Source: Marseilla massiliensis (GTDB taxonomy: Bacteria; Bacteroidota; Bacteroidia; Bacteroidales; Bacteroidaceae). Taken from it: a DNA stretch of 64,000 nucleotides. The position numbers and the translations under genes are program-made. The notes below the pieces were generated by a model that saw only the letters and a list, made by a program, of their open reading frames with translations, ran no database searches and was not told the DNA's origin. Within the stretch, counting starts at the first letter, position 1, and the number at the start of each line of letters is the position of its first letter. The DNA is taken from the NCBI RefSeq assembly GCF_016899855.1, contig NZ_JACJJG010000006.1, positions 1 to 64,000 of the forward strand, read 5' to 3'. Positions 1-64,000 of the stretch are shown piece by piece.

Positions 1-1774
1 GGTCTTGCAGGCCCGCGCGGCTGCGTCGTACGGCGTCGCTCACGGCGGTGATGGCCTCATCCTGGCCTATGACACGCTTGTGGAGCTCCTCCTCAAGATG
101 CAGAAGCTTGTCCTTTTCGCTCTGCATCATGCGGGTAACGGGTATGCCCGTCCAGCGGCTTACCACCTCGGCGATATCGTCGGCGGTAACCTCCTCGCGT
201 ATCATAGCGTTGCCGTCCTGGGTCGAACGGAGCTGCGCCTGTATGCTATTGATGTCGTCCTCAAGCTGTTTCAGGCGGCTGTAACGAATCTCAGCCACAC
301 GTTCGTAGTTGCCTTCACGCTCCGCGCGCTCGGCCTCGAAGCGCAATTGCTCCATCTGTTGCTTGTCCTGCTGTATCTTGTTGACGAGCGCTTTCTCGCT
401 CTCCCACTTCGCGCGGTAGTTCTTCTCCTGGTCTTTCAGCTCGGCGATGTCCTTGTCAAGCTGCGCGATTTTCGACTGGTCGTTCTCCCGCTTGATGGCC
501 TCACGCTCAATCTCGAGCTGCTTCAGACGGCGCGTTATCTCGTCAAGCTCCTCTGGAACGGAGTCACGCTCCATCCTAAGTTTTGCCGCAGCCTCGTCCA
601 TCAGGTCGATAGCCTTGTCGGGAAGGAAGCGGTCAGAGATGTAGCGTTCAGACAACTTGACGGCAGCTATGCACGCATCGTCCTGGATACGCACCTTGTG
701 GTGGTTCTCGTAACGCTCCTTCAGGCCACGCAGAATGCTTATCGCGCTGAGCTCGTCGGGCTCGTCCACCATTACCGTCTGGAACCTCCTTTCAAGAGCC
801 TTGTCCTTCTCGAAGTACTTTTGGTACTCGTTCAGCGTGGTGGCACCAATGCTGCGCAGCTCTCCACGGGCAAGAGCCGGCTTCAATATGTTGGCCGCGT
901 CCATCGCGCCTTCGCCTCCGCCAGCGCCCACGAGGGTGTGAATCTCGTCGATAAAGAGTATTATGCGGCCGTTGGAGTTGGTCACTTCCTTGATGACGCT
1001 CTTCAAACGCTCCTCAAACTCGCCCTTGTATTTCGCCCCGGCAACGAGCGCTCCCATGTCGAGAGAGTAGAGTTGCTTGTCCTTCAGGTTCTCGGGCACG
1101 TCGCCACGGACAATCCTTTCGGCCAGTCCCTCGACTATCGCCGTCTTACCAGTACCCGGTTCGCCTATCAGAATAGGGTTGTTCTTTGTACGGCGCGACA
1201 GAATCTGGAGCACACGGCGTATCTCGTCGTCACGCCCGATTACGGGGTCGAGCTTGCCTTGGCGGGCCTCCTCTACGAGGTTTTTCGCGTATTTCTCGAG
1301 CGACTGGTAGTTGTCGTCGGCCGACTGCGACTGCACTTTCTGTCCCTGTCGCAGCTCGTTGATGGCCGCGCGCATGTCTTTCTCGGTGCAACCTGCGTCC
1401 TTCATTATTCGTGACGCCGTTGAGTTGACCGTAAGCAGGGCAAGCAAGAGCGGCTCTACGGACACGAACTCGTCGCCCATCTTCTCCGAAATCTCCACCG
1501 CACGCTGCAATACCGTGTTGCTGTCGTTGCTCAGATAGGGTTGTCCTCCCTGCACACGGGGCAGGCGGTTGACCTCCCTGTCGAGCACGTTCTCAATCTG
1601 CATGGCGTTAACTCCCAGCTTCTGGAAGATGTAGTTAGCCACGTCCTTGGCCTTCGCCAACACTCCTTTCAGCAGGTGTACAGGTTCAATGGCCTGCTGG
1701 CCGTTGCGCTGCGCCGTGTTGACGGCTTCCTGAACGGCCTCCTGCGCCTTAATAGTGAATTTGTCGAATGTCAT
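1..1774 (-). CDS. clpB: ATP-dependent disaggregase ClpB (5' part, truncated by window edge)
   Basis: AAA+ chaperone that, with DnaK, extracts polypeptides from cytoplasmic aggregates. The start is the ATG complementary to 1772-1774 ([13 protein letters not shown]). About 591 codons are visible: the N-terminal Clp repeat domain (1-145), first nucleotide-binding domain with Walker A GEPGTGKT at residues 204-211 and a Walker B-like FIDEIH, the charged coiled-coil middle domain (about 400-520), and the start of the second AAA+ module (RVIGQDEA). The rest of a usual 860-residue protein lies left of the window. No TAnnTTTG element is obvious upstream, which would fit a heat-shock-type promoter, but that is inference. 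The long plus-strand frame over this region is antisense shadow. Confidence 0.97.
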
Positions 1775-2221
1775 ATATCTGATCTCCTTTCTTTATTTTT
1801 CGTTATACGGATAATCTGCGGACGAGGCTTCATTCAGACCTCAATCCGCTATACGTAGAGTCAAATAGCGTGCCCAAAGGATATTTATGCCATTTTGACA
1901 CACAATAAGACAGATTGTCAAACACGTATAACAACAAGACCCAAGACACTCTACGAATAAACAAAAGACGGCAAACGGTCACGCGAAAGACCGTCTTTTA
2001 CACGATAAAAGGCCGTCTTTTGGAATGCAAAAGATGGCCTTTTAAATTCATAACAAAAGCCCGTCATCCGATAACACATCATAACCCGCACAGCAAGCTA
2101 CGGTCTGTATCGCAATGAAAAGCGCAGTATTTGCTTACAGTTTTCGGTCATGGAGAATGGGAAAGGCACTCCGTTACCTCTTTACTTACAGCTTTTCTTC
2201 ATGATAAAACAGCCCTAAAGC
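1775..2221. other. Intergenic region between clpB and the YitT gene
   Basis: 447 bases without a supported gene. It holds the upstream region of clpB and copy A of the dispersed palindromic repeat (1962-2044). No TAnnTTTG promoter is evident for clpB and no T-tailed terminator for the YitT gene. Confidence 0.6.
1962..2044 (+). repeat. Dispersed palindromic repeat, copy A
   Basis: Three to four units of AAAAGRCNGNCTTTT type spaced about 20-22 bases apart, for example AAAAGGCCGTCTTTT near 2008 and AAAAGATGGCCTTTT near 2030. Each unit is nearly self-complementary and neighbouring units can also pair. It ends in a TTCAT-like edge shared with other copies in the window. Confidence 0.75.
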
Positions 2222-3118
2222 CTATTTCATCTTGTCGAATCCCTCGCCGAACACGCCGTGGCAGAAGGTCTGCGAGACGATGGCCTCGGGGTCGATAATC
2301 TTTATCGTGGTAAGTATCCCGTGCGACTCGTACTTGCGGGCGAGTACGATAAGAATGTCGACGTCGTGCTTTGAGTACCAGCCTTTGCCCTGAACAACGG
2401 TCACTCCACGGTGAATCTTGTTGTTAATCATGTCGGCTATCTGCTCATACTTCTTCGAAATGATGATAAACTGCATTGTCTGGCGCGAGCCGTTGACCAC
2501 GTAGTCGCATACATAACTATATATAATGGTGAAAGCAATGCCGTAAACAATCGGTTCCATGCTGTGGAAAAGGAAGTACGACGACGAAATGATACACGTG
2601 TCGATGAGCTGTATGGCGCGCCCGAAGTTCATGTGGAAGTACTTGTTGAGCATGGCAATGATGATGTCCGTGCCGCCGGTGGAGCCGTTATGCGCGAACA
2701 CCAGTCCGAGACCGGCGCCGCTCAGCACGCCTCCTATAAGCAGGTGCATGAACTTGTCCTCACCTGCCGTCACCATGGGGTACGCCTCGAACACGGGCTG
2801 CAGCGCACCAATCATGGCCGAAAGGATGGTTACGCCGATGATGGTGCGCACGGTAAACTGCTTGCTAAGCGTACGGTAGGCGATTATCACCATGATGATG
2901 TTGATACCCCAGATTGACAGTGCCGGCGGTATCTTGAACCCATAGAACAGCAAGGCGGCAATACCCGACGCGCCACCCATCACGATTTGGTCGGGCAGGA
3001 TGAACGCCGTATAACCGAACGAATACATAAGAATGCCCACACAAAGGAAAAAGAGGTCCTTCATAGCTTGCTTCTTCATCTTGATGTGCAGATGAGTAAT
3101 GTCTTTTATTTTATTCAT
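2222..3118 (-). CDS. YitT family membrane protein (DUF161/DUF2179)
   Basis: A 298-residue integral membrane protein. Residues about 18-210 carry five to six hydrophobic segments with family-typical glycine motifs (VMGGASGIA, HNGSTGGTDII). The last 80 residues form a soluble DUF2179-like domain (VTVVQGKGWYS, then LTTIKIIDPEA). The family is widespread but of unsettled function; no transport substrate is claimed. A TAnnTTTG promoter lies just upstream at 3140-3147, supporting this start; the in-frame Met at residue 14 (MKKQAM) is an alternative. It appears monocistronic. Confidence 0.9.
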   Translation of the reverse strand: MNKIKDITHLHIKMKKQAMKDLFFLCVGILMYSFGYTAFILPDQIVMGGASGIAALLFYGFKIPPALSIWGINIIMVIIAYRTLSKQFTVRTIIGVTILSAMIGALQPVFEAYPMVTAGEDKFMHLLIGGVLSGAGLGLVFAHNGSTGGTDIIIAMLNKYFHMNFGRAIQLIDTCIISSSYFLFHSMEPIVYGIAFTIIYSYVCDYVVNGSRQTMQFIIISKKYEQIADMINNKIHRGVTVVQGKGWYSKHDVDILIVLARKYESHGILTTIKIIDPEAIVSQTFCHGVFGEGFDKMK

Positions 3119-3139
3119 GACGCGATATTATAACTTTTG

Positions 3140-3147
3140 CAAACTTA
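3140..3147 (-). promoter_or_regulatory. Bacteroidota -7 promoter element for the YitT gene
   Basis: On the minus strand the sequence is TAAGTTTG followed by C, matching TAnnTTTG. It lies 21 bases upstream of the start codon at 3118, so the leader would be only about 15 bases. Confidence 0.7.
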
Positions 3148-3675
3148 CATAAAAAAATCCATATCCGTGCCTTTCGGCATGAATAAAATTTTATTTGCCG
3201 GTAAACGTGCATGTGGACGACATTCACCCGTAAGGCAGACAACAGCCCAAGGCCGAACATACAGTATCCTCCTTTAATACAGGCGGCAGCGTTCCTGACC
3301 GAGGCAGAGCGCGGCTTGCGAGACTGTATGCTACCGTCTGGATTATAAAATGCAGGCAATTGGATTGGAAGGCATTATAAGAAATAAGCCCGCGGATAAT
3401 GTTTTGCCAATCAACAGATTAGCCGATGAACCGCAAAAGGCCACCTTTCGCATTCCAAAAGGCCGTCAATCGGGCGCTAAAAGGCCATGTTTCAGCGTGT
3501 AAAACATGGCCTTTTACAACGGCTCTGATTATCAAGCACTTACACTACGGCGGCAGAACGAGGAACTGACGGCGGCCTCCACGCCCGTAAAACGGACGTC
3601 GTGACACGTCAGGCCAATACGTTAAATACGTGAAAATATCATGGCACAAACTGCAATTAAACGGAATATTTGTTG
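3148..3675. other. Intergenic region between divergent YitT and ilvA promoters
   Basis: About 530 bases with no convincing gene. It contains an 8-bp perfect inverted repeat (CATACAGT 3258-3265, ACTGTATG 3323-3330) and repeat copy B at 3432-3517. The 82-codon minus frame that runs into it from 3111 has no coding character. Confidence 0.55.
3432..3517 (-). repeat. Dispersed palindromic repeat, copy B (inverted orientation)
   Basis: Read on the minus strand it begins with TGATAATCA and an ACGGC-like block, passes through AAAAGGCCATGTTTT, ATTGACGGCCTTTTGG and AAAGGTGGCCTTTT units, and ends near GGTTCATC. This is the same order and the same edges as copies E and F, so this copy is inserted in the opposite direction. 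Confidence 0.75.
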
Positions 3676-3683
3676 TAATTTTG
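3676..3683 (+). promoter_or_regulatory. Bacteroidota -7 promoter element for ilvA-ridA
   Basis: TAATTTTG followed by CG matches TAnnTTTG and lies 27 bases upstream of the ilvA start codon at 3711, giving a short leader. A -33 TTTG at the usual distance is not clear. Confidence 0.7.
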
Positions 3684-3710
3684 CGGTATTAAATCTAATC
3701 ATCATAAGTT

Positions 3711-4904
3711 ATGCTTAATTTAGACGACCTTTACAAAGCACGCTATGTGCTGAGTAAAATACTTCGGCATACCGACCTTGTGCATGCGCCGAAGCTTAAC
3801 CCCGAGAGCGACATATACCTTAAACCCGAGAATCTGCAGATAACAGGCTCGTTCAAGGTTCGCGGCGCGTATTACAAAGTGTCGCAGCTCAGCGACGAGG
3901 AGAAGAAAAAAGGTGTCATTGCCTGCTCTGCCGGCAACCACGCGCAGGGCGTTGCGCTCGGCGCTACAAGCAACGGCATAAAGTCTATAATCTGCCTGCC
4001 CGAGGGCGCGCCGATAAGCAAGGTGGAGGCCACACGCCGCCTCGGAGCCGAAATCTGCCTCGTACCGGGCGTGTATGACGACGCCTACAAACGTGCGCTT
4101 CAGCTGCGCGACGAGCACGGATACGCGTTTGTTCACCCCTTTAACGACGACCATGTAATAGCCGGACAGGGCACCATCGGCCTTGAACTGCTTGACCAGC
4201 TGCCCGACATCGAGGCCGTTGTAGTGCCCATCGGCGGCGGCGGACTGATTAGCGGCGTGGCTTACGCCATCAAGTCGTTGAAACCCGACGTCAAGGTGTA
4301 CGGCGTACAGGCTGCCGGGGCGCCAAGCATGTACCAGAGCATACACGACAACCAGCCCGTGACTCTCGGCAGCGTAGCCACCGTTGCCGACGGTATAGCC
4401 GTGAAAACACCGGGCGACCTGACCTACGAAATATGCCAGAAATACGTTGACGACATAGCTCTCGTGAGCGAAGACGAGATTTGCGCCGCCATACTCCGCC
4501 TGATAGAAGAGGAGAAGATGGTAGCCGAAGGCGCCGGAGCGGTAAGCGTTGCGGCGGCGATGTTCAACAAAGTGCCCATCAAGGGCAAGAAGACCGTCTG
4601 CCTGGTGAGCGGCGGCAACATCGACGTGAACATCCTCAACCGCGTCATCAACCGCGGACTCGACAAGGACGGACGTATCTGCACGCTGGCAATGGAGCTT
4701 GACGACAAGCCCGGACAGCTGCTTGAAGTCATCGAAGTGCTGGCCTCACTGGGCGCCAACGTGCTCAGCGTACACCACGAACGCGGCGTTTACGGCCAGA
4801 ACATCAACGCCTGCGAACTGCACGTACGCCTCGAAACACGCAACCACGAACATGTAGACGCCATCAAGGAAGGACTACAGAAGAAAGGATTTAAGCTGAA
4901 ATAA
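3711..4904 (+). CDS. ilvA: Threonine ammonia-lyase (threonine dehydratase) with ACT domain
   Basis: PLP enzyme converting L-threonine to 2-oxobutanoate and ammonia, the entry to isoleucine synthesis. It has 397 residues, like the single-ACT short form (about 400) rather than the 514-residue E. coli IlvA. GSFKVRGAYYK carries the PLP lysine (K49); GGGGL at 175-179 is the phosphate-binding loop; CSAGNHAQG is also present. A C-terminal ACT domain (about 325-397, LAMELDDKPGQLLEVI) suggests allosteric control, but which ligand cannot be read from sequence. ridA follows 204 bases downstream on the same strand, matching the known role of RidA in removing the imine released by this enzyme. The catabolic TdcB-like role is the main alternative. 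Confidence 0.93.
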   Translation: MLNLDDLYKARYVLSKILRHTDLVHAPKLNPESDIYLKPENLQITGSFKVRGAYYKVSQLSDEEKKKGVIACSAGNHAQGVALGATSNGIKSIICLPEGAPISKVEATRRLGAEICLVPGVYDDAYKRALQLRDEHGYAFVHPFNDDHVIAGQGTIGLELLDQLPDIEAVVVPIGGGGLISGVAYAIKSLKPDVKVYGVQAAGAPSMYQSIHDNQPVTLGSVATVADGIAVKTPGDLTYEICQKYVDDIALVSEDEICAAILRLIEEEKMVAEGAGAVSVAAAMFNKVPIKGKKTVCLVSGGNIDVNILNRVINRGLDKDGRICTLAMELDDKPGQLLEVIEVLASLGANVLSVHHERGVYGQNINACELHVRLETRNHEHVDAIKEGLQKKGFKLK

Positions 4905-4920
4905 ACCTATTATACGGTAG

Positions 4921-5092
4921 TTATCAGGAGTAAACAGGAGTTAGTCCGCTCCGCGGACAGGAGTTAACGGACATTAGCCTTGTACATAATTAACGGTTAA
5001 AGCCACAATAAACAACGGCAAGACAAATGTCTGTTAACTCCGGCGAGCGCAGCGAGCTAACTACGGATAACTCCCGTTAACTCCATAACCTA
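4921..5092. repeat. Large imperfect inverted repeat of GGAGTTAAC words between ilvA and ridA
   Basis: The left arm (4921-4975) has three CAGGAGTWA words; the right arm (5026-5092) has the same words on the other strand. The inner parts match almost perfectly: CAGGAGTTAACGGACATT at 4958-4975 against AATGTCTGTTAACTCCGG at 5026-5043. The loop is about 50 bases. Transcribed, it would fold into a long stem between the two genes. Confidence 0.75.
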
Positions 5093-5108
5093 TTAAAAAT
5101 AAAAAACA

Positions 5109-5483
5109 ATGAAAGCATTACATTCAGACAAAGCGCCTAAGGCTTTAGGCCCGTACAGCCAGGCAATAGTTGCCGGCGGATTCGTATTCGCATCAGGCCA
5201 GGTACCCATCGACCCCGCAACGGGCAACTTCGTAGAGGGCGGAATAAAGGAGCAGACACGCCAGTCGCTCACCAACGTAACCAACGTTCTTGCCGAGGCA
5301 GGCATCGACCTGACCCATGTTGTCAAGACAACCGTATTCCTTTCAGACATGGATAACTTCGCCGCAATGAACGAAGTGTACGCTACGTTCTTCAAAGAGC
5401 CCTACCCCGCCCGCTCCGCCGTTGCCGTAAAGACACTGCCCAAAGGCGCTTTGGTAGAGATAGAAGTGGTGGCAGAACTTTAA
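5109..5483 (+). CDS. ridA: RidA family enamine/imine deaminase
   Basis: 124-residue member of the RidA/YjgF family, which hydrolyses 2-aminoacrylate and 2-iminobutanoate released by PLP dehydratases. Family signatures are visible: GPYSQAI near residue 15, FASGQVPIDP near 28-37, the catalytic arginine in PARSAV (R105) and the terminal VEIEVVAEL with a conserved Glu. It follows threonine ammonia-lyase on the same strand, so the producer and remover of the toxic imine are co-located. The stop codon (5481-5483) directly abuts the 37-bp inverted repeat. Confidence 0.94.
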   Translation: MKALHSDKAPKALGPYSQAIVAGGFVFASGQVPIDPATGNFVEGGIKEQTRQSLTNVTNVLAEAGIDLTHVVKTTVFLSDMDNFAAMNEVYATFFKEPYPARSAVAVKTLPKGALVEIEVVAEL

Positions 5484-5584
5484 AAAGGTGAAAAAGTGAA
5501 AGGGTGAAAAGGTGAAAAAATTTTTTTATAGTAATAAGAATTCATGTTTTTTTCACCTTTTCACCCTTTCACTTTTTCACCTTT
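5484..5584. repeat. 37-bp perfect inverted repeat of GGTGAAAA words (possible bidirectional terminator)
   Basis: Arm 5484-5520 starts AAAGGTGAAAAAGTGAAAGG and is perfectly complementary to 5548-5584, with a 27-base T/A-rich loop. It lies between the convergent ridA and winged-helix genes, starts at the base after the ridA stop codon, and encodes the last codons and stop (5569-5571) of the minus-strand gene. Runs of A and T flank the loop rather than the stem base, so it is not a textbook terminator. A degenerate one-arm relative occurs at 40192-40229. Confidence 0.85.
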
Positions 5585-5859
5585 AAATATTCTTTTATCG
5601 TTTCCACGTATTCCTCAAACGCCTGCATGCCCTCCGAGGTGAGGCGGCACGAGGTGTTGGGGCGCTTCCCCACGAAGCTTTTTATTATGTCAATGTAGCC
5701 TGCCTTGCGCAGTTTCTCAAGCTGTACGCTGAGGTTTCCGGCCGTAGCTCCCGTCTGCTCGCGCAGGTAGACGAAGTCCGCCTCGCCCACGCTGACGAGC
5801 AGTGACATCACCGCAAGGCGCAGTTCGCTGTGCAATAGAGGGTTCAACGGTTTCAGCAT
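5569..5859 (-). CDS. Small winged-helix transcriptional regulator (HTH_34-like)
   Basis: 96-residue protein that is almost entirely a winged helix-turn-helix. HSELRLAVMSLL is helix 1, then FVYLREQTGATAGNLSVQLEKLRKAGYI with the recognition helix (about residues 37-55), then a wing (FVGKRPNTSCRLTSEG) and a C-terminal helix. This matches the PF13601-type MarR/PadR-like regulators common in Bacteroidota, probable dimeric DNA-binding repressors. It is the last gene of the cluster with three membrane proteins, 11 bases after the nearest, so it probably regulates that cluster (inference). Its final residues KVKK and stop are encoded by the inverted repeat at 5548-5584. Confidence 0.85.
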   Translation of the reverse strand: MLKPLNPLLHSELRLAVMSLLVSVGEADFVYLREQTGATAGNLSVQLEKLRKAGYIDIIKSFVGKRPNTSCRLTSEGMQAFEEYVETIKEYLKVKK

Positions 5860-5870
5860 GGACGTCGGTT

Positions 5871-6431
5871 TTAGTTCTTTTTCTTAGCTATGTCGAAGCC
5901 GCACATTATGCATACGGCGAAGAACAGGCAAAAACAAGAAATTCTTGAACTGCGCATTGCCGCAGTGTCGGCAAAGGTCATGACGCTCCACACCATTCCC
6001 CAATACGCCATAACGAGCACACTCTTGTCCTTGAACATGCCGCTAAGCATGAACAACGCGCACGAAAGCGGCAACACCATCAACGCAAGTATCAGCCGAG
6101 GGGCGTCGAACACGCCGTAAACCGCCGATATAATGGCAAGCCAGGCAAAGTATTTCCAACCCTGCCTTACGATACGTCCCACGATTGTCATCGGCTTGCG
6201 CCACATCTTCTCATGCACGTACGGCACGCCATAAGCCACCACGGGAACCACTATCCACAGCCCCTTAACCCACTCCGGCGTGCCAATCCATTCAAGAACG
6301 GTAAGCACCAGCCCCATCACTCCATACAAAGTAACGAAGTTAAGACGGCTGATCTCCGCCTTGCGCGAACGCTCTATCATGTCGGAAATAAGCCTAAGGC
6401 TCTCCCGTTCATTCAGTTTCTCGTTCTCCAT
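5871..6431 (-). CDS. Six-helix membrane protein, paralogue 3 of the tandem family
   Basis: 186 residues, function not recognised. The N-terminal soluble helix ESLRLISDMIERSRKAEI resembles the start of the next two proteins (SLEII.. type), followed by about six hydrophobic segments (near residues 28-48, 57-74, 92-108, 113-130, 138-155, 165-182). Its start overlaps the end of the upstream paralogue by 23 bases, indicating translational coupling. It is the most diverged of the three: it lacks the TPMI(V/M)WGVL motif of the other two, replaced by LNFVTLYGVMGL. No catalytic motif is seen. Confidence 0.75.
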   Translation of the reverse strand: MENEKLNERESLRLISDMIERSRKAEISRLNFVTLYGVMGLVLTVLEWIGTPEWVKGLWIVVPVVAYGVPYVHEKMWRKPMTIVGRIVRQGWKYFAWLAIISAVYGVFDAPRLILALMVLPLSCALFMLSGMFKDKSVLVMAYWGMVWSVMTFADTAAMRSSRISCFCLFFAVCIMCGFDIAKKKN

Positions 6432-7038
6432 TTTGCTTCCATACTTTATATTTGATGACTATTCCAGGCACAACAAGGCACACCAAGCCTACCATTGCCA
6501 TGTCAAACGCCTGCTCTGTACCGCTGTCCTGCAAGGCCCAGCCTGCCCCCATGAGTGACATTGCGGAAAAACCGTAGTTCTCTTTGACATTCATCACCGT
6601 TGTTTGCACAGCCGACGCAAGGGCAAACAGCAACATTACGATAGGATAAATGGGCACATAAGGCCATTCATGCGCCGCTTTGTTTGGGATACAACTGAAT
6701 ATCACGGCGAAGACGGAAATCATCGCAAAATACATCCACGTCCATCTTATCACCTGTGAGGCAAACGTATGAGCCTGCCCTCCGTCGTACCTCCGCTTCA
6801 AGTTTATCAGGTAATAACACCAGCCTATGCCACCCATCACAACCCAAAGCAAGTTCCAAAGCGGCTCGCCCGTAGCTCCCCACGCCCACGACACGGCAAT
6901 ACCCGTAATACAGATAAGCACGCCCCACACTATCATTGGTGTTGCGGCATCGTTCATAACGTCACGCCTACTACGCCATATGGCGTCTCTTATTATCTCA
7001 AGGCTGCGCTCAGCGGCCAGTTTCTTATTGTCGTCCAT
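6409..7038 (-). CDS. Six-helix membrane protein, paralogue 2 of the tandem family
   Basis: 209 residues, function not recognised. It begins with a charged helix (ERSLEIIRDAIWRSRRDV) and then TPMIVWGVLICITGIAV, the first of about six membrane segments. It shares the order and wording of these elements with paralogue 1 (7043-7654), so the two arose by tandem duplication. It starts 4 bases after the stop of paralogue 1 and overlaps paralogue 3. No signal peptide or enzyme motif is visible; it may act as a membrane sensor or stress complex together with the winged-helix protein. Confidence 0.75.
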   Translation of the reverse strand: MDDNKKLAAERSLEIIRDAIWRSRRDVMNDAATPMIVWGVLICITGIAVSWAWGATGEPLWNLLWVVMGGIGWCYYLINLKRRYDGGQAHTFASQVIRWTWMYFAMISVFAVIFSCIPNKAAHEWPYVPIYPIVMLLFALASAVQTTVMNVKENYGFSAMSLMGAGWALQDSGTEQAFDMAMVGLVCLVVPGIVIKYKVWKQNGERETE

Positions 7039-7042
7039 ACCG

Positions 7043-7654
7043 TCAATTGTCCTTTCTTGATTGCAGGTTGAGCTTTATTCCCGGTATGACAAGCTGCGTT
7101 ACGGCCGACACTGCAACGCAAAGAGCCTCATAAGGACCGGGATACAACAGGGCGAAGTTCATCCAAATGACGTTGCCACCGATGAGGACGCCATACGTCT
7201 TGTCCTTCATCACGTAGGCCGTCACTGCCGAGGCGAACGTAAGCAGCAGTATGGTAACGGCCGTGATGGGCAGGTGCGTGCCATAGACCGACGCATCGCT
7301 TGACAACATCCCAATTACGGCAACCGCCACGGCAAGTATGCCGAACACCGTCCAAGTCCATCCGACGAGCTTCCATACGTACGAGCTGGGGCGGCTCTCG
7401 TTGCGCTCCCTGCGGTTCATCAAGACCTGAATGACCCATCCCACGACGCACATGGCGAACCAAAGCATGTTCCACACCGCTGTGCCCGTAAGCCGCCAGA
7501 GCAGGCACACAATGCCGCCCGTAATGCAGGTAAGCACTCCCCACATTATCATCGGCGTGCCGGCGTTGCGCTCTACGTCGCGGCGGCCCAGCTCGATGGC
7601 ATTGCTTATTATCTCAAGACTGCGCTCAACGCTCATTTTCCCATCATTTTCCAT
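7043..7654 (-). CDS. Six-helix membrane protein, paralogue 1 of the tandem family
   Basis: 203 residues, function not recognised. The N-terminal helix (ERSLEIISNAIELGRRDV) is followed by TPMIMWGVLTCITGGIV and about five more hydrophobic segments; an RRERNESR loop lies near residue 75-85. It is closely similar to paralogue 2. It is preceded by a 9-bp perfect hairpin (7683-7708) that separates it from the DUF2141 gene, 77 bases upstream. It is probably cotranscribed with DUF2141 from the promoter at 8289-8320. Confidence 0.75.
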   Translation of the reverse strand: MENDGKMSVERSLEIISNAIELGRRDVERNAGTPMIMWGVLTCITGGIVCLLWRLTGTAVWNMLWFAMCVVGWVIQVLMNRRERNESRPSSYVWKLVGWTWTVFGILAVAVAVIGMLSSDASVYGTHLPITAVTILLLTFASAVTAYVMKDKTYGVLIGGNVIWMNFALLYPGPYEALCVAVSAVTQLVIPGIKLNLQSRKDN

Positions 7655-7682
7655 AATTCGTTTCGTTGTTTAAGAGGGATGG

Positions 7683-7708
7683 GGAAAATGGAGTCAACCC
7701 CATTTTCC
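7683..7708. other. Intercistronic hairpin downstream of the DUF2141 gene
   Basis: GGAAAATGG (7683-7691) and CCATTTTCC (7700-7708) form a perfect 9-bp stem with an 8-base loop. No run of T follows on the minus strand, so it looks more like a processing or stability element than a full terminator. Confidence 0.5.
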
Positions 7709-7731
7709 ACCATCACCTGCAGGTTTATTAC

Positions 7732-8118
7732 TCACTTACCGCGTTTCCGGCGCACTTTCTCAATGATGTTCTCAAGGCTCACGGTAACGCTGCCGGTGTC
7801 TTTCGAAATATCGAACTTTTCAATACAAACATACTCTTTGGGCAGTTCGCCGTCCATGTCGCACGTCATATTGCCGTTAGCGTCGTGCAAAACGTAGAAC
7901 ACCACGTCGCCGTCGGGCACGTTGCTTACCGTCACTTCGGTCTCGCCGGCCACAGCCTGCGCCATGCCTGTCTGCCCCTTGTTGGTAGCAATGAGCACTT
8001 TGCCACTGCAGTTAGGCACGTTCTCCACCTTTACCGTCACATTGTTCTGCGCCATTGCGCCTGCCGACGCCATTAACGAAAGCGCCGATAAAACCGTAAT
8101 TGAAATCCATTTATTCAT
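7732..8118 (-). CDS. Secreted DUF2141 family protein
   Basis: 128 residues with a clear signal peptide (MNKWISITVLSALSLMASAGAMA, cleavage probably after GAMA before QNN). The mature part is a small beta-sandwich-like domain with the DUF2141 pattern: VKVENVPNCSGKVLIA early and VVFYVLHDANGNMTCDMDGELPKE later; the HDxNxNxxxD stretch is typical of the family. Its role is not established; an extracytoplasmic location is inferred. It is the first gene of the minus-strand cluster and has a long leader (about 165 bases). Confidence 0.85.
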   Translation of the reverse strand: MNKWISITVLSALSLMASAGAMAQNNVTVKVENVPNCSGKVLIATNKGQTGMAQAVAGETEVTVSNVPDGDVVFYVLHDANGNMTCDMDGELPKEYVCIEKFDISKDTGSVTVSLENIIEKVRRKRGK

Positions 8119-8288
8119 TACTCAAAATTCTTTTAATAGTTAACAACTCAATTTTATTCTCACCGCCTCAGACCGTCGCCCCTGCAGCAGGCAACAGCCT
8201 GGGCCAAATCCGGATTTCATCTGTAGATTCGACAGCCGTCGTCAACACCCCTGCGGGTAATAGTCAATCCTGCCGTCTCTTAACAATG

Positions 8289-8320
8289 CAAAGATAAATA
8301 AGTTTATAATATAAACCAAA
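8289..8320 (-). promoter_or_regulatory. Promoter of the DUF2141-membrane protein-regulator operon
   Basis: On the minus strand TTTG (8317-8320) lies 20 bases from TATCTTTG (8289-8296), followed by CA. Both boxes and their spacing match the Bacteroidota -33/-7 promoter, the best full match in the window. Confidence 0.8.
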
Positions 8321-8514
8321 TAAACGTAAAATAAAGAGCGTTCAATTATTAAACATTAACACACAAACAGTTATTCTACCATTAATCAGCCATCAATTTA
8401 ACAACAAGAAACAATCAACAATACAACAAATAACACCTGACAACACCACCGAACACGTCAAGTAAAAAGGCCATTTGAGACTAACGGCGTAACGCCCTGA
8501 CACTCAATGCATTA

Positions 8515-8600
8515 TAAAAGACCGCCTTTCGCCTTGTAAAAGGTGGCCTTTTAGGAGCTAAAAGACGGCCTTTTGGAACGCAAAAGGCCGTCTTTTGGGG
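8515..8600 (+). repeat. Dispersed palindromic repeat, copy C
   Basis: Four units in a row: AAAAGACCGCCTTTCG, AAAAGGTGGCCTTTTAG, AAAAGACGGCCTTTTGG and AAAAGGCCGTCTTTTGG, at about 20-22 base spacing. The right edge (GGTTCTTCCGCAGTTC) resembles the GGTTCATC edge of copies B, E and F. Confidence 0.8.
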
Positions 8601-8638
8601 TTCTTCCGCAGTTCTTGTTGGATAAAGTTAAGTATTAC

Positions 8639-8776
8639 AGTTCGGTATAAGAATAATACTTCTTTTGAATAAAGAACTTACATTGTTTTGTAGTTCAAGC
8701 TGTCGAAGCGCGGAATGACAGATACCCACCGACAGCTTGCAGTAGGATTATTATCACATCATCATTATACCGAACT
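8639..8776. repeat. Nested palindrome (two inverted repeats, one inside the other)
   Basis: The outer arms AGTTCGGTATAA (8639-8650) and TTATACCGAACT (8765-8776) are perfect 12-mers. The inner arms CAAGCTGTCG (8696-8705) and CGACAGCTTG (8730-8739) are perfect 10-mers with a 24-base apical loop. The 138-base unit could be a small non-autonomous mobile element or a structured RNA. Confidence 0.7.
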
Positions 8777-8899
8777 CACGTTAAGTACTATAATCATGAC
8801 CTCGGAGGGAGCTATGGCGCTATGATAAGCATAGCGCTCAACAACGTGAAATACTGTTATTTATCAATATCTAAAGCGCTAACAAAACGAATATTTGAG

Positions 8900-8907
8900 T
8901 ATATTTG
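8900..8907 (+). promoter_or_regulatory. Bacteroidota -7 promoter element for DUF1810 and arginase-fold genes
   Basis: TATATTTG followed by CA matches TAnnTTTG. It overlaps the alternative TTG codon at 8905, which therefore cannot be the start; the ATG at 8935 can. Confidence 0.7.
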
Positions 8908-8934
8908 CAGACAACAAAAAACACCGACAGACTT

Positions 8935-9378
8935 ATGGATTACGACTTACGGAGATTTATCAAGGCGCAAAGCCTGCCGTATTCAGGGTATTCCACGGCA
9001 CTGGAAGAAATCAAGGCAGGACGCAAACGCTCGCATTGGATATGGTACATATTCCCGCAACTTAAAGGGTTGGGGCATAGCTACAACGCCGAATACTACG
9101 GCATAGCGGAGCGTGAGGAGGCCGAAGCCTACCTTGCGGACGCCACGCTCGGCTTACGGCTTAGGGAGATTTCACTGGCGCTGCTCGCCGTTAACGGCAA
9201 GTCGGCAAGTGAAATTCTCGGCGATATAGACGCCATGAAAGTAAAATCAAGCATGACACTGTTCGACGCCATCTCCCCGGGCGACGTCTTCGCCGCCGTT
9301 ATCGACAAATACTTTGACGGCAAACGCGACGGACTCACCCTGAAAATGCTTGACAGAAAACAGTCAGACCGACCGTAG
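8935..9378 (+). CDS. DUF1810 family protein
   Basis: 147 residues from the ATG at 8935 (MDYDLRRFIKAQ), the position at which this family normally begins. The upstream in-frame TTG lies inside the promoter. Typical DUF1810 features are the YSTALEEIKAGRKRSHWIWY stretch, followed by FPQLKGLG and then YGIAEREEAEAYL. It is predicted to be a soluble cytoplasmic protein of unknown function; no catalytic residues are established that I know of. The arginase-fold gene follows 34 bases downstream and is probably cotranscribed. Confidence 0.88.
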   Translation: MDYDLRRFIKAQSLPYSGYSTALEEIKAGRKRSHWIWYIFPQLKGLGHSYNAEYYGIAEREEAEAYLADATLGLRLREISLALLAVNGKSASEILGDIDAMKVKSSMTLFDAISPGDVFAAVIDKYFDGKRDGLTLKMLDRKQSDRP

Positions 9379-9412
9379 CCGCCAACGGTATATAAGATAA
9401 ACGTAGGTACTA

Positions 9413-10165
9413 ATGGACAAGAAGGTTATCATCATGAACTTCTCCGGCGTGTATTCCGAGGAGCCGTTCGCCCTTAATCCACGCTTCACCCACCTTGACT
9501 GCACCCATCTGCACGGTACCGACTGCTATTGCGACAAGGACGGACAACGCGCCATACGCCGCATAATCGCGCCCTACCCTGCACAAGGCATACACTTCAT
9601 CGACTCAGGCGACTACCATTATGTAACCAAATTCTGGACAGACAAGATTTCAATTCCGTTCTCATTAGTACTGTTCGACCACCACACGGATATGCAACCG
9701 TCACAGTGGGGCGGCATGCTGTCAAGTGGCGGGTGGGTGAAAGACATGGCTGACACCAATCCCTTACTTAACCACGTCATCATATTAGGCATTCCCGAGG
9801 CAAGTGTGGCGTCAATCCCCAAGGCTTATCACGACAAGGTTAAGGTGGTTACCGACGCGCAACTGCACAGCCATGCCGTTTCAAGCCGGTCGCTCGCCAT
9901 CGCCGAAACGCTGTACATATCCATCGACAAGGACGTACTCGACACCAATTCAGCCCGCACAAACTGGGACCAAGGCACGCTTTCACTAGACGAGATGAAA
10001 CGCATACTGTACCTTATCATGAAGCACGAACAGGTAATAGGCATTGACGTCTGCGGCGAATGCCCCGCCACACTCGGCCTGTTCAGTACTGACAATGGCA
10101 TTATCATTGACGACAACGCGAACCGTGAGCTGCTCGAAATGTTCAGACAGCAGAGATTATTCTGA
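9413..10165 (+). CDS. Arginase/ureohydrolase-fold protein
   Basis: 250 residues. Two metal-ligand motifs of the ureohydrolase superfamily are visible: LFDHHTDM (D89, H90, H91, D93) and YISIDKDVLD (D172, D174), with a further candidate His in GDYHY (H69). This predicts a binuclear manganese hydrolase of the arginase/agmatinase/formimidoylglutamase type. It is shorter than typical arginases (about 300), so substrate and even activity are uncertain. The C-terminal part GIDVCGECPAT corresponds to the usual late strand of the fold. It probably shares a transcript with the DUF1810 gene. Confidence 0.8.
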   Translation: MDKKVIIMNFSGVYSEEPFALNPRFTHLDCTHLHGTDCYCDKDGQRAIRRIIAPYPAQGIHFIDSGDYHYVTKFWTDKISIPFSLVLFDHHTDMQPSQWGGMLSSGGWVKDMADTNPLLNHVIILGIPEASVASIPKAYHDKVKVVTDAQLHSHAVSSRSLAIAETLYISIDKDVLDTNSARTNWDQGTLSLDEMKRILYLIMKHEQVIGIDVCGECPATLGLFSTDNGIIIDDNANRELLEMFRQQRLF

Positions 10166-10221
10166 ACAACAAGAGTTCGATACAAGCTTAATCCTTGTAA
10201 AGGGCAAAATATATCCACCAT

Positions 10222-10275
10222 TGCGCTGACATAATAAATATATCTGACAGATAATGACTGCCGTCTGTCAGCGCA
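10222..10275. other. Alternative hairpins downstream of the arginase-fold gene
   Basis: TGCGCTGACA (10222-10231) and CTGACAG (10244-10250) can each pair with the same 3' segment around TGTCAGCGCA (10266-10275). The two stems exclude each other. The site lies in the 275-base gap between convergent genes; no poly-T follows. Confidence 0.45.
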
Positions 10276-10374
10276 TAACCATCTGGTAAACAACAAGATG
10301 ACTACATAAATGACAGCTGACAGAGAAAACGGGAATATCCATCAATGTAACCCAGTTAACAAGACAGCAACCAG

Positions 10375-10413
10375 AAAACAAAAGCGCTCCTTCCCGTCAC
10401 GGAAAGGAGCGCT
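10375..10413 (-). terminator. Intrinsic terminator of the ribosomal protein block
   Basis: On the minus strand AGCGCTCCTT pairs perfectly with AAGGAGCGCT (10404-10413 and 10383-10392) around an 11-base loop, followed by TTTGTTTT. It lies 27 bases beyond the rplQ stop codon. Confidence 0.9.
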
Positions 10414-10440
10414 ATCATAGAGATATACTTCTTAATCAGA

Positions 10441-10959
10441 TTATTCAGCCTTAGGAGCTTCTTCTGCAGGAGCTTCAGCCTTAGCCTCTTCAGCTACGGG
10501 AGCCTCAGTTGCCTGTGCTTCAGGAGCAGCAGCCTCGGCAGCCTTCGAGCGGCGGCTACGACGAGTCTTCTTGGCTGCCTTCGGAGTCTTAGCCATGTTC
10601 TCGTCATAATCAACGAGCTCGATGAAGCATATATCAGCAGCGTCGCCCTGACGGGTTCCGAGCTTGATAATACGTGTATAGCCTCCGGGACGGTCAGCTA
10701 CCTTAGTAGAGATTTCCTTGAAAAGCTCTGTTACCGCATACTTGTTCTGCAAATAACGGAACACGACACGACGAGAAGTTGTGGTGTCGGTCTTTGAACG
10801 GGTAATCAAGGGCTCTACATAAGCCTTGAGAGCCTTGGCCTTTGCGAGAGTCGTAGTGATTCTTTTGTGCATTATCAGCGAAACAGCCATGTTTGCGAGC
10901 ATAGCCTTACGGTGAGATGCAGTACGACTCAGATGGTTGAATTTCTTGTTATGTCTCAT
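10441..10959 (-). CDS. rplQ: 50S ribosomal protein L17 with acidic tail
   Basis: 172 residues from ATG at 10959 ([20 protein letters not shown]). The L17 core covers residues 1-118. Beyond it are a basic patch ([10 protein letters not shown], 130-139) and an Ala/Glu/Pro-rich tail to the end, absent from the 127-residue E. coli protein but common in Bacteroidota. L17 sits near the polypeptide exit tunnel. It is the last gene of the block, 74 bases after rpoA and just before a strong terminator. An upstream in-frame start at 11010 is rejected because it precedes the conserved N terminus. Confidence 0.96.
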
Positions 10960-11033
10960 TTTTTCGTTAATTCTTTTTGGAATAATCGCAAGCCGTGGCC
11001 ACCGCCACACAGCGGTGGCCTACGTTAGAGCGG

Positions 11034-12026
11034 TTATTCTTTGTCTAATTTGTACTTTGATATGTCAGTTCCAAACGACAGATTCAGACTCTCGAGCAAA
11101 TCATCAAGCTCTGAAAGCGATTTCTTACCGAAATTGCGGAACTTCAAGAGGTCTGTCTTGTTATACTGTACCAAGTCTCCGAGAGTCTCGACGTCAGCAG
11201 CCTTCAGACAGTTGAGTGCACGAACTGAGAGGTTCATGTCTACAAGCTTGGTCTTGAGCAACTGGCGCATGTGGAGAACTTCCTCGTCGAATTCCTGGTT
11301 GCCCTCAACGTCGTTGTTCTCAAGAGTGATCTTCTCGTCAGAGAACAGCATGAAGTGGTAAATCAGTATTTTAGCGGCTTCTTTCAGCGCATCTTTCGGG
11401 TGAATGGAACCGTCCGTCGTAACTTCAATAACCAGTTTGTCGTAGTCTGTCTTCTGTTCAACACGATACGGCTCAACCGAATATTTCACGTTACGGATCG
11501 GAGTGTAAATAGAATCGATAGGAATAACGTTGACGTCAGTGCAGAACTCACGGTTCTCGTCTGCGGGTACGTAACCGCGGCCTTTGTTTATGGTAAGGTC
11601 TATCTGCATTGAGGCTTTGGCATCTAAATGACAAATCACCAAATCAGGGTTTAACACTTCAAATCCAGTCAGATACTTACCTATGTCGCCGGCCTTGAAC
11701 TCGGTAGAATTCTCCACGGTGACACTAACTTTTTCGTTCTCGAATTCTTCTACTACTTGCTTGAATCTTACTTGCTTCAAATTCAAGATAATGTTGGTAA
11801 CATCCTCTTTTACGCCAGGTACAGAGGAAAACTCATGCTCAACACCCGCTATGCGGATAGTGTTGATAGCATAACCCTCAAGCGATGAAAGGAGAATGCG
11901 GCGCAGCGAGTTACCGATGGTAACACCGAAGCCAGGCTCAAGAGGACGAAACTCGAACTTGCCGAATTTGTCGTTAGCCTCCAGCATTACTACTTTATCA
12001 GGTTTTTGAAATGCTAATATCGCCAT
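11034..12026 (-). CDS. rpoA: RNA polymerase alpha subunit
   Basis: 330 residues, normal length. The N-terminal assembly domain (1-235) contains [17 protein letters not shown], needed for dimerisation and beta/beta-prime binding. The C-terminal domain (about 250-315, [20 protein letters not shown]) carries the helix-hairpin-helix that contacts DNA upstream elements and activators. It is located between rpsD (12 bases upstream) and rplQ, the conserved alpha-operon order. Confidence 0.98.
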
Positions 12027-12038
12027 TAATTTAATGAT

Positions 12039-12644
12039 TTATTTAGAATACAACTCAACGATTAACTGTTCCTTTATGTTCTCGGGAATATCGGCGCGCT
12101 CCGGTTTGTGCAGAAGCTTACCGCTCTTTGTATTCTCGTCCCACTCAAGCCAAGGATACTTGCTATGGTTGAATCCTGCGAGAGCTGCCTCGATTACTTC
12201 GAGAGACTTAGACTTCTCGCGAACGCCTATAACCTGTCCGGGCTTAACTGAATATGAAGGAATGTTGACAACCTGTCCGTCAACCACGATATGCTTGTGG
12301 CCTACAAGCTGGCGAGCAGCTGCACGTGTAGGAGCTATTCCGAGACGGAACACAACATTATCAAGACGGCATTCAAGACTCTGAAGCAAAACCTCACCGG
12401 TAATGCCCTCAGCCTTTGCTGCATGCTCGAACAAGTTACGGAACTGGCGCTCAAGTACACCGTATGTGTATTTAGCCTTTTGCTTCTCTGCCAACATGAC
12501 ACCGTACTCAGACATCTTTCTGCGACGGTTGTTGCCATGCTGTCCAGGAGGGAAGTTTCTTCTGGACAAAACTTTGTCCGCGCCAAAGATCGGTTCTCCA
12601 AAACGGCGCGCGATTTTTGATTTCGGTCCTATATATTTAGCCAT
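12039..12644 (-). CDS. rpsD: 30S ribosomal protein S4
   Basis: 201 residues. The N-terminal part is [20 protein letters not shown], and an S4 RNA-binding domain lies at about 94-155 ([24 protein letters not shown]). It is a primary 16S rRNA binder that nucleates the 30S body; in E. coli it represses the alpha operon, so it may act on this transcript. There are no Cys-type zinc ligands at the N terminus (zinc-free form). A 76-base gap separates it from rpsK. Confidence 0.97.
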
Positions 12645-12720
12645 AATATTTTTAATTTGCTTTCAGCCATTCCGCATATCCTACACGGATACACGGAATG
12701 AATATTAAATGTGTACTTGA

Positions 12721-13110
12721 TTAAACTCTTCTTCTCTTCGGAGGACGGCAACCGTTGTGCGGTAACGGCGTTACGTCTACAATTTCGGTAACCTCTATAC
12801 CTGCACCGTGTACGGCACGGATAGCTGACTCGCGGCCATTACCCGGTCCCTTAACGAATGCCTTTACCTTGCGAAGTCCGAGGTCGTATGCTACTTTTGC
12901 GCAATCCTCTGCGGCCATCTGGGCTGCATACGGAGTGTTCTTCTTTGAACCGCGGAAGCCCATCTTGCCAGCTGAAGACCAAGAAATCACTTGACCTTCG
13001 CTATTTGCCAAAGATACAATAATGTTATTGAACGAGCTATGTACGTGAAGCTGACCCATTGCGTCAACCTTAACGTTTCTTTTCTTGGATGTTGCTGATT
13101 TCTTTGCCAT
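12721..13110 (-). CDS. rpsK: 30S ribosomal protein S11
   Basis: 129 residues. The conserved core includes [15 protein letters not shown] and the C-terminal [18 protein letters not shown], which lines the mRNA path at the 30S platform. It starts 9 bases after the rpsM stop in the standard rpsM-rpsK-rpsD-rpoA-rplQ order. Confidence 0.97.
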
Positions 13111-13119
13111 AACTAATTA

Positions 13120-13500
13120 TTATTTAGTAGCCTTTTTCTTATTAGCAACAGTCTTCTTCTTTCCCTTGCGGGTACGAGCATTATTCTTTGTACTCTGACC
13201 GCGAACCGGAAGACCGTTACGATGACGTATACCACGATAGCAACCAATATCCATGAGTCGCTTGATGTTCATCTGGATCTCAGAACGGAGATCACCTTCT
13301 ACCTTGTACTCAGCGCCGATAATCTCACGGATTTTAGCTGCCTGGTCATCAGTCCACTCGCTGACCTTCAGGTCACGGCTTACGCCTGCCTTATCCAATA
13401 TCTTTGCTGAACTACTTCGACCTATACCATAAATATAAGTCAATGCGATTTCGCCACGCTTATTCTGGGGCAAATCTACTCCAACAATTCTTATTGCCAT
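13120..13500 (-). CDS. rpsM: 30S ribosomal protein S13
   Basis: 126 residues. It begins [20 protein letters not shown], has the helix-two-turn-helix region and the basic C-terminal tail ([17 protein letters not shown]) that contacts P-site tRNA and the 50S subunit. It follows rpmJ by 32 bases. Confidence 0.97.
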
Positions 13501-13532
13501 TTTAGTTAATGATAAATTAAATAATTAATGTT

Positions 13533-13649
13533 TTAACCCTGACGCAACTTGTACTTAGGGTTCTTCTTGTTGATAACGAACAGGCGACCTTTACGACGTA
13601 CGATCTTACAGTCGGGTGTACGTTTTTTCAATGATGCTCTTGTCTTCAT
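13533..13649 (-). CDS. rpmJ: 50S ribosomal protein L36 (zinc-free type)
   Basis: 38 residues read directly: it starts [20 protein letters not shown] and ends in PKYKLRQG. Only one Cys (C14) remains, so the CxxC..C..H zinc site of the C+ form is lost; this is the C- type that does not need zinc. It is positioned between infA and rpsM, as in most bacteria. Confidence 0.96.
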
Positions 13650-13663
13650 ATATCTCTACTAAA

Positions 13664-13882
13664 TTATTTGTATCTGAATACTATTCTGCCCTTTGTCAAA
13701 TCATAAGGACTCATCTCAACCTTGACCTTATCACCAGGAAGGATCTTGATATAATGCATCCTCATTTTCCCAGAAATATGGGCTGTGATTGGACAGCCAT
13801 TCTCCAACTCTACGCGGAACATTGCATTGGATAATGCCTCTACTATCGTTCCGTCTTGCTCAATTGCATCCTGTTTTGCCAT
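13664..13882 (-). CDS. infA: Translation initiation factor IF-1
   Basis: 72 residues, a single OB-fold domain: [20 protein letters not shown] at the N terminus and [20 protein letters not shown] in the middle. It binds the A-site region of the 30S subunit during initiation. It lies 6 bases downstream of map and 14 upstream of rpmJ. Confidence 0.97.
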
Positions 13883-13888
13883 TCTTAA

Positions 13889-14689
13889 TTAATGTATATT
13901 TCCTTCTAATTGTTCTATCTCTTCAAACGAAGACAAAATCTCCGACTCTCCTCTGCGCACAGCTATCGTATGCTCGAAATGAGCAGCAGGCTTACCGTCA
14001 CGAGTCTTAATCGTCCAACGATCAGGCATCATGCAGATTGACCTGTCTCCCATTGTTATCATTGGCTCAATCGCAATGCACATACCGGTTTTCAACAATA
14101 CGCCGTTACCACACGAGCCATAATTCGGTATTGACGGGTCTTCATGCATTTTCCGGCCAATTCCATGTCCAGTCAATTCACGTACGACACCATAACCGAA
14201 AGACTGACAATGTTCTTGAACTGCATTCCCGATATCGCCCACATGCTTACCAGCTACGGCATTTTCAATTCCCAGAAAAAGAGCCTCCTTAGTAACCTTC
14301 AACAGTTGTTTTACCTCAGGAGCCACTTCGCCAACACAAAAAGTATAACATGAGTCTCCATTGAAACCATCAAGCATTGCGCCACAATCTACCGATATAA
14401 TATCACCATCCTTCAGAACAGTTTTATCGTCAGGTATACCATGGACAACAACATCATTTACAGATGTACAGATACTACCGGGAAACGGATTACCATAAGG
14501 ATTCGGGAAATTCTTGAAGGTTGGTATTCCTCCATTATCCCGTATAAACTCTTCAGCAATCTTGTCCAATTGGAGTGTTGTAACACCCGGCGCGATATGG
14601 TTAAATATCTCACCGAGTGTTTTAGCTACTAGTTGATTTGCCTTTCGCATCAACTCGATTTCATCTTCTGTCTTGAGAAATATCTTCAT
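13889..14689 (-). CDS. map: Methionine aminopeptidase, type I
   Basis: 266 residues. Removes the initiator Met from nascent proteins. The five metal ligands are all present: D101 and D112 (VDCGAMLDGFNGDSC), H175 (GHGIGRK), E208 (IEPM) and E239 (FEH), each four residues beyond the E. coli numbering. It lacks the N-terminal zinc-finger extension, hence subtype Ia-like. It sits between secY (19 bases) and infA (6 bases), the usual place in spc operons outside enterobacteria. Confidence 0.97.
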   Translation of the reverse strand: MKIFLKTEDEIELMRKANQLVAKTLGEIFNHIAPGVTTLQLDKIAEEFIRDNGGIPTFKNFPNPYGNPFPGSICTSVNDVVVHGIPDDKTVLKDGDIISVDCGAMLDGFNGDSCYTFCVGEVAPEVKQLLKVTKEALFLGIENAVAGKHVGDIGNAVQEHCQSFGYGVVRELTGHGIGRKMHEDPSIPNYGSCGNGVLLKTGMCIAIEPMITMGDRSICMMPDRWTIKTRDGKPAAHFEHTIAVRRGESEILSSFEEIEQLEGNIH

Positions 14690-14708
14690 TCAGTACAGAA
14701 AAATCAAA

Positions 14709-16052
14709 TCAATATGCAGAAACAGTATTGTTGCGTCCACGAACGCGACCTGAATTGAGCAATCCATCATAATGGCGCATCATAAGATGGCTCTCAATCT
14801 GCTGCAGGGTGTCAAGTACGACTCCCACAAGGATGAGAAGCGATGTGCCACCAAAGAATTGCGAGAACGCATCCTGTACATCCAGCAATCCAGCAAGAGC
14901 CGGCATTATCGCAATGAATGCGATGAACAAAGAACCAGGCAGTGTTATACGTGACATGACGGTGTCTATGTAATCCGCCGTATCCTTACCAGGCTTTATG
15001 CCGGGGATGAATCCATTGTTACGCTTCATATCCTCTGCCATTTGGGTAGGATTCAAAGTTATTGCCGTATAGAAATACGTGAAAGCAATAATCAAAATTG
15101 CAAACACTATATTGTACAACAAACTTCTGTGATCCATCAATGAGCGAAGGAAATAACCGCTTTGATCCGTTGAATACTGCACAATTGCCAAAGGAATGAA
15201 CATCAACGCCTGGGCGAAAATGATAGGCATCACATTGGCAGCAAAAAGCTTCAACGGAACGTACTGGCGTGCACCACCATATTGTTTATTTCCGACAAGC
15301 CTCTTTGCATACTGCACAGGTATCTTGCGAGTACCTTGCACCAAAAGCAATGACGCACATACGACAATGTAAAGAATAAGTATCTCGACGATGAACATGA
15401 TGATACCACCACTGGTGATAGCGGTGAAGCGAGAGCTGACCTCCTGGATGAAAGCCTGGGGCAGTCGAGCTATAATACCAATCATGATTATCAAAGAAAT
15501 ACCATTGCCGATACCCTTGTCTGTTATACGCTCACCAAGCCAAAGCACAAACATACTGCCAGCAGCGAGTATGACTGTTGCAGGAATGATGAATACAGAC
15601 CAGTCAATTCCTGACGACAAAGCTCCGTATGCCTGCACCTTAAGATTCATCAGATACGAAGGAGCCTGGAACAAAAGAATTGCAACGGTCAAAATTCGTG
15701 TATACCAGTTGATTTTCTTCCTTCCACTTTCTCCTTCACGCTGCATCTTCTGGAAATAAGGCACAGCCACTGCAAGAAGCTGCATGACAATGGAAGCCGA
15801 GATGTAAGGCATTATACCCAACGCAAAAATAGAAGCATTGGAAAATGCACCACCGGAGAACATGTCCAACAGCGACATTAAACCGCCGCTGGTCTGAGAT
15901 TGCAGCTTCTGTAACATTGACGGGTCGATACCGGGCAGAACCACGAACGAGCCGAAACGATAAATTGCTACAAACAGTATGGTTATGAGGATTCGCTGGC
16001 GCAAATCCTCAATTTTCCAACAGTTCTTCAGTGTCTCAATAAACTTTTTCAT
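14709..16052 (-). CDS. secY: Preprotein translocase subunit SecY
   Basis: 447 residues, the ten-helix channel of the Sec translocon. Recognisable parts are the first helix (RILITILFVAIYRFGSFVVL), the plug region, the cytoplasmic loop VQGTRKIPVQYAKRLVG, and the C5 loop RNNGFIPGIKPGKDTADYI needed for SecA. It starts 4 bases after rplO. SecE is encoded at 60371-60562. Confidence 0.98.
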   Translation of the reverse strand: MKKFIETLKNCWKIEDLRQRILITILFVAIYRFGSFVVLPGIDPSMLQKLQSQTSGGLMSLLDMFSGGAFSNASIFALGIMPYISASIVMQLLAVAVPYFQKMQREGESGRKKINWYTRILTVAILLFQAPSYLMNLKVQAYGALSSGIDWSVFIIPATVILAAGSMFVLWLGERITDKGIGNGISLIIMIGIIARLPQAFIQEVSSRFTAITSGGIIMFIVEILILYIVVCASLLLVQGTRKIPVQYAKRLVGNKQYGGARQYVPLKLFAANVMPIIFAQALMFIPLAIVQYSTDQSGYFLRSLMDHRSLLYNIVFAILIIAFTYFYTAITLNPTQMAEDMKRNNGFIPGIKPGKDTADYIDTVMSRITLPGSLFIAFIAIMPALAGLLDVQDAFSQFFGGTSLLILVGVVLDTLQQIESHLMMRHYDGLLNSGRVRGRNNTVSAY

Positions 16053-16056
16053 TTAC

Positions 16057-16503
16057 TTAGATTATTGTTGTGTTACCACCTGCTGCCTTGATTGCATCTT
16101 CGGCAGATTTTGAAAAGGCGTTAGCCTCTACTTCAAGCTTAGCCTTAAGCTCACCGTTGCCAAGAATCTTGACCAACTTCTTACCATTAGTCAGACCGGC
16201 AGCTTTCAATTCGTTAATGCCAATCTTTGTAAGATTCTTTGCCTCAGCAAGAGCCTGAAGCGTTGAAATATTAACCGCAAAATACTCTTTGTGGTTGATA
16301 TTCTTGAAGCCTGCCTTCGGGACACGACGCTGCAAAGGCATCTGGCCTCCTTCGAAGCCAATCTTCTTCTTGTAACCAGAACGAGCTTTAGCACCTTTAT
16401 GACCACGAGTTGACGTGCCACCAAGGCCAGAACCTGGGCCACGGCCCAGACGGCGACGTGAATGTGTAGAGCCTTCAGCTGGTTTCAAATTATTTAGTTT
16501 CAT
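16057..16503 (-). CDS. rplO: 50S ribosomal protein L15
   Basis: 148 residues: the glycine/arginine-rich N terminus (RRRLGRGPGSGLGGTSTRGH) that penetrates 23S rRNA, then a globular domain with a VKILGNGEL strand. It is separated by 26 bases from rpmD and 4 from secY. Confidence 0.97.
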   Translation of the reverse strand: MKLNNLKPAEGSTHSRRRLGRGPGSGLGGTSTRGHKGAKARSGYKKKIGFEGGQMPLQRRVPKAGFKNINHKEYFAVNISTLQALAEAKNLTKIGINELKAAGLTNGKKLVKILGNGELKAKLEVEANAFSKSAEDAIKAAGGNTTII

Positions 16504-16529
16504 AATCGTTCCTTTTTAAAATGTCATTA

Positions 16530-16706
16530 TTACTCAATAACGGTTACCAGATGATGAACCTTCCTTATCATACCACGAAGTGAGGGAGTGTCCTCACACT
16601 CCACTACTTGAGATATCTTGTGCAAGCCCAATGCGGCAAGCGTACGTTTCTGGTCCACAGGAGCACCGATTTTACTCTTGATCTGCTTAATCTTTATTGT
16701 TGCCAT
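16530..16706 (-). CDS. rpmD: 50S ribosomal protein L30
   Basis: 58 residues read from the sequence: it starts MATIKIKQIKSKIGAPVDQK, continues RTLAALGLHKISQVV and ends in HHLVTVIE. Normal length for bacterial L30. It lies between rpsE (11 bases) and rplO (26 bases), the standard spc order. Confidence 0.97.
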   Translation of the reverse strand: MATIKIKQIKSKIGAPVDQKRTLAALGLHKISQVVECEDTPSLRGMIRKVHHLVTVIE

Positions 16707-16717
16707 TTTACAGTCTC

Positions 16718-17230
16718 CTATCCTCTAAATACTTTATCCAGACTAATACCACGTGTCTTGGCTATTGTGTAAGCATCACGCATTTGGCTCAGCGCAACGA
16801 TTGTAGCCTTAACAAGGTTATGAGGGTTAGACGAGCCCTTAGACTTAGCAAGGACATCTTTTACGCCGACACTCTCAAGAACGGCACGCATAGCACCACC
16901 GGCAACAAGACCGGTACCTGCTGCAGCAGGCTTGAGGAATACCTGAGCTCCTCCAAAAGTAGCCTCAATTTCATGAGGAACAGTACCCTTGAGAATAGGA
17001 ACCTTTACGAGATTCTTCTTAGCAGCCTCGACACCTTTAGAAATGGCGGCTGTAACCTCACCAGCCTTACCAAGTCCCCAGCCGATAATACCATTGCCGT
17101 CACCGACTACAACAATCGCAGCAAAAGTAAAGGTACGACCACCCTTGGTAACTTTAGTAACACGGTTAATAGCAACCAATCTGTCTTTTAATTCAACGTC
17201 GCTATTTATTTTAACTTTATTCATTGCCAT
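16718..17230 (-). CDS. rpsE: 30S ribosomal protein S5
   Basis: 170 residues. It has the S5 N-terminal double-stranded RNA-binding domain ([20 protein letters not shown]) and a C-terminal domain ([20 protein letters not shown]). S5 acts in decoding accuracy and translocation. A second Met two codons in (17224) is an alternative start; 17230 matches the MAMN.. start known in the phylum. Confidence 0.96.
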
Positions 17231-17236
17231 AATCGA

Positions 17237-17581
17237 TTAAAAATTAAGTCCACCTTTACGTGCTGCATCAGCCAATTCCTTTACTCGGCCATGATAAAGG
17301 TATCCGTTACGGTCGAACACGACCTTAGAGATTCCTGCTTCTACGGCCTTTTTAGCAATAAGCTCGCCTACCTTGGCAGCCTGCTCGCACTTCGGCATAG
17401 TCTCCATTCCGAGAGAAGACGCAGCTACCAATGTGTTGCCTGTGATATCATTGATTATCTGGACATAAATCTGTTTATTGCTGCGGAAAACACTCATCCT
17501 CGGACGTTCAGCCGTACCGTTTACACGCTTACGGATTCTGAACTTTATCTTAATACGTCTTTCTATTTTCTTTGTTGTCAT
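17237..17581 (-). CDS. rplR: 50S ribosomal protein L18
   Basis: 114 residues. The sequence [20 protein letters not shown] and the final [12 protein letters not shown] are typical. With L5 and L25-type proteins it binds 5S rRNA. It is followed by rpsE after 6 bases. Confidence 0.97.
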
Positions 17582-17599
17582 AATCGTAAAATGTTAAAG

Positions 17600-18166
17600 T
17601 TACTTAGCAGCGGCAGTCTTACCAGACTTTCTGCGGATGACTTCGCCTTGGAACAATATACCTTTGCCTTTATAAGGTTCAGGCATACGGAAAGAACGGA
17701 TTTTTGCACAAATAAGTCCGAGCAATGCTTTATCGCATGATTCCAATATAATAACAGGGTTCTGATTACGTTCAGACTTGGTCTCAACTTTAACCTCGCT
17801 TGGCAATTGGATGAAAATCGGGTGGGTATATCCTAAAGCGAACTCTATGATATTTCCTTGATTTGAAACTCGATAGCCGACACCGACAAGCTCAAGCACT
17901 TTCTTATATCCTTCGCTTACACCTACAACCATGTTGTTGACAAGTGCACGGTAAAGACCGTGGAAGGCTTGCTTCTGCTTATAATTTACAGGACTGTTCT
18001 CGTCAATTTCAAACAATATGTGATTATCTTCTATCTTGACGATAATCGAAGAGTCTACTTTCTGAGAAAGCTCTCCCTTCGGGCCCTTTACATTTACAAC
18101 GTTGTTATTGAGAGTTACCGTAACTCCAGCCGGAATACTAATTGGTAATTTTCCTATTCTTGACAT
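17600..18166 (-). CDS. rplF: 50S ribosomal protein L6
   Basis: 188 residues from the ATG at 18166 (MSRIGKLPISIPAGVTV). This start has a good GGAGG ribosome binding site a few bases upstream. The in-frame upstream Met (18211) would overlap rpsH and add residues absent from the family. Two L6 repeats follow, ending PEPYKGKGILFQGEVIRRK. It binds near the sarcin-ricin loop. Confidence 0.97.
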   Translation of the reverse strand: MSRIGKLPISIPAGVTVTLNNNVVNVKGPKGELSQKVDSSIIVKIEDNHILFEIDENSPVNYKQKQAFHGLYRALVNNMVVGVSEGYKKVLELVGVGYRVSNQGNIIEFALGYTHPIFIQLPSEVKVETKSERNQNPVIILESCDKALLGLICAKIRSFRMPEPYKGKGILFQGEVIRRKSGKTAAAK

Positions 18167-18182
18167 ATCTTTTTCCTCCCAA

Positions 18183-18578
18183 TTAATATACGAAACAAAG
18201 TACTTCACCACCGATCTTAAGAGCGGCAGCTTCCTTGTCTGTCATTACACCTTTGGATGTAGATATAATCGCAATACCCAATCCGTTGATAACTCTCGGC
18301 ATATCCTTATAACCGGTATACTTACGCAAACCCGGTGTTGAAACCCTCTTCAAGCACCTTATTGCGTTTTCCTTGGTTGCGGGGTCATACTTAAGCGCAA
18401 CCTTAATGGTTCCCTGGGGGCCATCCTCTATAAACTTGTAGTTAAGGATGTAGCCTTTCTCGAAGAGAATCTTCGTAATCTCTTTCTTCAAGTTTGAAGC
18501 CGGTACTTCGACAACACGGTGATGAGCCATGATGGCGTTTCTCAACCTCGTCAGATAATCTGCTATTGGATCTGTCAT
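18183..18578 (-). CDS. rpsH: 30S ribosomal protein S8
   Basis: 131 residues; MTDPIADYLTRLRNAIMAHH at the start and GIAIISTSKGVMTDKEA near the end are diagnostic. It binds the central domain of 16S rRNA. In E. coli S8 represses the spc operon by binding its mRNA near rplE; whether that applies here is not visible. A 61-base gap separates it from rpsN. Confidence 0.97.
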   Translation of the reverse strand: MTDPIADYLTRLRNAIMAHHRVVEVPASNLKKEITKILFEKGYILNYKFIEDGPQGTIKVALKYDPATKENAIRCLKRVSTPGLRKYTGYKDMPRVINGLGIAIISTSKGVMTDKEAAALKIGGEVLCFVY

Positions 18579-18639
18579 AATATAATTGTTTAATTAATCG
18601 GGACTACCCCGACAATATTAAATAAATTTCTCTGAATGC

Positions 18640-18942
18640 TTACCAACTTGCCTTCTTCACGCCTGGAATGAGACCAGCTGATGCCATCTCGCGGAACTGG
18701 ATACGTGAAAGGCCGAATTGACGTATATAGCCCTTTGGACGTCCAGTTATCTTGCAACGGTTATGCAAGCGGATTGGGTTTGCATTACGCGGAATGCTCT
18801 GCAGCTTGCGCGCTGCATCATAAGCCTCGGCAGGATCATTGGTTGTAGCGATGATTTTCTTAAGAGCCGCACGCTTCTCAGCATATCTTGCGACCAGTTT
18901 AGCACGCTTTACCTCACGGGCTTTCATTGATTCTTTTGCCAT
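18640..18942 (-). CDS. rpsN: 30S ribosomal protein S14 (long, zinc-free type)
   Basis: 100 residues, the long form resembling E. coli S14 (101), without the CxxC zinc ribbon of the 61-residue form. The C-terminal signature is [20 protein letters not shown] followed by [14 protein letters not shown]. It starts 5 bases after rplE. Confidence 0.97.
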
Positions 18943-18947
18943 ATCTA

Positions 18948-19502
18948 TTAATCGTTTTTAGCGTTCTTGAAAGGTAAACCAAATGCCTTAAGGAGTGCGT
19001 AACCCTCTTCGTCTGTCTTAGCAGAAGTTACGAAGGTGATATTCATACCCTGAATCTTATCGATGGTGTCGATATTGATTTCCGGGAAGATTATCTGCTC
19101 CTGGATTCCGAGAGTATAGTTTCCACGTCCGTCAAACTTGCTTTCGATGCCCTTGAAGTCACGGATACGCGGAAGAGCGATACGGATAAGTCTCTCAAGG
19201 AACTCATACATACGCTCACGGCGCAATGTTACCATAACACCGATAGGCATCTTCTTACGAAGCTTGAAGTTGGCGATATCCTTCTTTGAATATGTAGCGA
19301 CAGCTTTCTGTCCTGTTATAGTGGTAATCTCATTGATAGCCACATCGATAATCTTCCTATCTTGCGTAGCATCACCGAGACCTTGATTTACCACGATTTT
19401 CTTCAGGACAGGAATCTGCATCTTTGAAGAATAATTAAACTGTTTTTGCAGCGCGGGAGCTATCGTCTCCGCATATACCTTCTTTAATTCAGCTGTATTC
19501 AT
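18948..19502 (-). CDS. rplE: 50S ribosomal protein L5
   Basis: 184 residues. The N-terminal region ([20 protein letters not shown]) and IPMGV-like [12 protein letters not shown] are typical. It binds 5S rRNA and the P-site tRNA side of the central protuberance. Its ATG overlaps the rplX stop by one base (TAATG), which indicates coupled translation. Confidence 0.97.
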
Positions 19503-19822
19503 TATTTAATTTCCTCCCCTGATTTTTTTGCGATACGAATCTTCTTGCCATCTTCCGTTCGCTTGATGGCGATACGAGTAGCCTTACCGCTCTTCGGGTC
19601 AACCAGGCTCAAGTTGGAGACATGTATCGGAGCCTCCTGCTTAATTATACCACCCTGCGGATATTTAGCGCTGGGCTTCATGTTCTTGGACACCATGTTG
19701 ATGCCCTCGACAATTGCGCGCTGCTTCTCCACCAAAACCTTAAGCACCTTTCCGGTCTTGCCTTTGTCCTCACCGGCCAAGACAATCACCGTGTCATTTT
19801 TCTTTATATGTAACTTGTTCAT
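19502..19822 (-). CDS. rplX: 50S ribosomal protein L24
   Basis: 106 residues with the KOW motif ([20 protein letters not shown], residues 9-28) and the [17 protein letters not shown] segment. It is an assembly initiator of the 50S subunit near the tunnel exit. It overlaps rplE by one base. Confidence 0.97.
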
Positions 19823-19841
19823 TACTTAATCACTTTAAATG

Positions 19842-20207
19842 TTAGAGAACCTCTGGTGCCAAAGAAACGACTTTCATGTTAACTGCACGGAGCTCACGGG
19901 CTACCGGACCGAAAATACGGCTTCCGCGAAGTTCTCCTGCATTATTCAGCAACACACAAGCATTATCGTCAAAACGGATGTATGAGCCGTCAGCACGACG
20001 AATCTCTTTCTTTGTGCGAACAATCAAAGCCTTAGATACTGCACCCTTTTTCAAATCACTTGACGGAATGACGCTCTTGACAGCAACGACAATAACGTCA
20101 CCAACACTTGCATAACGACGGCGCGTACCACCCAATACACGTATGCAAAGAGCTTCACGTGCACCGCTGTTATCACATACTGTAAGTCTTGATTCTGCCT
20201 GTATCAT
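19842..20207 (-). CDS. rplN: 50S ribosomal protein L14
   Basis: 121 residues, [20 protein letters not shown] at the N terminus and [11 protein letters not shown] near the C terminus. It forms an inter-subunit bridge with 16S rRNA. It starts 2 bases after rpsQ. Confidence 0.97.
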
Positions 20208-20209
20208 AA

Positions 20210-20467
20210 TTACTTAGCTTTTTCAATTATTTGAACTAATCTCCATCTCTTTGTCTTACTCAAAGGACGGGTTTCCATAATGAGCACTGTATCACCTACA
20301 TTAGCCTCATTCTTCTCATCATGTGCATGGTACTTCTTTGTCTTCTGGACAAACTTACCATATATTGGGTGCATCTCCTTGAACTTAGCTGCAATAACAA
20401 TGGTTTTATCCATCTTGTTGCTGATAACGACACCCGTTCTTGTCTTTCTTAAATTTCTCTTTTCCAT
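20210..20467 (-). CDS. rpsQ: 30S ribosomal protein S17
   Basis: 85 residues from the ATG at 20467 ([20 protein letters not shown]). An in-frame ATG at 20476 would add only MVQ; the shorter form matches the family and leaves an 11-base space from rpmC. It has the OB fold with [19 protein letters not shown]. It binds 16S rRNA early in assembly. Confidence 0.95.
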
Positions 20468-20478
20468 CTGAACCATTG

Positions 20479-20673
20479 TTATTTATTAAGCTCTCTTTGA
20501 CGAAGAACTGTTTTCATGCGTGCTATATCACGACGAGCGGCCTTAATCTGAGATGGATTCTCCAGCGGCGTGATTGCGTGATTCAACTTCATCTGATGGT
20601 ATTTCGCAACCTCTGCCTCTAACCTTTCAACCAAATCCTTGGTTTCGAGCTCTCTTATTTCTTTAATCTTCAT
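20479..20673 (-). CDS. rpmC: 50S ribosomal protein L29
   Basis: 64 residues, two long helices ([20 protein letters not shown] and the C-terminal half with [18 protein letters not shown]). It is located at the tunnel exit, where it helps bind trigger factor and SRP. It is separated by 2 bases from rplP. Confidence 0.96.
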
Positions 20674-20675
20674 AA

Positions 20676-21104
20676 TTAAGCGTTTTTATCGTAATCACGT
20701 CTAACAACAAATTTTGTCTTTACAGGCAACTTCTGTGCGGCAAGACGGAGAGCCTCCTTAGCCACGTCAAAAGAAACGCCTTCAACTTCGAAGAGAATAC
20801 GTCCAGGGGTCACAGGTGCCACCCAGCCAGCGGGATCACCCTTACCTTTACCCATTCGGACGTCAGCAGGTTTGCGTGTTATTGGTTTGTCAGGGAATAT
20901 ACGAATCCATACCTGACCTTCACGTTGCATATAACGATTGACTGCGACACGGGCAGCTTCTATCTGGCGGCTATCCAACCATTTAGCCTCAAGCGTCTTG
21001 ATACCAAATGAGCCGAAAGCCAATTGCGTACCTCTGTGGGCGTTGCCTTTATTGCCGCGCCCATCCTGAGGTCTTCTATATTTTACTCTTTTTGGCTGTA
21101 ACAT
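20676..21104 (-). CDS. rplP: 50S ribosomal protein L16
   Basis: 142 residues: [20 protein letters not shown] at the start, the conserved [20 protein letters not shown] loop in the middle. L16 positions A-site tRNA. It starts 14 bases after rpsC. Confidence 0.97.
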
Positions 21105-21118
21105 GATAGCTTCTTTCT

Positions 21119-21838
21119 TTAACGGTTATTGTTCCTCTTACGATTAACTCTTGATTTGCCGTTAGTACGTCCGCTCTGCTTTTCCTGAGCGAATGTCATG
21201 GTAAGATCACGCTTACCGTATACTTCGCCACGGCAGATCCAGACCTTAATACCTAACAAGCCGACCTTAGTAAGGGCCTCTGCCTGGCAATAGTCAATGT
21301 CCGCACGGAATGTATGCAGAGGAGTACGTCCCTCCTTATACATCTCCTTACGAGCCATCTCGGCACCATTAAGACGTCCTGTTATTTGAACCTTAATACC
21401 TTCGGCTCCGGCACGCATCGTATTAGCTACAGCCATCTTTATTGCACGGCGATAAGCTATCTTACCCTCAACCTGTCGTGCAATGTTATTAGCTACGATT
21501 GTTGCATCAAGCTCAGGTTTCTTTACTTCGAATATATTGATTTGAATCTCCTTATCGTAGAGTTTCTTCAACTCTTCCTTCAATTTGTCTACATCCTGGC
21601 CGCCCTTACCTATTACAAGACCTGGACGTGCCGTGCAAATGGTGATCGTGACAAGTTTCAGCGTACGCTCAATGACGATACGAGATACACTGGCTTTAGC
21701 CAGACGTTCGTTCAGGTATTTACGGATCTTCATATCCTCAACGAGGTTGTCTCCAAAGTTCTTGCCTCCGAACCAATTTGAGTCCCAACCTCTAACAATA
21801 CCGAGACGGTTACTTATCGGATTAACTTTCTGTCCCAT
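21119..21838 (-). CDS. rpsC: 30S ribosomal protein S3
   Basis: 239 residues. It has [20 protein letters not shown] at the start, a KH domain with [16 protein letters not shown] (about 75-95), a C-terminal domain with [12 protein letters not shown], and a basic tail. It forms part of the mRNA entry channel with helicase activity. It starts 8 bases after rplV. Confidence 0.97.
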
Positions 21839-21846
21839 TCTGCTTT

Positions 21847-22251
21847 TTATTTTTCGTCATTAGTTTTGGCATCAACAAACAAAGTCACGTGATTACTGCG
21901 CTTGCGAATCCTGTAACCGCGTCCTTGCGGAGCCGGCCTCATACGCTTCATGGTAACGCCTTCATCAACAAAAACTTTTGATATATAGAGTTCGCCGTCT
22001 TCTGCTTTGCGGTCATTCTTAACTTCCCAGTTTGCGATGGCAGAGCGGAGAAGCTTCTCTACGTCGGCTGCAGCAGCCTTCTTCGAGAATCTCAAGATGC
22101 CAAGAGCACGATTAACCTCCATTCCGCGGATCATGTCAACGACATAACGCATTTTACGCGGAGAAGAAGGCACGCCTTTAAGCTTTGCGAAGTACAATGT
22201 CTTGCGGGCTTCTTTCATTTTTTCAGCCGCTATCTTTTTTCTTGCTCCCAT
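21847..22251 (-). CDS. rplV: 50S ribosomal protein L22
   Basis: 134 residues; the [20 protein letters not shown] region and the beta-hairpin with [20 protein letters not shown], whose loop lines the exit tunnel. No deletion in the macrolide-resistance loop is evident by eye. A 34-base gap precedes it. Confidence 0.97.
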
Positions 22252-22285
22252 TATATTATCTTTTTATTTTCAATGGTTTGCCTGT

Positions 22286-22552
22286 TTACTTCTTATTACC
22301 TGCGTGTCCTCCGAAGCGGCGAGTCAATGAAAACTCACCAAGCTTGTGGCCAACCATGTTCTCGGTAATGTAAACAGGGATAAATTTGTTTCCGTTATGA
22401 ACTGCAACAGTGTGACCTACGAAATCAGGAGAAATCACTGATGCTCTGGCCCATGTCTTAACGACACTCTTCTTGCCACTCTCGTTCATCGCGAGAATCT
22501 TCTTTTCAAGCGACACGTTGATATATGGACCTTTTTTTAATGAACGACTCAT
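22286..22552 (-). CDS. rpsS: 30S ribosomal protein S19
   Basis: 88 residues: [20 protein letters not shown] and the C-terminal [17 protein letters not shown]. With S13 it caps the 30S head. It is 17 bases from rplB. Confidence 0.97.
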
Positions 22553-22569
22553 AATTTACTCTTGTTAAC

Positions 22570-23397
22570 TTATTTTTTATTAGCTCTTTCAATGATATAC
22601 TTGTTAGAAAGCTTCTTCGGTGCCCTCGTCTTAAGACCTTTAGCATACAAGCCCTTACGTGAACGGGGATGTCCTCCGGACTGACGTCCTTCACCACCAC
22701 CCATCGGGTGATCATGCGGGTTCATGACAACACCACGGTTGTGAGGACGACGGCCAAGCCAACGAGAACGTCCGGCCTTACCAGACTGTTCAAGAGCATG
22801 ATCCGAGTTACCAACACTACCTATAGTAGCTTTACAAGCGCTCAATATCTGGCGTGTTTCACCAGAAGGGAGCTTAACAACGCAATAACTGCCTTCACGA
22901 GAAGTCAACTGAGCAAAATTACCAGCCGAACGAACGAGCAACGCACCCTGCCCCGGACGTAATTCTATATTGTGAATCACTGTACCAACGGGAATGTTTG
23001 CCAAAGGAAGCGCATTACCAATCTCTGGCGCCGCGTCCTTTCCAGACATCAGGGTTGCACCTACCTGCAGTCCGTTAGGAGCAATAATGTAACGTTTTTC
23101 ACCATCTGCATAATACAACAAAGCAATACGTGCCGAGCGGTTCGGATCGTATTCTATTGTCTTCACTACAGCAGGAACACCATCTTTCTCACGTTTAAAG
23201 TCGATTAAACGATACTTTCTCTTATGACCGCCACCGATGTAGCGCATTGTCATTTTTCCAGTATTGTTTCGACCGCCGGTAGAACGTTTACCGTAAACGA
23301 GAGACTTCTCTGGTACGGATGCAGTAATCTCCTCGAACGTACCAATAATCTTGTGTCTTTGACCCGGGGTTACCGGTTTAAATTTACGTACTGCCAT
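22570..23397 (-). CDS. rplB: 50S ribosomal protein L2
   Basis: 275 residues. It begins [17 protein letters not shown] and has the C-terminal [18 protein letters not shown], which contains the His near the peptidyl transferase centre. It is required for subunit association. It is separated by 9 bases from rplW. Confidence 0.98.
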
Positions 23398-23406
23398 TTT
23401 TTATTT

Positions 23407-23700
23407 TCAAATATTGCTGTAAAAATCAATTGTATCGCCCTCCTTAAGAGTAACGATTGCCTTCTTAAATGCGTTCTTCTGGCCCCTGATCAGTCCGGCC
23501 TTGGTATAGCGGCTCGAGCGCTTACCTGCATAGCGCATCGTATTAACGTCTTCAACCGTAACGTTATACAAATCCTCGACTTCTTTCTTTATTTGGAGTT
23601 TGTTAGCCTCAGGACGAACAACGAAGCCGTAACGGTTTGGTCGCTTGTCTGTAATCTTGGTCATCTTCTCAGTGACCAACGGTTTTATTATAAATGCCAT
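23407..23700 (-). CDS. rplW: 50S ribosomal protein L23
   Basis: 97 residues; IIKPLVTEKMTKITDKRPNR at the N terminus and NTMRYAGKRSSRYTK near the middle. It sits at the tunnel exit and docks trigger factor and SRP. It is 16 bases after rplD. Confidence 0.97.
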   Translation of the reverse strand: MAFIIKPLVTEKMTKITDKRPNRYGFVVRPEANKLQIKKEVEDLYNVTVEDVNTMRYAGKRSSRYTKAGLIRGQKNAFKKAIVTLKEGDTIDFYSNI

Positions 23701-23716
23701 ATTTACCTTTCTCCTT

Positions 23717-24346
23717 TTACTTGTTCAAGATTTCATCGATTATCTTCAGCGAGTTTTCAGTCATGACAAGAACATCAGCATCCAAAACCTTATAGGTATT
23801 GAGTGATGACGCCATCATAACTTCTGCACGCTGCAAATTTCGAGCCGACAAATATACGTTTTTATTTGATTCCGGCAAAACGAAAAGCAGTTTCTTACCG
23901 TCAACTTTAAGATTTTTAGTAATATTTACAAAATCTTTTGTCTTCGGAGCGTCCAAATTGAAATCTTCTACTACAACAATGGCATCTTCCTTAGCCTTAT
24001 AAGACAAAGCGCTCTTACGTGCAAGAACGGTTACTTTATGGTTCAGCTTAATGCTATAGTCGCGGGGCGTCGGACCGAACACACGGCCACCACCCTTAAG
24101 CAACGGAGAATTGATGTCACCACGACGTGCACCACCGCCACCCTTCTGACGACCAAGCTTACGTGTAGAACCTGCATGCTCACTTCTTTCCTTAGCCTTA
24201 GCCGTACCCTGGCGCAAGCTTGCCATGTAACGCTTAACGTCAAGATAAAGAACGTGGTCGTTGGGTTCAATTCCGAAGACAGATTCGTTTAACGTAACCT
24301 TTCTTCCGGTGTTTTCACCTTTGATATTTAATACGTTAATTTCCAT
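23717..24346 (-). CDS. rplD: 50S ribosomal protein L4
   Basis: 209 residues (L4/L1e family) with the extended loop [20 protein letters not shown] that reaches the exit tunnel. In E. coli L4 represses the S10 operon; a comparable mechanism is not shown here. Its ATG overlaps the rplC stop by one base. Confidence 0.97.
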
Positions 24347-24960
24347 TATTTCTCAATTAAAACGGTTGAACCTTTGCAACCAGCAACACTACCTTTCACA
24401 AGGATGAGGTTATGCTCCGGTATTACTTTTAACACTCTGAGGTTCTGAGTTGTTACCCTATCGCCTCCCATTTGGCCTGCCATGCGCATTCCCTTGAATA
24501 CCTTTGCAGGATAAGAACATGCACCGATTGAACCCGGCTTACGCGCACGGTCGTCCTGACCGTGAGTGCTTTGGCCTACACCGCCGAAGCCATGACGCTT
24601 CATTACACCTTGGAAGCCCTTACCCTTTGACGTACCTACAACGTCTACGAAGGTAGAATCGTTGAAGATATCAACGGTGATTACGTCACCAAGGTTGTAC
24701 TCTTCATCAAATTTGAACTCGGCCAAGTGTCTCTTCGGTGTTGTTCCAGCCTTCTTGAATACGCCCATCATAGGCTTTGTGGTGTTCTTTTCCTTTGCTT
24801 CACCAAAGCCTAATTGAACAGCCTTGTAACCGTCCTTCTCAACGGTCTTGACCTGGGTAACAACACAAGGACCAGCTTCGATAACAGTGCACGGCACATT
24901 CTTGCCGTCGGCACTGAAAACGGATGTCATTCCGATTTTTCTTCCAATTAATCCTGGCAT
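24346..24960 (-). CDS. rplC: 50S ribosomal protein L3
   Basis: 204 residues: [20 protein letters not shown] and the central [20 protein letters not shown] loop, which includes the glutamine region methylated in E. coli. It is one of the first proteins in 50S assembly. It overlaps rplD by one base. Confidence 0.97.
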
Positions 24961-24983
24961 TTCAATTAATATTAAAAATTATA

Positions 24984-25289
24984 CTATACTTTGATTTCAA
25001 CCTCAACACCGCTCGGCAACTCAAGTTTCATGAGTGCATCTACTGTTTTAGCCGTAGAGCTGTAAATGTCTATAAGGCGCTTGTAGTCGCTCAATTGGAA
25101 TTGCTCACGCGATTTCTTGTTTACGAAAGTACTACGGTTTACGGTGTAAATTCTCTTGTGTGTCGGCAGTGGAATAGGACCACTTACAATAGCTCCCGTT
25201 GCCTTTACCGCCTTCACGATCTTTTCTGCTGACTTGTCTACCAATTTGTGGTCGTAAGACTTCAGCTTGATTCTGATTTTCTGACTCAT
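24984..25289 (-). CDS. rpsJ: 30S ribosomal protein S10
   Basis: 101 residues with [20 protein letters not shown] and the long loop [21 protein letters not shown]10 acts in the 30S head and, as NusE, in antitermination with NusB/NusG. It follows fusA directly because tuf is not in this block; a 97-base leader holds a possible hairpin (25328-25368). Confidence 0.97.
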
Positions 25290-25327
25290 GTTTTTTAATT
25301 TATTATTTTAAATTAATTACAAGAGAA

Positions 25328-25368
25328 GAGGTACGCCCGTTAAGAGTCATTCGCTAACGTGACGCCTC
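25328..25368 (-). other. Possible hairpin in the fusA-rpsJ spacer
   Basis: GAGG (25328-25331) can pair with CCTC (25365-25368) and CGTTA (25338-25342) with TAACG (25355-25359), giving an interrupted stem. This is where an S10-operon leader would lie. Pairing is by eye only. Confidence 0.35.
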
Positions 25369-25386
25369 GTTCTCCTGTTTATTTGA

Positions 25387-27504
25387 TTATACCAAATCTA
25401 CACGGCCCTTGATTTCCTCGAGCACAGCCTTAGCGATTGTGCTTGATACAGGCGCGTGGTGATCATACTCCATAGAGCTCGTTGCACGGCCGGAAGTAAT
25501 GGTACGAAGTGCCGTTACGTATCCGAACATCTCAGCCAATGGAACCATTGCCTTGATTATACGTGCACCACTACGGGTCTCGTCCATACCTTCTACTTGA
25601 CCACGACGCTTGTTCAGGTCACCGATTACATCACCCATGTTCTCCTCCGGAGTAACGACCTCGAGCTTCATGATAGGCTCCATCAACACCGGACCTGCCT
25701 TAACGCACGCGTTCTTGTAAGCATTGATAGCTGCGATCTCGAATGACAACTGGTCAGAGTCTACCGGGTGGAAAGAACCGTCAAGCAACGTAACCTTGAG
25801 GCTGTCCATAGGATATCCGCCAAGCACGCCACTCTTCATTGCAGACTCAAAACCTTTCTGGACAGAGGGGATAAACTCCTTGGGGATGTTACCACCCTTA
25901 ACCTCGTTGATGAACTGCAATCCGCCCTCTTTGTAATCCTCGTCAATCGGGCCAACGTTTACAATAATGTCAGCAAACTTACCACGACCACCGCTCTGCT
26001 TCTTGTAAACCTCACGCAGGTTGACAGTCTTGGTGATAGCCTCCTTATAGTTAACCTGAGGCTTACCTTGGTTACACTCAACCTTGAACTCTCTCTTCAG
26101 ACGGTCGAGAATAATGTCGAGGTGAAGCTCACCCATACCAGAGATAACGGTCTGGCCACTCTGTTCGTCTGTATGTACAGTGAAGGTTGGGTCTTCCTCT
26201 GCAAGCTTAGCAAGACCGATACCAAGCTTATCAACGTCAGCCTGGCTCTTCGGCTCAACTGCAATACCGATAACCGGATCCGGGAATGTGATTGACTCGA
26301 GCACAATAGGATGAGCCTCATCACAAAGAGTATCGCCAGTACGTATATCCTTGAAACCTACGCCGGCACCGATATCACCTGCATCGATAACTTCCATAGG
26401 AACCTGCTTATTTGAGTTCATCTGGAACAGACGGCTTACGCGCTCTTTCTTACCTGAACGTGTATTGTAAAGATAAGAACCAGCCTCAACCTTACCTGAA
26501 TAAACGCGGAAGAACACCAAACGGCCTACATACGGGTCAGTTGCAATCTTGAACGCAAGAGCAGAAGTAGGTTCTGTCTCTGACGGCTTGCGATCCTCCT
26601 CCTCACCTGTAACAGGATTGGTTCCAACGATGTTAGGAGTATCGAGAGGCGAAGGCAAGAATGCGCATACATAGTCAAGCAAGGTCTGCACACCCTTATT
26701 CTTGAATGACGAACCGCAAAGCATTGGGGTGCACTGCATTGACAGTGTTCCTTTACGGATAGCTGCGATTATTTCCTCCTCTGTAATAGAGTTGGGGTCT
26801 TCAAAATATTTCTCCATCAGGGCCTCATCGTACTCAGCCGCACTTTCGAGAAGCTTTCCACGCCACTCTTCAGCCTCGTCCTTAAGATCTTCAGGAATAT
26901 CGTCTATCTCATACTCAGCGCCCATAGTCTCATCATGCCAATAGATAGCCTTCATTTTGATGAGGTCTACAAGTCCCTTAAAGGTCTCTTCACTACCAAT
27001 AGGCACAACCAAAGACACAGGGTTAGCGCCGAGAACATCCTTCATCTGGCGGAGAACGTCAAAATAGTCTGCACCTGAGCGGTCCATCTTATTGACGTAG
27101 CCAAGACGTGGAACGTTATACTTGTCTGCCTGGCGCCATACAGTCTCCGACTGAGGCTGAACACCACCTACGGCACAGTAGGTAGCAACCGCACCGTCAA
27201 GCACACGCAAAGAGCGCTCTACTTCGGCGGTAAAGTCAACGTGTCCCGGAGTATCAATCAAGTTAATCTTGAATTGCTTGTTGTCATAGTGCCAATAGCA
27301 TGTGGTGGCAGCAGAGGTAATGGTAATACCACGCTCCTGCTCCTGTGCCATCCAGTCCATTGTAGCGGCACCGTCATGCACCTCGCCAATCTTGTGAGTC
27401 TTACCCGTATAGAACAGGATACGCTCAGAAGTTGTCGTCTTACCGGCATCAATGTGGGCCATGATACCGATATTGCGAGTCAAATGTAAATCTTGCTTTG
27501 CCAT
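25387..27504 (-). CDS. fusA: Elongation factor G
   Basis: 705 residues. GTPase driving ribosome translocation and, with RRF, recycling. G1 is AHIDAGKTT (17-25), followed by the switch region [16 protein letters not shown] and NKMD; domain IV carries [16 protein letters not shown]. Length and motifs fit the canonical factor rather than the tetracycline-protection or EF-G2 types. It lies between rpsG (24 bases) and rpsJ. Confidence 0.97.
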
Positions 27505-27528
27505 GTTTCTTTTTACCTAACTATGTTG

Positions 27529-28005
27529 TTAAAACCTGAAGTGAGCAAATGCACGGTTAGCCTCAGCCATGCGGTGCATATCCTCCTTGCGCTTGAACGC
27601 GCCACCCTGATTGTTATAAGCATCCATGATTTCGGCAGCCAGCTTGTCCGCCATGGTCTTGCCACCACGTTTGCGTGCGAAGTTTATCATGTTCTTCATT
27701 GAGATGCTCTCCTTACGGTCAGGACGGATTTCTGTAGGAACCTGGAAGGTAGCACCACCAATACGGCGGCTCTTAACCTCTACCTGTGGAGTGATATTGT
27801 CAAGGGCAGTCTTCCATATCTCAAGAGCTGACTTTTCCTCGTTAGCCATCTTCTCCTTTACGGTATCCAATGCTTTGTAGAAGATTTCATAAGATGTATT
27901 CTTCTTTCCGTCATACATCAGATGATTAACGAACTTCGAGACCTTCTGGTCGTTGTAAACGGGATCCGGAAGGATCACACGCTTCTTTGGTTTTGCTTTT
28001 CTCAT
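27529..28005 (-). CDS. rpsG: 30S ribosomal protein S7
   Basis: 158 residues; [20 protein letters not shown] and the C-terminal NRAFAHFRF are typical. It is a primary binder of the 16S 3' domain. It is separated from rpsL by 148 bases, an unusually long spacer; in E. coli the rpsL-rpsG gap is the S7 repression target. Confidence 0.97.
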
Positions 28006-28153
28006 TTCTCTTTTTGAAATTAATTCTGCATGGGGCTGTTCTCGTTCTTCAGCTTTCCCTCCGGAAACGCTTACTCAACCTTTATAACAAATCTCCAGCA
28101 AAACGATGATAAAAATGTCTATTGTGTCCTTAATTTATACTTTCAGGCTAATA

Positions 28154-28534
28154 TTATTTCTTTGCCTTAGGACGCTTTGCACCATACTTTGAACGGCGCT
28201 GTGTACGGTTAGCAACACCTGCGGTATCAAGTGTACCACGAACAATGTGATAACGCACACCGGGAAGGTCCTTTACACGACCGCCACGTACGAGTACAAT
28301 AGAGTGCTCCTGAAGGTTGTGGCCCTCTCCAGGAATGTAGGAGTTGACTTCCTTCTGGTTTGTCAGACGAACACGGGCAACTTTACGCATTGCCGAATTA
28401 GGTTTCTTCGGGGTTGTTGTGTAGACACGAACACATACGCCACGACGCTGAGGACATGAATCCAAAGCCGGCGATTTGCTCTTGTCAACAAGCGCCTTTC
28501 TACCTTTTCTTACCAATTGTTGAATTGTAGGCAT
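28154..28534 (-). CDS. rpsL: 30S ribosomal protein S12
   Basis: 126 residues; [20 protein letters not shown] at the start. The decoding-site loop [10 protein letters not shown] has both lysines, and [12 protein letters not shown] is intact, so none of the classic streptomycin-resistance substitutions is seen. It is the first gene of the str-S10-spc-alpha block, with promoter at 28618-28625. Confidence 0.97.
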
Positions 28535-28587
28535 TGTTGTTATTTTTTTTAGTTATATATTGTTTTTATTATTTTCTTGAATCCAAG

Positions 28588-28607
28588 ACGGCCAGGACAC
28601 AGGCCGT
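28588..28607 (-). other. Leader hairpin of the str operon
   Basis: ACGGCC and GGCCGT (28588-28593 and 28602-28607) form a 6-bp GC-rich stem with an 8-base loop immediately downstream of the predicted transcription start. It may protect the 5' end or take part in control. Confidence 0.5.
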
Positions 28608-28617
28608 ATTTGGGCTG

Positions 28618-28625
28618 CAAAGGTA
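28618..28625 (-). promoter_or_regulatory. Promoter of the ribosomal protein block (rpsL)
   Basis: On the minus strand TACCTTTG followed by CA matches TAnnTTTG. The predicted leader is about 75 bases, AT-rich next to rpsL. No other element of this quality is evident in the 18 kb downstream, though internal promoters cannot be excluded. Confidence 0.75.
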
Positions 28626-28663
28626 CAAATAAATATTCAAATTACCTAATTATAAAGAATTCA

Positions 28664-28706
28664 AAAAGCCTATACCCTTATAATATTTAAACAATATAGG
28701 CTTTAT
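28664..28706 (-). terminator. Terminator-like hairpin upstream of the rpsL promoter
   Basis: AAAGCCTATA and TATAGGCTTT form a stem around a 20-base AT-rich loop, followed on the minus strand by further T. It probably ends transcripts from trpS-DUF3467 before the ribosomal promoter. Confidence 0.6.
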
Positions 28707-28845
28707 TAAAATAAATTAACTTAAATACAACTATTTCAACACGCTTTGAAACATACTAAGGCTGCATGAGTTATACAAAGGTATTACAACTACATGTCAG
28801 CGTAAAGATATATCCGGCAGCAAACACGCACCAGACTAAGCGCTT

Positions 28846-28902
28846 GACTTACCCCGAACGGAAGACTAAACTGCTTTAACAAATGTCCGTCCGGGGCAAG
28901 TC
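28846..28902. other. Long hairpin after the DUF3467 gene
   Basis: GACTTACCCCGAACGG (28846-28861) matches CCGTCCGGGGCAAGTC (28887-28902) with two G-U type mismatches; loop of 25 bases. No T-run follows on the minus strand, so termination here is uncertain. Confidence 0.5.
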
Positions 28903-28910
28903 TCCAGCTA

Positions 28911-29228
28911 TTAAGCTTCGCCCTTATTTATGTTGAAAGGCGCTATCGTTCCCTTTTCCTGCTGTGGCAGTTTGATTTGTCCAAACGCATTCTCGTATCT
29001 TACTATATTATCCTTCAGTGCCATAAGCAAGCGCTTGGCGTGTTCTGGAGCAAGAATCACCCGCGACTTTACCATTGCCTTTGGCACACCCGGGAGTATA
29101 CGGGCGAAGTCGAGTATAAAATCCGAACTTGAATGGGTTATAATTGCAAAGTTGGCATACTCGCCCTGAGCTACTTCCTGCGGCAATTCAATCTGAAACT
29201 GCCCTTGTTTGTTATTGTTGTTGTCCAT
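28911..29228 (-). CDS. DUF3467 family protein
   Basis: 105 residues. The body IELPQEVAQGEYANFAIITH, then DFILDFARILPG and VKSRVILAPEHAKRLLMAL, is the DUF3467 pattern, a small soluble family of Bacteroidota and relatives with no established function. There is no signal peptide. It follows trpS by 29 bases and probably shares its transcript. Confidence 0.88.
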   Translation of the reverse strand: MDNNNNKQGQFQIELPQEVAQGEYANFAIITHSSSDFILDFARILPGVPKAMVKSRVILAPEHAKRLLMALKDNIVRYENAFGQIKLPQQEKGTIAPFNINKGEA

Positions 29229-29257
29229 TGTATTTATATATTATAATAAGGTATATT

Positions 29258-30352
<1,095 letters not shown>

Positions 30353-30386
30353 TTACGTTTTTGATTATTCCACGTTTTATGATGTG

Positions 30387-30394
30387 CAAACTTA
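30387..30394 (-). promoter_or_regulatory. Bacteroidota -7 promoter element for trpS
   Basis: On the minus strand TAAGTTTG followed by CA, 40 bases upstream of the trpS start codon. Confidence 0.7.
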
Positions 30395-30535
30395 CGAAAA
30401 ATCCACGAAACAGACAAAAAAGTATGGTTTTAAAAATACAAAGAGGCATATCAGCACCGCACGTTGGACATTAAATAGAGCAACTACGATACTGATTATG
30501 CCTTATTCTTTCTTCCTCCGGAGACCTCCAACAGT

Positions 30536-31768
30536 TTATTTTTTCTTTAAAATACTGTTCACCACACGTATGCTCGACACGAGTTTGTTGGTTGAAGTGA
30601 ACACGTCAACATTCCAGACATGCGACGAACGGCCACGGTGTATTATTGTGCCCACGGCCCGCACAGTGTCCCCTTCATGCGCCGACGATACATGATTGCC
30701 GCTCACCTGCATGCCCACAACAATTTCATCCGGCTGGCAAGAAATCATCGAGCCAAGCCCGGCTACGGTTTCGGCCAGGGCCAGCGTTGCCCCGCCATGC
30801 AGAATGCCGAAAGGCTGGCGCGTGCGTTCGTCAACGGGCATGGTGGCCTCTATTCGGTCTTGCGAGGCGTAAGTGTACTGTATGCCGAGATTGCCCATCA
30901 AGGCATGGCGCGTCTGCGAGTTCAACATATCAAGCGGTATTTCAGAGGCATGCACCTCGGAAAGAATGAGCTTTTCTACCGCCTGCGCCACACCGTCCTC
31001 ATCATTTGATGCAGTAACGTAATCGGCGCATATCTTAACCGAGTCTTGCGCGTGTCCCATAGCGACACCTACACCGGCAAGCTGAAGCATGGTAACGTCA
31101 GCTACGCCGTCGCCTATGGCTATCACCTCGTCATGCCCAACGCCCAACATTCCCATAAGCACACCCAAAGTATTGGCCTTGTCTACGCCGAAAGGTACCA
31201 CTTCAAGGAAATACGGTTCTGACGGGAATACGTCAAGCACACCAGCAAGCCTCCGCTTCCAATGCTTTTCCAATCCAAGCAACGCCTCTTGGTCGTCGCT
31301 TACCAGCACACACTTGCACGGGCGGAAATCTATTGCTATGGAGAACTCTTCCTCCTCCACTATTTTAAGGTTGTTCAACTGTGCCTCACGGCGAACGTGC
31401 GCATTGTCAGCGTTGTCCGTAAGCAACGTACCGCCGTTGTAAGTGAATATCGAAAAACCGTTTTTCCGCGCCTTACGTTCCAGATATGGTATCTGCTCAG
31501 GGTTTATGCGACGCTCGAACATCACCTCGCCGCTGTCGGCCTTGACTATCTTGCTTCCGTTGTACGACATTATATAACCGCCGAAGTTGTCCAGCTCAAG
31601 CATCTTTGCCAACGGCAGCAGACCCGACGTAGGTCTCCCGGAGGCAAGGACGATGCGCACTCCCATGTGCTGCACTTTAACCAGGGCGGACAGCGTACGC
31701 TTGGTAATTTGCTCAGCGCTGTTAAGCAGCGTACCGTCGACATCGAGCACTAATAACTTATATTTCAT
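30536..31768 (-). CDS. HAD-IIB (Cof-type) phosphatase fused to hotdog thioesterase
   Basis: 410 residues from ATG at 31768 (MKYKLLVLDVDGTLLNSAEQ); a longer frame to 31897 would cross the promoter at 31797-31804. N-terminal HAD domain (1-270): nucleophile D9 and D11 (DVDGT), K197, and IGDGVADVTML with D220 and D224. C-terminal hotdog domain (285-410) has HGG at 324-326 and E333 (HGGATLALAE), the PaaI-type thioesterase catalytic pattern. Such fusions are known in Bacteroides and Porphyromonas as menaquinone-pathway proteins, where the hotdog part hydrolyses 1,4-dihydroxy-2-naphthoyl-CoA. The men genes are not next to it here. Confidence 0.9.
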   Translation of the reverse strand: MKYKLLVLDVDGTLLNSAEQITKRTLSALVKVQHMGVRIVLASGRPTSGLLPLAKMLELDNFGGYIMSYNGSKIVKADSGEVMFERRINPEQIPYLERKARKNGFSIFTYNGGTLLTDNADNAHVRREAQLNNLKIVEEEEFSIAIDFRPCKCVLVSDDQEALLGLEKHWKRRLAGVLDVFPSEPYFLEVVPFGVDKANTLGVLMGMLGVGHDEVIAIGDGVADVTMLQLAGVGVAMGHAQDSVKICADYVTASNDEDGVAQAVEKLILSEVHASEIPLDMLNSQTRHALMGNLGIQYTYASQDRIEATMPVDERTRQPFGILHGGATLALAETVAGLGSMISCQPDEIVVGMQVSGNHVSSAHEGDTVRAVGTIIHRGRSSHVWNVDVFTSTNKLVSSIRVVNSILKKK

Positions 31769-31796
31769 AGTATTCCGTATTTTGGGTTTGCATCCA

Positions 31797-31804
31797 CAAA
31801 TATA
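31797..31804 (-). promoter_or_regulatory. Bacteroidota -7 promoter element for the HAD-hotdog gene
   Basis: On the minus strand TATATTTG followed by TG, 28 bases upstream of the ATG at 31768. A near -33 box (CTTG) lies 20 bases further. It fixes the start downstream of 31797. Confidence 0.7.
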
Positions 31805-32047
31805 GCGAAAGGTGAGCGCAACGGCAAGAAAAGACAATGTTTTTTGACATGACATTGCCGAACCGCATCTTATATTCGTGTCAACAAATATACGCAAAGA
31901 TTACGGAATCCGGTTATATTCTGCCGATTATTTCAGATTAAAAAACGTTTAGAGACGCATTCGTAAAAAAACTATAATCGCACGGCACGGATACCAACCT
32001 GCCGCAACCCGCGCAACCGCCCTGGAATACATATTCCCGCGGCAGCA

Positions 32048-33238
32048 TCATCCCTTCAGGTCCGTACCGGCCGGGCGCTGGAATATGCTCAGGCCGAACT
32101 CGCGCGCCATTACGACTGCGTAATCGAGCATCGAGCTTTGGAACATCTCAAACGGAGCCCACTCGGTAAACGAGCAGAAACAGTAAAGCTCCACGGGCAG
32201 CCCCTCGGGCGTAGGCTGGAGCATGCGCACCATTATCATGAGGTCTTTGTTCACGTCGGGATGGCTACGCATATAGCCTATCATAAAGTCCCTGTACACC
32301 TGCGTGTTGCTGACGGGGAACCCTGCGTCGGCATACTGGCTCGCTGACACATAGCCTTTCTCGACGAAACGCGCGATGTCATCGGCCGAACAGAAGCGCA
32401 CGGTATTTGCGTCGATGTTGACCGACAGCTTCATGCGCCGGCCGCCGGCCGCCCACATGCCGCGCCAGTTCTGGAAACTGTCGCTCACGAGGAGGTAAGG
32501 CGGAATGGTGGTTATCGTCTTGTCGAAGTTCTGCACCTTTACGGTTGTGAGCGACACCTCGCGCACATAGCCGTTAGCTCCATATTTCTGCATTGTTATC
32601 CAGTCGCCGGGGCGCAGCATGTCGTTGGCCGTAAGCTGGACGCCGGCCACGAGACCAAGGATTGTATCCTTGAAAATCAGCATGAGGATGGCTGCCGAAG
32701 CGCCCAGGCCGGCCAGCACGCTTATCGCGCTTTTGTCGATGATAATGCTTATGATAAGTATAAGACCGACGACGAACGCCAGCAGGTCGAACATCTGGAA
32801 CACGCCCTTGAGAGGACGGTTGCGCAGCTTTTTGTGCTCCTCGGATATTTCGTAGAGCGAATGGAGGAAGGCGCTGACGAAAAGCAGTGACACCACCACA
32901 AGGTATATATTGCATACCTTGAGCAGGAACGACAGCAGTCCGGGCGAATGGGTGAGCACAAGCGGCAGCGCGACATACCAGATTACGGGCGGTATGATAC
33001 GCCTGAAGGCCTTCATCACACGGTGGTTGAAGATATAGTCGTCCCACTTGGCCTTTGTACGTTCGGTAAGTTTCTGAACCGCCGGCATTACAATAAAGCG
33101 GAACACGGCCGTACAAACGTAGGAGAACAGTGCCACGGCAAAAGCCGCGGTAAGCGGATACAGCCACGTCAGCATGCTCTCCGACACGCCTGCGGTATGC
33201 CTGAGAAAGTCGAGAATAAATACATCAAAACCGTCCAT
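32048..33238 (-). CDS. Mechanosensitive ion channel of the MscS family
   Basis: 396 residues. Transmembrane segments near 22-48, 82-100, 105-128 and 148-168 precede the pore-lining helix (171-205, SVLAGLGASAAILMLIFKDT) and the beta domain that starts DMLRPGDWITM. The C-terminal cytoplasmic part is long (about 190 residues). The arrangement resembles the YbdG-like branch rather than minimal MscS. It is predicted to release solutes from the inner membrane under osmotic downshock. It is monocistronic, with a promoter at 33268-33275. Confidence 0.9.
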   Translation of the reverse strand: MDGFDVFILDFLRHTAGVSESMLTWLYPLTAAFAVALFSYVCTAVFRFIVMPAVQKLTERTKAKWDDYIFNHRVMKAFRRIIPPVIWYVALPLVLTHSPGLLSFLLKVCNIYLVVVSLLFVSAFLHSLYEISEEHKKLRNRPLKGVFQMFDLLAFVVGLILIISIIIDKSAISVLAGLGASAAILMLIFKDTILGLVAGVQLTANDMLRPGDWITMQKYGANGYVREVSLTTVKVQNFDKTITTIPPYLLVSDSFQNWRGMWAAGGRRMKLSVNIDANTVRFCSADDIARFVEKGYVSASQYADAGFPVSNTQVYRDFMIGYMRSHPDVNKDLMIMVRMLQPTPEGLPVELYCFCSFTEWAPFEMFQSSMLDYAVVMAREFGLSIFQRPAGTDLKG

Positions 33239-33267
33239 CGGGGTAGTATTCTTGGTTATTCAGTACG

Positions 33268-33275
33268 CAAAAATA
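33268..33275 (-). promoter_or_regulatory. Bacteroidota -7 promoter element for the MscS gene
   Basis: On the minus strand TATTTTTG followed by CG, 29 bases upstream of the start codon. Confidence 0.65.
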
Positions 33276-33349
33276 AGCAATATTATCGAAAAACGGAAAA
33301 AACAAAAGCGAAAAGAAGGCGTCTTGCATGTCACCGCCACTGCGGCACA

Positions 33350-34069
33350 TCACAACCCCGAGCGGATTAAGGCGTATGCCTTGCGCGTCAGTCCGGCGTC
33401 GCGCGAGTTGAGGTAGACGTGCCGCCCGCCGCGTGTGACAACCCTTACGAACGGTCCGTCGCCAGAGTATGAATGGAGCGTCAGGCTGCGTCCGTCGGCC
33501 GTCTCGAATCGTCCGAGGGCTACGCCGTTAAACGAATAGCCGTTGGTGCGCCGCTCGATATACGGCATTTTGTCGACAAGCATTACCGTTGATATGCTGT
33601 CCAAAGGTATTGTCTCGCCATAGCTGCCGCTTATATTAAGCCGTCCGTCGGCCACGGTAACGTCAAGGTCTTGCGTGGAATTGATGAAAATCGGCAACAA
33701 CGACACTACTACAACCACCGTGACACAGCACAGCGCAAGGGGCAGCACAATCCTGTCGCCCATCACCTTGCGCCCTGTCACAGCGCCCGCTACGCCCACC
33801 ACAAACATCGGCAGTACCAACGAGCAGAAGTAAGCCACGTCGGCCGACAGCAGCGCGGACACAACGCCGCCCACGAAAGTAACCGCGGCGGCCACGAAAA
33901 GCATGCGCCTGAGCCTGCGCCTCACGACAACGGCACGGTAGGGCATGCCCTCTCCTGCCCCATCCTGTGGCTTGCGGGCCTCGCCGAACATGCAGCAGCC
34001 CACCTCGAAGAGCACAAACGCGACCATACCCGCAGGTATCAGCATTATCAATACGTCAACAATGTCCAT
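33350..34069 (-). CDS. Membrane protein with C-terminal PH-like domain
   Basis: 239 residues; not a family I can name with certainty. There are four hydrophobic segments (about 5-27, 56-76, 79-99 and 107-129), with a basic loop VVVRRRLRRM before the second. A soluble beta-rich domain follows (133-239, LDVTVADGRLNISGSYGETI then VALGRFETADGRSLTLHSYS), which resembles bacterial PH (bPH) domains found behind membrane helices. It has its own promoter (34094-34101); the MscS gene follows 111 bases downstream but also has its own promoter. Confidence 0.7.
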   Translation of the reverse strand: MDIVDVLIMLIPAGMVAFVLFEVGCCMFGEARKPQDGAGEGMPYRAVVVRRRLRRMLFVAAAVTFVGGVVSALLSADVAYFCSLVLPMFVVGVAGAVTGRKVMGDRIVLPLALCCVTVVVVVSLLPIFINSTQDLDVTVADGRLNISGSYGETIPLDSISTVMLVDKMPYIERRTNGYSFNGVALGRFETADGRSLTLHSYSGDGPFVRVVTRGGRHVYLNSRDAGLTRKAYALIRSGL

Positions 34070-34093
34070 ATACCTATCATTTTATTCCATGCG

Positions 34094-34101
34094 CAAAAAT
34101 A
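34094..34101 (-). promoter_or_regulatory. Bacteroidota -7 promoter element for the PH-like membrane protein
   Basis: On the minus strand TATTTTTG followed by CG, 24 bases upstream of the start codon at 34069. Confidence 0.65.
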
Positions 34102-34192
34102 ACAAAATATGTCGAGAAATGCAAACGCAAGAACAACGTTTGGCGGCATGAAGCAGTCCCATTGGCACCAAGCTTGTAATGCGCTGACAGCC

Positions 34193-34284
34193 AACGGCTT
34201 TGCGAAAGGCCGCCTTTCGCAAGACAAAAGGCGGCCTTTCAGCGTGCGATTGACGGCTTTTTGGAAGACAAAAGGCCGCCTCTT
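34193..34284 (+). repeat. Dispersed palindromic repeat, copy D
   Basis: It begins CAACGGCTTTGCGAAAGGCC, shared with E and F, and continues AAAAGGCGGCCTTTCAGCGT followed by ATTGACGGC, shared with copy F. Four palindromic units at about 22-base spacing. Confidence 0.8.
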
Positions 34285-34431
34285 GCAAACCGACTGGTTC
34301 CCATGCTCCCGGCAAACAATATCAAAGCGGCAATTTACTGACAAACCGCCCCGGACTAAGAGGTTAAACCGACCGAATAAAAAAACATTAAAAATTTTAA
34401 TAAAATTACGCCTCGTGTGTATATTTATTCT

Positions 34432-34439
34432 TACCTTTG
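34432..34439 (+). promoter_or_regulatory. Bacteroidota -7 promoter element for the pectin operon
   Basis: TACCTTTG followed by TG matches TAnnTTTG. It lies 195 bases before the pectinesterase start, leaving a long leader. Confidence 0.65.
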
Positions 34440-34634
34440 TGGCAAACAAACTGCATACCTAATATCGAAAGCACATTTCATATCCGCCAGGACTGCAGGA
34501 ACAAAGCCGACACGAACTACCATACAGACTAATACCAGGCTACGGTTGCATGACCGCGGCAGCGTGCCACGATGGCTACAGATGAATACTTTACTTACCA
34601 CAGTTATATAATTACCTATTCAATTAAACAAACT

Positions 34635-35873
34635 ATGTACAAGAAAAATTTAAAGGCAATCGGCTATGCGCTGATTTTGCTATTGGGATGGGCAAACTGT
34701 CCCCTGCCAGTATGCGCGCAGACGGTTAACGAGAGTGTCACGGCTACATGGCCGTTCGACGAGGGCACGGCTGGCCAGACGGCCTCCTTCACGCCCGAGG
34801 AAAGCAGTACGTATTTCAACAACAACTATGTACAGGTTGGCTCTAACCTGAGTTATTACAGGGCAAAAGCCGCCAACGGCGATGGCGAACCCGTACAGAC
34901 AACGTTCCAGCCGGGCGAACAAGACAGCGGCCCGACGGACAACAACGCCGTTGAATTCATGATTGTGCCGAAAACCGGACTCAGTTTCACTCCTACAAAA
35001 GTGTCGTTCGTAAGCTCAAAGTTCGGAACTGGTGGCGGCAAGCTTGACATTTCATGGGTCAACTCCGACGGTTCTACCGTAAGTCTGGCGACAGGTGAAA
35101 GCCCGTCGCGCGAGAACGGCAGCGACCCGAACGAGACTTTCGGCGGACAATACAGCACTCCGTTCAGCTTCAACGTTACCGGAGCGGCAGCGTCGACGGG
35201 TGCCTGCGGACTGCGCGTCAACATCTATAGCCTCGGTGCCAATAAAGACCTCGGCTTCGCCAACGTAGTAATCGAGGGAACGATAAGCGGCACGATACTT
35301 GACGTAAAGCAGTGCAACCTGACCGTACAGGTCAGTCCCGAAGGCGCGGGCACGGTAAACGTTGTGCCAGTAGGCAACGTGTTTGACGAAAATACAGCCC
35401 TTACGTTCACCCAGACGCGCAACTTCGGCTACAGGTTTACGGGCTGGAGCGTGTCTGACGGCACTACATCCGAAGAGGCTGAGCTGGCTTACACCATCAC
35501 CGGCGACGTGACCGTAACGGCCAACTACGAGCGCATTAACACCTACGCCCTTAGCTACGGCGCCACTGGCGGCGGCCGCGACTACATGATTTCGCCCACC
35601 CCGACACCTACGGTGGTTGACGGAAAGAACATGTACGAAGAGGGAACGGAAGTTACTCTTACCGCTACGGGCAACTACATTCTCGACTTCTCCAACTGGA
35701 GTACAGGCGAGACAACGCCCGAAATAAAGGTTACGATGGACCAGGACAGGAACGTCACGGCTGCATTCGCCGCATCGAAGGACGTCATTGCTGGCTGGGC
35801 TTCTATCTCACGGGCAATAACGGCCGTAAAGCCGACTTCTACGCTGACGAAAACGACGCCGACGCGCTTGTAA
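34635..35873 (+). CDS. Pectinesterase, N-terminal fragment (frameshifted)
   Basis: From the ATG at 34635 (MYKKNLKAIGYALILLLGWA), a signal peptide ending near VCAQ. Then comes a beta-rich domain (about 30-215) and two InlB-type B repeats (LTVQVSPEGAGTVNVVPVGN.. and YALSYGATGGGRDYMI..), each with a GW or NWS turn, common spacers in Bacteroidota surface enzymes. The true frame is lost at 35799/35800; the last 25 or so residues (SISRAITAVKPTSTLTK..) are out of frame. Restoring one base joins it to the next fragment as a single 1117-residue protein. The stop and the next ATG overlap (TAATG at 35871-35875). Confidence 0.85.
   Translation: MYKKNLKAIGYALILLLGWANCPLPVCAQTVNESVTATWPFDEGTAGQTASFTPEESSTYFNNNYVQVGSNLSYYRAKAANGDGEPVQTTFQPGEQDSGPTDNNAVEFMIVPKTGLSFTPTKVSFVSSKFGTGGGKLDISWVNSDGSTVSLATGESPSRENGSDPNETFGGQYSTPFSFNVTGAAASTGACGLRVNIYSLGANKDLGFANVVIEGTISGTILDVKQCNLTVQVSPEGAGTVNVVPVGNVFDENTALTFTQTRNFGYRFTGWSVSDGTTSEEAELAYTITGDVTVTANYERINTYALSYGATGGGRDYMISPTPTPTVVDGKNMYEEGTEVTLTATGNYILDFSNWSTGETTPEIKVTMDQDRNVTAAFAASKDVIAGWASISRAITAVKPTSTLTKTTPTRL
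35799..35800 (+). other. Single-base deletion (frameshift) in the pectinesterase gene
   Basis: The local sequence is GGCTGGGCTTCTATCTCACG. Inserting an A to read GGC TGG GAC TTC TAT gives AGWDFYLTGNNGRKADFYAD, which continues directly into the downstream frame. The region 34635-37987 is 3353 bases, one short of 1118 codons. No slippery heptamer is present, so mutation or an assembly error is more likely than programmed frameshifting. Confidence 0.85.
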
Positions 35874-37987
35874 TGCGTAACGAAGCGGGCGAAAGCCGGG
35901 GATGGCTTGACCGCAGCGTAGTCTCCGGCGGCGACGAAGGACGCGGCGCGGCAAGAAACTGGCAGACTGACGGACTCGGCACGTTCTACTGGCAGACACA
36001 GGTGAACGCTGCCGCATTCAAGGACATCAAGGTGCATGCGGCGATGATGTTCAACTACAACACACTGTCAAGGCAGGACGTTGAGTGGTCGCTTGACGGC
36101 CAGACATGGAACAAAATAGGAACATACGAACTGACAACGGCGAAACAATACGTTGAAAACACGTTCGACCTGCCGGCCGAAGCAAACAACCAGGCCACCG
36201 TCTACATACGTTGGAAGGGCGACAAGACGGCCGACCCCACCGGCACAACATCTGACAACGACGGCATTTCGATAGCCGACATATACATAACGGGCACGCC
36301 CGAGATAATCAATGACGGCATGGCACCCAAGCTGGAGAGCACAGTCCCGGCGGAAGGAGCCACCAACGCGTCGGCCAACGGCCGCATTGTGCTAAACTTC
36401 GATGAAAGGGTTAAGATGGTTGAAGGCACCGTAGCAACGCTCGGCACGCAGGAACTGCAGCCCACGGTGTCAGGACAGACTGTAACGTTCGAGTACAAAG
36501 GCCTTGACTACGCCACCCCATACACATTCACATTGCCGGCAAACAACGTCAGCGACCTTACCGACAACTTCATCACCGACGAGATAACAGTCAACTTCAC
36601 CACAATGACACGACCTACGGTTACCAAGGCCGAGTTTGACTTCATCGTGCCTGACGACGGCACTATAACCGAAGCGCTGGCTGCGGCAGCCGCGCGCGAG
36701 GACGAATCAAAGCGTTTCTACATCTTCGTTAAACAGGGAGACTACGTCATTCCCGCCTCTGAAACATCAAAAGTTGAAGGCACAAACTATCCCCATCCGG
36801 CAACGATAGTGAACACGCCAAACGTGTCAATCATCGGCGAAGGCATGGACAACACCTCTTTCGTGAACACGGTTCCATACACAGAGCCTGGAACTACCAA
36901 CCCGATTGAGGGCCTCGGCAAGTGCGAGACATTCAGATTTGAAAGCCAGGCTACCAATATGTACCTGCAAGACGTGACCATCAAGAACGGGCTTCAGGAC
37001 AACACGGGTCGCGGCGCGGCTCTGGAGGACGGCGGAGACAAGAACGTGTTTAAGAACGTTCGCCTCTACGGATACCAGGATACGTACAACTCAAGGAACA
37101 ACAGCGGGCGTTATTACTTCGAGGGAGGCGAACAACGCGGACGCACTGACTTCCTCTGCGGCGGCGGAGACGCTTACTTCAACGGCGTAACGCTCGTGAT
37201 GTGCGAGGCCGGAGGTTTTCTCGCAGTGCCCAGCACACCGAAAAAGTACGGCTACATCTTCATGGACTGCACCATCAAGGGCGAAAACTCTGACGTTGAC
37301 GGCAACTATTCGCTCGGTCGTCCTTGGGGCGACGGTACTCCGATAGCACTCTACATCAACACCAGGATGGAGGCTCAGCCCACTGCGGAAGGATGGAGCG
37401 AGATGGGCGACGGATACCCGGCACGCTTCGCCGAGTACAACTCGACAACAGCGTCAGGCACCGTAATCAGCCTCAACGACCGCAAAAAGACTTTCGGCGA
37501 CGGACATGAAAACAATCCGGAGCTTACCGAAGAAGAGGCCGCTTTCTACACCGTGGCCAAGGTAATGGGCGAAGGCGACGACTGGGATCCGACCGCAATG
37601 ACCGAACAAGCGTCCGCGCCGACCAACGTTTACATAGAAGGCACACAGCTGACATGGGACGACAACCAGTACGTTCTCTGCTGGGCAGTATGCAAGGACG
37701 GTAAAGTGGTTGACTTCACGACCACTCCCGAATATACCGTTGACGACGCATCAGTCACTTACTCGGTACGCGCTGCCAACCAGATGGGCGGACTCGGCGA
37801 AGCAACCGTTGCCGAAATATCGACCGGAATAAACGAAATTGACGGCACGGAAACCGGCGAAGCCGTAAAGACCGAATACTACAGCATTGACGGAGCACGT
37901 GTAAGCAGCACCACCCGCGGCGTAGTGATAGAGGTGAAGACCATGGCCGACGGCAGCAAGACGACCAAGAAAATCATTAACAAATAA
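35873..37987 (+). CDS. Pectinesterase (CE8), C-terminal catalytic fragment
   Basis: 704 residues from the first ATG after the frameshift. Order: rest of a carbohydrate-binding-like domain (1-145), an Ig-like Big_5 domain (152-245, PKLESTVPAEGATNASANGR), and a right-handed beta-helix pectin methylesterase (about 253-560). Catalytic motifs are intact: YQDT with D403, RTDF with D426 and LGRPW with R483. It removes methyl esters from homogalacturonan. The end (YYSIDGARVSSTTRGVVIEV..KKIINK) is a Prevotella-style C-terminal secretion signature. The pectate lyase gene follows 92 bases downstream. Without the upstream signal peptide this fragment alone would not be exported. Confidence 0.9.
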   Translation: MRNEAGESRGWLDRSVVSGGDEGRGAARNWQTDGLGTFYWQTQVNAAAFKDIKVHAAMMFNYNTLSRQDVEWSLDGQTWNKIGTYELTTAKQYVENTFDLPAEANNQATVYIRWKGDKTADPTGTTSDNDGISIADIYITGTPEIINDGMAPKLESTVPAEGATNASANGRIVLNFDERVKMVEGTVATLGTQELQPTVSGQTVTFEYKGLDYATPYTFTLPANNVSDLTDNFITDEITVNFTTMTRPTVTKAEFDFIVPDDGTITEALAAAAAREDESKRFYIFVKQGDYVIPASETSKVEGTNYPHPATIVNTPNVSIIGEGMDNTSFVNTVPYTEPGTTNPIEGLGKCETFRFESQATNMYLQDVTIKNGLQDNTGRGAALEDGGDKNVFKNVRLYGYQDTYNSRNNSGRYYFEGGEQRGRTDFLCGGGDAYFNGVTLVMCEAGGFLAVPSTPKKYGYIFMDCTIKGENSDVDGNYSLGRPWGDGTPIALYINTRMEAQPTAEGWSEMGDGYPARFAEYNSTTASGTVISLNDRKKTFGDGHENNPELTEEEAAFYTVAKVMGEGDDWDPTAMTEQASAPTNVYIEGTQLTWDDNQYVLCWAVCKDGKVVDFTTTPEYTVDDASVTYSVRAANQMGGLGEATVAEISTGINEIDGTETGEAVKTEYYSIDGARVSSTTRGVVIEVKTMADGSKTTKKIINK

Positions 37988-38079
37988 CCGTTTACATAAT
38001 CCGGCCGTGCCGGCATGGACACCCTCCACGCCCACACGGCCGGAATAAACTTACCTAACAACTTAAAAGAATCAAGAGT

Positions 38080-40197
38080 ATGCTAAAGAGAATTTTACAA
38101 TCGCTGCTGACAGTGATGACGTTATTCGTCGCCGGCAGTATTCAAGCACAGACTCCGGCCTTCCCCGGAGCGGAAGGTTTCGGCCGGTACACCACGGGCG
38201 GACGTGGCGGTACGGTGTATCATGTCACCACGCTTGAGGACACGGGAACGCAAGGATCCTTGCGCTGGGCATGTAACCAAGAGGGCACCCGTACAATAGT
38301 TTTCGACGTTTCGGGCACTATACACCTTAAATCAGAGCTAAGACTGAGACATGAGAACGTGACAATAGCCGGACAGACGGCGCCGGGCGACGGCATTTGC
38401 ATAGCCGACTATCCGTTTGTAATCTCGACAGACAACGTCATCATACGCTTCATCCGCTTCCGCTTGGGCAACAAGGAAGTGGCCAACCATGAAGGTGACG
38501 GTCTTGGTGGCATGGATCTTGAGAACATTATCATCGACCACTGCTCCGTAAGCTGGAGCATAGACGAATGCCTTTCAGTCTATGGAAGCAAGAACTTAAC
38601 AGTGCAATGGTGTATAGCATCGCAAAGCCTGCGCGAGGCAGGACACTCAAAAGGCCGTCACGGATACGGCGGCAACTGGGGCGGTTCAGGCGCTTCGTAC
38701 CATCACAACCTGATAGCCCATCACGACTCACGCACTCCGCGCCTTGGCCCGAGACCAAGTACACAGACCGATGAGCGCATGGACATGCGCAACAACGTTA
38801 TCTACAACTGGCACGGCGAGGGCTGTTACGGAGGCGAAGCGATGAACGTCAACATCGTAAACAACTACTACAAGCCGGGTCCGGCAACCGACGGGACGAC
38901 AAAACAACAGCGCATAGCGAAAATCGGAATACGAACAACCGACTATTGCACAGAAGACGACGGCAGTTGGAACGAATGGCAGCCGACATGGCACAAATGG
39001 GGAACGTTCTACGTCAACGGCAACGTAAACCCTGCACAACCCAACGTAACGCAAGACAACTGGACATACGGAATATACAACCAGTTTGACAATAACAGCA
39101 AACTTGACAACATGCTTACGGACGAGGCGAAAGAAGAAATGCGCCTTGACGCCCCGATTACGTTTACCAACGTTACTACACACTCAGCCGAAGACGCCTA
39201 TGAGCGGGTACTCGAATACGCCGGAGCCTCACTACGCCGTGACTGGGTGGACGAGCTGATAGTAAATGACACCCGCAACGGACAGGCTACCTGCACAGGT
39301 ACCAAGAGCAACATTCCCGGAATTATCGACTCGCAGGACGACCTGAAGCAGGCATTCACCGATGCGGGCGACGACTGGAGCGCATGGCCCGAACTCGAAA
39401 GCGAGCCCGCACCGACTGATACCGACCAGGACGGAATGCCAGATGAATGGGAAGACGCCAACGGACTTGACAAGAACAATGCCGCAGACGGCGCCACGAT
39501 AGGCGCAGACGGATACTCCAACCTTGAAAAGTACATGAACAGCCTTGTACAAGACATCATGGACGGAGGCAACGAAGGCGGCACAATGCTCAGCGGTAAC
39601 GAAGAGTATGATGGCGAAGGCGGCGGCGACGAACCGTCACAGAGCGTAGTATATGTATTGGACAACACCACATACACCACGTCTTCAGCAGACGGATATA
39701 CATGGAACTTCAACAACGGGTTCAGCGTAAGCAACGAGGCCGGCAAGGCATACGGCAAAGAAAGCGGAACAGACCTTGTAAAATACTCGGCCGAACAATT
39801 TACGATAAACATTCCCGAAGGCAAGAAAGTGACCAAAGTCAGCTTCTACGGATACAACAAATATGCAGACAAAGACAGCTACATTGCAGAGCTTAACGGA
39901 CTGGAATACGGCGAGACAGACTATGTTTTCCCGGCGAAGGACAACGACCAGGCCGTTTACAGAACTCATGACATAGAGCTGGCGACACCTGCCGAAGGAA
40001 GCATGACGTTCACAATAAAGGGTAAACAATGCGCCCTGAAGATAAGCCTCTACACCGACATATCAACAGGTATCAGCGACATCACAGTTGAACGCAAGCC
40101 CACAGGCAAGATATACAACCTGCAAGGCATGGAGGTTAAGGAGCCTTTGCGCCCCGGAATATACATCCGCGACGGAAAGAAATTCATAAAAAGGTGA
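38080..40197 (+). CDS. Pectate lyase (PL1-type) with C-terminal module
   Basis: 705 residues. Signal peptide MLKRILQSLLTVMTLFVAGS to about residue 24. The beta-helix lyase starts at AFPGAEGFGRYTTGGRGGTV and runs to about 430, with the catalytic-arginine motif RTPRLG at 218-223. Next is a calcium-binding-like DTDQDGMPDEWE segment (about 445-480), then a beta-sandwich module and the terminal IYNLQGMEV.. ..GIYIRDGKKFIKR sorting signature. It cleaves de-esterified homogalacturonan by beta-elimination, the step after pectinesterase, and shares its operon. The stop TGA lies within a GGTGAGAAAGTGAG repeat. Confidence 0.92.
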   Translation: MLKRILQSLLTVMTLFVAGSIQAQTPAFPGAEGFGRYTTGGRGGTVYHVTTLEDTGTQGSLRWACNQEGTRTIVFDVSGTIHLKSELRLRHENVTIAGQTAPGDGICIADYPFVISTDNVIIRFIRFRLGNKEVANHEGDGLGGMDLENIIIDHCSVSWSIDECLSVYGSKNLTVQWCIASQSLREAGHSKGRHGYGGNWGGSGASYHHNLIAHHDSRTPRLGPRPSTQTDERMDMRNNVIYNWHGEGCYGGEAMNVNIVNNYYKPGPATDGTTKQQRIAKIGIRTTDYCTEDDGSWNEWQPTWHKWGTFYVNGNVNPAQPNVTQDNWTYGIYNQFDNNSKLDNMLTDEAKEEMRLDAPITFTNVTTHSAEDAYERVLEYAGASLRRDWVDELIVNDTRNGQATCTGTKSNIPGIIDSQDDLKQAFTDAGDDWSAWPELESEPAPTDTDQDGMPDEWEDANGLDKNNAADGATIGADGYSNLEKYMNSLVQDIMDGGNEGGTMLSGNEEYDGEGGGDEPSQSVVYVLDNTTYTTSSADGYTWNFNNGFSVSNEAGKAYGKESGTDLVKYSAEQFTINIPEGKKVTKVSFYGYNKYADKDSYIAELNGLEYGETDYVFPAKDNDQAVYRTHDIELATPAEGSMTFTIKGKQCALKISLYTDISTGISDITVERKPTGKIYNLQGMEVKEPLRPGIYIRDGKKFIKR

Positions 40198-40229
40198 GAA
40201 AGTGAGACGGTGAGAGAGTGAGGACGGGC
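40192..40229 (+). repeat. Degenerate GGTGA-word repeat at the end of the pectate lyase gene
   Basis: AAGGTGAGAAAGTGAGACGG followed by TGAGAGAGTGAGG matches the word pattern of the 5484-5520 arm, with G for A at several places. The lyase stop codon is the first TGA. No complementary arm is found nearby. Confidence 0.65.
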
Positions 40230-40323
40230 AGAAAAGGCCTGCCGGGATGCACCTATACAACCGTCGGAACAGAACACCGAACGCAATTAAAAACAGACAG
40301 TTAAAGCCGTTAAGGCAATGCGT

Positions 40324-40360
40324 AAGAGCCGTCCAAACGACATGTTTGGACGGCTCTTTT
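40324..40360 (+). terminator. Intrinsic terminator of the pectin operon
   Basis: AAGAGCCGTCCAAAC pairs perfectly with GTTTGGACGGCTCTT (15 bp, 5-base loop), followed by a T run. It lies 127 bases after the lyase stop. Confidence 0.93.
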
Positions 40361-40381
40361 CACATCCTGCCAACTGTCTGA

Positions 40382-40480
40382 TAATCAACGGCTTTGCGAA
40401 AGGCGGCCTTTTACCTTTCAAGAAACGGTCTTTTAGAGGACAATAGGCCGTCTTTCAGAAAGCAAAAGGCCGCCTATTAC
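40382..40480 (+). repeat. Dispersed palindromic repeat, copy E
   Basis: Begins TGATAATCAACGGCTTTGCG (from 40379), then units AAAGGCGGCCTTTTAC, AAACGGTCTTTTAG, AATAGGCCGTCTTTCAG and AAAAGGCCGCCTATTA, ending at GGTTCATC. It is almost identical to copy F over its first 60 bases. Confidence 0.85.
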
Positions 40481-40685
40481 GGTTCATCAGCAGTTCAGGT
40501 GTATTACAACGAACAGCAAAAAGTCCTCAAAGATGTTGGAATTACAATACATACTTTATCCAACTAATCGGCAAATAGCCCCGTCCTGAAAATCAACTGA
40601 TTTCCGTGTGCATGACAGACGACCATATTATCGTACGCATGTAAGCAACGGTTGCCATTTACGCAGCCAAGAATCATCATGCCAC

Positions 40686-40720
40686 AAAAAAATTGCAGGA
40701 CACGATATCGTGCCCTGCAA
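40686..40720 (-). terminator. Intrinsic terminator of the Omp28/thioredoxin operon
   Basis: On the minus strand TTGCAGG pairs with CCTGCAA around a palindromic CACGATATCGTG core, followed by seven T. It lies 29 bases after the stop of the 682-residue protein. Confidence 0.92.
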
Positions 40721-40749
40721 AATCTGTATTAACAACTAAAAAGTGATAA

Positions 40750-42798
40750 TTACTTCACAATCACCTTGCGTGTTGTTCCGTCAGACATCTTAACGATGTT
40801 CACGCCCTTAGTCGGAGCAGCCAGCAGCGTGCCGTCCAATGAGTAGCGTGCAACTTCAGTTGCGTTCTCTTCTTCAGTTGTAATATTTTCAATACCTGTC
40901 GTATAAGCTGCAATTTCCTTTTCATCAGCGTTTACAATCTCGCCCGTCTCGGTATTGATAAGCATTGCAACAACCTTCAGTTTAGACTTGTCTTGGATAA
41001 GTTCATTGCCCAAATAATAGCCTTGTATACCGTTAGATACATCAAACGTCGTAGTTGCCGTCTGCTTTTCTTCCATTACAATCGGAGCTTTCAAAGTCGG
41101 TTCCGTTGGCATAAGGTTCTGCGAAGCCAAAGCTACATGGTCATAAACCATATCCTTTACATATACACCTTGCAAAGAACCATATCCCGGTATATTAACC
41201 TCATCAACCTCACCCTTTGTCAGCCATGCATCAAGATAAGATTCACCTGTAGCCATGTTGCCATACATATAACTGCTACCGTTATATTGCCACCAGTAAT
41301 ACTCACTGCCTTGCAGACCGTCGCTCAACAGTACATAAGCCAGTGCATACGGTGCATCGTCACGGTTATAAAGGAAGGTAACGTCTGTGTTTACGTTAAT
41401 CTCCGTTTGGTTTTCGTTCCACTGCGGACTTACCGCAACCTCTGCCTCGGCTGCCCCACGCAGGGCCTCAAACCCGTCAAGTATGCCTAAGTACGCCGAT
41501 CCTGAACCGTAATAAGGATCAAACAGATACATATTACCCGTTCTATTCAACAATGCGCTTGGAACACCAAGTGAAATTTTATTAGCCTGGAAATATCCAG
41601 TCATATCATCGTATACAACTGTCTCCATCGGGTCTTCATAATTCACTGAAACGTGCGGAGATATGCCTATGAACTCGTCGGGATACGTGTCAGCCAAAGC
41701 AGCCATGCCTGCATAGCCTCGCGGACAATTCGGACAACCGGTACCCGTGAATTCCTCAACTACTATCTTCTTAGCCACATTCCTTGATACAATCAGCAAC
41801 GAGCCTGTGGCAGAAAGCACGCTCTCATTACCTTCATTGGCTTGACCGTTGACTTTGGTTATAGTAATTTCCTTGTTGAAAGAGCCTGTCTCACTTCCGG
41901 CTTCAACTTGGAATGTAACATCTGCCATCTCATAAAACATTGCTGGTTCATCAAGCGTCACAGTATTCTCTTCTGAAACTTCGCCCGTAGTAACATCTTT
42001 CACTGTGTAGCTCAACGAAGAGATATCGTTTACACCAAGGTTTTTCACAGACAGACGTACATTTGCCTTACCGTCCTTTGCTGCAACGACCTTGAAATCA
42101 GTGTCATTCAATGTAACGGCGTTACTCAAGAAGTTGTCGCCAGACAATTGGATCATGGTCAACAAGTTGCCTGATCCGAAACCGTACATGGTATCCCAAC
42201 CAGTGTCTTCGCCGTCGATTGTCATGTTCATAAAAGCGCCTCCCTCGATATCGTCGCCGCCATCAAAAGCAACAGGATACAGTCCATATTCAGACCCAAG
42301 ATCTGTCACGTCAAACGAATAGCCGACATAGCAACCTCCCTCAGGAATTGTATAATTCTCAGGCATTGCCAAAAAAGGCTCTCCGGTGGTAAACAGGTCA
42401 CCGGTAACGGTGACGTCGGTAATATAATCACAAGTGCTTGCGTTTACGGTAGTCGGCAACTGGTCTGCAATCCAACACTTCACATTGCCAACGCAACTTC
42501 TATCCACTATGTAAGAAGCAATGATGTCAATCTTGTTTCCTGCAAATTTGCCAGGTACAAAAATGGCACAATCATAATGAGAGGCATAGTTTTTACCACC
42601 ACCAATCAATCCTATACTGCTACCATAAGCATAAGTAAACACCACACCGTCAGTGCTTGCACGAGTAGCAGGAGCTTTCATCATCACATTATTATACTTG
42701 TGAGGAAAAGCTTTCTCGTATTTCTGCAACTTCTGGGCATTTGCCAAGCTACAGAAGGCAACGAGAACCGTTACTAAAGAAAGTAATTTTTTAACCAT
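40750..42798 (-). CDS. Large Omp28-like secreted protein with CPNC motif
   Basis: 682 residues. Signal peptide MVKKLLSLVTVLVAFCSLAN to about 21. A beta-rich N-terminal half (45-330) is followed by a thioredoxin-like Omp28 domain (about 343-600) whose entry strand KKIVVEEFTGTGCPNCPRGY has a CxxC pair at 355-358. The C terminus (ARYSLDGTLLAAPTKGVNIV.. DGTTRKVIVK) is a Prevotella-style secretion signature, so it is probably exported to the surface. It is the last gene of a five-gene operon with another Omp28 protein and a thioredoxin. Function is inferred: extracellular thiol exchange or a scaffold. Confidence 0.82.
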   Translation of the reverse strand: MVKKLLSLVTVLVAFCSLANAQKLQKYEKAFPHKYNNVMMKAPATRASTDGVVFTYAYGSSIGLIGGGKNYASHYDCAIFVPGKFAGNKIDIIASYIVDRSCVGNVKCWIADQLPTTVNASTCDYITDVTVTGDLFTTGEPFLAMPENYTIPEGGCYVGYSFDVTDLGSEYGLYPVAFDGGDDIEGGAFMNMTIDGEDTGWDTMYGFGSGNLLTMIQLSGDNFLSNAVTLNDTDFKVVAAKDGKANVRLSVKNLGVNDISSLSYTVKDVTTGEVSEENTVTLDEPAMFYEMADVTFQVEAGSETGSFNKEITITKVNGQANEGNESVLSATGSLLIVSRNVAKKIVVEEFTGTGCPNCPRGYAGMAALADTYPDEFIGISPHVSVNYEDPMETVVYDDMTGYFQANKISLGVPSALLNRTGNMYLFDPYYGSGSAYLGILDGFEALRGAAEAEVAVSPQWNENQTEINVNTDVTFLYNRDDAPYALAYVLLSDGLQGSEYYWWQYNGSSYMYGNMATGESYLDAWLTKGEVDEVNIPGYGSLQGVYVKDMVYDHVALASQNLMPTEPTLKAPIVMEEKQTATTTFDVSNGIQGYYLGNELIQDKSKLKVVAMLINTETGEIVNADEKEIAAYTTGIENITTEEENATEVARYSLDGTLLAAPTKGVNIVKMSDGTTRKVIVK

Positions 42799-42854
42799 AA
42801 CACATTAAGTTTTAAAGGTTAAACATTAAGTTAATAAAATACATATTAAGGTTG

Positions 42855-43490
42855 TTATCTTAATAATTTCTTTTCAGTTGTGCCATCAGAATACTTAATT
42901 ATGTTTATTCCTTTCTGCTGGCAGTCAAGTTGTTGACCACCAAGAGTGTAGTATCCTACGACTGTTTTATCTGTTGATGTCTGCACATCGTTTATTCCTG
43001 TCGGGTCTGAATAAACATAGTTTACAGTTATCTCACTGCCGCCTTGTATCGAATACTTCACGTTGAAACTGCCATAATTACCAGTTCTAACTCTCATCCA
43101 TTCAGACTTGGTATCCATTGTCTCACCTGCCGCAAGAGGAACTGCATCACAATCTATGACATCACTTATTGGATATTCGGCAATTCGGTCATTTAGCGGA
43201 ACAGGAACGCAGTCGCCGAAACCGCATATCTGGAACTGGCCTGACGGCATGTTTTCTATTGAACAACTTACGGCGCACGAAGTTGAAGAGTTTGTCATGT
43301 TTTTAACATATACACCTGAATGAATGGTTCCGATTCCCGTAATACTTGAAAACTCAATATTGTCACGCACTACAGTAGAACCTGCTGGTATAACGTTACC
43401 ACCAGCATCGACAAATTCAACAGTATTTCCTTGTGCAAAAACAGCTAAACCTGCCAATAACGCAAAACAAAGTGTAAAGATTCTTTTCAT
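42855..43490 (-). CDS. Cys-rich secreted protein of unknown function
   Basis: 211 residues, family not recognised. Signal peptide MKRIFTLCFALLAGLAVFAQ. The mature part has cysteines in SCAVSC, QICGFGDC and VIDCDAV, enough for disulfides, plus one near the end. The last 40 residues (YYTLGGQQLDCQQKGINIIK.. DGTTEKKLLR) are the same C-terminal signature as in the 682-residue neighbour. It lies between the two Omp28-like genes (23 and 56 bases). It may be a disulfide-bearing client of the thioredoxin-like proteins in the operon (inference). Confidence 0.75.
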   Translation of the reverse strand: MKRIFTLCFALLAGLAVFAQGNTVEFVDAGGNVIPAGSTVVRDNIEFSSITGIGTIHSGVYVKNMTNSSTSCAVSCSIENMPSGQFQICGFGDCVPVPLNDRIAEYPISDVIDCDAVPLAAGETMDTKSEWMRVRTGNYGSFNVKYSIQGGSEITVNYVYSDPTGINDVQTSTDKTVVGYYTLGGQQLDCQQKGINIIKYSDGTTEKKLLR

Positions 43491-43513
43491 ATTGATTTTA
43501 TTTGTTTAAATAA

Positions 43514-44326
43514 TTATTCCTCTTCATTATCATTCATTATCGCAGCTTTTACTACTTGCTGTACTCCACTATCATTGTAAACAAAAGCCACAACCGAGAC
43601 ATTTTCAGGATTCCAATCTGTCGGAATGTCATACGTAAAAGTGTTAGTCACGCTTTCACCTTCATCCAAATTGAAGTCATCACCCCACGTTCCGTTTACA
43701 GCAGCACGGAAAACGTGATTGTGTACGTAGTTCATGTTCTCACTTCCGTCAAGCATTGTTTGAAAGGCTGTTATCCCATCCTCTACAAGCCAAACCTGAA
43801 GTTTGCCGGACGTTGTACCATTTGTACCAAGCGACGACACGCTGATATCAAGCGTTCTGCTGCTTTCGTCATAAGCATTACTTATCTCCATTGACAACGT
43901 TGCCTGCTTTGAAATCTCGTTTCGCACCGAAGTTGCCCATTCACTCCATTGCAATATGCCAGATGAACGGTTGATAATACCTGCAGGTTGCGTTGTTATA
44001 CCCCAATGATAGAAATACTCATCGCCCGTTTCCGTCAACAAACCTATATTATCTCCAAAGCCCTCGAATCCTGTAGGACCGCTATGTATGCCCACCGCGA
44101 TTATTACCGAGTCACCATAATCAGATATAAGACTTTCTATTTCCGCAGCAGCGGTAGGACAGTTGGGACAAAGTTGGCCCGTGAAATCTTCCAACAGAAT
44201 CGCACGATTTACGTCCGCGGGTTTCACGTAGATAAACCTCTCGTCCTCCGAAATGTCGTTGCAGGCGGCAAAGGCAAGGGTTAAAACGCAGATGGCAGTG
44301 CTATATATAAGTTTCAGATGTTTCAT
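43514..44326 (-). CDS. Omp28-related lipoprotein with CPNC motif
   Basis: 270 residues. Lipoprotein signal peptide with the lipobox cysteine at residue 22 (LAFAAC), followed by an acidic stretch NDISEDE, as in lipoproteins sent to the outer membrane. The body is the Omp28 thioredoxin-like fold: RAILLEDFTGQLCPNCPTAA with CxxC at 53-56, then VIIAVGIHSGP. It starts 5 bases after the DUF6029 gene, strongly suggesting joint translation. Predicted to be outer-membrane anchored; redox activity is plausible but unproven. Confidence 0.85.
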   Translation of the reverse strand: MKHLKLIYSTAICVLTLAFAACNDISEDERFIYVKPADVNRAILLEDFTGQLCPNCPTAAAEIESLISDYGDSVIIAVGIHSGPTGFEGFGDNIGLLTETGDEYFYHWGITTQPAGIINRSSGILQWSEWATSVRNEISKQATLSMEISNAYDESSRTLDISVSSLGTNGTTSGKLQVWLVEDGITAFQTMLDGSENMNYVHNHVFRAAVNGTWGDDFNLDEGESVTNTFTYDIPTDWNPENVSVVAFVYNDSGVQQVVKAAIMNDNEEE

Positions 44327-44331
44327 TTTGT

Positions 44332-46011
44332 TTAGAAATTATAATTGTAAGAGAGTGTAAAACCACGACTCGAGGGCACACGGCGGCATACTCCGCCGGC
44401 ACAGTTCCAGCCTTCACGTGTGCGTCCGTAGCCTAATTGCACACGGTGTGAACCGTTATTGTAGGAAACATATCCCTGGTAATAGTGAACGTTTGTTCTG
44501 CCGCTATTGTACATATCGGCCACGGTAAACATCCAGTGGGGCAGGAACGACAGCTCCAACAGTCCGTAGAGCCAGTCGCCGTCGTCATCGTCAGTGCTAA
44601 GGTATTGCAGCTCGCCGCGCAGTGTCAGCTTCCTGTTTATGCGGTATTTTGCATCGGCAATGAAGATGTCTGAATGCACCATGCCGCCCTCTCCCTCAAC
44701 GATGGTCTGGTTATAAAACTGGTTCATGTACATGAGGTTAAGCCTGAACGCACGAGAGAAAGGCTTTTCGATCTGGATGTTGAAGTCCTGGTAGTAAGTC
44801 TCGTCACCCCATTTCCAGAACGCCGAGCCATAGCCGTCAGTGCCGCTGAACGTGCCGTTATAAGGATTTACGGCATGGTTGTTGCGGTCAATGGCGTGTA
44901 CGTGCGAGAAGTTAACTTTCACGTTCATTCCATATTTTCCTCCAAGGGCGGTATTTCGCTTGAAGCGGTATCCCAGTTCGGCCTGATATGCCCACTCGCC
45001 GTTAGGCTGCGTGGCATACGGATAAAGCGCCGCGAGGGCATAAGTATGCTCAGTCGTGAAAGCCGGCAGGTGGTTGATTGACGAGGCTATGGCGCTGGTC
45101 TCGCCCCTACGGCTGCGGAACACCATAGCGTCGCTACGCTTTGCCTGCACCAGCAGGCTGAGTCCGCTCTTTGAATACGAGGCCGACAGCATGGCGACAT
45201 TGCCCTCACGGTAGATGTAAGGATAGCGTCCGTCAAAGGTAGGGTCTTGTCCTTTCCACGCATATTCGGCAAGAATGTTGAAGCCGCCTTTCTGAAGGCT
45301 CGCCCTGACGTCAAACGCGTTGACAGACGTAGGGAAATTAAGCTTGTGTGAAGTTCCGATAACAAGGTCTTCGTCTTTCTCATACTTGTTCACCCACGAA
45401 GCCCCCAAGGTAAGGTAAGTGCCCTTATCAGAAAGAGCCTTGAACCATTGGTCGAAGTTCAATTCGAGGTCGGCGCCAGTCACCCAGCCATTGTTGTGCG
45501 CCCAGAAACGGCGCTGCTTGCCGGAGAGAATCTTAGCCGTAACACCCTTGACAGGACGAACGACGAGGCGTCCGCCAAGTAGTGAGTTGTCAATACCAAG
45601 AGTGCGCTCCTCGTATGTACGGAGAATGAAGCCCGAACCGAACTGTTCGTAGAAGTTACCCAACGTCAAATCCCATGATTTAAAGTGTGCCTTAACATAC
45701 ACATAAGGGACACCCCAGCCCTTAAACCCTTTCTCGTCGTAGAACGTTGGCAACGGGTGTTTAACGAACTCGAAACGTGCGCCGGCGTCAATGTGCTCGC
45801 TCGTGACGTTCACGTCTGCATAGGTATTGGTCAGTCCCCATTCGTTATACCCCTTGGCGTTGATAGTTTTATCCTCTTCAGGTATGATAATGTCGCTCTG
45901 TATACTTCCGCTTACGTTAATCTTGTTGCCCCCGTCGTCTTGCGCGGCTGAGCAAACAGGCATGGCTATGGCGGCCAGCAGGCAGAGCAGCTTGCTCGAT
46001 GTTGTTGCCAT
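44332..46011 (-). CDS. DUF6029 family outer membrane beta-barrel
   Basis: 559 residues with a signal peptide (cleavage near PVCSAAQ) and no transmembrane helices. Alternating strands rich in aromatic residues and the terminal GFTLSYNYNF, with its final Phe, indicate a beta-barrel. Segments such as WDLTLGNFYEQFGSGFILRT are typical of DUF6029. It might act as an outer-membrane partner of the Omp28 proteins (inference). It lies 51 bases after the thioredoxin gene. Confidence 0.8.
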   Translation of the reverse strand: MATTSSKLLCLLAAIAMPVCSAAQDDGGNKINVSGSIQSDIIIPEEDKTINAKGYNEWGLTNTYADVNVTSEHIDAGARFEFVKHPLPTFYDEKGFKGWGVPYVYVKAHFKSWDLTLGNFYEQFGSGFILRTYEERTLGIDNSLLGGRLVVRPVKGVTAKILSGKQRRFWAHNNGWVTGADLELNFDQWFKALSDKGTYLTLGASWVNKYEKDEDLVIGTSHKLNFPTSVNAFDVRASLQKGGFNILAEYAWKGQDPTFDGRYPYIYREGNVAMLSASYSKSGLSLLVQAKRSDAMVFRSRRGETSAIASSINHLPAFTTEHTYALAALYPYATQPNGEWAYQAELGYRFKRNTALGGKYGMNVKVNFSHVHAIDRNNHAVNPYNGTFSGTDGYGSAFWKWGDETYYQDFNIQIEKPFSRAFRLNLMYMNQFYNQTIVEGEGGMVHSDIFIADAKYRINRKLTLRGELQYLSTDDDDGDWLYGLLELSFLPHWMFTVADMYNSGRTNVHYYQGYVSYNNGSHRVQLGYGRTREGWNCAGGVCRRVPSSRGFTLSYNYNF

Positions 46012-46062
46012 CAGTGGTTTCTCTCTAATTAAAATGAATATTCTTAAATCCCGATTGCAGGC

Positions 46063-46551
46063 TTATTTTGCCTGAAGCTCCCTCACTTTTTCTATAAGTT
46101 CTTCTTCAGCGCCTTCTACGTAGCCGTTATGGCGATAGGCGATTTTTCCGTTACCGTCTACTATTATAGTATAAGGTATTGTCTGAACCCCGAGTGAACG
46201 CTTGAAGTCACCATTCGGATCAAGCAGCACGTCGTATGTCCATCCGTGGCTGTCGACCAGTGGTTTCACCTTATTTACGTTCTGGGCCTGGTCAATCGAC
46301 ACGGCGATAACCTTCACGCCAGTCTCGGCCTGCCAGTCTTCATACACTTCACTGATGGCTGTAAGCTCGCGGTTGCAGGGCTTGCACCACGTAGCGAAAA
46401 AGTCTATTATAAACGGCTTACCATTGTTTGAAAGCGTATCAGTCCTTACAGTCTTACCGTTGATATCTTTCAACGTTACCGAAGGAATCTGGGCTTCAGC
46501 CGCAAATGAAAAACTGAAAGCTAAGACAAATGAGATAAAAAACTTTTTCAT
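46063..46551 (-). CDS. TlpA/ResA-like thiol-disulfide oxidoreductase
   Basis: 162 residues. Signal peptide to about residue 20 (SFSFAAEA), then a thioredoxin fold with active site WCKPC (C56 and C59) in FFATWCKPCNREL and the cis-Pro loop GVQTIPYTIIVD. This is the periplasmic TlpA/ResA class, generally reductive. It is the first gene of the operon, downstream of the promoter at 46624-46631, and likely supplies reducing power to the CxxC proteins encoded next to it (inference). Confidence 0.9.
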   Translation of the reverse strand: MKKFFISFVLAFSFSFAAEAQIPSVTLKDINGKTVRTDTLSNNGKPFIIDFFATWCKPCNRELTAISEVYEDWQAETGVKVIAVSIDQAQNVNKVKPLVDSHGWTYDVLLDPNGDFKRSLGVQTIPYTIIVDGNGKIAYRHNGYVEGAEEELIEKVRELQAK

Positions 46552-46623
46552 GTCTAAAGTGTATGATAAGTTAATAAAAAATTACGGATTTCATCAAATT
46601 TCCAAATTGTTACATTTCACAAG

Positions 46624-46631
46624 CAAAAATA
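46624..46631 (-). promoter_or_regulatory. Bacteroidota -7 promoter element of the thioredoxin/Omp28 operon
   Basis: On the minus strand TATTTTTG followed by CT, 73 bases upstream of the thioredoxin start. Confidence 0.6.
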
Positions 46632-46955
46632 TAAAATTCATAAAAAGAAGCATATAAACATACAGTTAATTTTTACTAACAATCGCAGTAATAATTGGGT
46701 GTAAAAGAACAGTTTAATCATTAAAATCCCGTTAAACATCTAACAATCAGAGATTTAGAGCAGACATACATGCGCTGGTTCATATCAAACGTTGAAAGGG
46801 CAAATCGTTGTTAAATACCAATAGTATTATTTTATTTTAGTAAAAATCCCAAACTTAGCCGACATGCAAAATAGTAAAACATACCGAAAAAGACTAACGT
46901 AAAAACAACTTTGGCCAGCATTCTGCAAGTCCGATTACAACAGGTGGTGACAGCC

Positions 46956-47061
46956 TGATAATCAACGGCTTTGCGAAAGGCCGCCTTTTACCTTCCAAGA
47001 GACGGTCTTTTAGAGAACAAAAGGCGGCCTTTCAGCGTGCGGTTGACGGCCTTTGGGTTTC
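46956..47061 (+). repeat. Dispersed palindromic repeat, copy F
   Basis: Begins TGATAATCAACGGCTTTGCG, then AAAGGCCGCCTTTTACC, AGACGGTCTTTTAGAG, AAAAGGCGGCCTTTCAGCGT and TTGACGGCCTTTGGG, ending in TTTCATCCGCA. Units are spaced about 22 bases. It is the fullest copy in the window. Confidence 0.85.
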
Positions 47062-47207
47062 ATCCGCAAATGTGTTGGATAAGCCGCCTTTGACAATGCG
47101 GCACACAACCATTACGATTCCAGACGAAAACCTTACAAACGCACTACGAGAAATGCGTGTTTAACGTTTTTTTACTCTCCATGATTATGTTTCTGCAAAA
47201 TAATTAA

Positions 47208-47215
47208 TACTTTTG
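47208..47215 (+). promoter_or_regulatory. Bacteroidota -7 promoter element for the DUF4595 lipoprotein
   Basis: TACTTTTG followed by CA matches TAnnTTTG. The predicted transcript start is about 330 bases before the ATG. Confidence 0.65.
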
Positions 47216-47249
47216 CACCGCAAATCAGAATTATCTGACAAGGAGATTA

Positions 47250-47345
47250 CATTACCTCGGCAATTCGGCATGGCCGTTGTAGCCATGGCTGAAAGTAATG
47301 GGACGGCTCTTCTCCTTAAACACAGACGAAAACATCTGCGTCCCG
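47250..47345 (+). other. Structured leader of the lipoprotein gene
   Basis: Nested pairs CATTAC (47250-47255) with GTAATG (47295-47300) and CATGGC (47269-47274) with GCCATG (47282-47287), then GGGACG (47300-47305) with CGTCCC (47339-47344). It matches no riboswitch consensus I can recall. Confidence 0.5.
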
Positions 47346-47553
47346 TCTTGCAGAATTAACATGGACTGAACCCACAGGTTTAGAGGGGTGAGCCAAGTAT
47401 AATTCTATGCAATTGACAGGAAGATTTGCCGCAGTACACACGATTGCACACATTCTCACGACACACGCACCGACGACCGCCAATGGCTGTCGGGCAACTC
47501 ACTGCGCACTTAACCAACCAAATAATCATATATTCAACAAAAAACAAAAAATC

Positions 47554-49131
47554 ATGAAGAAGTTAAATCTGTTTTTCATGGCCATGACCATGCTGTTCAT
47601 GGCCGCAAGCCTCACAGCCTGCAGCGACGATGACAACAACGGCGGAGGAGGAGCTGACCTGCCCACTCCGCAATACGAGCAGGTAAGCGGCAAGTACGCT
47701 ATCACATCGGAAGGTTCTCCTTACGAGAGTATCGAACTAAGCGCCAGCGGCAACTACATCGTGACCCTAAACTACAGCGGAGGTTACTACGCCGCCGACA
47801 ACACTTCGGCAAACCGCATATCCACAAACCACCACAAGTCGCTATTAAGCGGCGGCGCACAGACGCGCGCCACGCAGGATGGGAACGTGATATACGGAAC
47901 ATTCACCAGTCTCGGCGAGAATGAATACGCCCTTGAAGGTTTCGGCACGATAAAGCTTGACTACACAGGCAGTGACGTAACTGGTATAGAAGTGACGACA
48001 CAGGGTGGACAGACCACGCAGTACACTGCCGAAAAACAACCCGTAATGGGCGACGACAACATGACAAGCTCACTCTGCCGCACATGGAAGATAGAGAAAA
48101 TACATGATGTGTACTATGACAAGGAAACCGGCAAGACCGATGACGTTACCGTAACACCCGAAAATCCAGGTGAAACAGGTTATGATATGCCCATCGAGGT
48201 TATGTGGTCTAAATCGGGCACGTATTTGGTTTCTTACCGCGACGGCAGCATAGGCATAGCCGAGTGGAAATGGAAAGACCGCGGCGCAGGCCAACTGTAC
48301 TATGCGTGGGATGGCGAATGGACGGGCGACTACGCCACGATAACATTCGACAGAAACAGGGCCGTAATACATGACAAATGGGAAGACGAATACGGACGTG
48401 ACGAGTCGTGGACTTACCTCGTAGCCGTAGACGCCCCTGAAACGCCCGGCACCGACCTGCCCGAAGCACAGTCACCTCTGGCAAACGTGTTCACCGGCAA
48501 ACTGCTCAAGCAGATGGGCGACGACCAGTTCTTCTACGAAAACGGCTATCTGACGCAAATAACAAACGACAAAGAGACAATCACCTTCAACTACAACTAC
48601 GCGACGGGCGCAGACGGCCCTGACGTTTACGTGACTATGAGGGGAGACGGCGACGACGATTTCGCCATAACGCTTAACGAGCAAGGCTTCGCCGAGAAGA
48701 TTGTACAGACAAGCTACGACCAATACGGTGAGAATGTGTACACAAAGACATTGGAATACGACGCCGACGGCCACCTCACGGCCATGAACGACGACCGCAA
48801 CGGCCGCCTGTACGACCTGACTTGGACTGACGGCAACCTGACAAAAGTACACTGGCTATCCGACAGCGGCAGCGAGCACACATATACATACACCTACGGC
48901 GACCAGGCAAACACCAACTGCCTGCTGTTCTACTACAAGGTGTACTCGGTTGACATCGACGAGGTGCAATGCCTCTACTACGCCGGCCTCTTGGGCAAAG
49001 CTCCCAAGCACCTGCCCGAATTGGAGACAAGCGACAGCGGCAGCACAACCACCTTCACGTGGACCGACAACAGCCTGACAGTAGACGGCGACGACTATCA
49101 TCCTACGGAGTTCAGCTTCTACGAAGAATAA
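47554..49131 (+). CDS. Surface lipoprotein with DUF4595-like domain
   Basis: 525 residues from the ATG at 47554. Signal peptide ends at C23 (SLTAC), followed directly by SDDDNN, the acidic tag that directs Bacteroidota lipoproteins to the cell surface. The middle part (about 215-325) resembles a lipocalin-like beta domain (RDGSIGIAEWKWKDRGAGQL). The C-terminal 190 residues (YLTQITNDKETITFNYNY, YDADGHLTAMNDDRNGRLYD) show the DUF4595 / YD-repeat-like pattern. Function unknown. It is convergent with rpoC, sharing the terminator at 49203-49239, and appears monocistronic. Confidence 0.82.
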   Translation: MKKLNLFFMAMTMLFMAASLTACSDDDNNGGGGADLPTPQYEQVSGKYAITSEGSPYESIELSASGNYIVTLNYSGGYYAADNTSANRISTNHHKSLLSGGAQTRATQDGNVIYGTFTSLGENEYALEGFGTIKLDYTGSDVTGIEVTTQGGQTTQYTAEKQPVMGDDNMTSSLCRTWKIEKIHDVYYDKETGKTDDVTVTPENPGETGYDMPIEVMWSKSGTYLVSYRDGSIGIAEWKWKDRGAGQLYYAWDGEWTGDYATITFDRNRAVIHDKWEDEYGRDESWTYLVAVDAPETPGTDLPEAQSPLANVFTGKLLKQMGDDQFFYENGYLTQITNDKETITFNYNYATGADGPDVYVTMRGDGDDDFAITLNEQGFAEKIVQTSYDQYGENVYTKTLEYDADGHLTAMNDDRNGRLYDLTWTDGNLTKVHWLSDSGSEHTYTYTYGDQANTNCLLFYYKVYSVDIDEVQCLYYAGLLGKAPKHLPELETSDSGSTTTFTWTDNSLTVDGDDYHPTEFSFYEE

Positions 49132-49202
49132 ATAAACACTACGTGGGTTCTATATAAGAACGTACAACAACATTCAAATCTCAACCAGCACAACACAACG
49201 AA

Positions 49203-49239
49203 AAAATCGGCGCGGAACATTTTGTTCCGCGCCGATTTT
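49203..49239. terminator. Bidirectional intrinsic terminator between the lipoprotein gene and rpoC
   Basis: AAAATCGGCGCGGAACA (49203-49219) pairs perfectly with 49223-49239 around a TTT loop. A-rich on one side and T-rich on the other, it can end transcripts from both directions. Confidence 0.93.
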
Positions 49240-49258
49240 GCTATATGTACAGGCCTGC

Positions 49259-52200
49259 TTATTCAGCCTCAGCCTTCTCTTTCTCGCTGTAATCGATGAC
49301 GTTCTTGCGGTTGGCCTGCATACGGTCATAATCTTCCTTTGAGCCGACAATGATTTTGTCAAACTCGCGCAGACCGGTACCTGCCGGGATGAGGTGACCA
49401 CAGATAACGTTCTCCTTCATTCCCTCGAGATAGTCTACCTTGCCGCGGATGGCAGCCTCGTTGAGCACCTTTGTCGTCTCCTGGAACGAAGCGGCAGACA
49501 TGAAGCTCTTGGTCTGGAGAGCTGCGCGCGTGATACCCTGGAGTATCTGTGTTGACGTAGCGGGCACGGCGTCACGCACCTGAACGATCTTCAAGTCGCG
49601 GCGCTTCAGCGTAGAGTTCTCGTCGCGCAGTTTGCGTGCGGTAACAATCTGACCCGCTTTCAAGGTCTCGCTGTCACCTGCGTCAACGACAACCTTCTTG
49701 CCCCAGATACGGTCGTTCTCCTCGGCGAAGTCGAGCTTGTCGACGATTTCCTGCTCGAGGAACGTAGTGTCGCCCGGATCGTTAATCTGCACCTTACGCA
49801 TCATCTGGCGCACGATTATCTCGAAGTGCTTGTCGTTAATCTTAACGCCCTGCAGACGGTAAACGTCCTGCACCTCGTTGACGATGTACTCTTGAACAGC
49901 GGTCGGGCCCTTGATGGCGAGGATGTCGTTAGGAGTAATCACGCCGTCAGACAGCGGTGTACCGGCACGAACGGCGTCATGCTCCTGCACAAGGATTTGC
50001 TTGGACAGAGAAACGAGGTATTTGCGCTGTTCGCCAGTCTTTGACGTAACGATAATCTCACGGTTACCACGCTTAACCTTACCCATTGTAACCTCACCGT
50101 CGATTTCACTGACAACGGCAGGGTTAGACGGGTTACGTGCCTCGAACAGCTCGGTAACACGGGGAAGACCTCCGGTGATGTCACCAGCCTTACCTACGGT
50201 ACGCGGTATCTTCACAAGGGTAGCACCGGTCTTGACAACCTGTCCGTCCTCAACGACAACGTGTCCTCCCACAGGGAAGTTATAGGTACCTACCACTTCA
50301 CCGCTCTCGTCAATAATATCACAGGTCGGAACCTTGCTCTTATCCTTCGACTCGGTGATGATCTTCTCGGTAAGACCTGTGGTGTCGTCGGTCTCGGAGT
50401 GGAATGTCACGCCATCAATAACATCACGGAACTTAAGTTTACCGGCATATTCGGTTACGATAACGGCGTTGAACGGGTCCCAGCGTGCGATGATGTCACC
50501 TTTCTTAACTACAGAACCTCCCTTGAAGTAAAGAGAACTACCATACGGAACGTTCAATGTAGAAAGTACGATGTTCGTATGCGGGTCGACGAAACGGATT
50601 TCAGCCAGACGGCTTACAACCATCTCGCACTGAACCTCGCCATTCTCTCCCTGCTCAACAAACGGAACAGTACGAAGCTCGTCGAACTCGATACGGCTGT
50701 CGTTCTTGGCAACGATAGACGCGTTAGCTGCAGCGTTGGCAGCCACACCACCGGCGTGGAACGTACGGAGGGTAAGCTGTGTACCGGGCTCACCGATAGC
50801 CTGCGCGGCGATGACGCCTACGGCTTCACCCTTCTGTACCATGCGGCTGGTAGCCAAGTTGCGTCCGTAACACTTCATGCAGACACCCTTCTTGCTTTCG
50901 CATGTGAGCACCGAACGAATCTCAACGCTCTCTATCGGGCTGTCCTCGATGGCCTGCGCGATAGGCTCGGTTATCTCCTCGCCGGCCGCAACGATAAGTT
51001 CGCCGGTAGTAGGATGTATAATGTCGTGAACGGAAACACGGCCGAGAATACGCTCATAGAGCGAAGATATAACCTCATCACCGTTCTTCAATGCCGTACA
51101 AACAAGACCACGGAGCGTACCGCAATCCTCCTCGGTAATAATAACGTCATGCGATACGTCAACAAGACGACGGGTTAGGTAACCTGCATCGGCTGTCTTC
51201 ATAGCGGTATCAGCAAGACCCTTACGTGCACCGTGGGTAGAGATGAAGTATTCGAGCACGCTCATACCCTCCTTGAAGTTTGAAAGGATAGGGTTCTCGA
51301 TAATCTGCGCGCCTTCGGCACCTGCCTTCTGCGGCTTGGCCATAAGTCCACGCATACCTGCCAACTGACGTATCTGGTCCTTAGAACCACGGGCGCCGGA
51401 GTCAAGCATCATGTAAACGGCGTTGAAACCCTGGTCGGCTTCGGTCATCTCTTTCATCAAAACATCACCAAGCTCGTTGTTTACGTGCGTCCAGGCATCG
51501 ATAACCTGGTTGTAACGCTCGTTGTCAGTGATGAATCCCATGTTGTAGTTGTCGGTAATCTGGCGAACTTCCTCGTTACCTTTTTCCACAAGGGCAACTT
51601 TCTCCTTCGGTATGATGATATCGTCAAGGTTGAACGAAAGTCCTGCCAAGTATGCCATGCGGTAACCCAGGTTCTTGATACCATCAAGGAACTCACAGGC
51701 ACGCGCAAAGCCAACGGCCTTGATTACATCTGCAATGATGTCGCGAAGACTCTTCTTTGATATAATCTTGTTGACAAAACCTATTTCATCCGGCACAATG
51801 CCGTTTACTATCACACGGCCGACAGAAGTATCAACCATATGGCTGTAATAGTTTCCGTACTTGTCTACATCCTTGACAACGACCTTAACTTGAGCGTGGA
51901 GATCACACTTGCCCTCATTATGGGCTATGATAGCCTCTTCAGGCCCGTAGAAGGTTAGTCCTTCGCCCTTTGCCCCGGGACGTATCTTTGTGATATAATA
52001 GAGTCCAAGCACCATATCCTGTGATGGCACAGTAATAGGAGCACCATTAGCCGGGTTAAGGATATTATGGCTCTGGAGCATGAGGATTTGCGCCTCAAGC
52101 ACAGCCTCGTTGCTCAACGGGAGGTGAACAGCCATCTGGTCACCGTCGAAGTCGGCGTTGAATGCAGTACATGCCAACGGATGCAACTGGATTGCCTTGC

Positions 52201-53593
52201 CTTCGATAAGTTTTGGCTGGAAAGCCTGTATACCGAGACGGTGCAGTGTAGGCGCACGGTTGAGAAGCACAGGGTGACCCTTCATTACGTTCTCAAGAAT
52301 ATCCCAGATTACGGGCTCACGACGATCGACAATCTTCTTCGCGCTCTTGACGGTCTTAACAATACCGCGCTCGATGAGCTTACGGATGATAAACGGCTTG
52401 TAAAGCTCGGCTGCCATCAACTTCGGAAGACCGCACTCACCCATCTTCAGTTCAGGGCCGACGACGATTACAGAACGTGCAGAATAGTCAACACGCTTAC
52501 CGAGAAGATTCTGGCGGAAACGTCCCTGCTTACCTTTCAATGAATCAGAGAGTGATTTCAACGGACGGTTTGACTCGCTCTTGACGGCGCTGCTCTTACG
52601 TGAGTTGTCGAACAAGCTGTCAACAGCCTCCTGCAACATACGCTTTTCATTACGCAGGATGACCTCAGGAGCCTTGATTTCCATCAACCTCTTCAAGCGG
52701 TTGTTACGGATAATAACACGACGGTAAAGATCATTCAAGTCTGATGTAGCGAAACGCCCTCCATCAAGTGGCACAAGTGGACGAAGCTCAGGCGGAGTGA
52801 CAGGGATAATCTTCATTATCATCCACTCCGGTTTATTTATATTACGGCTCGCGCGGAACGCTTCAACTACCTGCAGACGCTTGAGGGCTTCGGTTTTACG
52901 CTGCTGTGAAGAATCACTGTTTGCACGGTCGCGAAGCTCGTATGACAGAGAATCAAGGTCGATGTTCACGAGCAAGTCGTAAATAGCCTCGGCACCCATC
53001 TTGGCAACGAACTTGTTGGGATCAGTGTCGTCAAGATATTCATTGCCGTCGGGCAGGTTGTCCATTATATCAATATATTCGTCCTCGGTAAGCAAGTCCA
53101 TCTTATGTGAACCGTTCACCTCGATACCCTCTGAATCTTTCCTGCCTTCCATAACGCCGGGCTGTATCACGATGTATTTCTCGTAATAAATCACGGAGTC
53201 AAGTTTCTTCGTAGGAAGGCCAAGGAGATAACCTATCTTATTAGGCAGCGAACGGAAGTACCATATATGCGCTACGGGTACGACGAGCTCGATGTGCCCC
53301 GTACGCTCACGGCGCACTTTCTTTTCCGTAACCTCTACTCCACAACGGTCGCAGACAATGCCCTTATACCTTATTCGCTTATATTTACCGCAAGCACATT
53401 CATAATCCTTTGTCGGGCCGAAGATACGCTCGCAGAAAAGGCCATCGCGCTCGGGCTTGTACGTACGGTAGTTTATTGTCTCAGGCTTGGTCACCTCGCC
53501 ATAAGAATTTTCGAGGATTTCCTCAGGCGACGCAAGACTGATGGTTATCTTCGTAAAATTACTCTTTATCTTTGAATCTTTCTTGAAAGCCAT
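49259..53593 (-). CDS. rpoC: RNA polymerase beta-prime subunit
   Basis: 1444 residues. N-terminal zinc site [20 protein letters not shown] (C66, C68, C81, C84), the active-site [14 protein letters not shown] with three Asp holding catalytic magnesium, and the trigger-loop and bridge-helix regions. A second zinc site lies near [18 protein letters not shown]. The length is typical of Bacteroidota. It starts 39 bases after rpoB and ends at a strong terminator. Confidence 0.99.
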
Positions 53594-53632
53594 ATTTCTT
53601 ATGTTGTAATTGTTATGTAAAGAGTTCCTTTA

Positions 53633-56600
53633 TTAGTCAAGAGTTATGCTTAAGCCCAAACCACGAAGCTCATGCAGAAGGACGTTGAGTGACTCCGGTA
53701 TTCCCGGTGTCGGCATTGGCTCTCCCTTGACAATTGCCTCATAAGCCTTTGAACGCCCTACCACATCATCTGACTTGATTGTCAAAATCTCTTGCAGAAC
53801 ATGGCTTGCACCGAATGCCTCCAATGCCCAGACCTCCATCTCTCCGAAACGCTGGCCACCAAACTGAGCCTTACCACCAAGAGGCTGTTGGGTAATAAGA
53901 GAGTACGGACCGATACTGCGGGCGTGCATCTTATCCTCAACCATATGGCCTAACTTAAGGAAGTACGTGATACCAACGGTTGCAGGCTGGTCGAACGGTT
54001 CTCCTGTCTCACCGTCATAGAGGCGCGTAGAACACAGACGCGGCAGTCCTGCCTTATCCGTCCACTCCTGGAGATCATCAAGCTTCGCACCGTCAAAAAT
54101 CGGCGTTGCGAACTTAACACCAAGACGTTTTCCTGCTGCACCGAGAATAGCCTCGAATATCTGTCCAAGGTTCATACGCGATGGCACACCTAACGGGTTG
54201 AGAACCAAGTCTACAGGACGTCCATCCTCAAGGAACGGCATGTCTTCCTGACGAACGATTTTAGAAACTATACCCTTATTACCGTGTCGTCCTGCAAGTT
54301 TGTCACCTACGCTGATTTTACGTTTCTTGGCAACATATACCTTAGCCATCTGAAGAATACCAGAAGGCAGCTCATCACCGATTGTTATCGCGAACTTGCG
54401 GCGTTTCATCTCAGCGTCAAGCAGCTTGTACTTCTTTATGAAGTTCATGATAAGCTTCTGGATGAGTCCATTCGTATGTTCGTCAGAAGTCCAATTGTTT
54501 GACTGGATTCCGTCATACTCAAGATTCTTCAACTGAGCCATCGTAAACTTACTGCCCTTAGTTATGATCTCGGCACCTGTGTAATCCTTGATTCCCATAG
54601 ATGTCTTGTCATCCGTCAGAGTAAGCAGCTTATCTACAAGAATATCCTTCAGGTCGTCTATCTTGGCTGCGTATTCCTCGTCTATCTTGGCAAGGACAAC
54701 CTTGTCTTGCTGTTTCGAAGCACGAGTCTTGACTGCACGTGAGAACAGTTTTTTATCAATTACGACACCTGTAAGTGACGGATTGGCCTTCAACGAAGAG
54801 TCCTTCACATCGCCGGCCTTATCGCCGAAAATAGCACGAAGAAGTTTCTCTTCCGGAGACGGGTCGCTCTCACCCTTAGGCGAAATCTTACCGATAAGGA
54901 TATCACCCGGCTCGACACGAGCACCTACACGGATAATACCGTTGTCATCAAGGTCCTTGGTTGCCTCTTCACTGACGTTAGGGATGTCACTGGTAAACTC
55001 TTCCATCCCTCGTTTGGTCTCACGCACATCGAGTGAATACTCATCAACGTGCACTGACGTAAGGATATCTTCACGAACAACACGCTCGTTAAGCACGATA
55101 GCGTCCTCATAGTTGTAACCCTTCCAAGGCATGTAAGCCACAAGGAGGTTGCGACCGAGAGCAAGCTCTCCGTTTTCTGTAGCATATCCTTCAGTGAGTA
55201 TATCACCTTTCTTTACCCTCTGTCCCTTATTACAGATAGGACGAAGGTCTATTGTCATATTCTGGTTCGTACGACGGAACTTCGGTATTCTATATTCCTT
55301 GAGCGCTGGCTCAAAGCTTACAAATTCCTCTTCCTCAGTCCGGTCGTAGAGTATTCTTATTGTTGTCGCGTCTACATATTCGATAACTCCATCGCCCTCT
55401 GCCGTTATCATGGTGCGCGAGTCAACGCATACTTGTCTTTCTATACCAGTTCCTACGATAGGAGCTTCATTGTGCAACAAAGGTACTGCCTGGCGCATCA
55501 TGTTACTTCCCATCAACGCACGGTGCGCATCGTCATGCTCCAGGAAAGGAATCAGGCCAGCAGCTATTGAAGCAATCTGTTGTGGCGACACGTCCATAAG
55601 GTCAACCTGCGACGGCGGAACAACAGGGAAATCAGCATCCTGACGGCATTTTACGACATCACGGATAAACGTTCCGTCATCGTTAAGCGGCGCATTACCT
55701 TGGCCGATAATGTGGTCTTCTTCCTCTTCCGCGGTAAGATAAACGATATGGTCATTATCCAAATCAACAACACCGTCCTTAACTTTACGATAAGGAGTCT
55801 CGATAAAGCCAAGATCATTAATCTTAGCATAAACACACAAAGACGAGATAAGACCGATGTTCGGGCCTTCAGGGCTCTCAATCGGGCAAAGTCGTCCATA
55901 GTGAGTATAGTGAACGTCACGGACCTCAAAGCCTGCACGCTCACGTGACAAACCGCCAGGACCAAGCGCTGACAGACGGCGCTTATGCGTTACCTCGGCA
56001 AGCGGGTTTGTCTGGTCCATGAACTGCGACAACGGGTTTGTTCCGAAGAAAGAATTTATAACGCTCGATATTGTCTTCGCGTTTATAAGGTCTGTCGGAG
56101 TGAACACCTCATTATCACGCACGTTCATGCGCTCACGTATAGTGCGGCTCATGCGGGCAAGGCCAATCGAGAACTGGTTGCTCAACTGCTCGCCAACGGT
56201 ACGTACACGGCGGTTGCTCAAGTGGTCGATATCATCTACCGTTGCGTTTGAATTAACTAGCTGTATTAGATACTTGATAATCTCGATTATGTCCTCCTTG
56301 GTAAGGATGCGAACGTCCATATCCGTATCAAGACCAAGCTTCTTGTCTATACGATAACGGCCAACCGTACCCAAGTCGTAACGTTTGTCAGAGAAGAACA
56401 GATTTTGTATAACCTCACGTGCGCTTGCATCGTCTGCCGGGTCAGCATTTCTCAGCTGGCGATAGATATACAGCACAGCCTCCTTCTCGGAGTTACTGGG
56501 GTCTTTCTGCAAAGTATTGAAAATTATCGAATACTTACTTGCAGAATCAGCGTCCTTGTGAAGAAGGATTGTAGACGTTCCACTCTCGAGAATATCATCG

Positions 56601-57445
56601 ATGTTGTCCTTGGTTATCTCAGTCTCGCGCTCCATGATTACCTCATTACGCTCGATTGACACAACTTCACCTGTATCCTCATCTACAAAATCCTCATTCC
56701 AGCTCTTCAATACCCTCGCTGCGAGCTTACGGCCGAGAACATCCTTCATGTTCTTCTTTGTAACCTTCACTTCCTCGGCCAAGTCGAATATCTGCAGGAT
56801 ATCCTTATCTGTCTCGAAACCAATGGCTCTCAAAAGAGTAGTAACGGGCAATTTCTTCTTACGGTCGATGTATGCGTACATCACATTGTTGATGTCTGTC
56901 GCAAACTCAATCCATGAACCCTTGAACGGAATGATACGTGCAGAATAAAGCACTGTACCGTTTGCATGCACTCCCTGACCAAAGAACACGCCAGGCGACC
57001 TATGCAACTGTGATACGACAACACGCTCTGCTCCATTTATTATAAATGTGCCATTATCCGTCATGTAAGGTATGGTGCCAAGGAATACGTCCTGTATGAA
57101 TGTTCCGAAGTCCTCATGATCCGGATCAGTGCAATACAATTTCATCTTTGCCTTCAGGGGCACGCTATATGTGAGGCCACGCTCCAAACATTCATCAATA
57201 GTATAACGCGGTGGGTCAATATAGTAATCCAAGAACTCAAGAACGAAATTGTTTCTCGTGTCGGTTATAGGGAAATTCTCAGCGAATACCTTATACAAAC
57301 CGTCATTCTTGCGTTCTTCAGGTGGAGTGTCCAACTGCAAGAAGTCCCTGAAAGACTTTAATTGCACATCGAGGAAATCCGGATATGGCATCGGATTCTT
57401 CACGCTGGCAAAATTTACTCTGTTATCAACAATTTTTGAAGCCAT
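53633..57445 (-). CDS. rpoB: RNA polymerase beta subunit
   Basis: 1270 residues. The rifampicin pocket [20 protein letters not shown] is unaltered at the residues usually mutated. [10 protein letters not shown] and the C-terminal [20 protein letters not shown] are canonical. It follows a terminator-like hairpin (57573-57610) in the 187-base rplL-rpoB gap, where polymerase gene expression is reduced relative to ribosomal genes in other bacteria. Confidence 0.99.
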
Positions 57446-57572
57446 TACAGATTTATATTACCGTTATAAATGCCACCTTAGAATATTTTGAACGGCTGAA
57501 ATGATAGTGTTACCAAACTTTGGTGCCGGCCAATATGCGGCGGTGGATGACCGCATAATCAAATAAAGACAC

Positions 57573-57610
57573 AAAAAGGTTAAGACTCTCCGACTGGGAG
57601 AATCTTAACC
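57573..57610 (-). terminator. Attenuator-like terminator between rplL and rpoB
   Basis: GGTTAAGA(TT)CTCC pairs with GGAG(AG)TCTTAACC, one internal mismatch loop, followed by TTTTT on the minus strand. It lies 22 bases beyond the rplL stop and 128 before rpoB. No TAnnTTTG promoter follows, so partial read-through must feed rpoBC. Confidence 0.85.
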
Positions 57611-57632
57611 CCTAATATTTCTGTTGACAAAA

Positions 57633-58013
57633 TTATTTCAGCTCAACCTTAGCGCCGGCCTCTTCGATAGCCTTCTTCAGGTTCTCTGCCTCGTCCTTAG
57701 ACATGCCTTCCTTCAAAGTAGAGGGAGCGCCGTCTACAAGTTCCTTAGCCTCTTTCAGACCGAGACCACAAGCCTCCTTAACGGCCTTAACAACCTGCAG
57801 TTTAGCTGCGCCAACCTCAGCGAGAACTACATCGAAAGATGTCTTCTCCTCAGCTGCGGCTGCATCACCACCTGCAGCAGGACCAGCAGCAACAGCAACA
57901 GCTGCAGCAGCAGGCTCAATTCCGTACTCGTCCTTCAGGACTGTTGCCAACTCGTTTACTTCCTTTACTGTCAAATTTACCAATTCTTCAGCAATAGCTT
58001 TGATATCTGCCAT
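57633..58013 (-). CDS. rplL: 50S ribosomal protein L7/L12
   Basis: 126 residues. An N-terminal dimerisation helix ([20 protein letters not shown]), an Ala/Gly-rich hinge (about 34-52, [15 protein letters not shown]) and a C-terminal factor-binding domain ([20 protein letters not shown]). Multiple copies form the stalk that recruits EF-Tu and EF-G. It is followed by the attenuator. Confidence 0.98.
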
Positions 58014-58061
58014 TTTATTCTAATTTTAATGTTTTTAAATGTTAAATGTTTGGGTGTTTAA

Positions 58062-58580
58062 TTATTCAGGACGCTCGCCCAAGGTCTTGAGCACGCCATG
58101 GATGGTATGCGCACCTGATTGAAGAGCTGAAACAACGTTCTTTGCCGGAGACTGGAGCAAAGCAACAATCTCTGCGATAACCTCGTTCTTGCTCTTGAGA
58201 GCTGCAAGTTCCTCCAACTTATCAGCGCCGACGTAAATGCTTTCCTCAGCATAAGCTGCCTTCAAAGAAGGGATACCCTCTTTTGCATAAGTCTTGAGCA
58301 TTTTAGCCGGTACATTGGCGGTATTGCAGAAAAGCACGGCGGTACTGCCTTTCAGACAGCCGTACAAAGGTTCATAATCAACATCTGAAGCCTCGAAAGC
58401 CTTATGGAGAAGAGTATTCTTCACCACGACCATCTTGATTTCATGCTTGAAGCAATCACGACGGAGCTTGCTTGTTGCGCCTGCATTCAGACCCGTAACG
58501 TCAACAAGGTAGAAATGAGCGTACTCCTTAAGCTTCTCGCCAAGTTCAACAACTATAGTATCTTTTACTTCTTTCTTCAT
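58062..58580 (-). CDS. rplJ: 50S ribosomal protein L10
   Basis: 172 residues: MKKEVKDTIVVELGEKLKEY at the start, KMVVVKNTLLHKAFE in the RNA-binding part and a C-terminal helix that holds L12 dimers. It starts 18 bases after rplA, too short for the separate L10 leader seen in E. coli. Confidence 0.97.
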   Translation of the reverse strand: MKKEVKDTIVVELGEKLKEYAHFYLVDVTGLNAGATSKLRRDCFKHEIKMVVVKNTLLHKAFEASDVDYEPLYGCLKGSTAVLFCNTANVPAKMLKTYAKEGIPSLKAAYAEESIYVGADKLEELAALKSKNEVIAEIVALLQSPAKNVVSALQSGAHTIHGVLKTLGERPE

Positions 58581-58598
58581 CTTACAAAACTTTTAGAG

Positions 58599-59291
58599 TT
58601 ATTCAACTGATTTAGGATCAATCTTGACACCCTTACTCATAGTGCTCGAAATAAAGATACTCTTGACATATGTACCTTTAGCGGCAGCAGGCTTCAGCTT
58701 AATTACAGTAGAGATAAACTCCTTTGCATTCTGGAATATCTGTTCCGGAGTGAAAGAGACTTTACCTATAGAAGCATGGATAATACCGGTTTTGTCAACC
58801 TTGAAGTCTATTTTACCCTGCTTTACCTCTTTTACCGCTTTTGCAACGTCCATGGTTACGGTGCCGCTCTTAGGGTTAGGCATCAAGCCACGCGGACCGA
58901 GTACACGTCCCAAGGGTCCTATCTTACCCATGCACGACGGCATCGTGATAATTACGTCAATATCTGTCCAACCACCCTTGATCTTTTCGATATACTCGTC
59001 AAGACCAACATAGTCAGCACCTGCCTCTTTCGCAGCAGCCTCAGCATCCGGTGTACAAAGGCAAAGCACGCGGGTTACCTTACCCGTGCCGTTGGGAAGA
59101 GAAACAACGCCTCTAACCATCTGGTTTGCCTTACGCGGGTCAACGCCCAAACGTACATCGATATCTACGGAAGCATCAAACTTGGTCGTGGTAATTTCCT
59201 TGACCAGTTCGGCAGCTTCTTTCAAAGAGTATGCTTTCCCTGCTTCAACCTTATCAGCTACTGATTTTTGATTTTTTGTCAGTTTACTCAT
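58599..59291 (-). CDS. rplA: 50S ribosomal protein L1
   Basis: 230 residues; [20 protein letters not shown] and the [20 protein letters not shown] loop are diagnostic. It forms the mobile L1 stalk and in many bacteria represses the rplKA mRNA. It starts 21 bases after rplK. Confidence 0.98.
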
Positions 59292-59312
59292 TTTCTTAAT
59301 TGAAGTTATAAA

Positions 59313-59753
59313 TTATTTACCAGGGAAGTCCCCTTTTACAGTGATGCCCATGCTTCTTGCCGTACCGGCTACAAGCTTCATAGCCGACTCTACCGTAAAA
59401 CAGTTGAGGTCTGCCATCTTGTCCTCGGCGATTGCACGAACCTGCTCCCATGTAACTGAAGCTACCTTCTTACGGTTAGGCTCGGCCGAACCGCTCTTAA
59501 TCTTGGCTGCCTCCATAAGCTGAACGGCTGCAGGAGGGGTCTTGATTTCGAAGCTGTATGACTTGTCAGCATAGTAAGTGATAACGACTGGAAGAACTTT
59601 TCCGGCCTTATCCTGGGTTCTGGCGTTGAACTCCTTGCAGAATCCCATGATGTTGATACCCTTAGAACCAAGGGCTGGACCAACGGGAGGTGAAGGATTG
59701 GCAGCGCCACCTTTAATCTGTAATTTGATTAATCCAGCAACTTCTTTAGCCAT
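59313..59753 (-). CDS. rplK: 50S ribosomal protein L11
   Basis: 146 residues with [20 protein letters not shown] and [15 protein letters not shown]. It forms the factor-binding site with L10/L12 and the thiopeptide-binding site. It is 59 bases after nusG. Confidence 0.98.
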
Positions 59754-59812
59754 TTCTTTTGTTATTAAATAATTGATTTATATAAAAGAACAGCCACATC
59801 CGTAACAATGCG

Positions 59813-60355
59813 TTATTCTTTTGCAACTTGCATAAAACCGAGTTCAAGCGGTGTCTTTCGCCCGAAAATCTTTACCATGACCTTAAGTTTATGCTTCTCG
59901 GTATTAACCTCTTCGATAACACCGCTGAAGCCACTGAACGGTCCATCCGTAACCTTGACAGTCTCATCAACACTGAAGGGGATGTTGACTTCCTCAGCCA
60001 GCTCCGACTCTTCAGCCGTTCCGAGAATACGGTTGATGTCAGCCTGCTTCACCGGGGTAGGAGACTCCATACCTCCAAGGAAGCCAAGCACGTTAGGCAT
60101 GAAGCGCAACGCATGCGCCACGTCACCCTTCAAATCTGCCTCGACGAGCACGTAGCCGGGAAGAGCTATCTTCTCCTTAACTACACGCTTGCCGTTACGC
60201 AGCGTCGCATGCTTCTCCATAGGTATAAGAACCTGAGAGACATGTGAAGAGAGCAACGTGTTATGCTTCAGTTCGGCCTCGATATATTCCTTTACCTTAG
60301 CCTCCTTACCGCTAACAGCGCGCAGGACATACCATTTCTTACCTGAATCAGCCAT
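59813..60355 (-). CDS. nusG: Transcription termination/antitermination factor NusG
   Basis: 180 residues. An NGN domain (WYVLRAVSGKEAKVKEYIEA) and a C-terminal KOW domain (VKVTDGPFSGFSGVIEEVN). It links RNA polymerase to Rho or to ribosomal S10. It lies between secE (15 bases) and rplK. Confidence 0.98.
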   Translation of the reverse strand: MADSGKKWYVLRAVSGKEAKVKEYIEAELKHNTLLSSHVSQVLIPMEKHATLRNGKRVVKEKIALPGYVLVEADLKGDVAHALRFMPNVLGFLGGMESPTPVKQADINRILGTAEESELAEEVNIPFSVDETVKVTDGPFSGFSGVIEEVNTEKHKLKVMVKIFGRKTPLELGFMQVAKE

Positions 60356-60370
60356 TTCCTCTTTTAGGGT

Positions 60371-60562
60371 TTAATTAGGATAGATTGCGCTCATGACAAA
60401 CCGGAACACGGAGTCCATAATGAACACCACAACAGCAATGATCAAGGAAGCAGATAATACAACCATTGCTGAGTGAGTAAGTTCGGCCCGTGTAGGCCAT
60501 GACGTCTTATGCACAAGTTCGTTGTAACAAGCCTTGCAATAATTTGTTATCTTCGTAAACAT
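60371..60562 (-). CDS. secE: Preprotein translocase subunit SecE
   Basis: 63 residues from ATG at 60562 (MFTKITNYCKACYNELVHKT). SecE motif SWPTRAEL followed by one membrane segment (about 32-55), the short single-helix form. The upstream in-frame start (60607) would lie inside the tRNA-Trp gene and is rejected. Confidence 0.95.
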   Translation of the reverse strand: MFTKITNYCKACYNELVHKTSWPTRAELTHSAMVVLSASLIIAVVVFIMDSVFRFVMSAIYPN

Positions 60563-60577
60563 ATTATCTTTCTTTAG

Positions 60578-60650
60578 CACGGGAAGAGAGGCTCGAACTC
60601 CCGACACCTGGTTTTGGAGACCAGTGCTCTACCAACTGAGCTATTCCCGT
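60578..60650 (-). tRNA. tRNA-Trp (CCA anticodon)
   Basis: 73 bases, acceptor ACGGGAA / TTCCCGT, anticodon loop CTCCAAA, T arm GGGAGTTCGAGCCTC. The CCA end is not encoded. It lies 15 bases before secE and 61 after tuf, apparently within the same transcript. Confidence 0.97.
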
Positions 60651-60655
60651 AAAAT

Positions 60656-60683
60656 AGGTTCTCGTCGCGAAAGGCGAGAACCT
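60656..60683 (-). other. Hairpin between tuf and tRNA-Trp (weak terminator or processing site)
   Basis: AGGTTCTCG pairs perfectly with CGAGAACCT around a 10-base loop, followed on the minus strand by ATTTT just before the tRNA. The T run is short, so partial termination is the most it suggests. Confidence 0.6.
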
Positions 60684-60711
60684 AAATATCTATTGATTAC
60701 GTCGTCAGGGA

Positions 60712-61905
60712 TTAGTCGAGAATCTCGGTAATCTGACCTGCACCTACCGTACGGCCACCTTCGCGGATAGCGAAACGCAGACCTACGTTCAATGCAACTG
60801 CGTAAATCAAGTCTACAGTGATTGTTACGTTATCACCAGGCATTACCATCTCAACGCCCTCGGGCAGATGGATTTCACCTGTACAGTCCATGGTACGGAG
60901 ATAGAACTGAGGACGATACTTGTTTCCGAACGGAGTGTGACGTCCACCTTCCTCTTTCTTCAGAACATAGATCTGAGCCTTGAACTTCTTGTAAGGCTTA
61001 ATCTGTCCCGGATGGCAGAGTACCATACCACGCTTGATTTCGTTCTTGTCGATACCGCGGAGCAGCAGACCTACGTTGTCACCAGCTTCACCTTCGTCAA
61101 GAATCTTGCGGAACATCTCAACGCCGGTAACGACTGACTTCTTGTCCTCGCCAAGACCGAGAAGCTCTACTTCGTCGCCAACCTTTACACGGCCAGTCTC
61201 GATACGGCCAGTAGCAACAGTACCACGACCTGTGATTGAGAACACGTCCTCAACCGGCATCAGGAACGGTTTGTCGAGGTCACGCGGAGGTAGCGGAATC
61301 CAGCTGTCAACAGCGTCCATAAGCTCCATAACCTTGTCTTCCCATTTCTTAACGCCGTTCAGAGCGCCGAGGGCAGAACCACGAATGATAGGAGTATTGT
61401 CGCCATCATACTCGTACTGGTCGAGAAGCTCACGCATTTCCATTTCTACGAGCTCAAGCATTTCCTCATCGTCTACCATGTCGCACTTGTTCAGGAACAC
61501 AACCAGACGGGGAACGTTTACCTGACGAGCGAGAAGCACGTGCTCACGTGTCTGAGGCATAGGACCGTCAGTAGCGGCAACAACGATGATTGCACCGTCC
61601 ATCTGAGCAGCACCGGTAACCATGTTCTTTACGTAGTCAGCGTGTCCCGGGCAGTCTACGTGTGCGTAGTGACGGTTAGCTGTCTCGTACTCAACGTGTG
61701 CGGTGTTGATAGTAATACCACGCTCTTTTTCCTCGGGAGCGTTATCGATTTGGTCAAATGACTTAACTTCGTCAGTCTTTGTAAAACCTCTTTCAGCAAG
61801 CACCTTAGTAATGGCTGCAGTCAGAGTAGTCTTACCGTGGTCTACGTGACCGATAGTACCAATGTTAACATGCGGTTTGGTACGTTCAAAATGTTCTTTA
61901 GCCAT
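60712..61905 (-). CDS. tuf: Elongation factor Tu
   Basis: 397 residues. GHVDHGKTT (G1), DCPGHADY (G3), NKCDMVDD (G4) and GSALGALNG (G5) are intact; domains II and III follow. It brings aminoacyl-tRNA to the ribosome. It is the only tuf in the window and lies behind four tRNA genes in the E. coli tufB order, not after fusA. Confidence 0.99.
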
Positions 61906-61976
61906 AGCTTTACTTATTTATTATTTAATGAATAATCGTGTATTTTCTGCTTCTACTTACAATCAGAAAGTCGTAG

Positions 61977-62048
<72 letters not shown>

Positions 62049-62054
62049 AGCGAG

Positions 62055-62127
62055 AGCGGAAAACGGGACTCAAACCCGCGACCCCCAGCTTGGAAGGCTA
62101 GTGCTCTATCAACTGAGCTATTTCCGC
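62055..62127 (-). tRNA. tRNA-Gly (TCC anticodon)
   Basis: 73 bases, acceptor GCGGAAA paired with TTTCCGC, anticodon loop with TCC, T arm GCGGGTTTGAGTCCCGT. CCA not encoded. Confidence 0.97.
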
Positions 62128-62144
62128 AAAGACTTCTACTGAAG

Positions 62145-62227
62145 TGGGTGGTGATGGATTCGAACCACCGAAGGCGAAAGCCAGCAGATTTACAGTCTGC
62201 CCCATTTGGCCACTCTGGTAACCACCC
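62145..62227 (-). tRNA. tRNA-Tyr (GTA anticodon)
   Basis: 83 bases with a long variable arm, as expected for bacterial tRNA-Tyr; acceptor GGGTGGT / ACCACCC; anticodon stem GCAGA with GTA in the loop. Confidence 0.97.
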
Positions 62228-62256
62228 TTGTTCCTAGTAACGTCTCCTCTCCGTCG

Positions 62257-62330
62257 AGCCTCTTGTCGGATTCGAACCAACGACCCCGAGATTACAAATC
62301 ACGTGCTCTGGCCAACTGAGCTAAAGAGGC
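62257..62330 (-). tRNA. tRNA-Thr (TGT anticodon)
   Basis: 74 bases, acceptor GCCTCTT paired with the 3' strand around AAGAGGC, anticodon loop with TGT. First of the four-tRNA series Thr-Tyr-Gly-Thr, the same order as thrU-tyrU-glyT-thrT of E. coli. Confidence 0.97.
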
Positions 62331-62337
62331 AAGCAAA

Positions 62338-62391
62338 GCAGCCGTCAGGCGCTTGTTCGTAAGGACGTGTCCTAAAACGGCTGCAAAGATA
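62338..62391 (-). promoter_or_regulatory. Promoter and 5' hairpin of the tRNA-tuf-secE operon
   Basis: On the minus strand TATCTTTG followed by CA (62384-62391) matches TAnnTTTG. Just downstream, GCAGCCGT (complement of 62377-62384) can pair with ACGGCTGC (complement of 62338-62345), enclosing a GGAC..GTCC palindrome, so the first 45 bases of the transcript form a stem ahead of tRNA-Thr. Confidence 0.7.
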
Positions 62392-62432
62392 GGCATTATT
62401 TTTTAACCTCCAAAATTTTTGGCGTTTTTTTT

Positions 62433-62732
62433 TTAATTATTACGCTGTTTTTCCTTGAATTTCACCAACTGGACCTTCAATGAGTCGACACAGAGGTCAA
62501 TTCCTTCCTCAAAAGTATCGCAGACTTTCTCCACAAAAATACGCTGTCCGGGAACCATCACGGTAATGCTCGTTTCCTTGTTGAGCGACGTGGCCGGCTT
62601 TACAACCTTTAGCTGTACTTCTACATTATGGATATCTTCATAAGACTTTCCCAGCTTGGATACTTTCTTCTCGATAAACGCCTTAAGTTGTTCGGTAGCG
62701 TCAAAATGAATAGATTGAATCTTAATTTCCAT
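62433..62732 (-). CDS. hpf: Ribosome hibernation-promoting factor (HPF/RaiA family, short form)
   Basis: 99 residues, a single HPF domain: MEIKIQSIHFDATEQLKAFI at the start, VEVQLKVVKPATSLNKETSI in the middle. It binds the 30S decoding region in stationary phase. It lacks the C-terminal dimerisation domain of long HPF, so 100S formation would need another factor. It is 35 bases after xerC. Confidence 0.93.
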   Translation of the reverse strand: MEIKIQSIHFDATEQLKAFIEKKVSKLGKSYEDIHNVEVQLKVVKPATSLNKETSITVMVPGQRIFVEKVCDTFEEGIDLCVDSLKVQLVKFKEKQRNN

Positions 62733-62767
62733 AGTTACCTCCTTGTTTTATAAGGTTATTATAAGGG

Positions 62768-63652
62768 TTAAGCCCGTGGATGGGCTGATTCATAAACTTT
62801 CTTCAGTTGTTCAAAAGTAGTATGTGTGTATATCTCCGTAGTTGTAAGCGTAGCATGCCCAAGCAGTTTTTTCACGCTCTCGAGCCCGGCTCCGTGGTTG
62901 AGCATGGAGGTCGCGAAGGTATGCCTCAGCACGTGAGGACTGCGTTTTTTCAACGTACATACCCGTGCAAGATTGTCACGCACGTCGCGTCTTGCCTTGT
63001 AATACGGCAACCGACGTCCGTCCGGCAACAGGAACAGCGCAGGCGACTTTCCGCTAACCGACTCATCGCGCAGCGCCATATATGCCGATAACGCATCGCG
63101 CAACTCCTCGCCAAAGGGAACAACGCGCTGCTTGTCTCGTTTTCCAGTCACTTTCAGCACGCAGGAATCAAGGTCTACATCAGTATCGTCAAGACCGAGA
63201 AGCTCGGATATTCGCAATCCGGTTTCATACAGCATTAATATTAATGTACGCGCGCGAATCTGGCCGAACGAGTCCATTTTCCACATGCTTTCGTCCAGAA
63301 GCTCGTCCATCTCCTTATCACGGACGAACTGCGGCAGCGGTTTCTCTTTTTTCGGGCCACGTATTCCGTGGGCCGGATCGGAGGCGACAAGACCTCGGGA
63401 CAGGGCAAAACGATAAAAGGAACGCACCGCGCTCAATCTTCTATTGACTGAAGTCGCAATGTTTCCTTTATCCATCATGCTCTCCATCCAGTCACGGATG
63501 ACATCGGAGTCGACAGTCTCCCATGTGAGCGTGGCGTCCAAATTCTTGAAGAACGACTCAAACTTTCGCAAGTCGTCGCCGTATTCCCCGACTGTTCTCG
63601 CGGAAAAATTACGCTCGAACCGCAGGTAGTCCAAAAATTCGTTTATCAACAT
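62768..63652 (-). CDS. Tyrosine recombinase XerC/XerD type
   Basis: 294 residues from ATG at 63652 (MLINEFLDYLRFERNFSART); the upstream Met at 63682 adds ten residues not seen in the family. All catalytic residues are present: R147 (TGLRISEL), K171, H240 and R243 (HVLRHTFA), H266 (LGHA) and nucleophile Y275. It has an N-terminal SAM-like core-binding domain. Length and neighbours (rpsU, hpf) mark it as the housekeeping chromosome-dimer resolvase, not an island integrase. XerC versus XerD cannot be settled here. Confidence 0.93.
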   Translation of the reverse strand: MLINEFLDYLRFERNFSARTVGEYGDDLRKFESFFKNLDATLTWETVDSDVIRDWMESMMDKGNIATSVNRRLSAVRSFYRFALSRGLVASDPAHGIRGPKKEKPLPQFVRDKEMDELLDESMWKMDSFGQIRARTLILMLYETGLRISELLGLDDTDVDLDSCVLKVTGKRDKQRVVPFGEELRDALSAYMALRDESVSGKSPALFLLPDGRRLPYYKARRDVRDNLARVCTLKKRSPHVLRHTFATSMLNHGAGLESVKKLLGHATLTTTEIYTHTTFEQLKKVYESAHPRA

Positions 63653-63730
63653 AAAAGCGCTGCCATCCAAAGTATTCGGCAACGAATTTACGAAAATAAA
63701 ACCGAACCACCAAATTTTCGGGAATATTTT

Positions 63731-63922
63731 TTACTCCTCGGCAGTTCTCAGCTTCTGTACGTAAATGGCGTGCTGCATCTTGAGGCGCTTGATGACAGAC
63801 GGCTTGTTATACTGCTGGCGTGCGCGAAGCTCCTTAACAACACCCGTCTTCTCGAATTTTCTCTTAAACTTCTTCAATGCTCTTTCGATGTTCTCGCCAT
63901 CTTTAACTGGTACAATAATCAT
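63731..63922 (-). CDS. rpsU: 30S ribosomal protein S21
   Basis: 63 residues: MIIVPVKDGENIERALKKFK, then RKFEKTGVVKELRARQQYNK and a basic end. S21 contacts the anti-Shine-Dalgarno region; in Bacteroidota, which make little use of Shine-Dalgarno pairing, S21 is part of anti-SD sequestration. First gene of the rpsU-xer-hpf series, 78 bases before xerC. Confidence 0.95.
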   Translation of the reverse strand: MIIVPVKDGENIERALKKFKRKFEKTGVVKELRARQQYNKPSVIKRLKMQHAIYVQKLRTAEE

Positions 63923-63986
63923 GTTTTGTCTTTAAATTTTTATATGTTAAACTTATTTTTATTATCGGTGCTTTTATTAGCGGCTG

Positions 63987-63994
63987 CAAAGTTA
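63987..63994 (-). promoter_or_regulatory. Bacteroidota -7 promoter element for rpsU-xer-hpf
   Basis: On the minus strand TAACTTTG followed by CA, 65 bases before the rpsU start. The -33 region would lie at or beyond the window edge. Confidence 0.65.
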
Positions 63995-64000
63995 AACTTT

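Follow-up and report, generated by a model that had tools for sequence, protein, structure and literature searches.

A conserved five-gene envelope operon of Marseilla massiliensis as a candidate outer segment of a reductive thiol-disulfide relay

Comparative genomic analysis revealed that a five-gene operon in a 64-kb window of Marseilla massiliensis (the whole stretch of DNA analyzed) is real and widely conserved, with one conserved non-lipid cysteine pair per protein family. On the favored reading, held at slightly better than even confidence, the operon's products would be the outermost segment of a reductive thiol-disulfide relay that extends to the cell surface. Five minus-strand ORFs were confirmed by the ORF call at 40750-46551 (Table 1), separated from thioredoxin through DUF6029, Omp28, and the 211-aa protein to the 682-aa protein by 51, 5, 23, and 56 bases, in agreement with the original prediction of five tightly spaced genes with gaps of 5-56 bases. 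The terminator claimed at 40686-40720 was also recovered, terminator-like sites in the whole scan numbering 7 versus 6.6 in shuffles, i.e., no excess. A promoter had been placed at 46624 and a TAnnTTTG box lies there, but a promoter at this site is only plausible because 57 such boxes occur in the window versus 40 expected and no -33 box was seen by eye.

Table 1. Features of the operon and their positions in the window.
Feature	Coordinates	Strand	Basis or remark
TlpA/ResA-like periplasmic thioredoxin	46063..46551	-	AhpC-TSA 4.1e-25, ResA-like 2.8e-23
Thioredoxin WCKPC (residues 55-59; C56, C59)	46375..46386	-	codons
DUF6029 outer-membrane beta-barrel	44332..46011	-	PF19494 2.1e-198
DUF6029 CX4C, C537-C542, CAGGVC	44386..44403	-	loop preceding last strand
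Omp28 lipoprotein	43514..44326	-	NF033782 (lipoprot_Omp28) 7.6e-90
Omp28 CPNC (residues 53-56)	44159..44170	-	codons
PorA-like 211-aa protein ("Cys-rich"), T9SS-like C-terminus	42855..43490	-	structure and profile matches
PorA-like C89/C94	43209..43226	-	codons
682-aa Omp28-related protein, T9SS-like C-terminus	40750..42798	-	NF033782 partial, 2.1e-10
682-aa CPNC (residues 355-358)	41725..41736	-	codons
Terminator-like hairpin	40693..40720	-	12-pair stem 40720-40693, then T7
TAnnTTTG box, possible promoter -7 element	46624..46631	-	weak basis

The core order, with the TlpA-like thioredoxin upstream and Omp28 downstream of DUF6029, was maintained in 157/169 order-level loci, and the thioredoxin was the next gene upstream of DUF6029 in 143/149; the 80 named loci are the top-ranking ones of at least 577 and are skewed toward the Prevotellaceae, with one record titled Clostridium (L139). 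The complete five-gene order was present in 56 of the 169 (55 when a stricter PorA profile was applied). No phylum-sample locus (n=76) had it; in this sample a thioredoxin lay within two genes upstream of DUF6029 in 62 and Omp28 within two genes downstream in 38 (one of these 76 genomes belongs to the window's own family). The latter count sums 23/32 loci from a biased first set, picked partly for Omp28 next to DUF6029, and 15/44 from the remaining genomes. Gene-order conservation therefore held for the core well beyond close strains, outside the order for the thioredoxin-DUF6029 pair, and for the complete set in about a third of the order-level loci. A PorA-like gene was identified downstream of DUF6029 in 82 to 94 of the 169 order-level loci and in 0/76 of the phylum sample, the lower figure being a recount with an N-terminal profile because the full profile also matches T9SS-tailed thioredoxins via the sorting domain, and both profiles having been built from members of the loci counted. 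DUF6029 was found in 220/392 Bacteroidales genomes (absent from 172) and in 77/287 genomes elsewhere in the phylum; an Omp28 match occurred in 185 of the 392, 182 of them also with DUF6029, using as query one 162-residue fragment that misses distant members.

The thioredoxin scored above the AhpC-TSA cut-off and under that of the ResA subfamily (82.7 bits, cut-off 170), and C56 and C59 were kept in 142/142 non-gap rows (alignment n=143). Three CxxC proteins had been claimed for the operon, and the WCKPC and two CPNC motifs are present, but the pair C537/C542 of the barrel had been overlooked. The barrel belongs to the DUF6029 family (660.8 bits, cut-off 27), and its AlphaFold2 model (pLDDT 87.9) has 24 strands of at least seven residues by our own count from the model listing; in this predicted monomer of some 24 strands the CX4C falls in the last loop, which the usual barrel rule places outside the cell. 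The pair was kept in 149/149 and 20/20 order-level loci and in 73/76 phylum-sample loci, with three exceptions: the ORF is truncated in L262, the frame is broken in L277, and the match in L307 lies below threshold. A CxGGxC motif common to DUF6029 and PorA-like proteins is not claimed, since it occurred in only 15/85 PorA-like candidates.

The Omp28 lipoprotein scores above its family cut-off (300.7 bits, cut-off 150) and comprises a thioredoxin-like N-terminal half, a PF11551 domain, and acidic sequence past the lipid cysteine. The lipid C22, the C53/C56 pair, and P114 were each kept in 137/137 non-gap rows (alignment n=138). The N-terminal half aligned by hhalign to the thioredoxin family with probability 94.1, including the CxxC and the invariant cis-Pro-like proline, which points to a thioredoxin-like fold and a candidate oxidoreductase. 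The original prediction had named buried structural disulfides in Omp28 as evidence against itself; the CxxC sits instead in this thioredoxin-like context. The acidic post-lipobox sequence, together with passages in the literature, suggests that Omp28 may be located on the cell surface. A lead toward selenocysteine in Omp28, from the Omp28-related selenoprotein family NF045500 (window protein 59.5 bits, cut-off 200), was dropped with 0/392 genomes over the cut-off and with TAG, TAA, and TGA mixed among the stops inside some weak matches. An Omp28 fold with CPNC had also been assigned to the 682-aa protein; the CPNC is there, and its CxxC was kept in 61/61 aligned relatives, but the family match covers residues 339-474 only. 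This protein matched none of the sorting-domain (CTD) profiles, a relative in L056 matched PF18962 at 0.0013 (below cut-off), and its single sequence returned nothing significant from the PDB.

The 211-aa protein is, by profile and predicted model, PorA-like with a FimH-like N-terminal domain. Foldseek ranked PorA (6kjk) first for the model (E 1.7e-6), and comparison with 6kjk (VIA) gave Z 15.0, rmsd 2.3, and 123/134 residues, with the next row at Z 10.0 and an identity of 15% over the structural alignment, consistent with a PorA-N fold in the predicted model. A 46-member family profile also ranked 6kjk first against the PDB (E 7.7e-5); 6kjk was absent from the matches of a 9-member profile, and the single sequence had no PDB match below E 1.1. 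TIGR04183 was identified in 17/46 family members and the C-terminal part of the profile matched the RgpB CTD at 0.0025, the window protein itself being without a CTD family match. C89 and C94 are the sole conserved cysteines, as counted over 83 names that were collected by gene position and length and may include non-members. The original label "Cys-rich" reduces to this one pair, and the PorA-like identity had been missed. Porphyromonas gingivalis PorA (PGN_0123/PG2172) is involved in T9SS regulation and acts on PorXY-SigP, and the family would be extended beyond Porphyromonas, the only genus with homologs in the available text of PMC7712824. A PG2172 peptide pattern was found in 0/9 genomes and in none of the loci sampled up to then, the PG2172 locus was absent from the one genome searched in a further family (that of G050), and the P. 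gingivalis locus was not found in the samples by the Omp28 fragment (best identities 38-39%).

In three lineages a DsbD gene is part of the run, at 12/169 order-level loci (8 of 20 added loci having been chosen since their families had already shown DsbD) and 1/76 phylum-sample loci, i.e., 13/245, and a reductive direction is therefore suggested. It was present in the run in all eight fetched genomes of one family (f22, nine known) and all four of another (f21, five with DUF6029), and directly follows DUF6029 in a locus from another order (L249). The M. massiliensis genome has one DsbD match, outside the operon and 63% identical to the operon-linked DsbD of L056. In place of the usual Omp28, the third position holds one T9SS-tailed thioredoxin in L059; in L251 it holds two thioredoxins, one of them T9SS-tailed. 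These two loci checked suggest action at the surface; a T9SS-tailed Omp28 was identified in L232. Of the candidate surface thiol-redox system first proposed, the thiol-redox part is well supported by the core order, the thioredoxin context of Omp28, and the DsbD linkage, and the surface part is supported by T9SS sorting domains on some members. The M. massiliensis genome also encodes the T9SS proteins SprA and PorU. Co-occurrence with SprA was too common (57/60) to serve as evidence, and PorU is near universal (361/392 genomes). Genomes with DUF6029 had PorU in 215 cases and lacked it in 5 (read off a listing by eye), versus 146 and 26 for those without DUF6029 (p 2.6e-6, kinship uncorrected), a weak association kept out of the main evidence.

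In the proposed relay, DsbD, whose gene lies outside the operon in this genome, would hand cytoplasmic electrons to the periplasmic TlpA-like thioredoxin. The DUF6029 barrel, whose cysteine pair is predicted in the last loop on the outer side, would partner the lipid-anchored, thioredoxin-fold Omp28 at the surface, and together they would govern the thiol state of proteins exposed there. The likeliest targets would be the PorA-like protein, a probable client, and the Omp28-related 682-aa T9SS-type protein; the PorA-like protein cannot be the sole client because its gene lies downstream in only the 82 to 94 order-level loci and in no phylum-sample locus. The extracellular loop is out of reach of a periplasmic thioredoxin unless the latter enters the barrel or acts before its insertion. 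The absence of DUF6029 from 172/392 Bacteroidales genomes, its presence in five genomes with no PorU match, and DsbD linkage at only 13/245 loci also count against the relay. Electron transfer across the outer membrane would be the most tentative step, and we regard as rather doubtful a thiol-based conduit in which the thioredoxin docks in DUF6029 and electrons pass via the CX4C to Omp28 and then PorA, the surface redox state feeding T9SS gene control.

The invariant barrel pair and its reductive partners would be explained without membrane crossing if DsbD, the thioredoxin, and Omp28 reduced or reshuffled disulfides of DUF6029 and PorA-type cargo in the periplasm, the pairs ending as structural ones and no electrons crossing. 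LptD, an outer-membrane barrel with disulfides rearranged during assembly, is a precedent, and the phylum sample, often with the thioredoxin alone beside DUF6029 (62/76 versus 38/76 for Omp28), fits such an assembly role. T9SS-tailed thioredoxins and Omp28, however, point outside the cell and would be unneeded for periplasmic assembly, making this alternative credible though unlikely.

DUF6029 could also be a dedicated outer-membrane pore through which PorA-family proteins are exported, or by which they are anchored, with the thiol proteins tuning its folding or gating, since PorA is at the P. gingivalis surface even in T9SS-deficient mutants and another route must exist (PMC7712824, available text). 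The barrel model also matches the pilus usher FimD (Z 18.0, rmsd 4.5, 371 aligned) and the PorA domain is FimH-like; yet OccK3 matches about equally well (Z 17.4, rmsd 6.2, 321 aligned), and 75 to 87 of the 169 order-level loci have no downstream PorA-like gene, which renders such a pore improbable. A polysaccharide export barrel with unrelated thiol passengers would agree with Wzi-type barrel matches that resemble DUF6029 and have a proposed polysaccharide secretion role in the available text of PMC9603273, but is highly improbable given thiol partners on both sides in 157/169 loci and the invariant cysteine pair. Just as improbable are cysteine pairs that serve only folding, as buried structural disulfides of adhesins: the accessible part of PMC7290125 terms Omp28 a surface adhesion/receptor protein. 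Against this stand the CxxC and cis-Pro-like proline aligned to the thioredoxin family and the DsbD linkage.

A surface-reaching reductive relay would give the poorly understood DUF6029, Omp28, and PorA-like families a shared testable role; it also suggests that T9SS control could have a redox input. To our knowledge, no established route takes thiol reducing power out of the Gram-negative cell, the literature match being only periplasmic Dsb proteins of Helicobacter. Relays from DsbD to TlpA-, CcmG-, or DsbC-type proteins are known and end in the periplasm; DsbD and a TlpA-type thioredoxin are likewise encoded together in some lineages here, whereas the present set also includes an outer-membrane barrel, together with thioredoxin-fold proteins that are probably at the surface. 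The porin-cytochrome conduit MtrCAB combines a periplasmic electron carrier, a large barrel, and a surface carrier in one operon, an arrangement that the present genes would parallel with cysteine pairs in place of haems; the thiol-based conduit, if real, would be its disulfide counterpart. The SprF/PorG-GldK disulfides of gliding and T9SS are also T9SS-linked outer-membrane cysteine chemistry of Bacteroidota, but form inter-protein links to an internal track, and the word thioredoxin is absent from the main text of PMC12635249 as available. P. gingivalis PorA resembles the present protein in its FimH-like N-terminal domain (Z 15.0 between the model and 6kjk), in the T9SS-type C-terminal domain seen in relatives, and in having a pair of cysteines, C-F-G-Q-C; the adjacent locus number, PG2173, belongs to an Omp28 gene, a neighborhood resting on locus numbers in partially available literature, whereas the PorA-like protein has 15% identity and a pair spacing of mostly four residues, not three.

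The open reading frames of the window bore out the earlier description of five closely spaced minus-strand genes, which run 5' to 3' from a thioredoxin through the DUF6029 barrel, an Omp28 lipoprotein, and a 211-aa protein to a 682-aa Omp28-related protein with intergenic gaps of 51, 5, 23, and 56 bases. The claimed terminator corresponded to a terminator-like hairpin 3' of the five genes, whose stem has 12 pairs. The claimed promoter stood in part: a box is present, but such TAnnTTTG boxes are common in the window, where 57 were counted versus 40 expected (shuffle mean), i.e., in excess. The C-terminus of the convergent beta-helix neighbor resembles a T9SS tail by eye.

Features of the window and of DUF6029 loci (L numbers) from other genomes
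Feature	Sequence	Coordinates	Strand	Match
Promoter box	window	46631-46624		
Secreted pectate-lyase-like beta-helix protein, convergent neighbor	window	38080-40197	+	NF041900, 1e-39, below cut-off
DUF4595-domain protein, divergent neighbor	window	47407-49131	+	1.6e-18
DsbD homolog, ~2 kb upstream of DUF6029	L102	3708-5789	opposite	
1257-1265-aa Omp28-domain protein, Paraprevotella	L116	3497-7294	divergent to module	
1257-1265-aa Omp28-domain protein, Paraprevotella	L117	3549-7322	divergent to module	
1257-1265-aa Omp28-domain protein, Paraprevotella	L118	3543-7319	divergent to module	
Gene directly upstream of thioredoxin	L260	3635-4348	as thioredoxin	PorA N-terminal profile
Gene directly upstream of thioredoxin	L282	6432-7142	as thioredoxin	PorA N-terminal profile
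Gene directly upstream of thioredoxin	L286	2795-3535	as thioredoxin	PorA N-terminal profile

The module order was widely kept and not confined to close strains. Of 60 relatives, 28 carried DUF6029, as did 220 of the 392 genomes from the order and 77 of the 287 from the phylum. Among 149 loci (the window, 28, 40, and the best 80 of at least 577), the thioredoxin was the immediate upstream neighbor of DUF6029 in 143 and Omp28 the immediate downstream neighbor in 138. Adding 20 further loci gave 169 at the order level, of which 157 had both partners within two genes of DUF6029 (the thioredoxin upstream, Omp28 downstream), eight the thioredoxin alone, one Omp28 alone, and three neither. The large Omp28-related gene lay downstream in 60/169 loci and the gene for the PorA-like (211-aa) protein in 94/169 by its full profile or 82/169 by the N-terminal part, such that the complete five-gene set was found in 56/169 and 55/169, respectively. 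An Omp28 match was present in 185 of the 392 genomes, and 182 of these had DUF6029 as well (DUF6029 alone 38, Omp28 alone 3, neither 169; Fisher p 5e-68, kinship ignored). The phylum sample included all 76 listed DUF6029 genomes besides the window's own, 75 of them outside the order, and was examined as 32 loci, chosen partly for Omp28 seen beside DUF6029, and 44 others. The thioredoxin was within two genes upstream in 26/32 and 36/44, Omp28 within two genes downstream in 23/32 and 15/44, and both in 18/32 and 10/44. A thioredoxin-profile match was instead downstream of DUF6029 in 17/76 phylum loci, all from genome family f135 (L251 and 16 others). Omp28 sits between the thioredoxin and DUF6029 in L281 and L283, and DUF6029 is apparently broken into two ORFs in L136 and L189.

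Cysteine pairs were conserved in all five families. In the order-level alignments, the positions where at least 30% of rows have cysteine were C56 and C59 of the thioredoxin (142/142 non-gap rows), C537 and C542 of DUF6029 (149/149), the lipid cysteine C22 and C53/C56 of Omp28 (137/137), C89 (75/81) and C94 (78/80) of the PorA-like protein, and C355/C358 of the large Omp28-related protein (61/61), with no further such positions. The DUF6029 pair was retained in 20/20 further order-level loci and in 31/32 and 42/44 phylum loci, the three exceptions being a truncated ORF, a broken frame, and a match under the family cut-off. Omp28 P114 was invariant (137/137), and a profile comparison aligned the Omp28 CxxC and P114 with their thioredoxin counterparts (probability 94.1, E 1.2e-7 for a single comparison); judged from these alignments, CxxC plus proline is an active-site pattern and not a requirement of a buried structural disulfide.

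The predicted DUF6029 model (mean pLDDT 87.9) contained 24 strands of at least 7 residues by hand count from the model listing, with long and short loops alternating, on reading, with few exceptions. C537/C542 fall in a 16-residue loop (532-547) ahead of the last strand, predicted to be extracellular since the C-terminus of such barrels is periplasmic by the usual rule. Its best structural match, the usher FimD (Z 18.0, rmsd 4.5, 371 aligned), was tied with the porin OccK3 (Z 17.4, rmsd 6.2, 321 aligned), so the model is assigned as a large outer-membrane barrel and nothing more specific.

The 211-aa protein, originally described as Cys-rich, is PorA-like: its predicted model matches the PorA structure 6kjk with Z 15.0 and rmsd 2.3 over 123 aligned residues, against Z 10.0 for the next row. 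A 46-member profile had 6kjk as its top sequence match (E 7.7e-5), which sequence searches with the window protein alone and with a 9-member profile missed. In that match the profile's cysteine pair fell on C-F-G-Q-C of PorA, and the C-terminal region of the profile matched the RgpB sorting domain (0.0025). T9SS sorting-domain profiles matched 17 of the 46 members, the window's own protein being without a match. Three of the 46 carry a dockerin type I match (best 3.4e-9), an odd end for a T9SS-type protein. The PorA-profile genes of L260, L282, and L286, outside the order, carry a CX3C pair.

The direction of the putative thiol chemistry was suggested by DsbD. In genome family f22, all eight genomes examined (of nine) encoded thioredoxin, DUF6029, Omp28, PorA-like, large Omp28, and DsbD in order, and all four examined in f21 (of five with DUF6029) encoded thioredoxin, DUF6029, Omp28, and DsbD; domains were confirmed for L054 and L056, and in the latter a phmmer search gave the PorA-like gene no name. 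L249 belongs to another order and has DsbD after DUF6029, with an Omp28 gene divergent, and no DsbD was found downstream of DUF6029 among the second 44 phylum loci. A single DsbD match occurs in the M. massiliensis genome and shares 63% identity with the L056 protein. Apart from the four in the gene run, the L102 homolog was the sole DsbD match of at least 250 aa among the 149 loci. DsbD moves electrons outward and its linkage to the module thus argues for a reductive direction.

A surface location was suggested by T9SS-tailed proteins and Omp28 lipoproteins taken together. The third gene of L059 encodes a thioredoxin that bears a T9SS sorting domain; that of L251 encodes a thioredoxin whose lipobox was recognized by eye and is followed by a thioredoxin with a sorting domain, a result that within f135 covers L251; and in L232 the sorting domain is on Omp28 itself. 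The five residues after the lipid cysteine of Omp28 averaged 2.2 acidic and 0.25 basic, and such an acidic stretch is similar to the signal by which Bacteroidota lipoproteins are exported to the surface. These sequence features suggest an oxidoreductase at the cell surface.

The module is best read as part of a reductive thiol relay in which electrons would pass from DsbD to the TlpA-like thioredoxin and then to Omp28 at the surface and to clients of the PorA type; DUF6029 would be the relay's component in the outer membrane. The membrane might be crossed by the thioredoxin entering the wide DUF6029 barrel, thiol chemistry might precede membrane insertion, or DUF6029 might export the partners. 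Counter-evidence includes that many genomes with a T9SS lack DUF6029 while five have it but no PorU, and that the PorA-like gene is downstream in only about half of the order-level loci and in 0/76 phylum loci, with the PorA N-terminal profile matching a gene elsewhere in the stretch examined in 7/76.

Also on the counter side, literature passages on the module members reported no redox activity for any of them. In literature searches that took in few subscription journals, DUF6029 turned up in a single paper, the one paper with both Omp28 and thioredoxin drew no connection between them in its passages, and a broader search gave one match, on Helicobacter. A further counterpoint comes from Paraprevotella, for which a paper's passages describe 00503-00508, between trypsin-degradation genes 00502 (Omp28-related) and 00509, as dispensable for trypsin degradation (PMC9477747). 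The neighborhood of L116-L118 suggests that 00503-00508 may include this module, in which case it would be unnecessary for T9SS export of 00502, and the divergent 1257-1265-aa protein may be the published trypsin-binding 00502. According to the passages available for Porphyromonas gingivalis, PG2173 is an Omp28 lipoprotein (PMC9722745) and PG2172 is PorA (PMC8754138), which binds PorV (PMC5562754) and, with homologs seen by its authors in Porphyromonas only, takes part in T9SS gene regulation via PorXY-SigP (PMC7712824).
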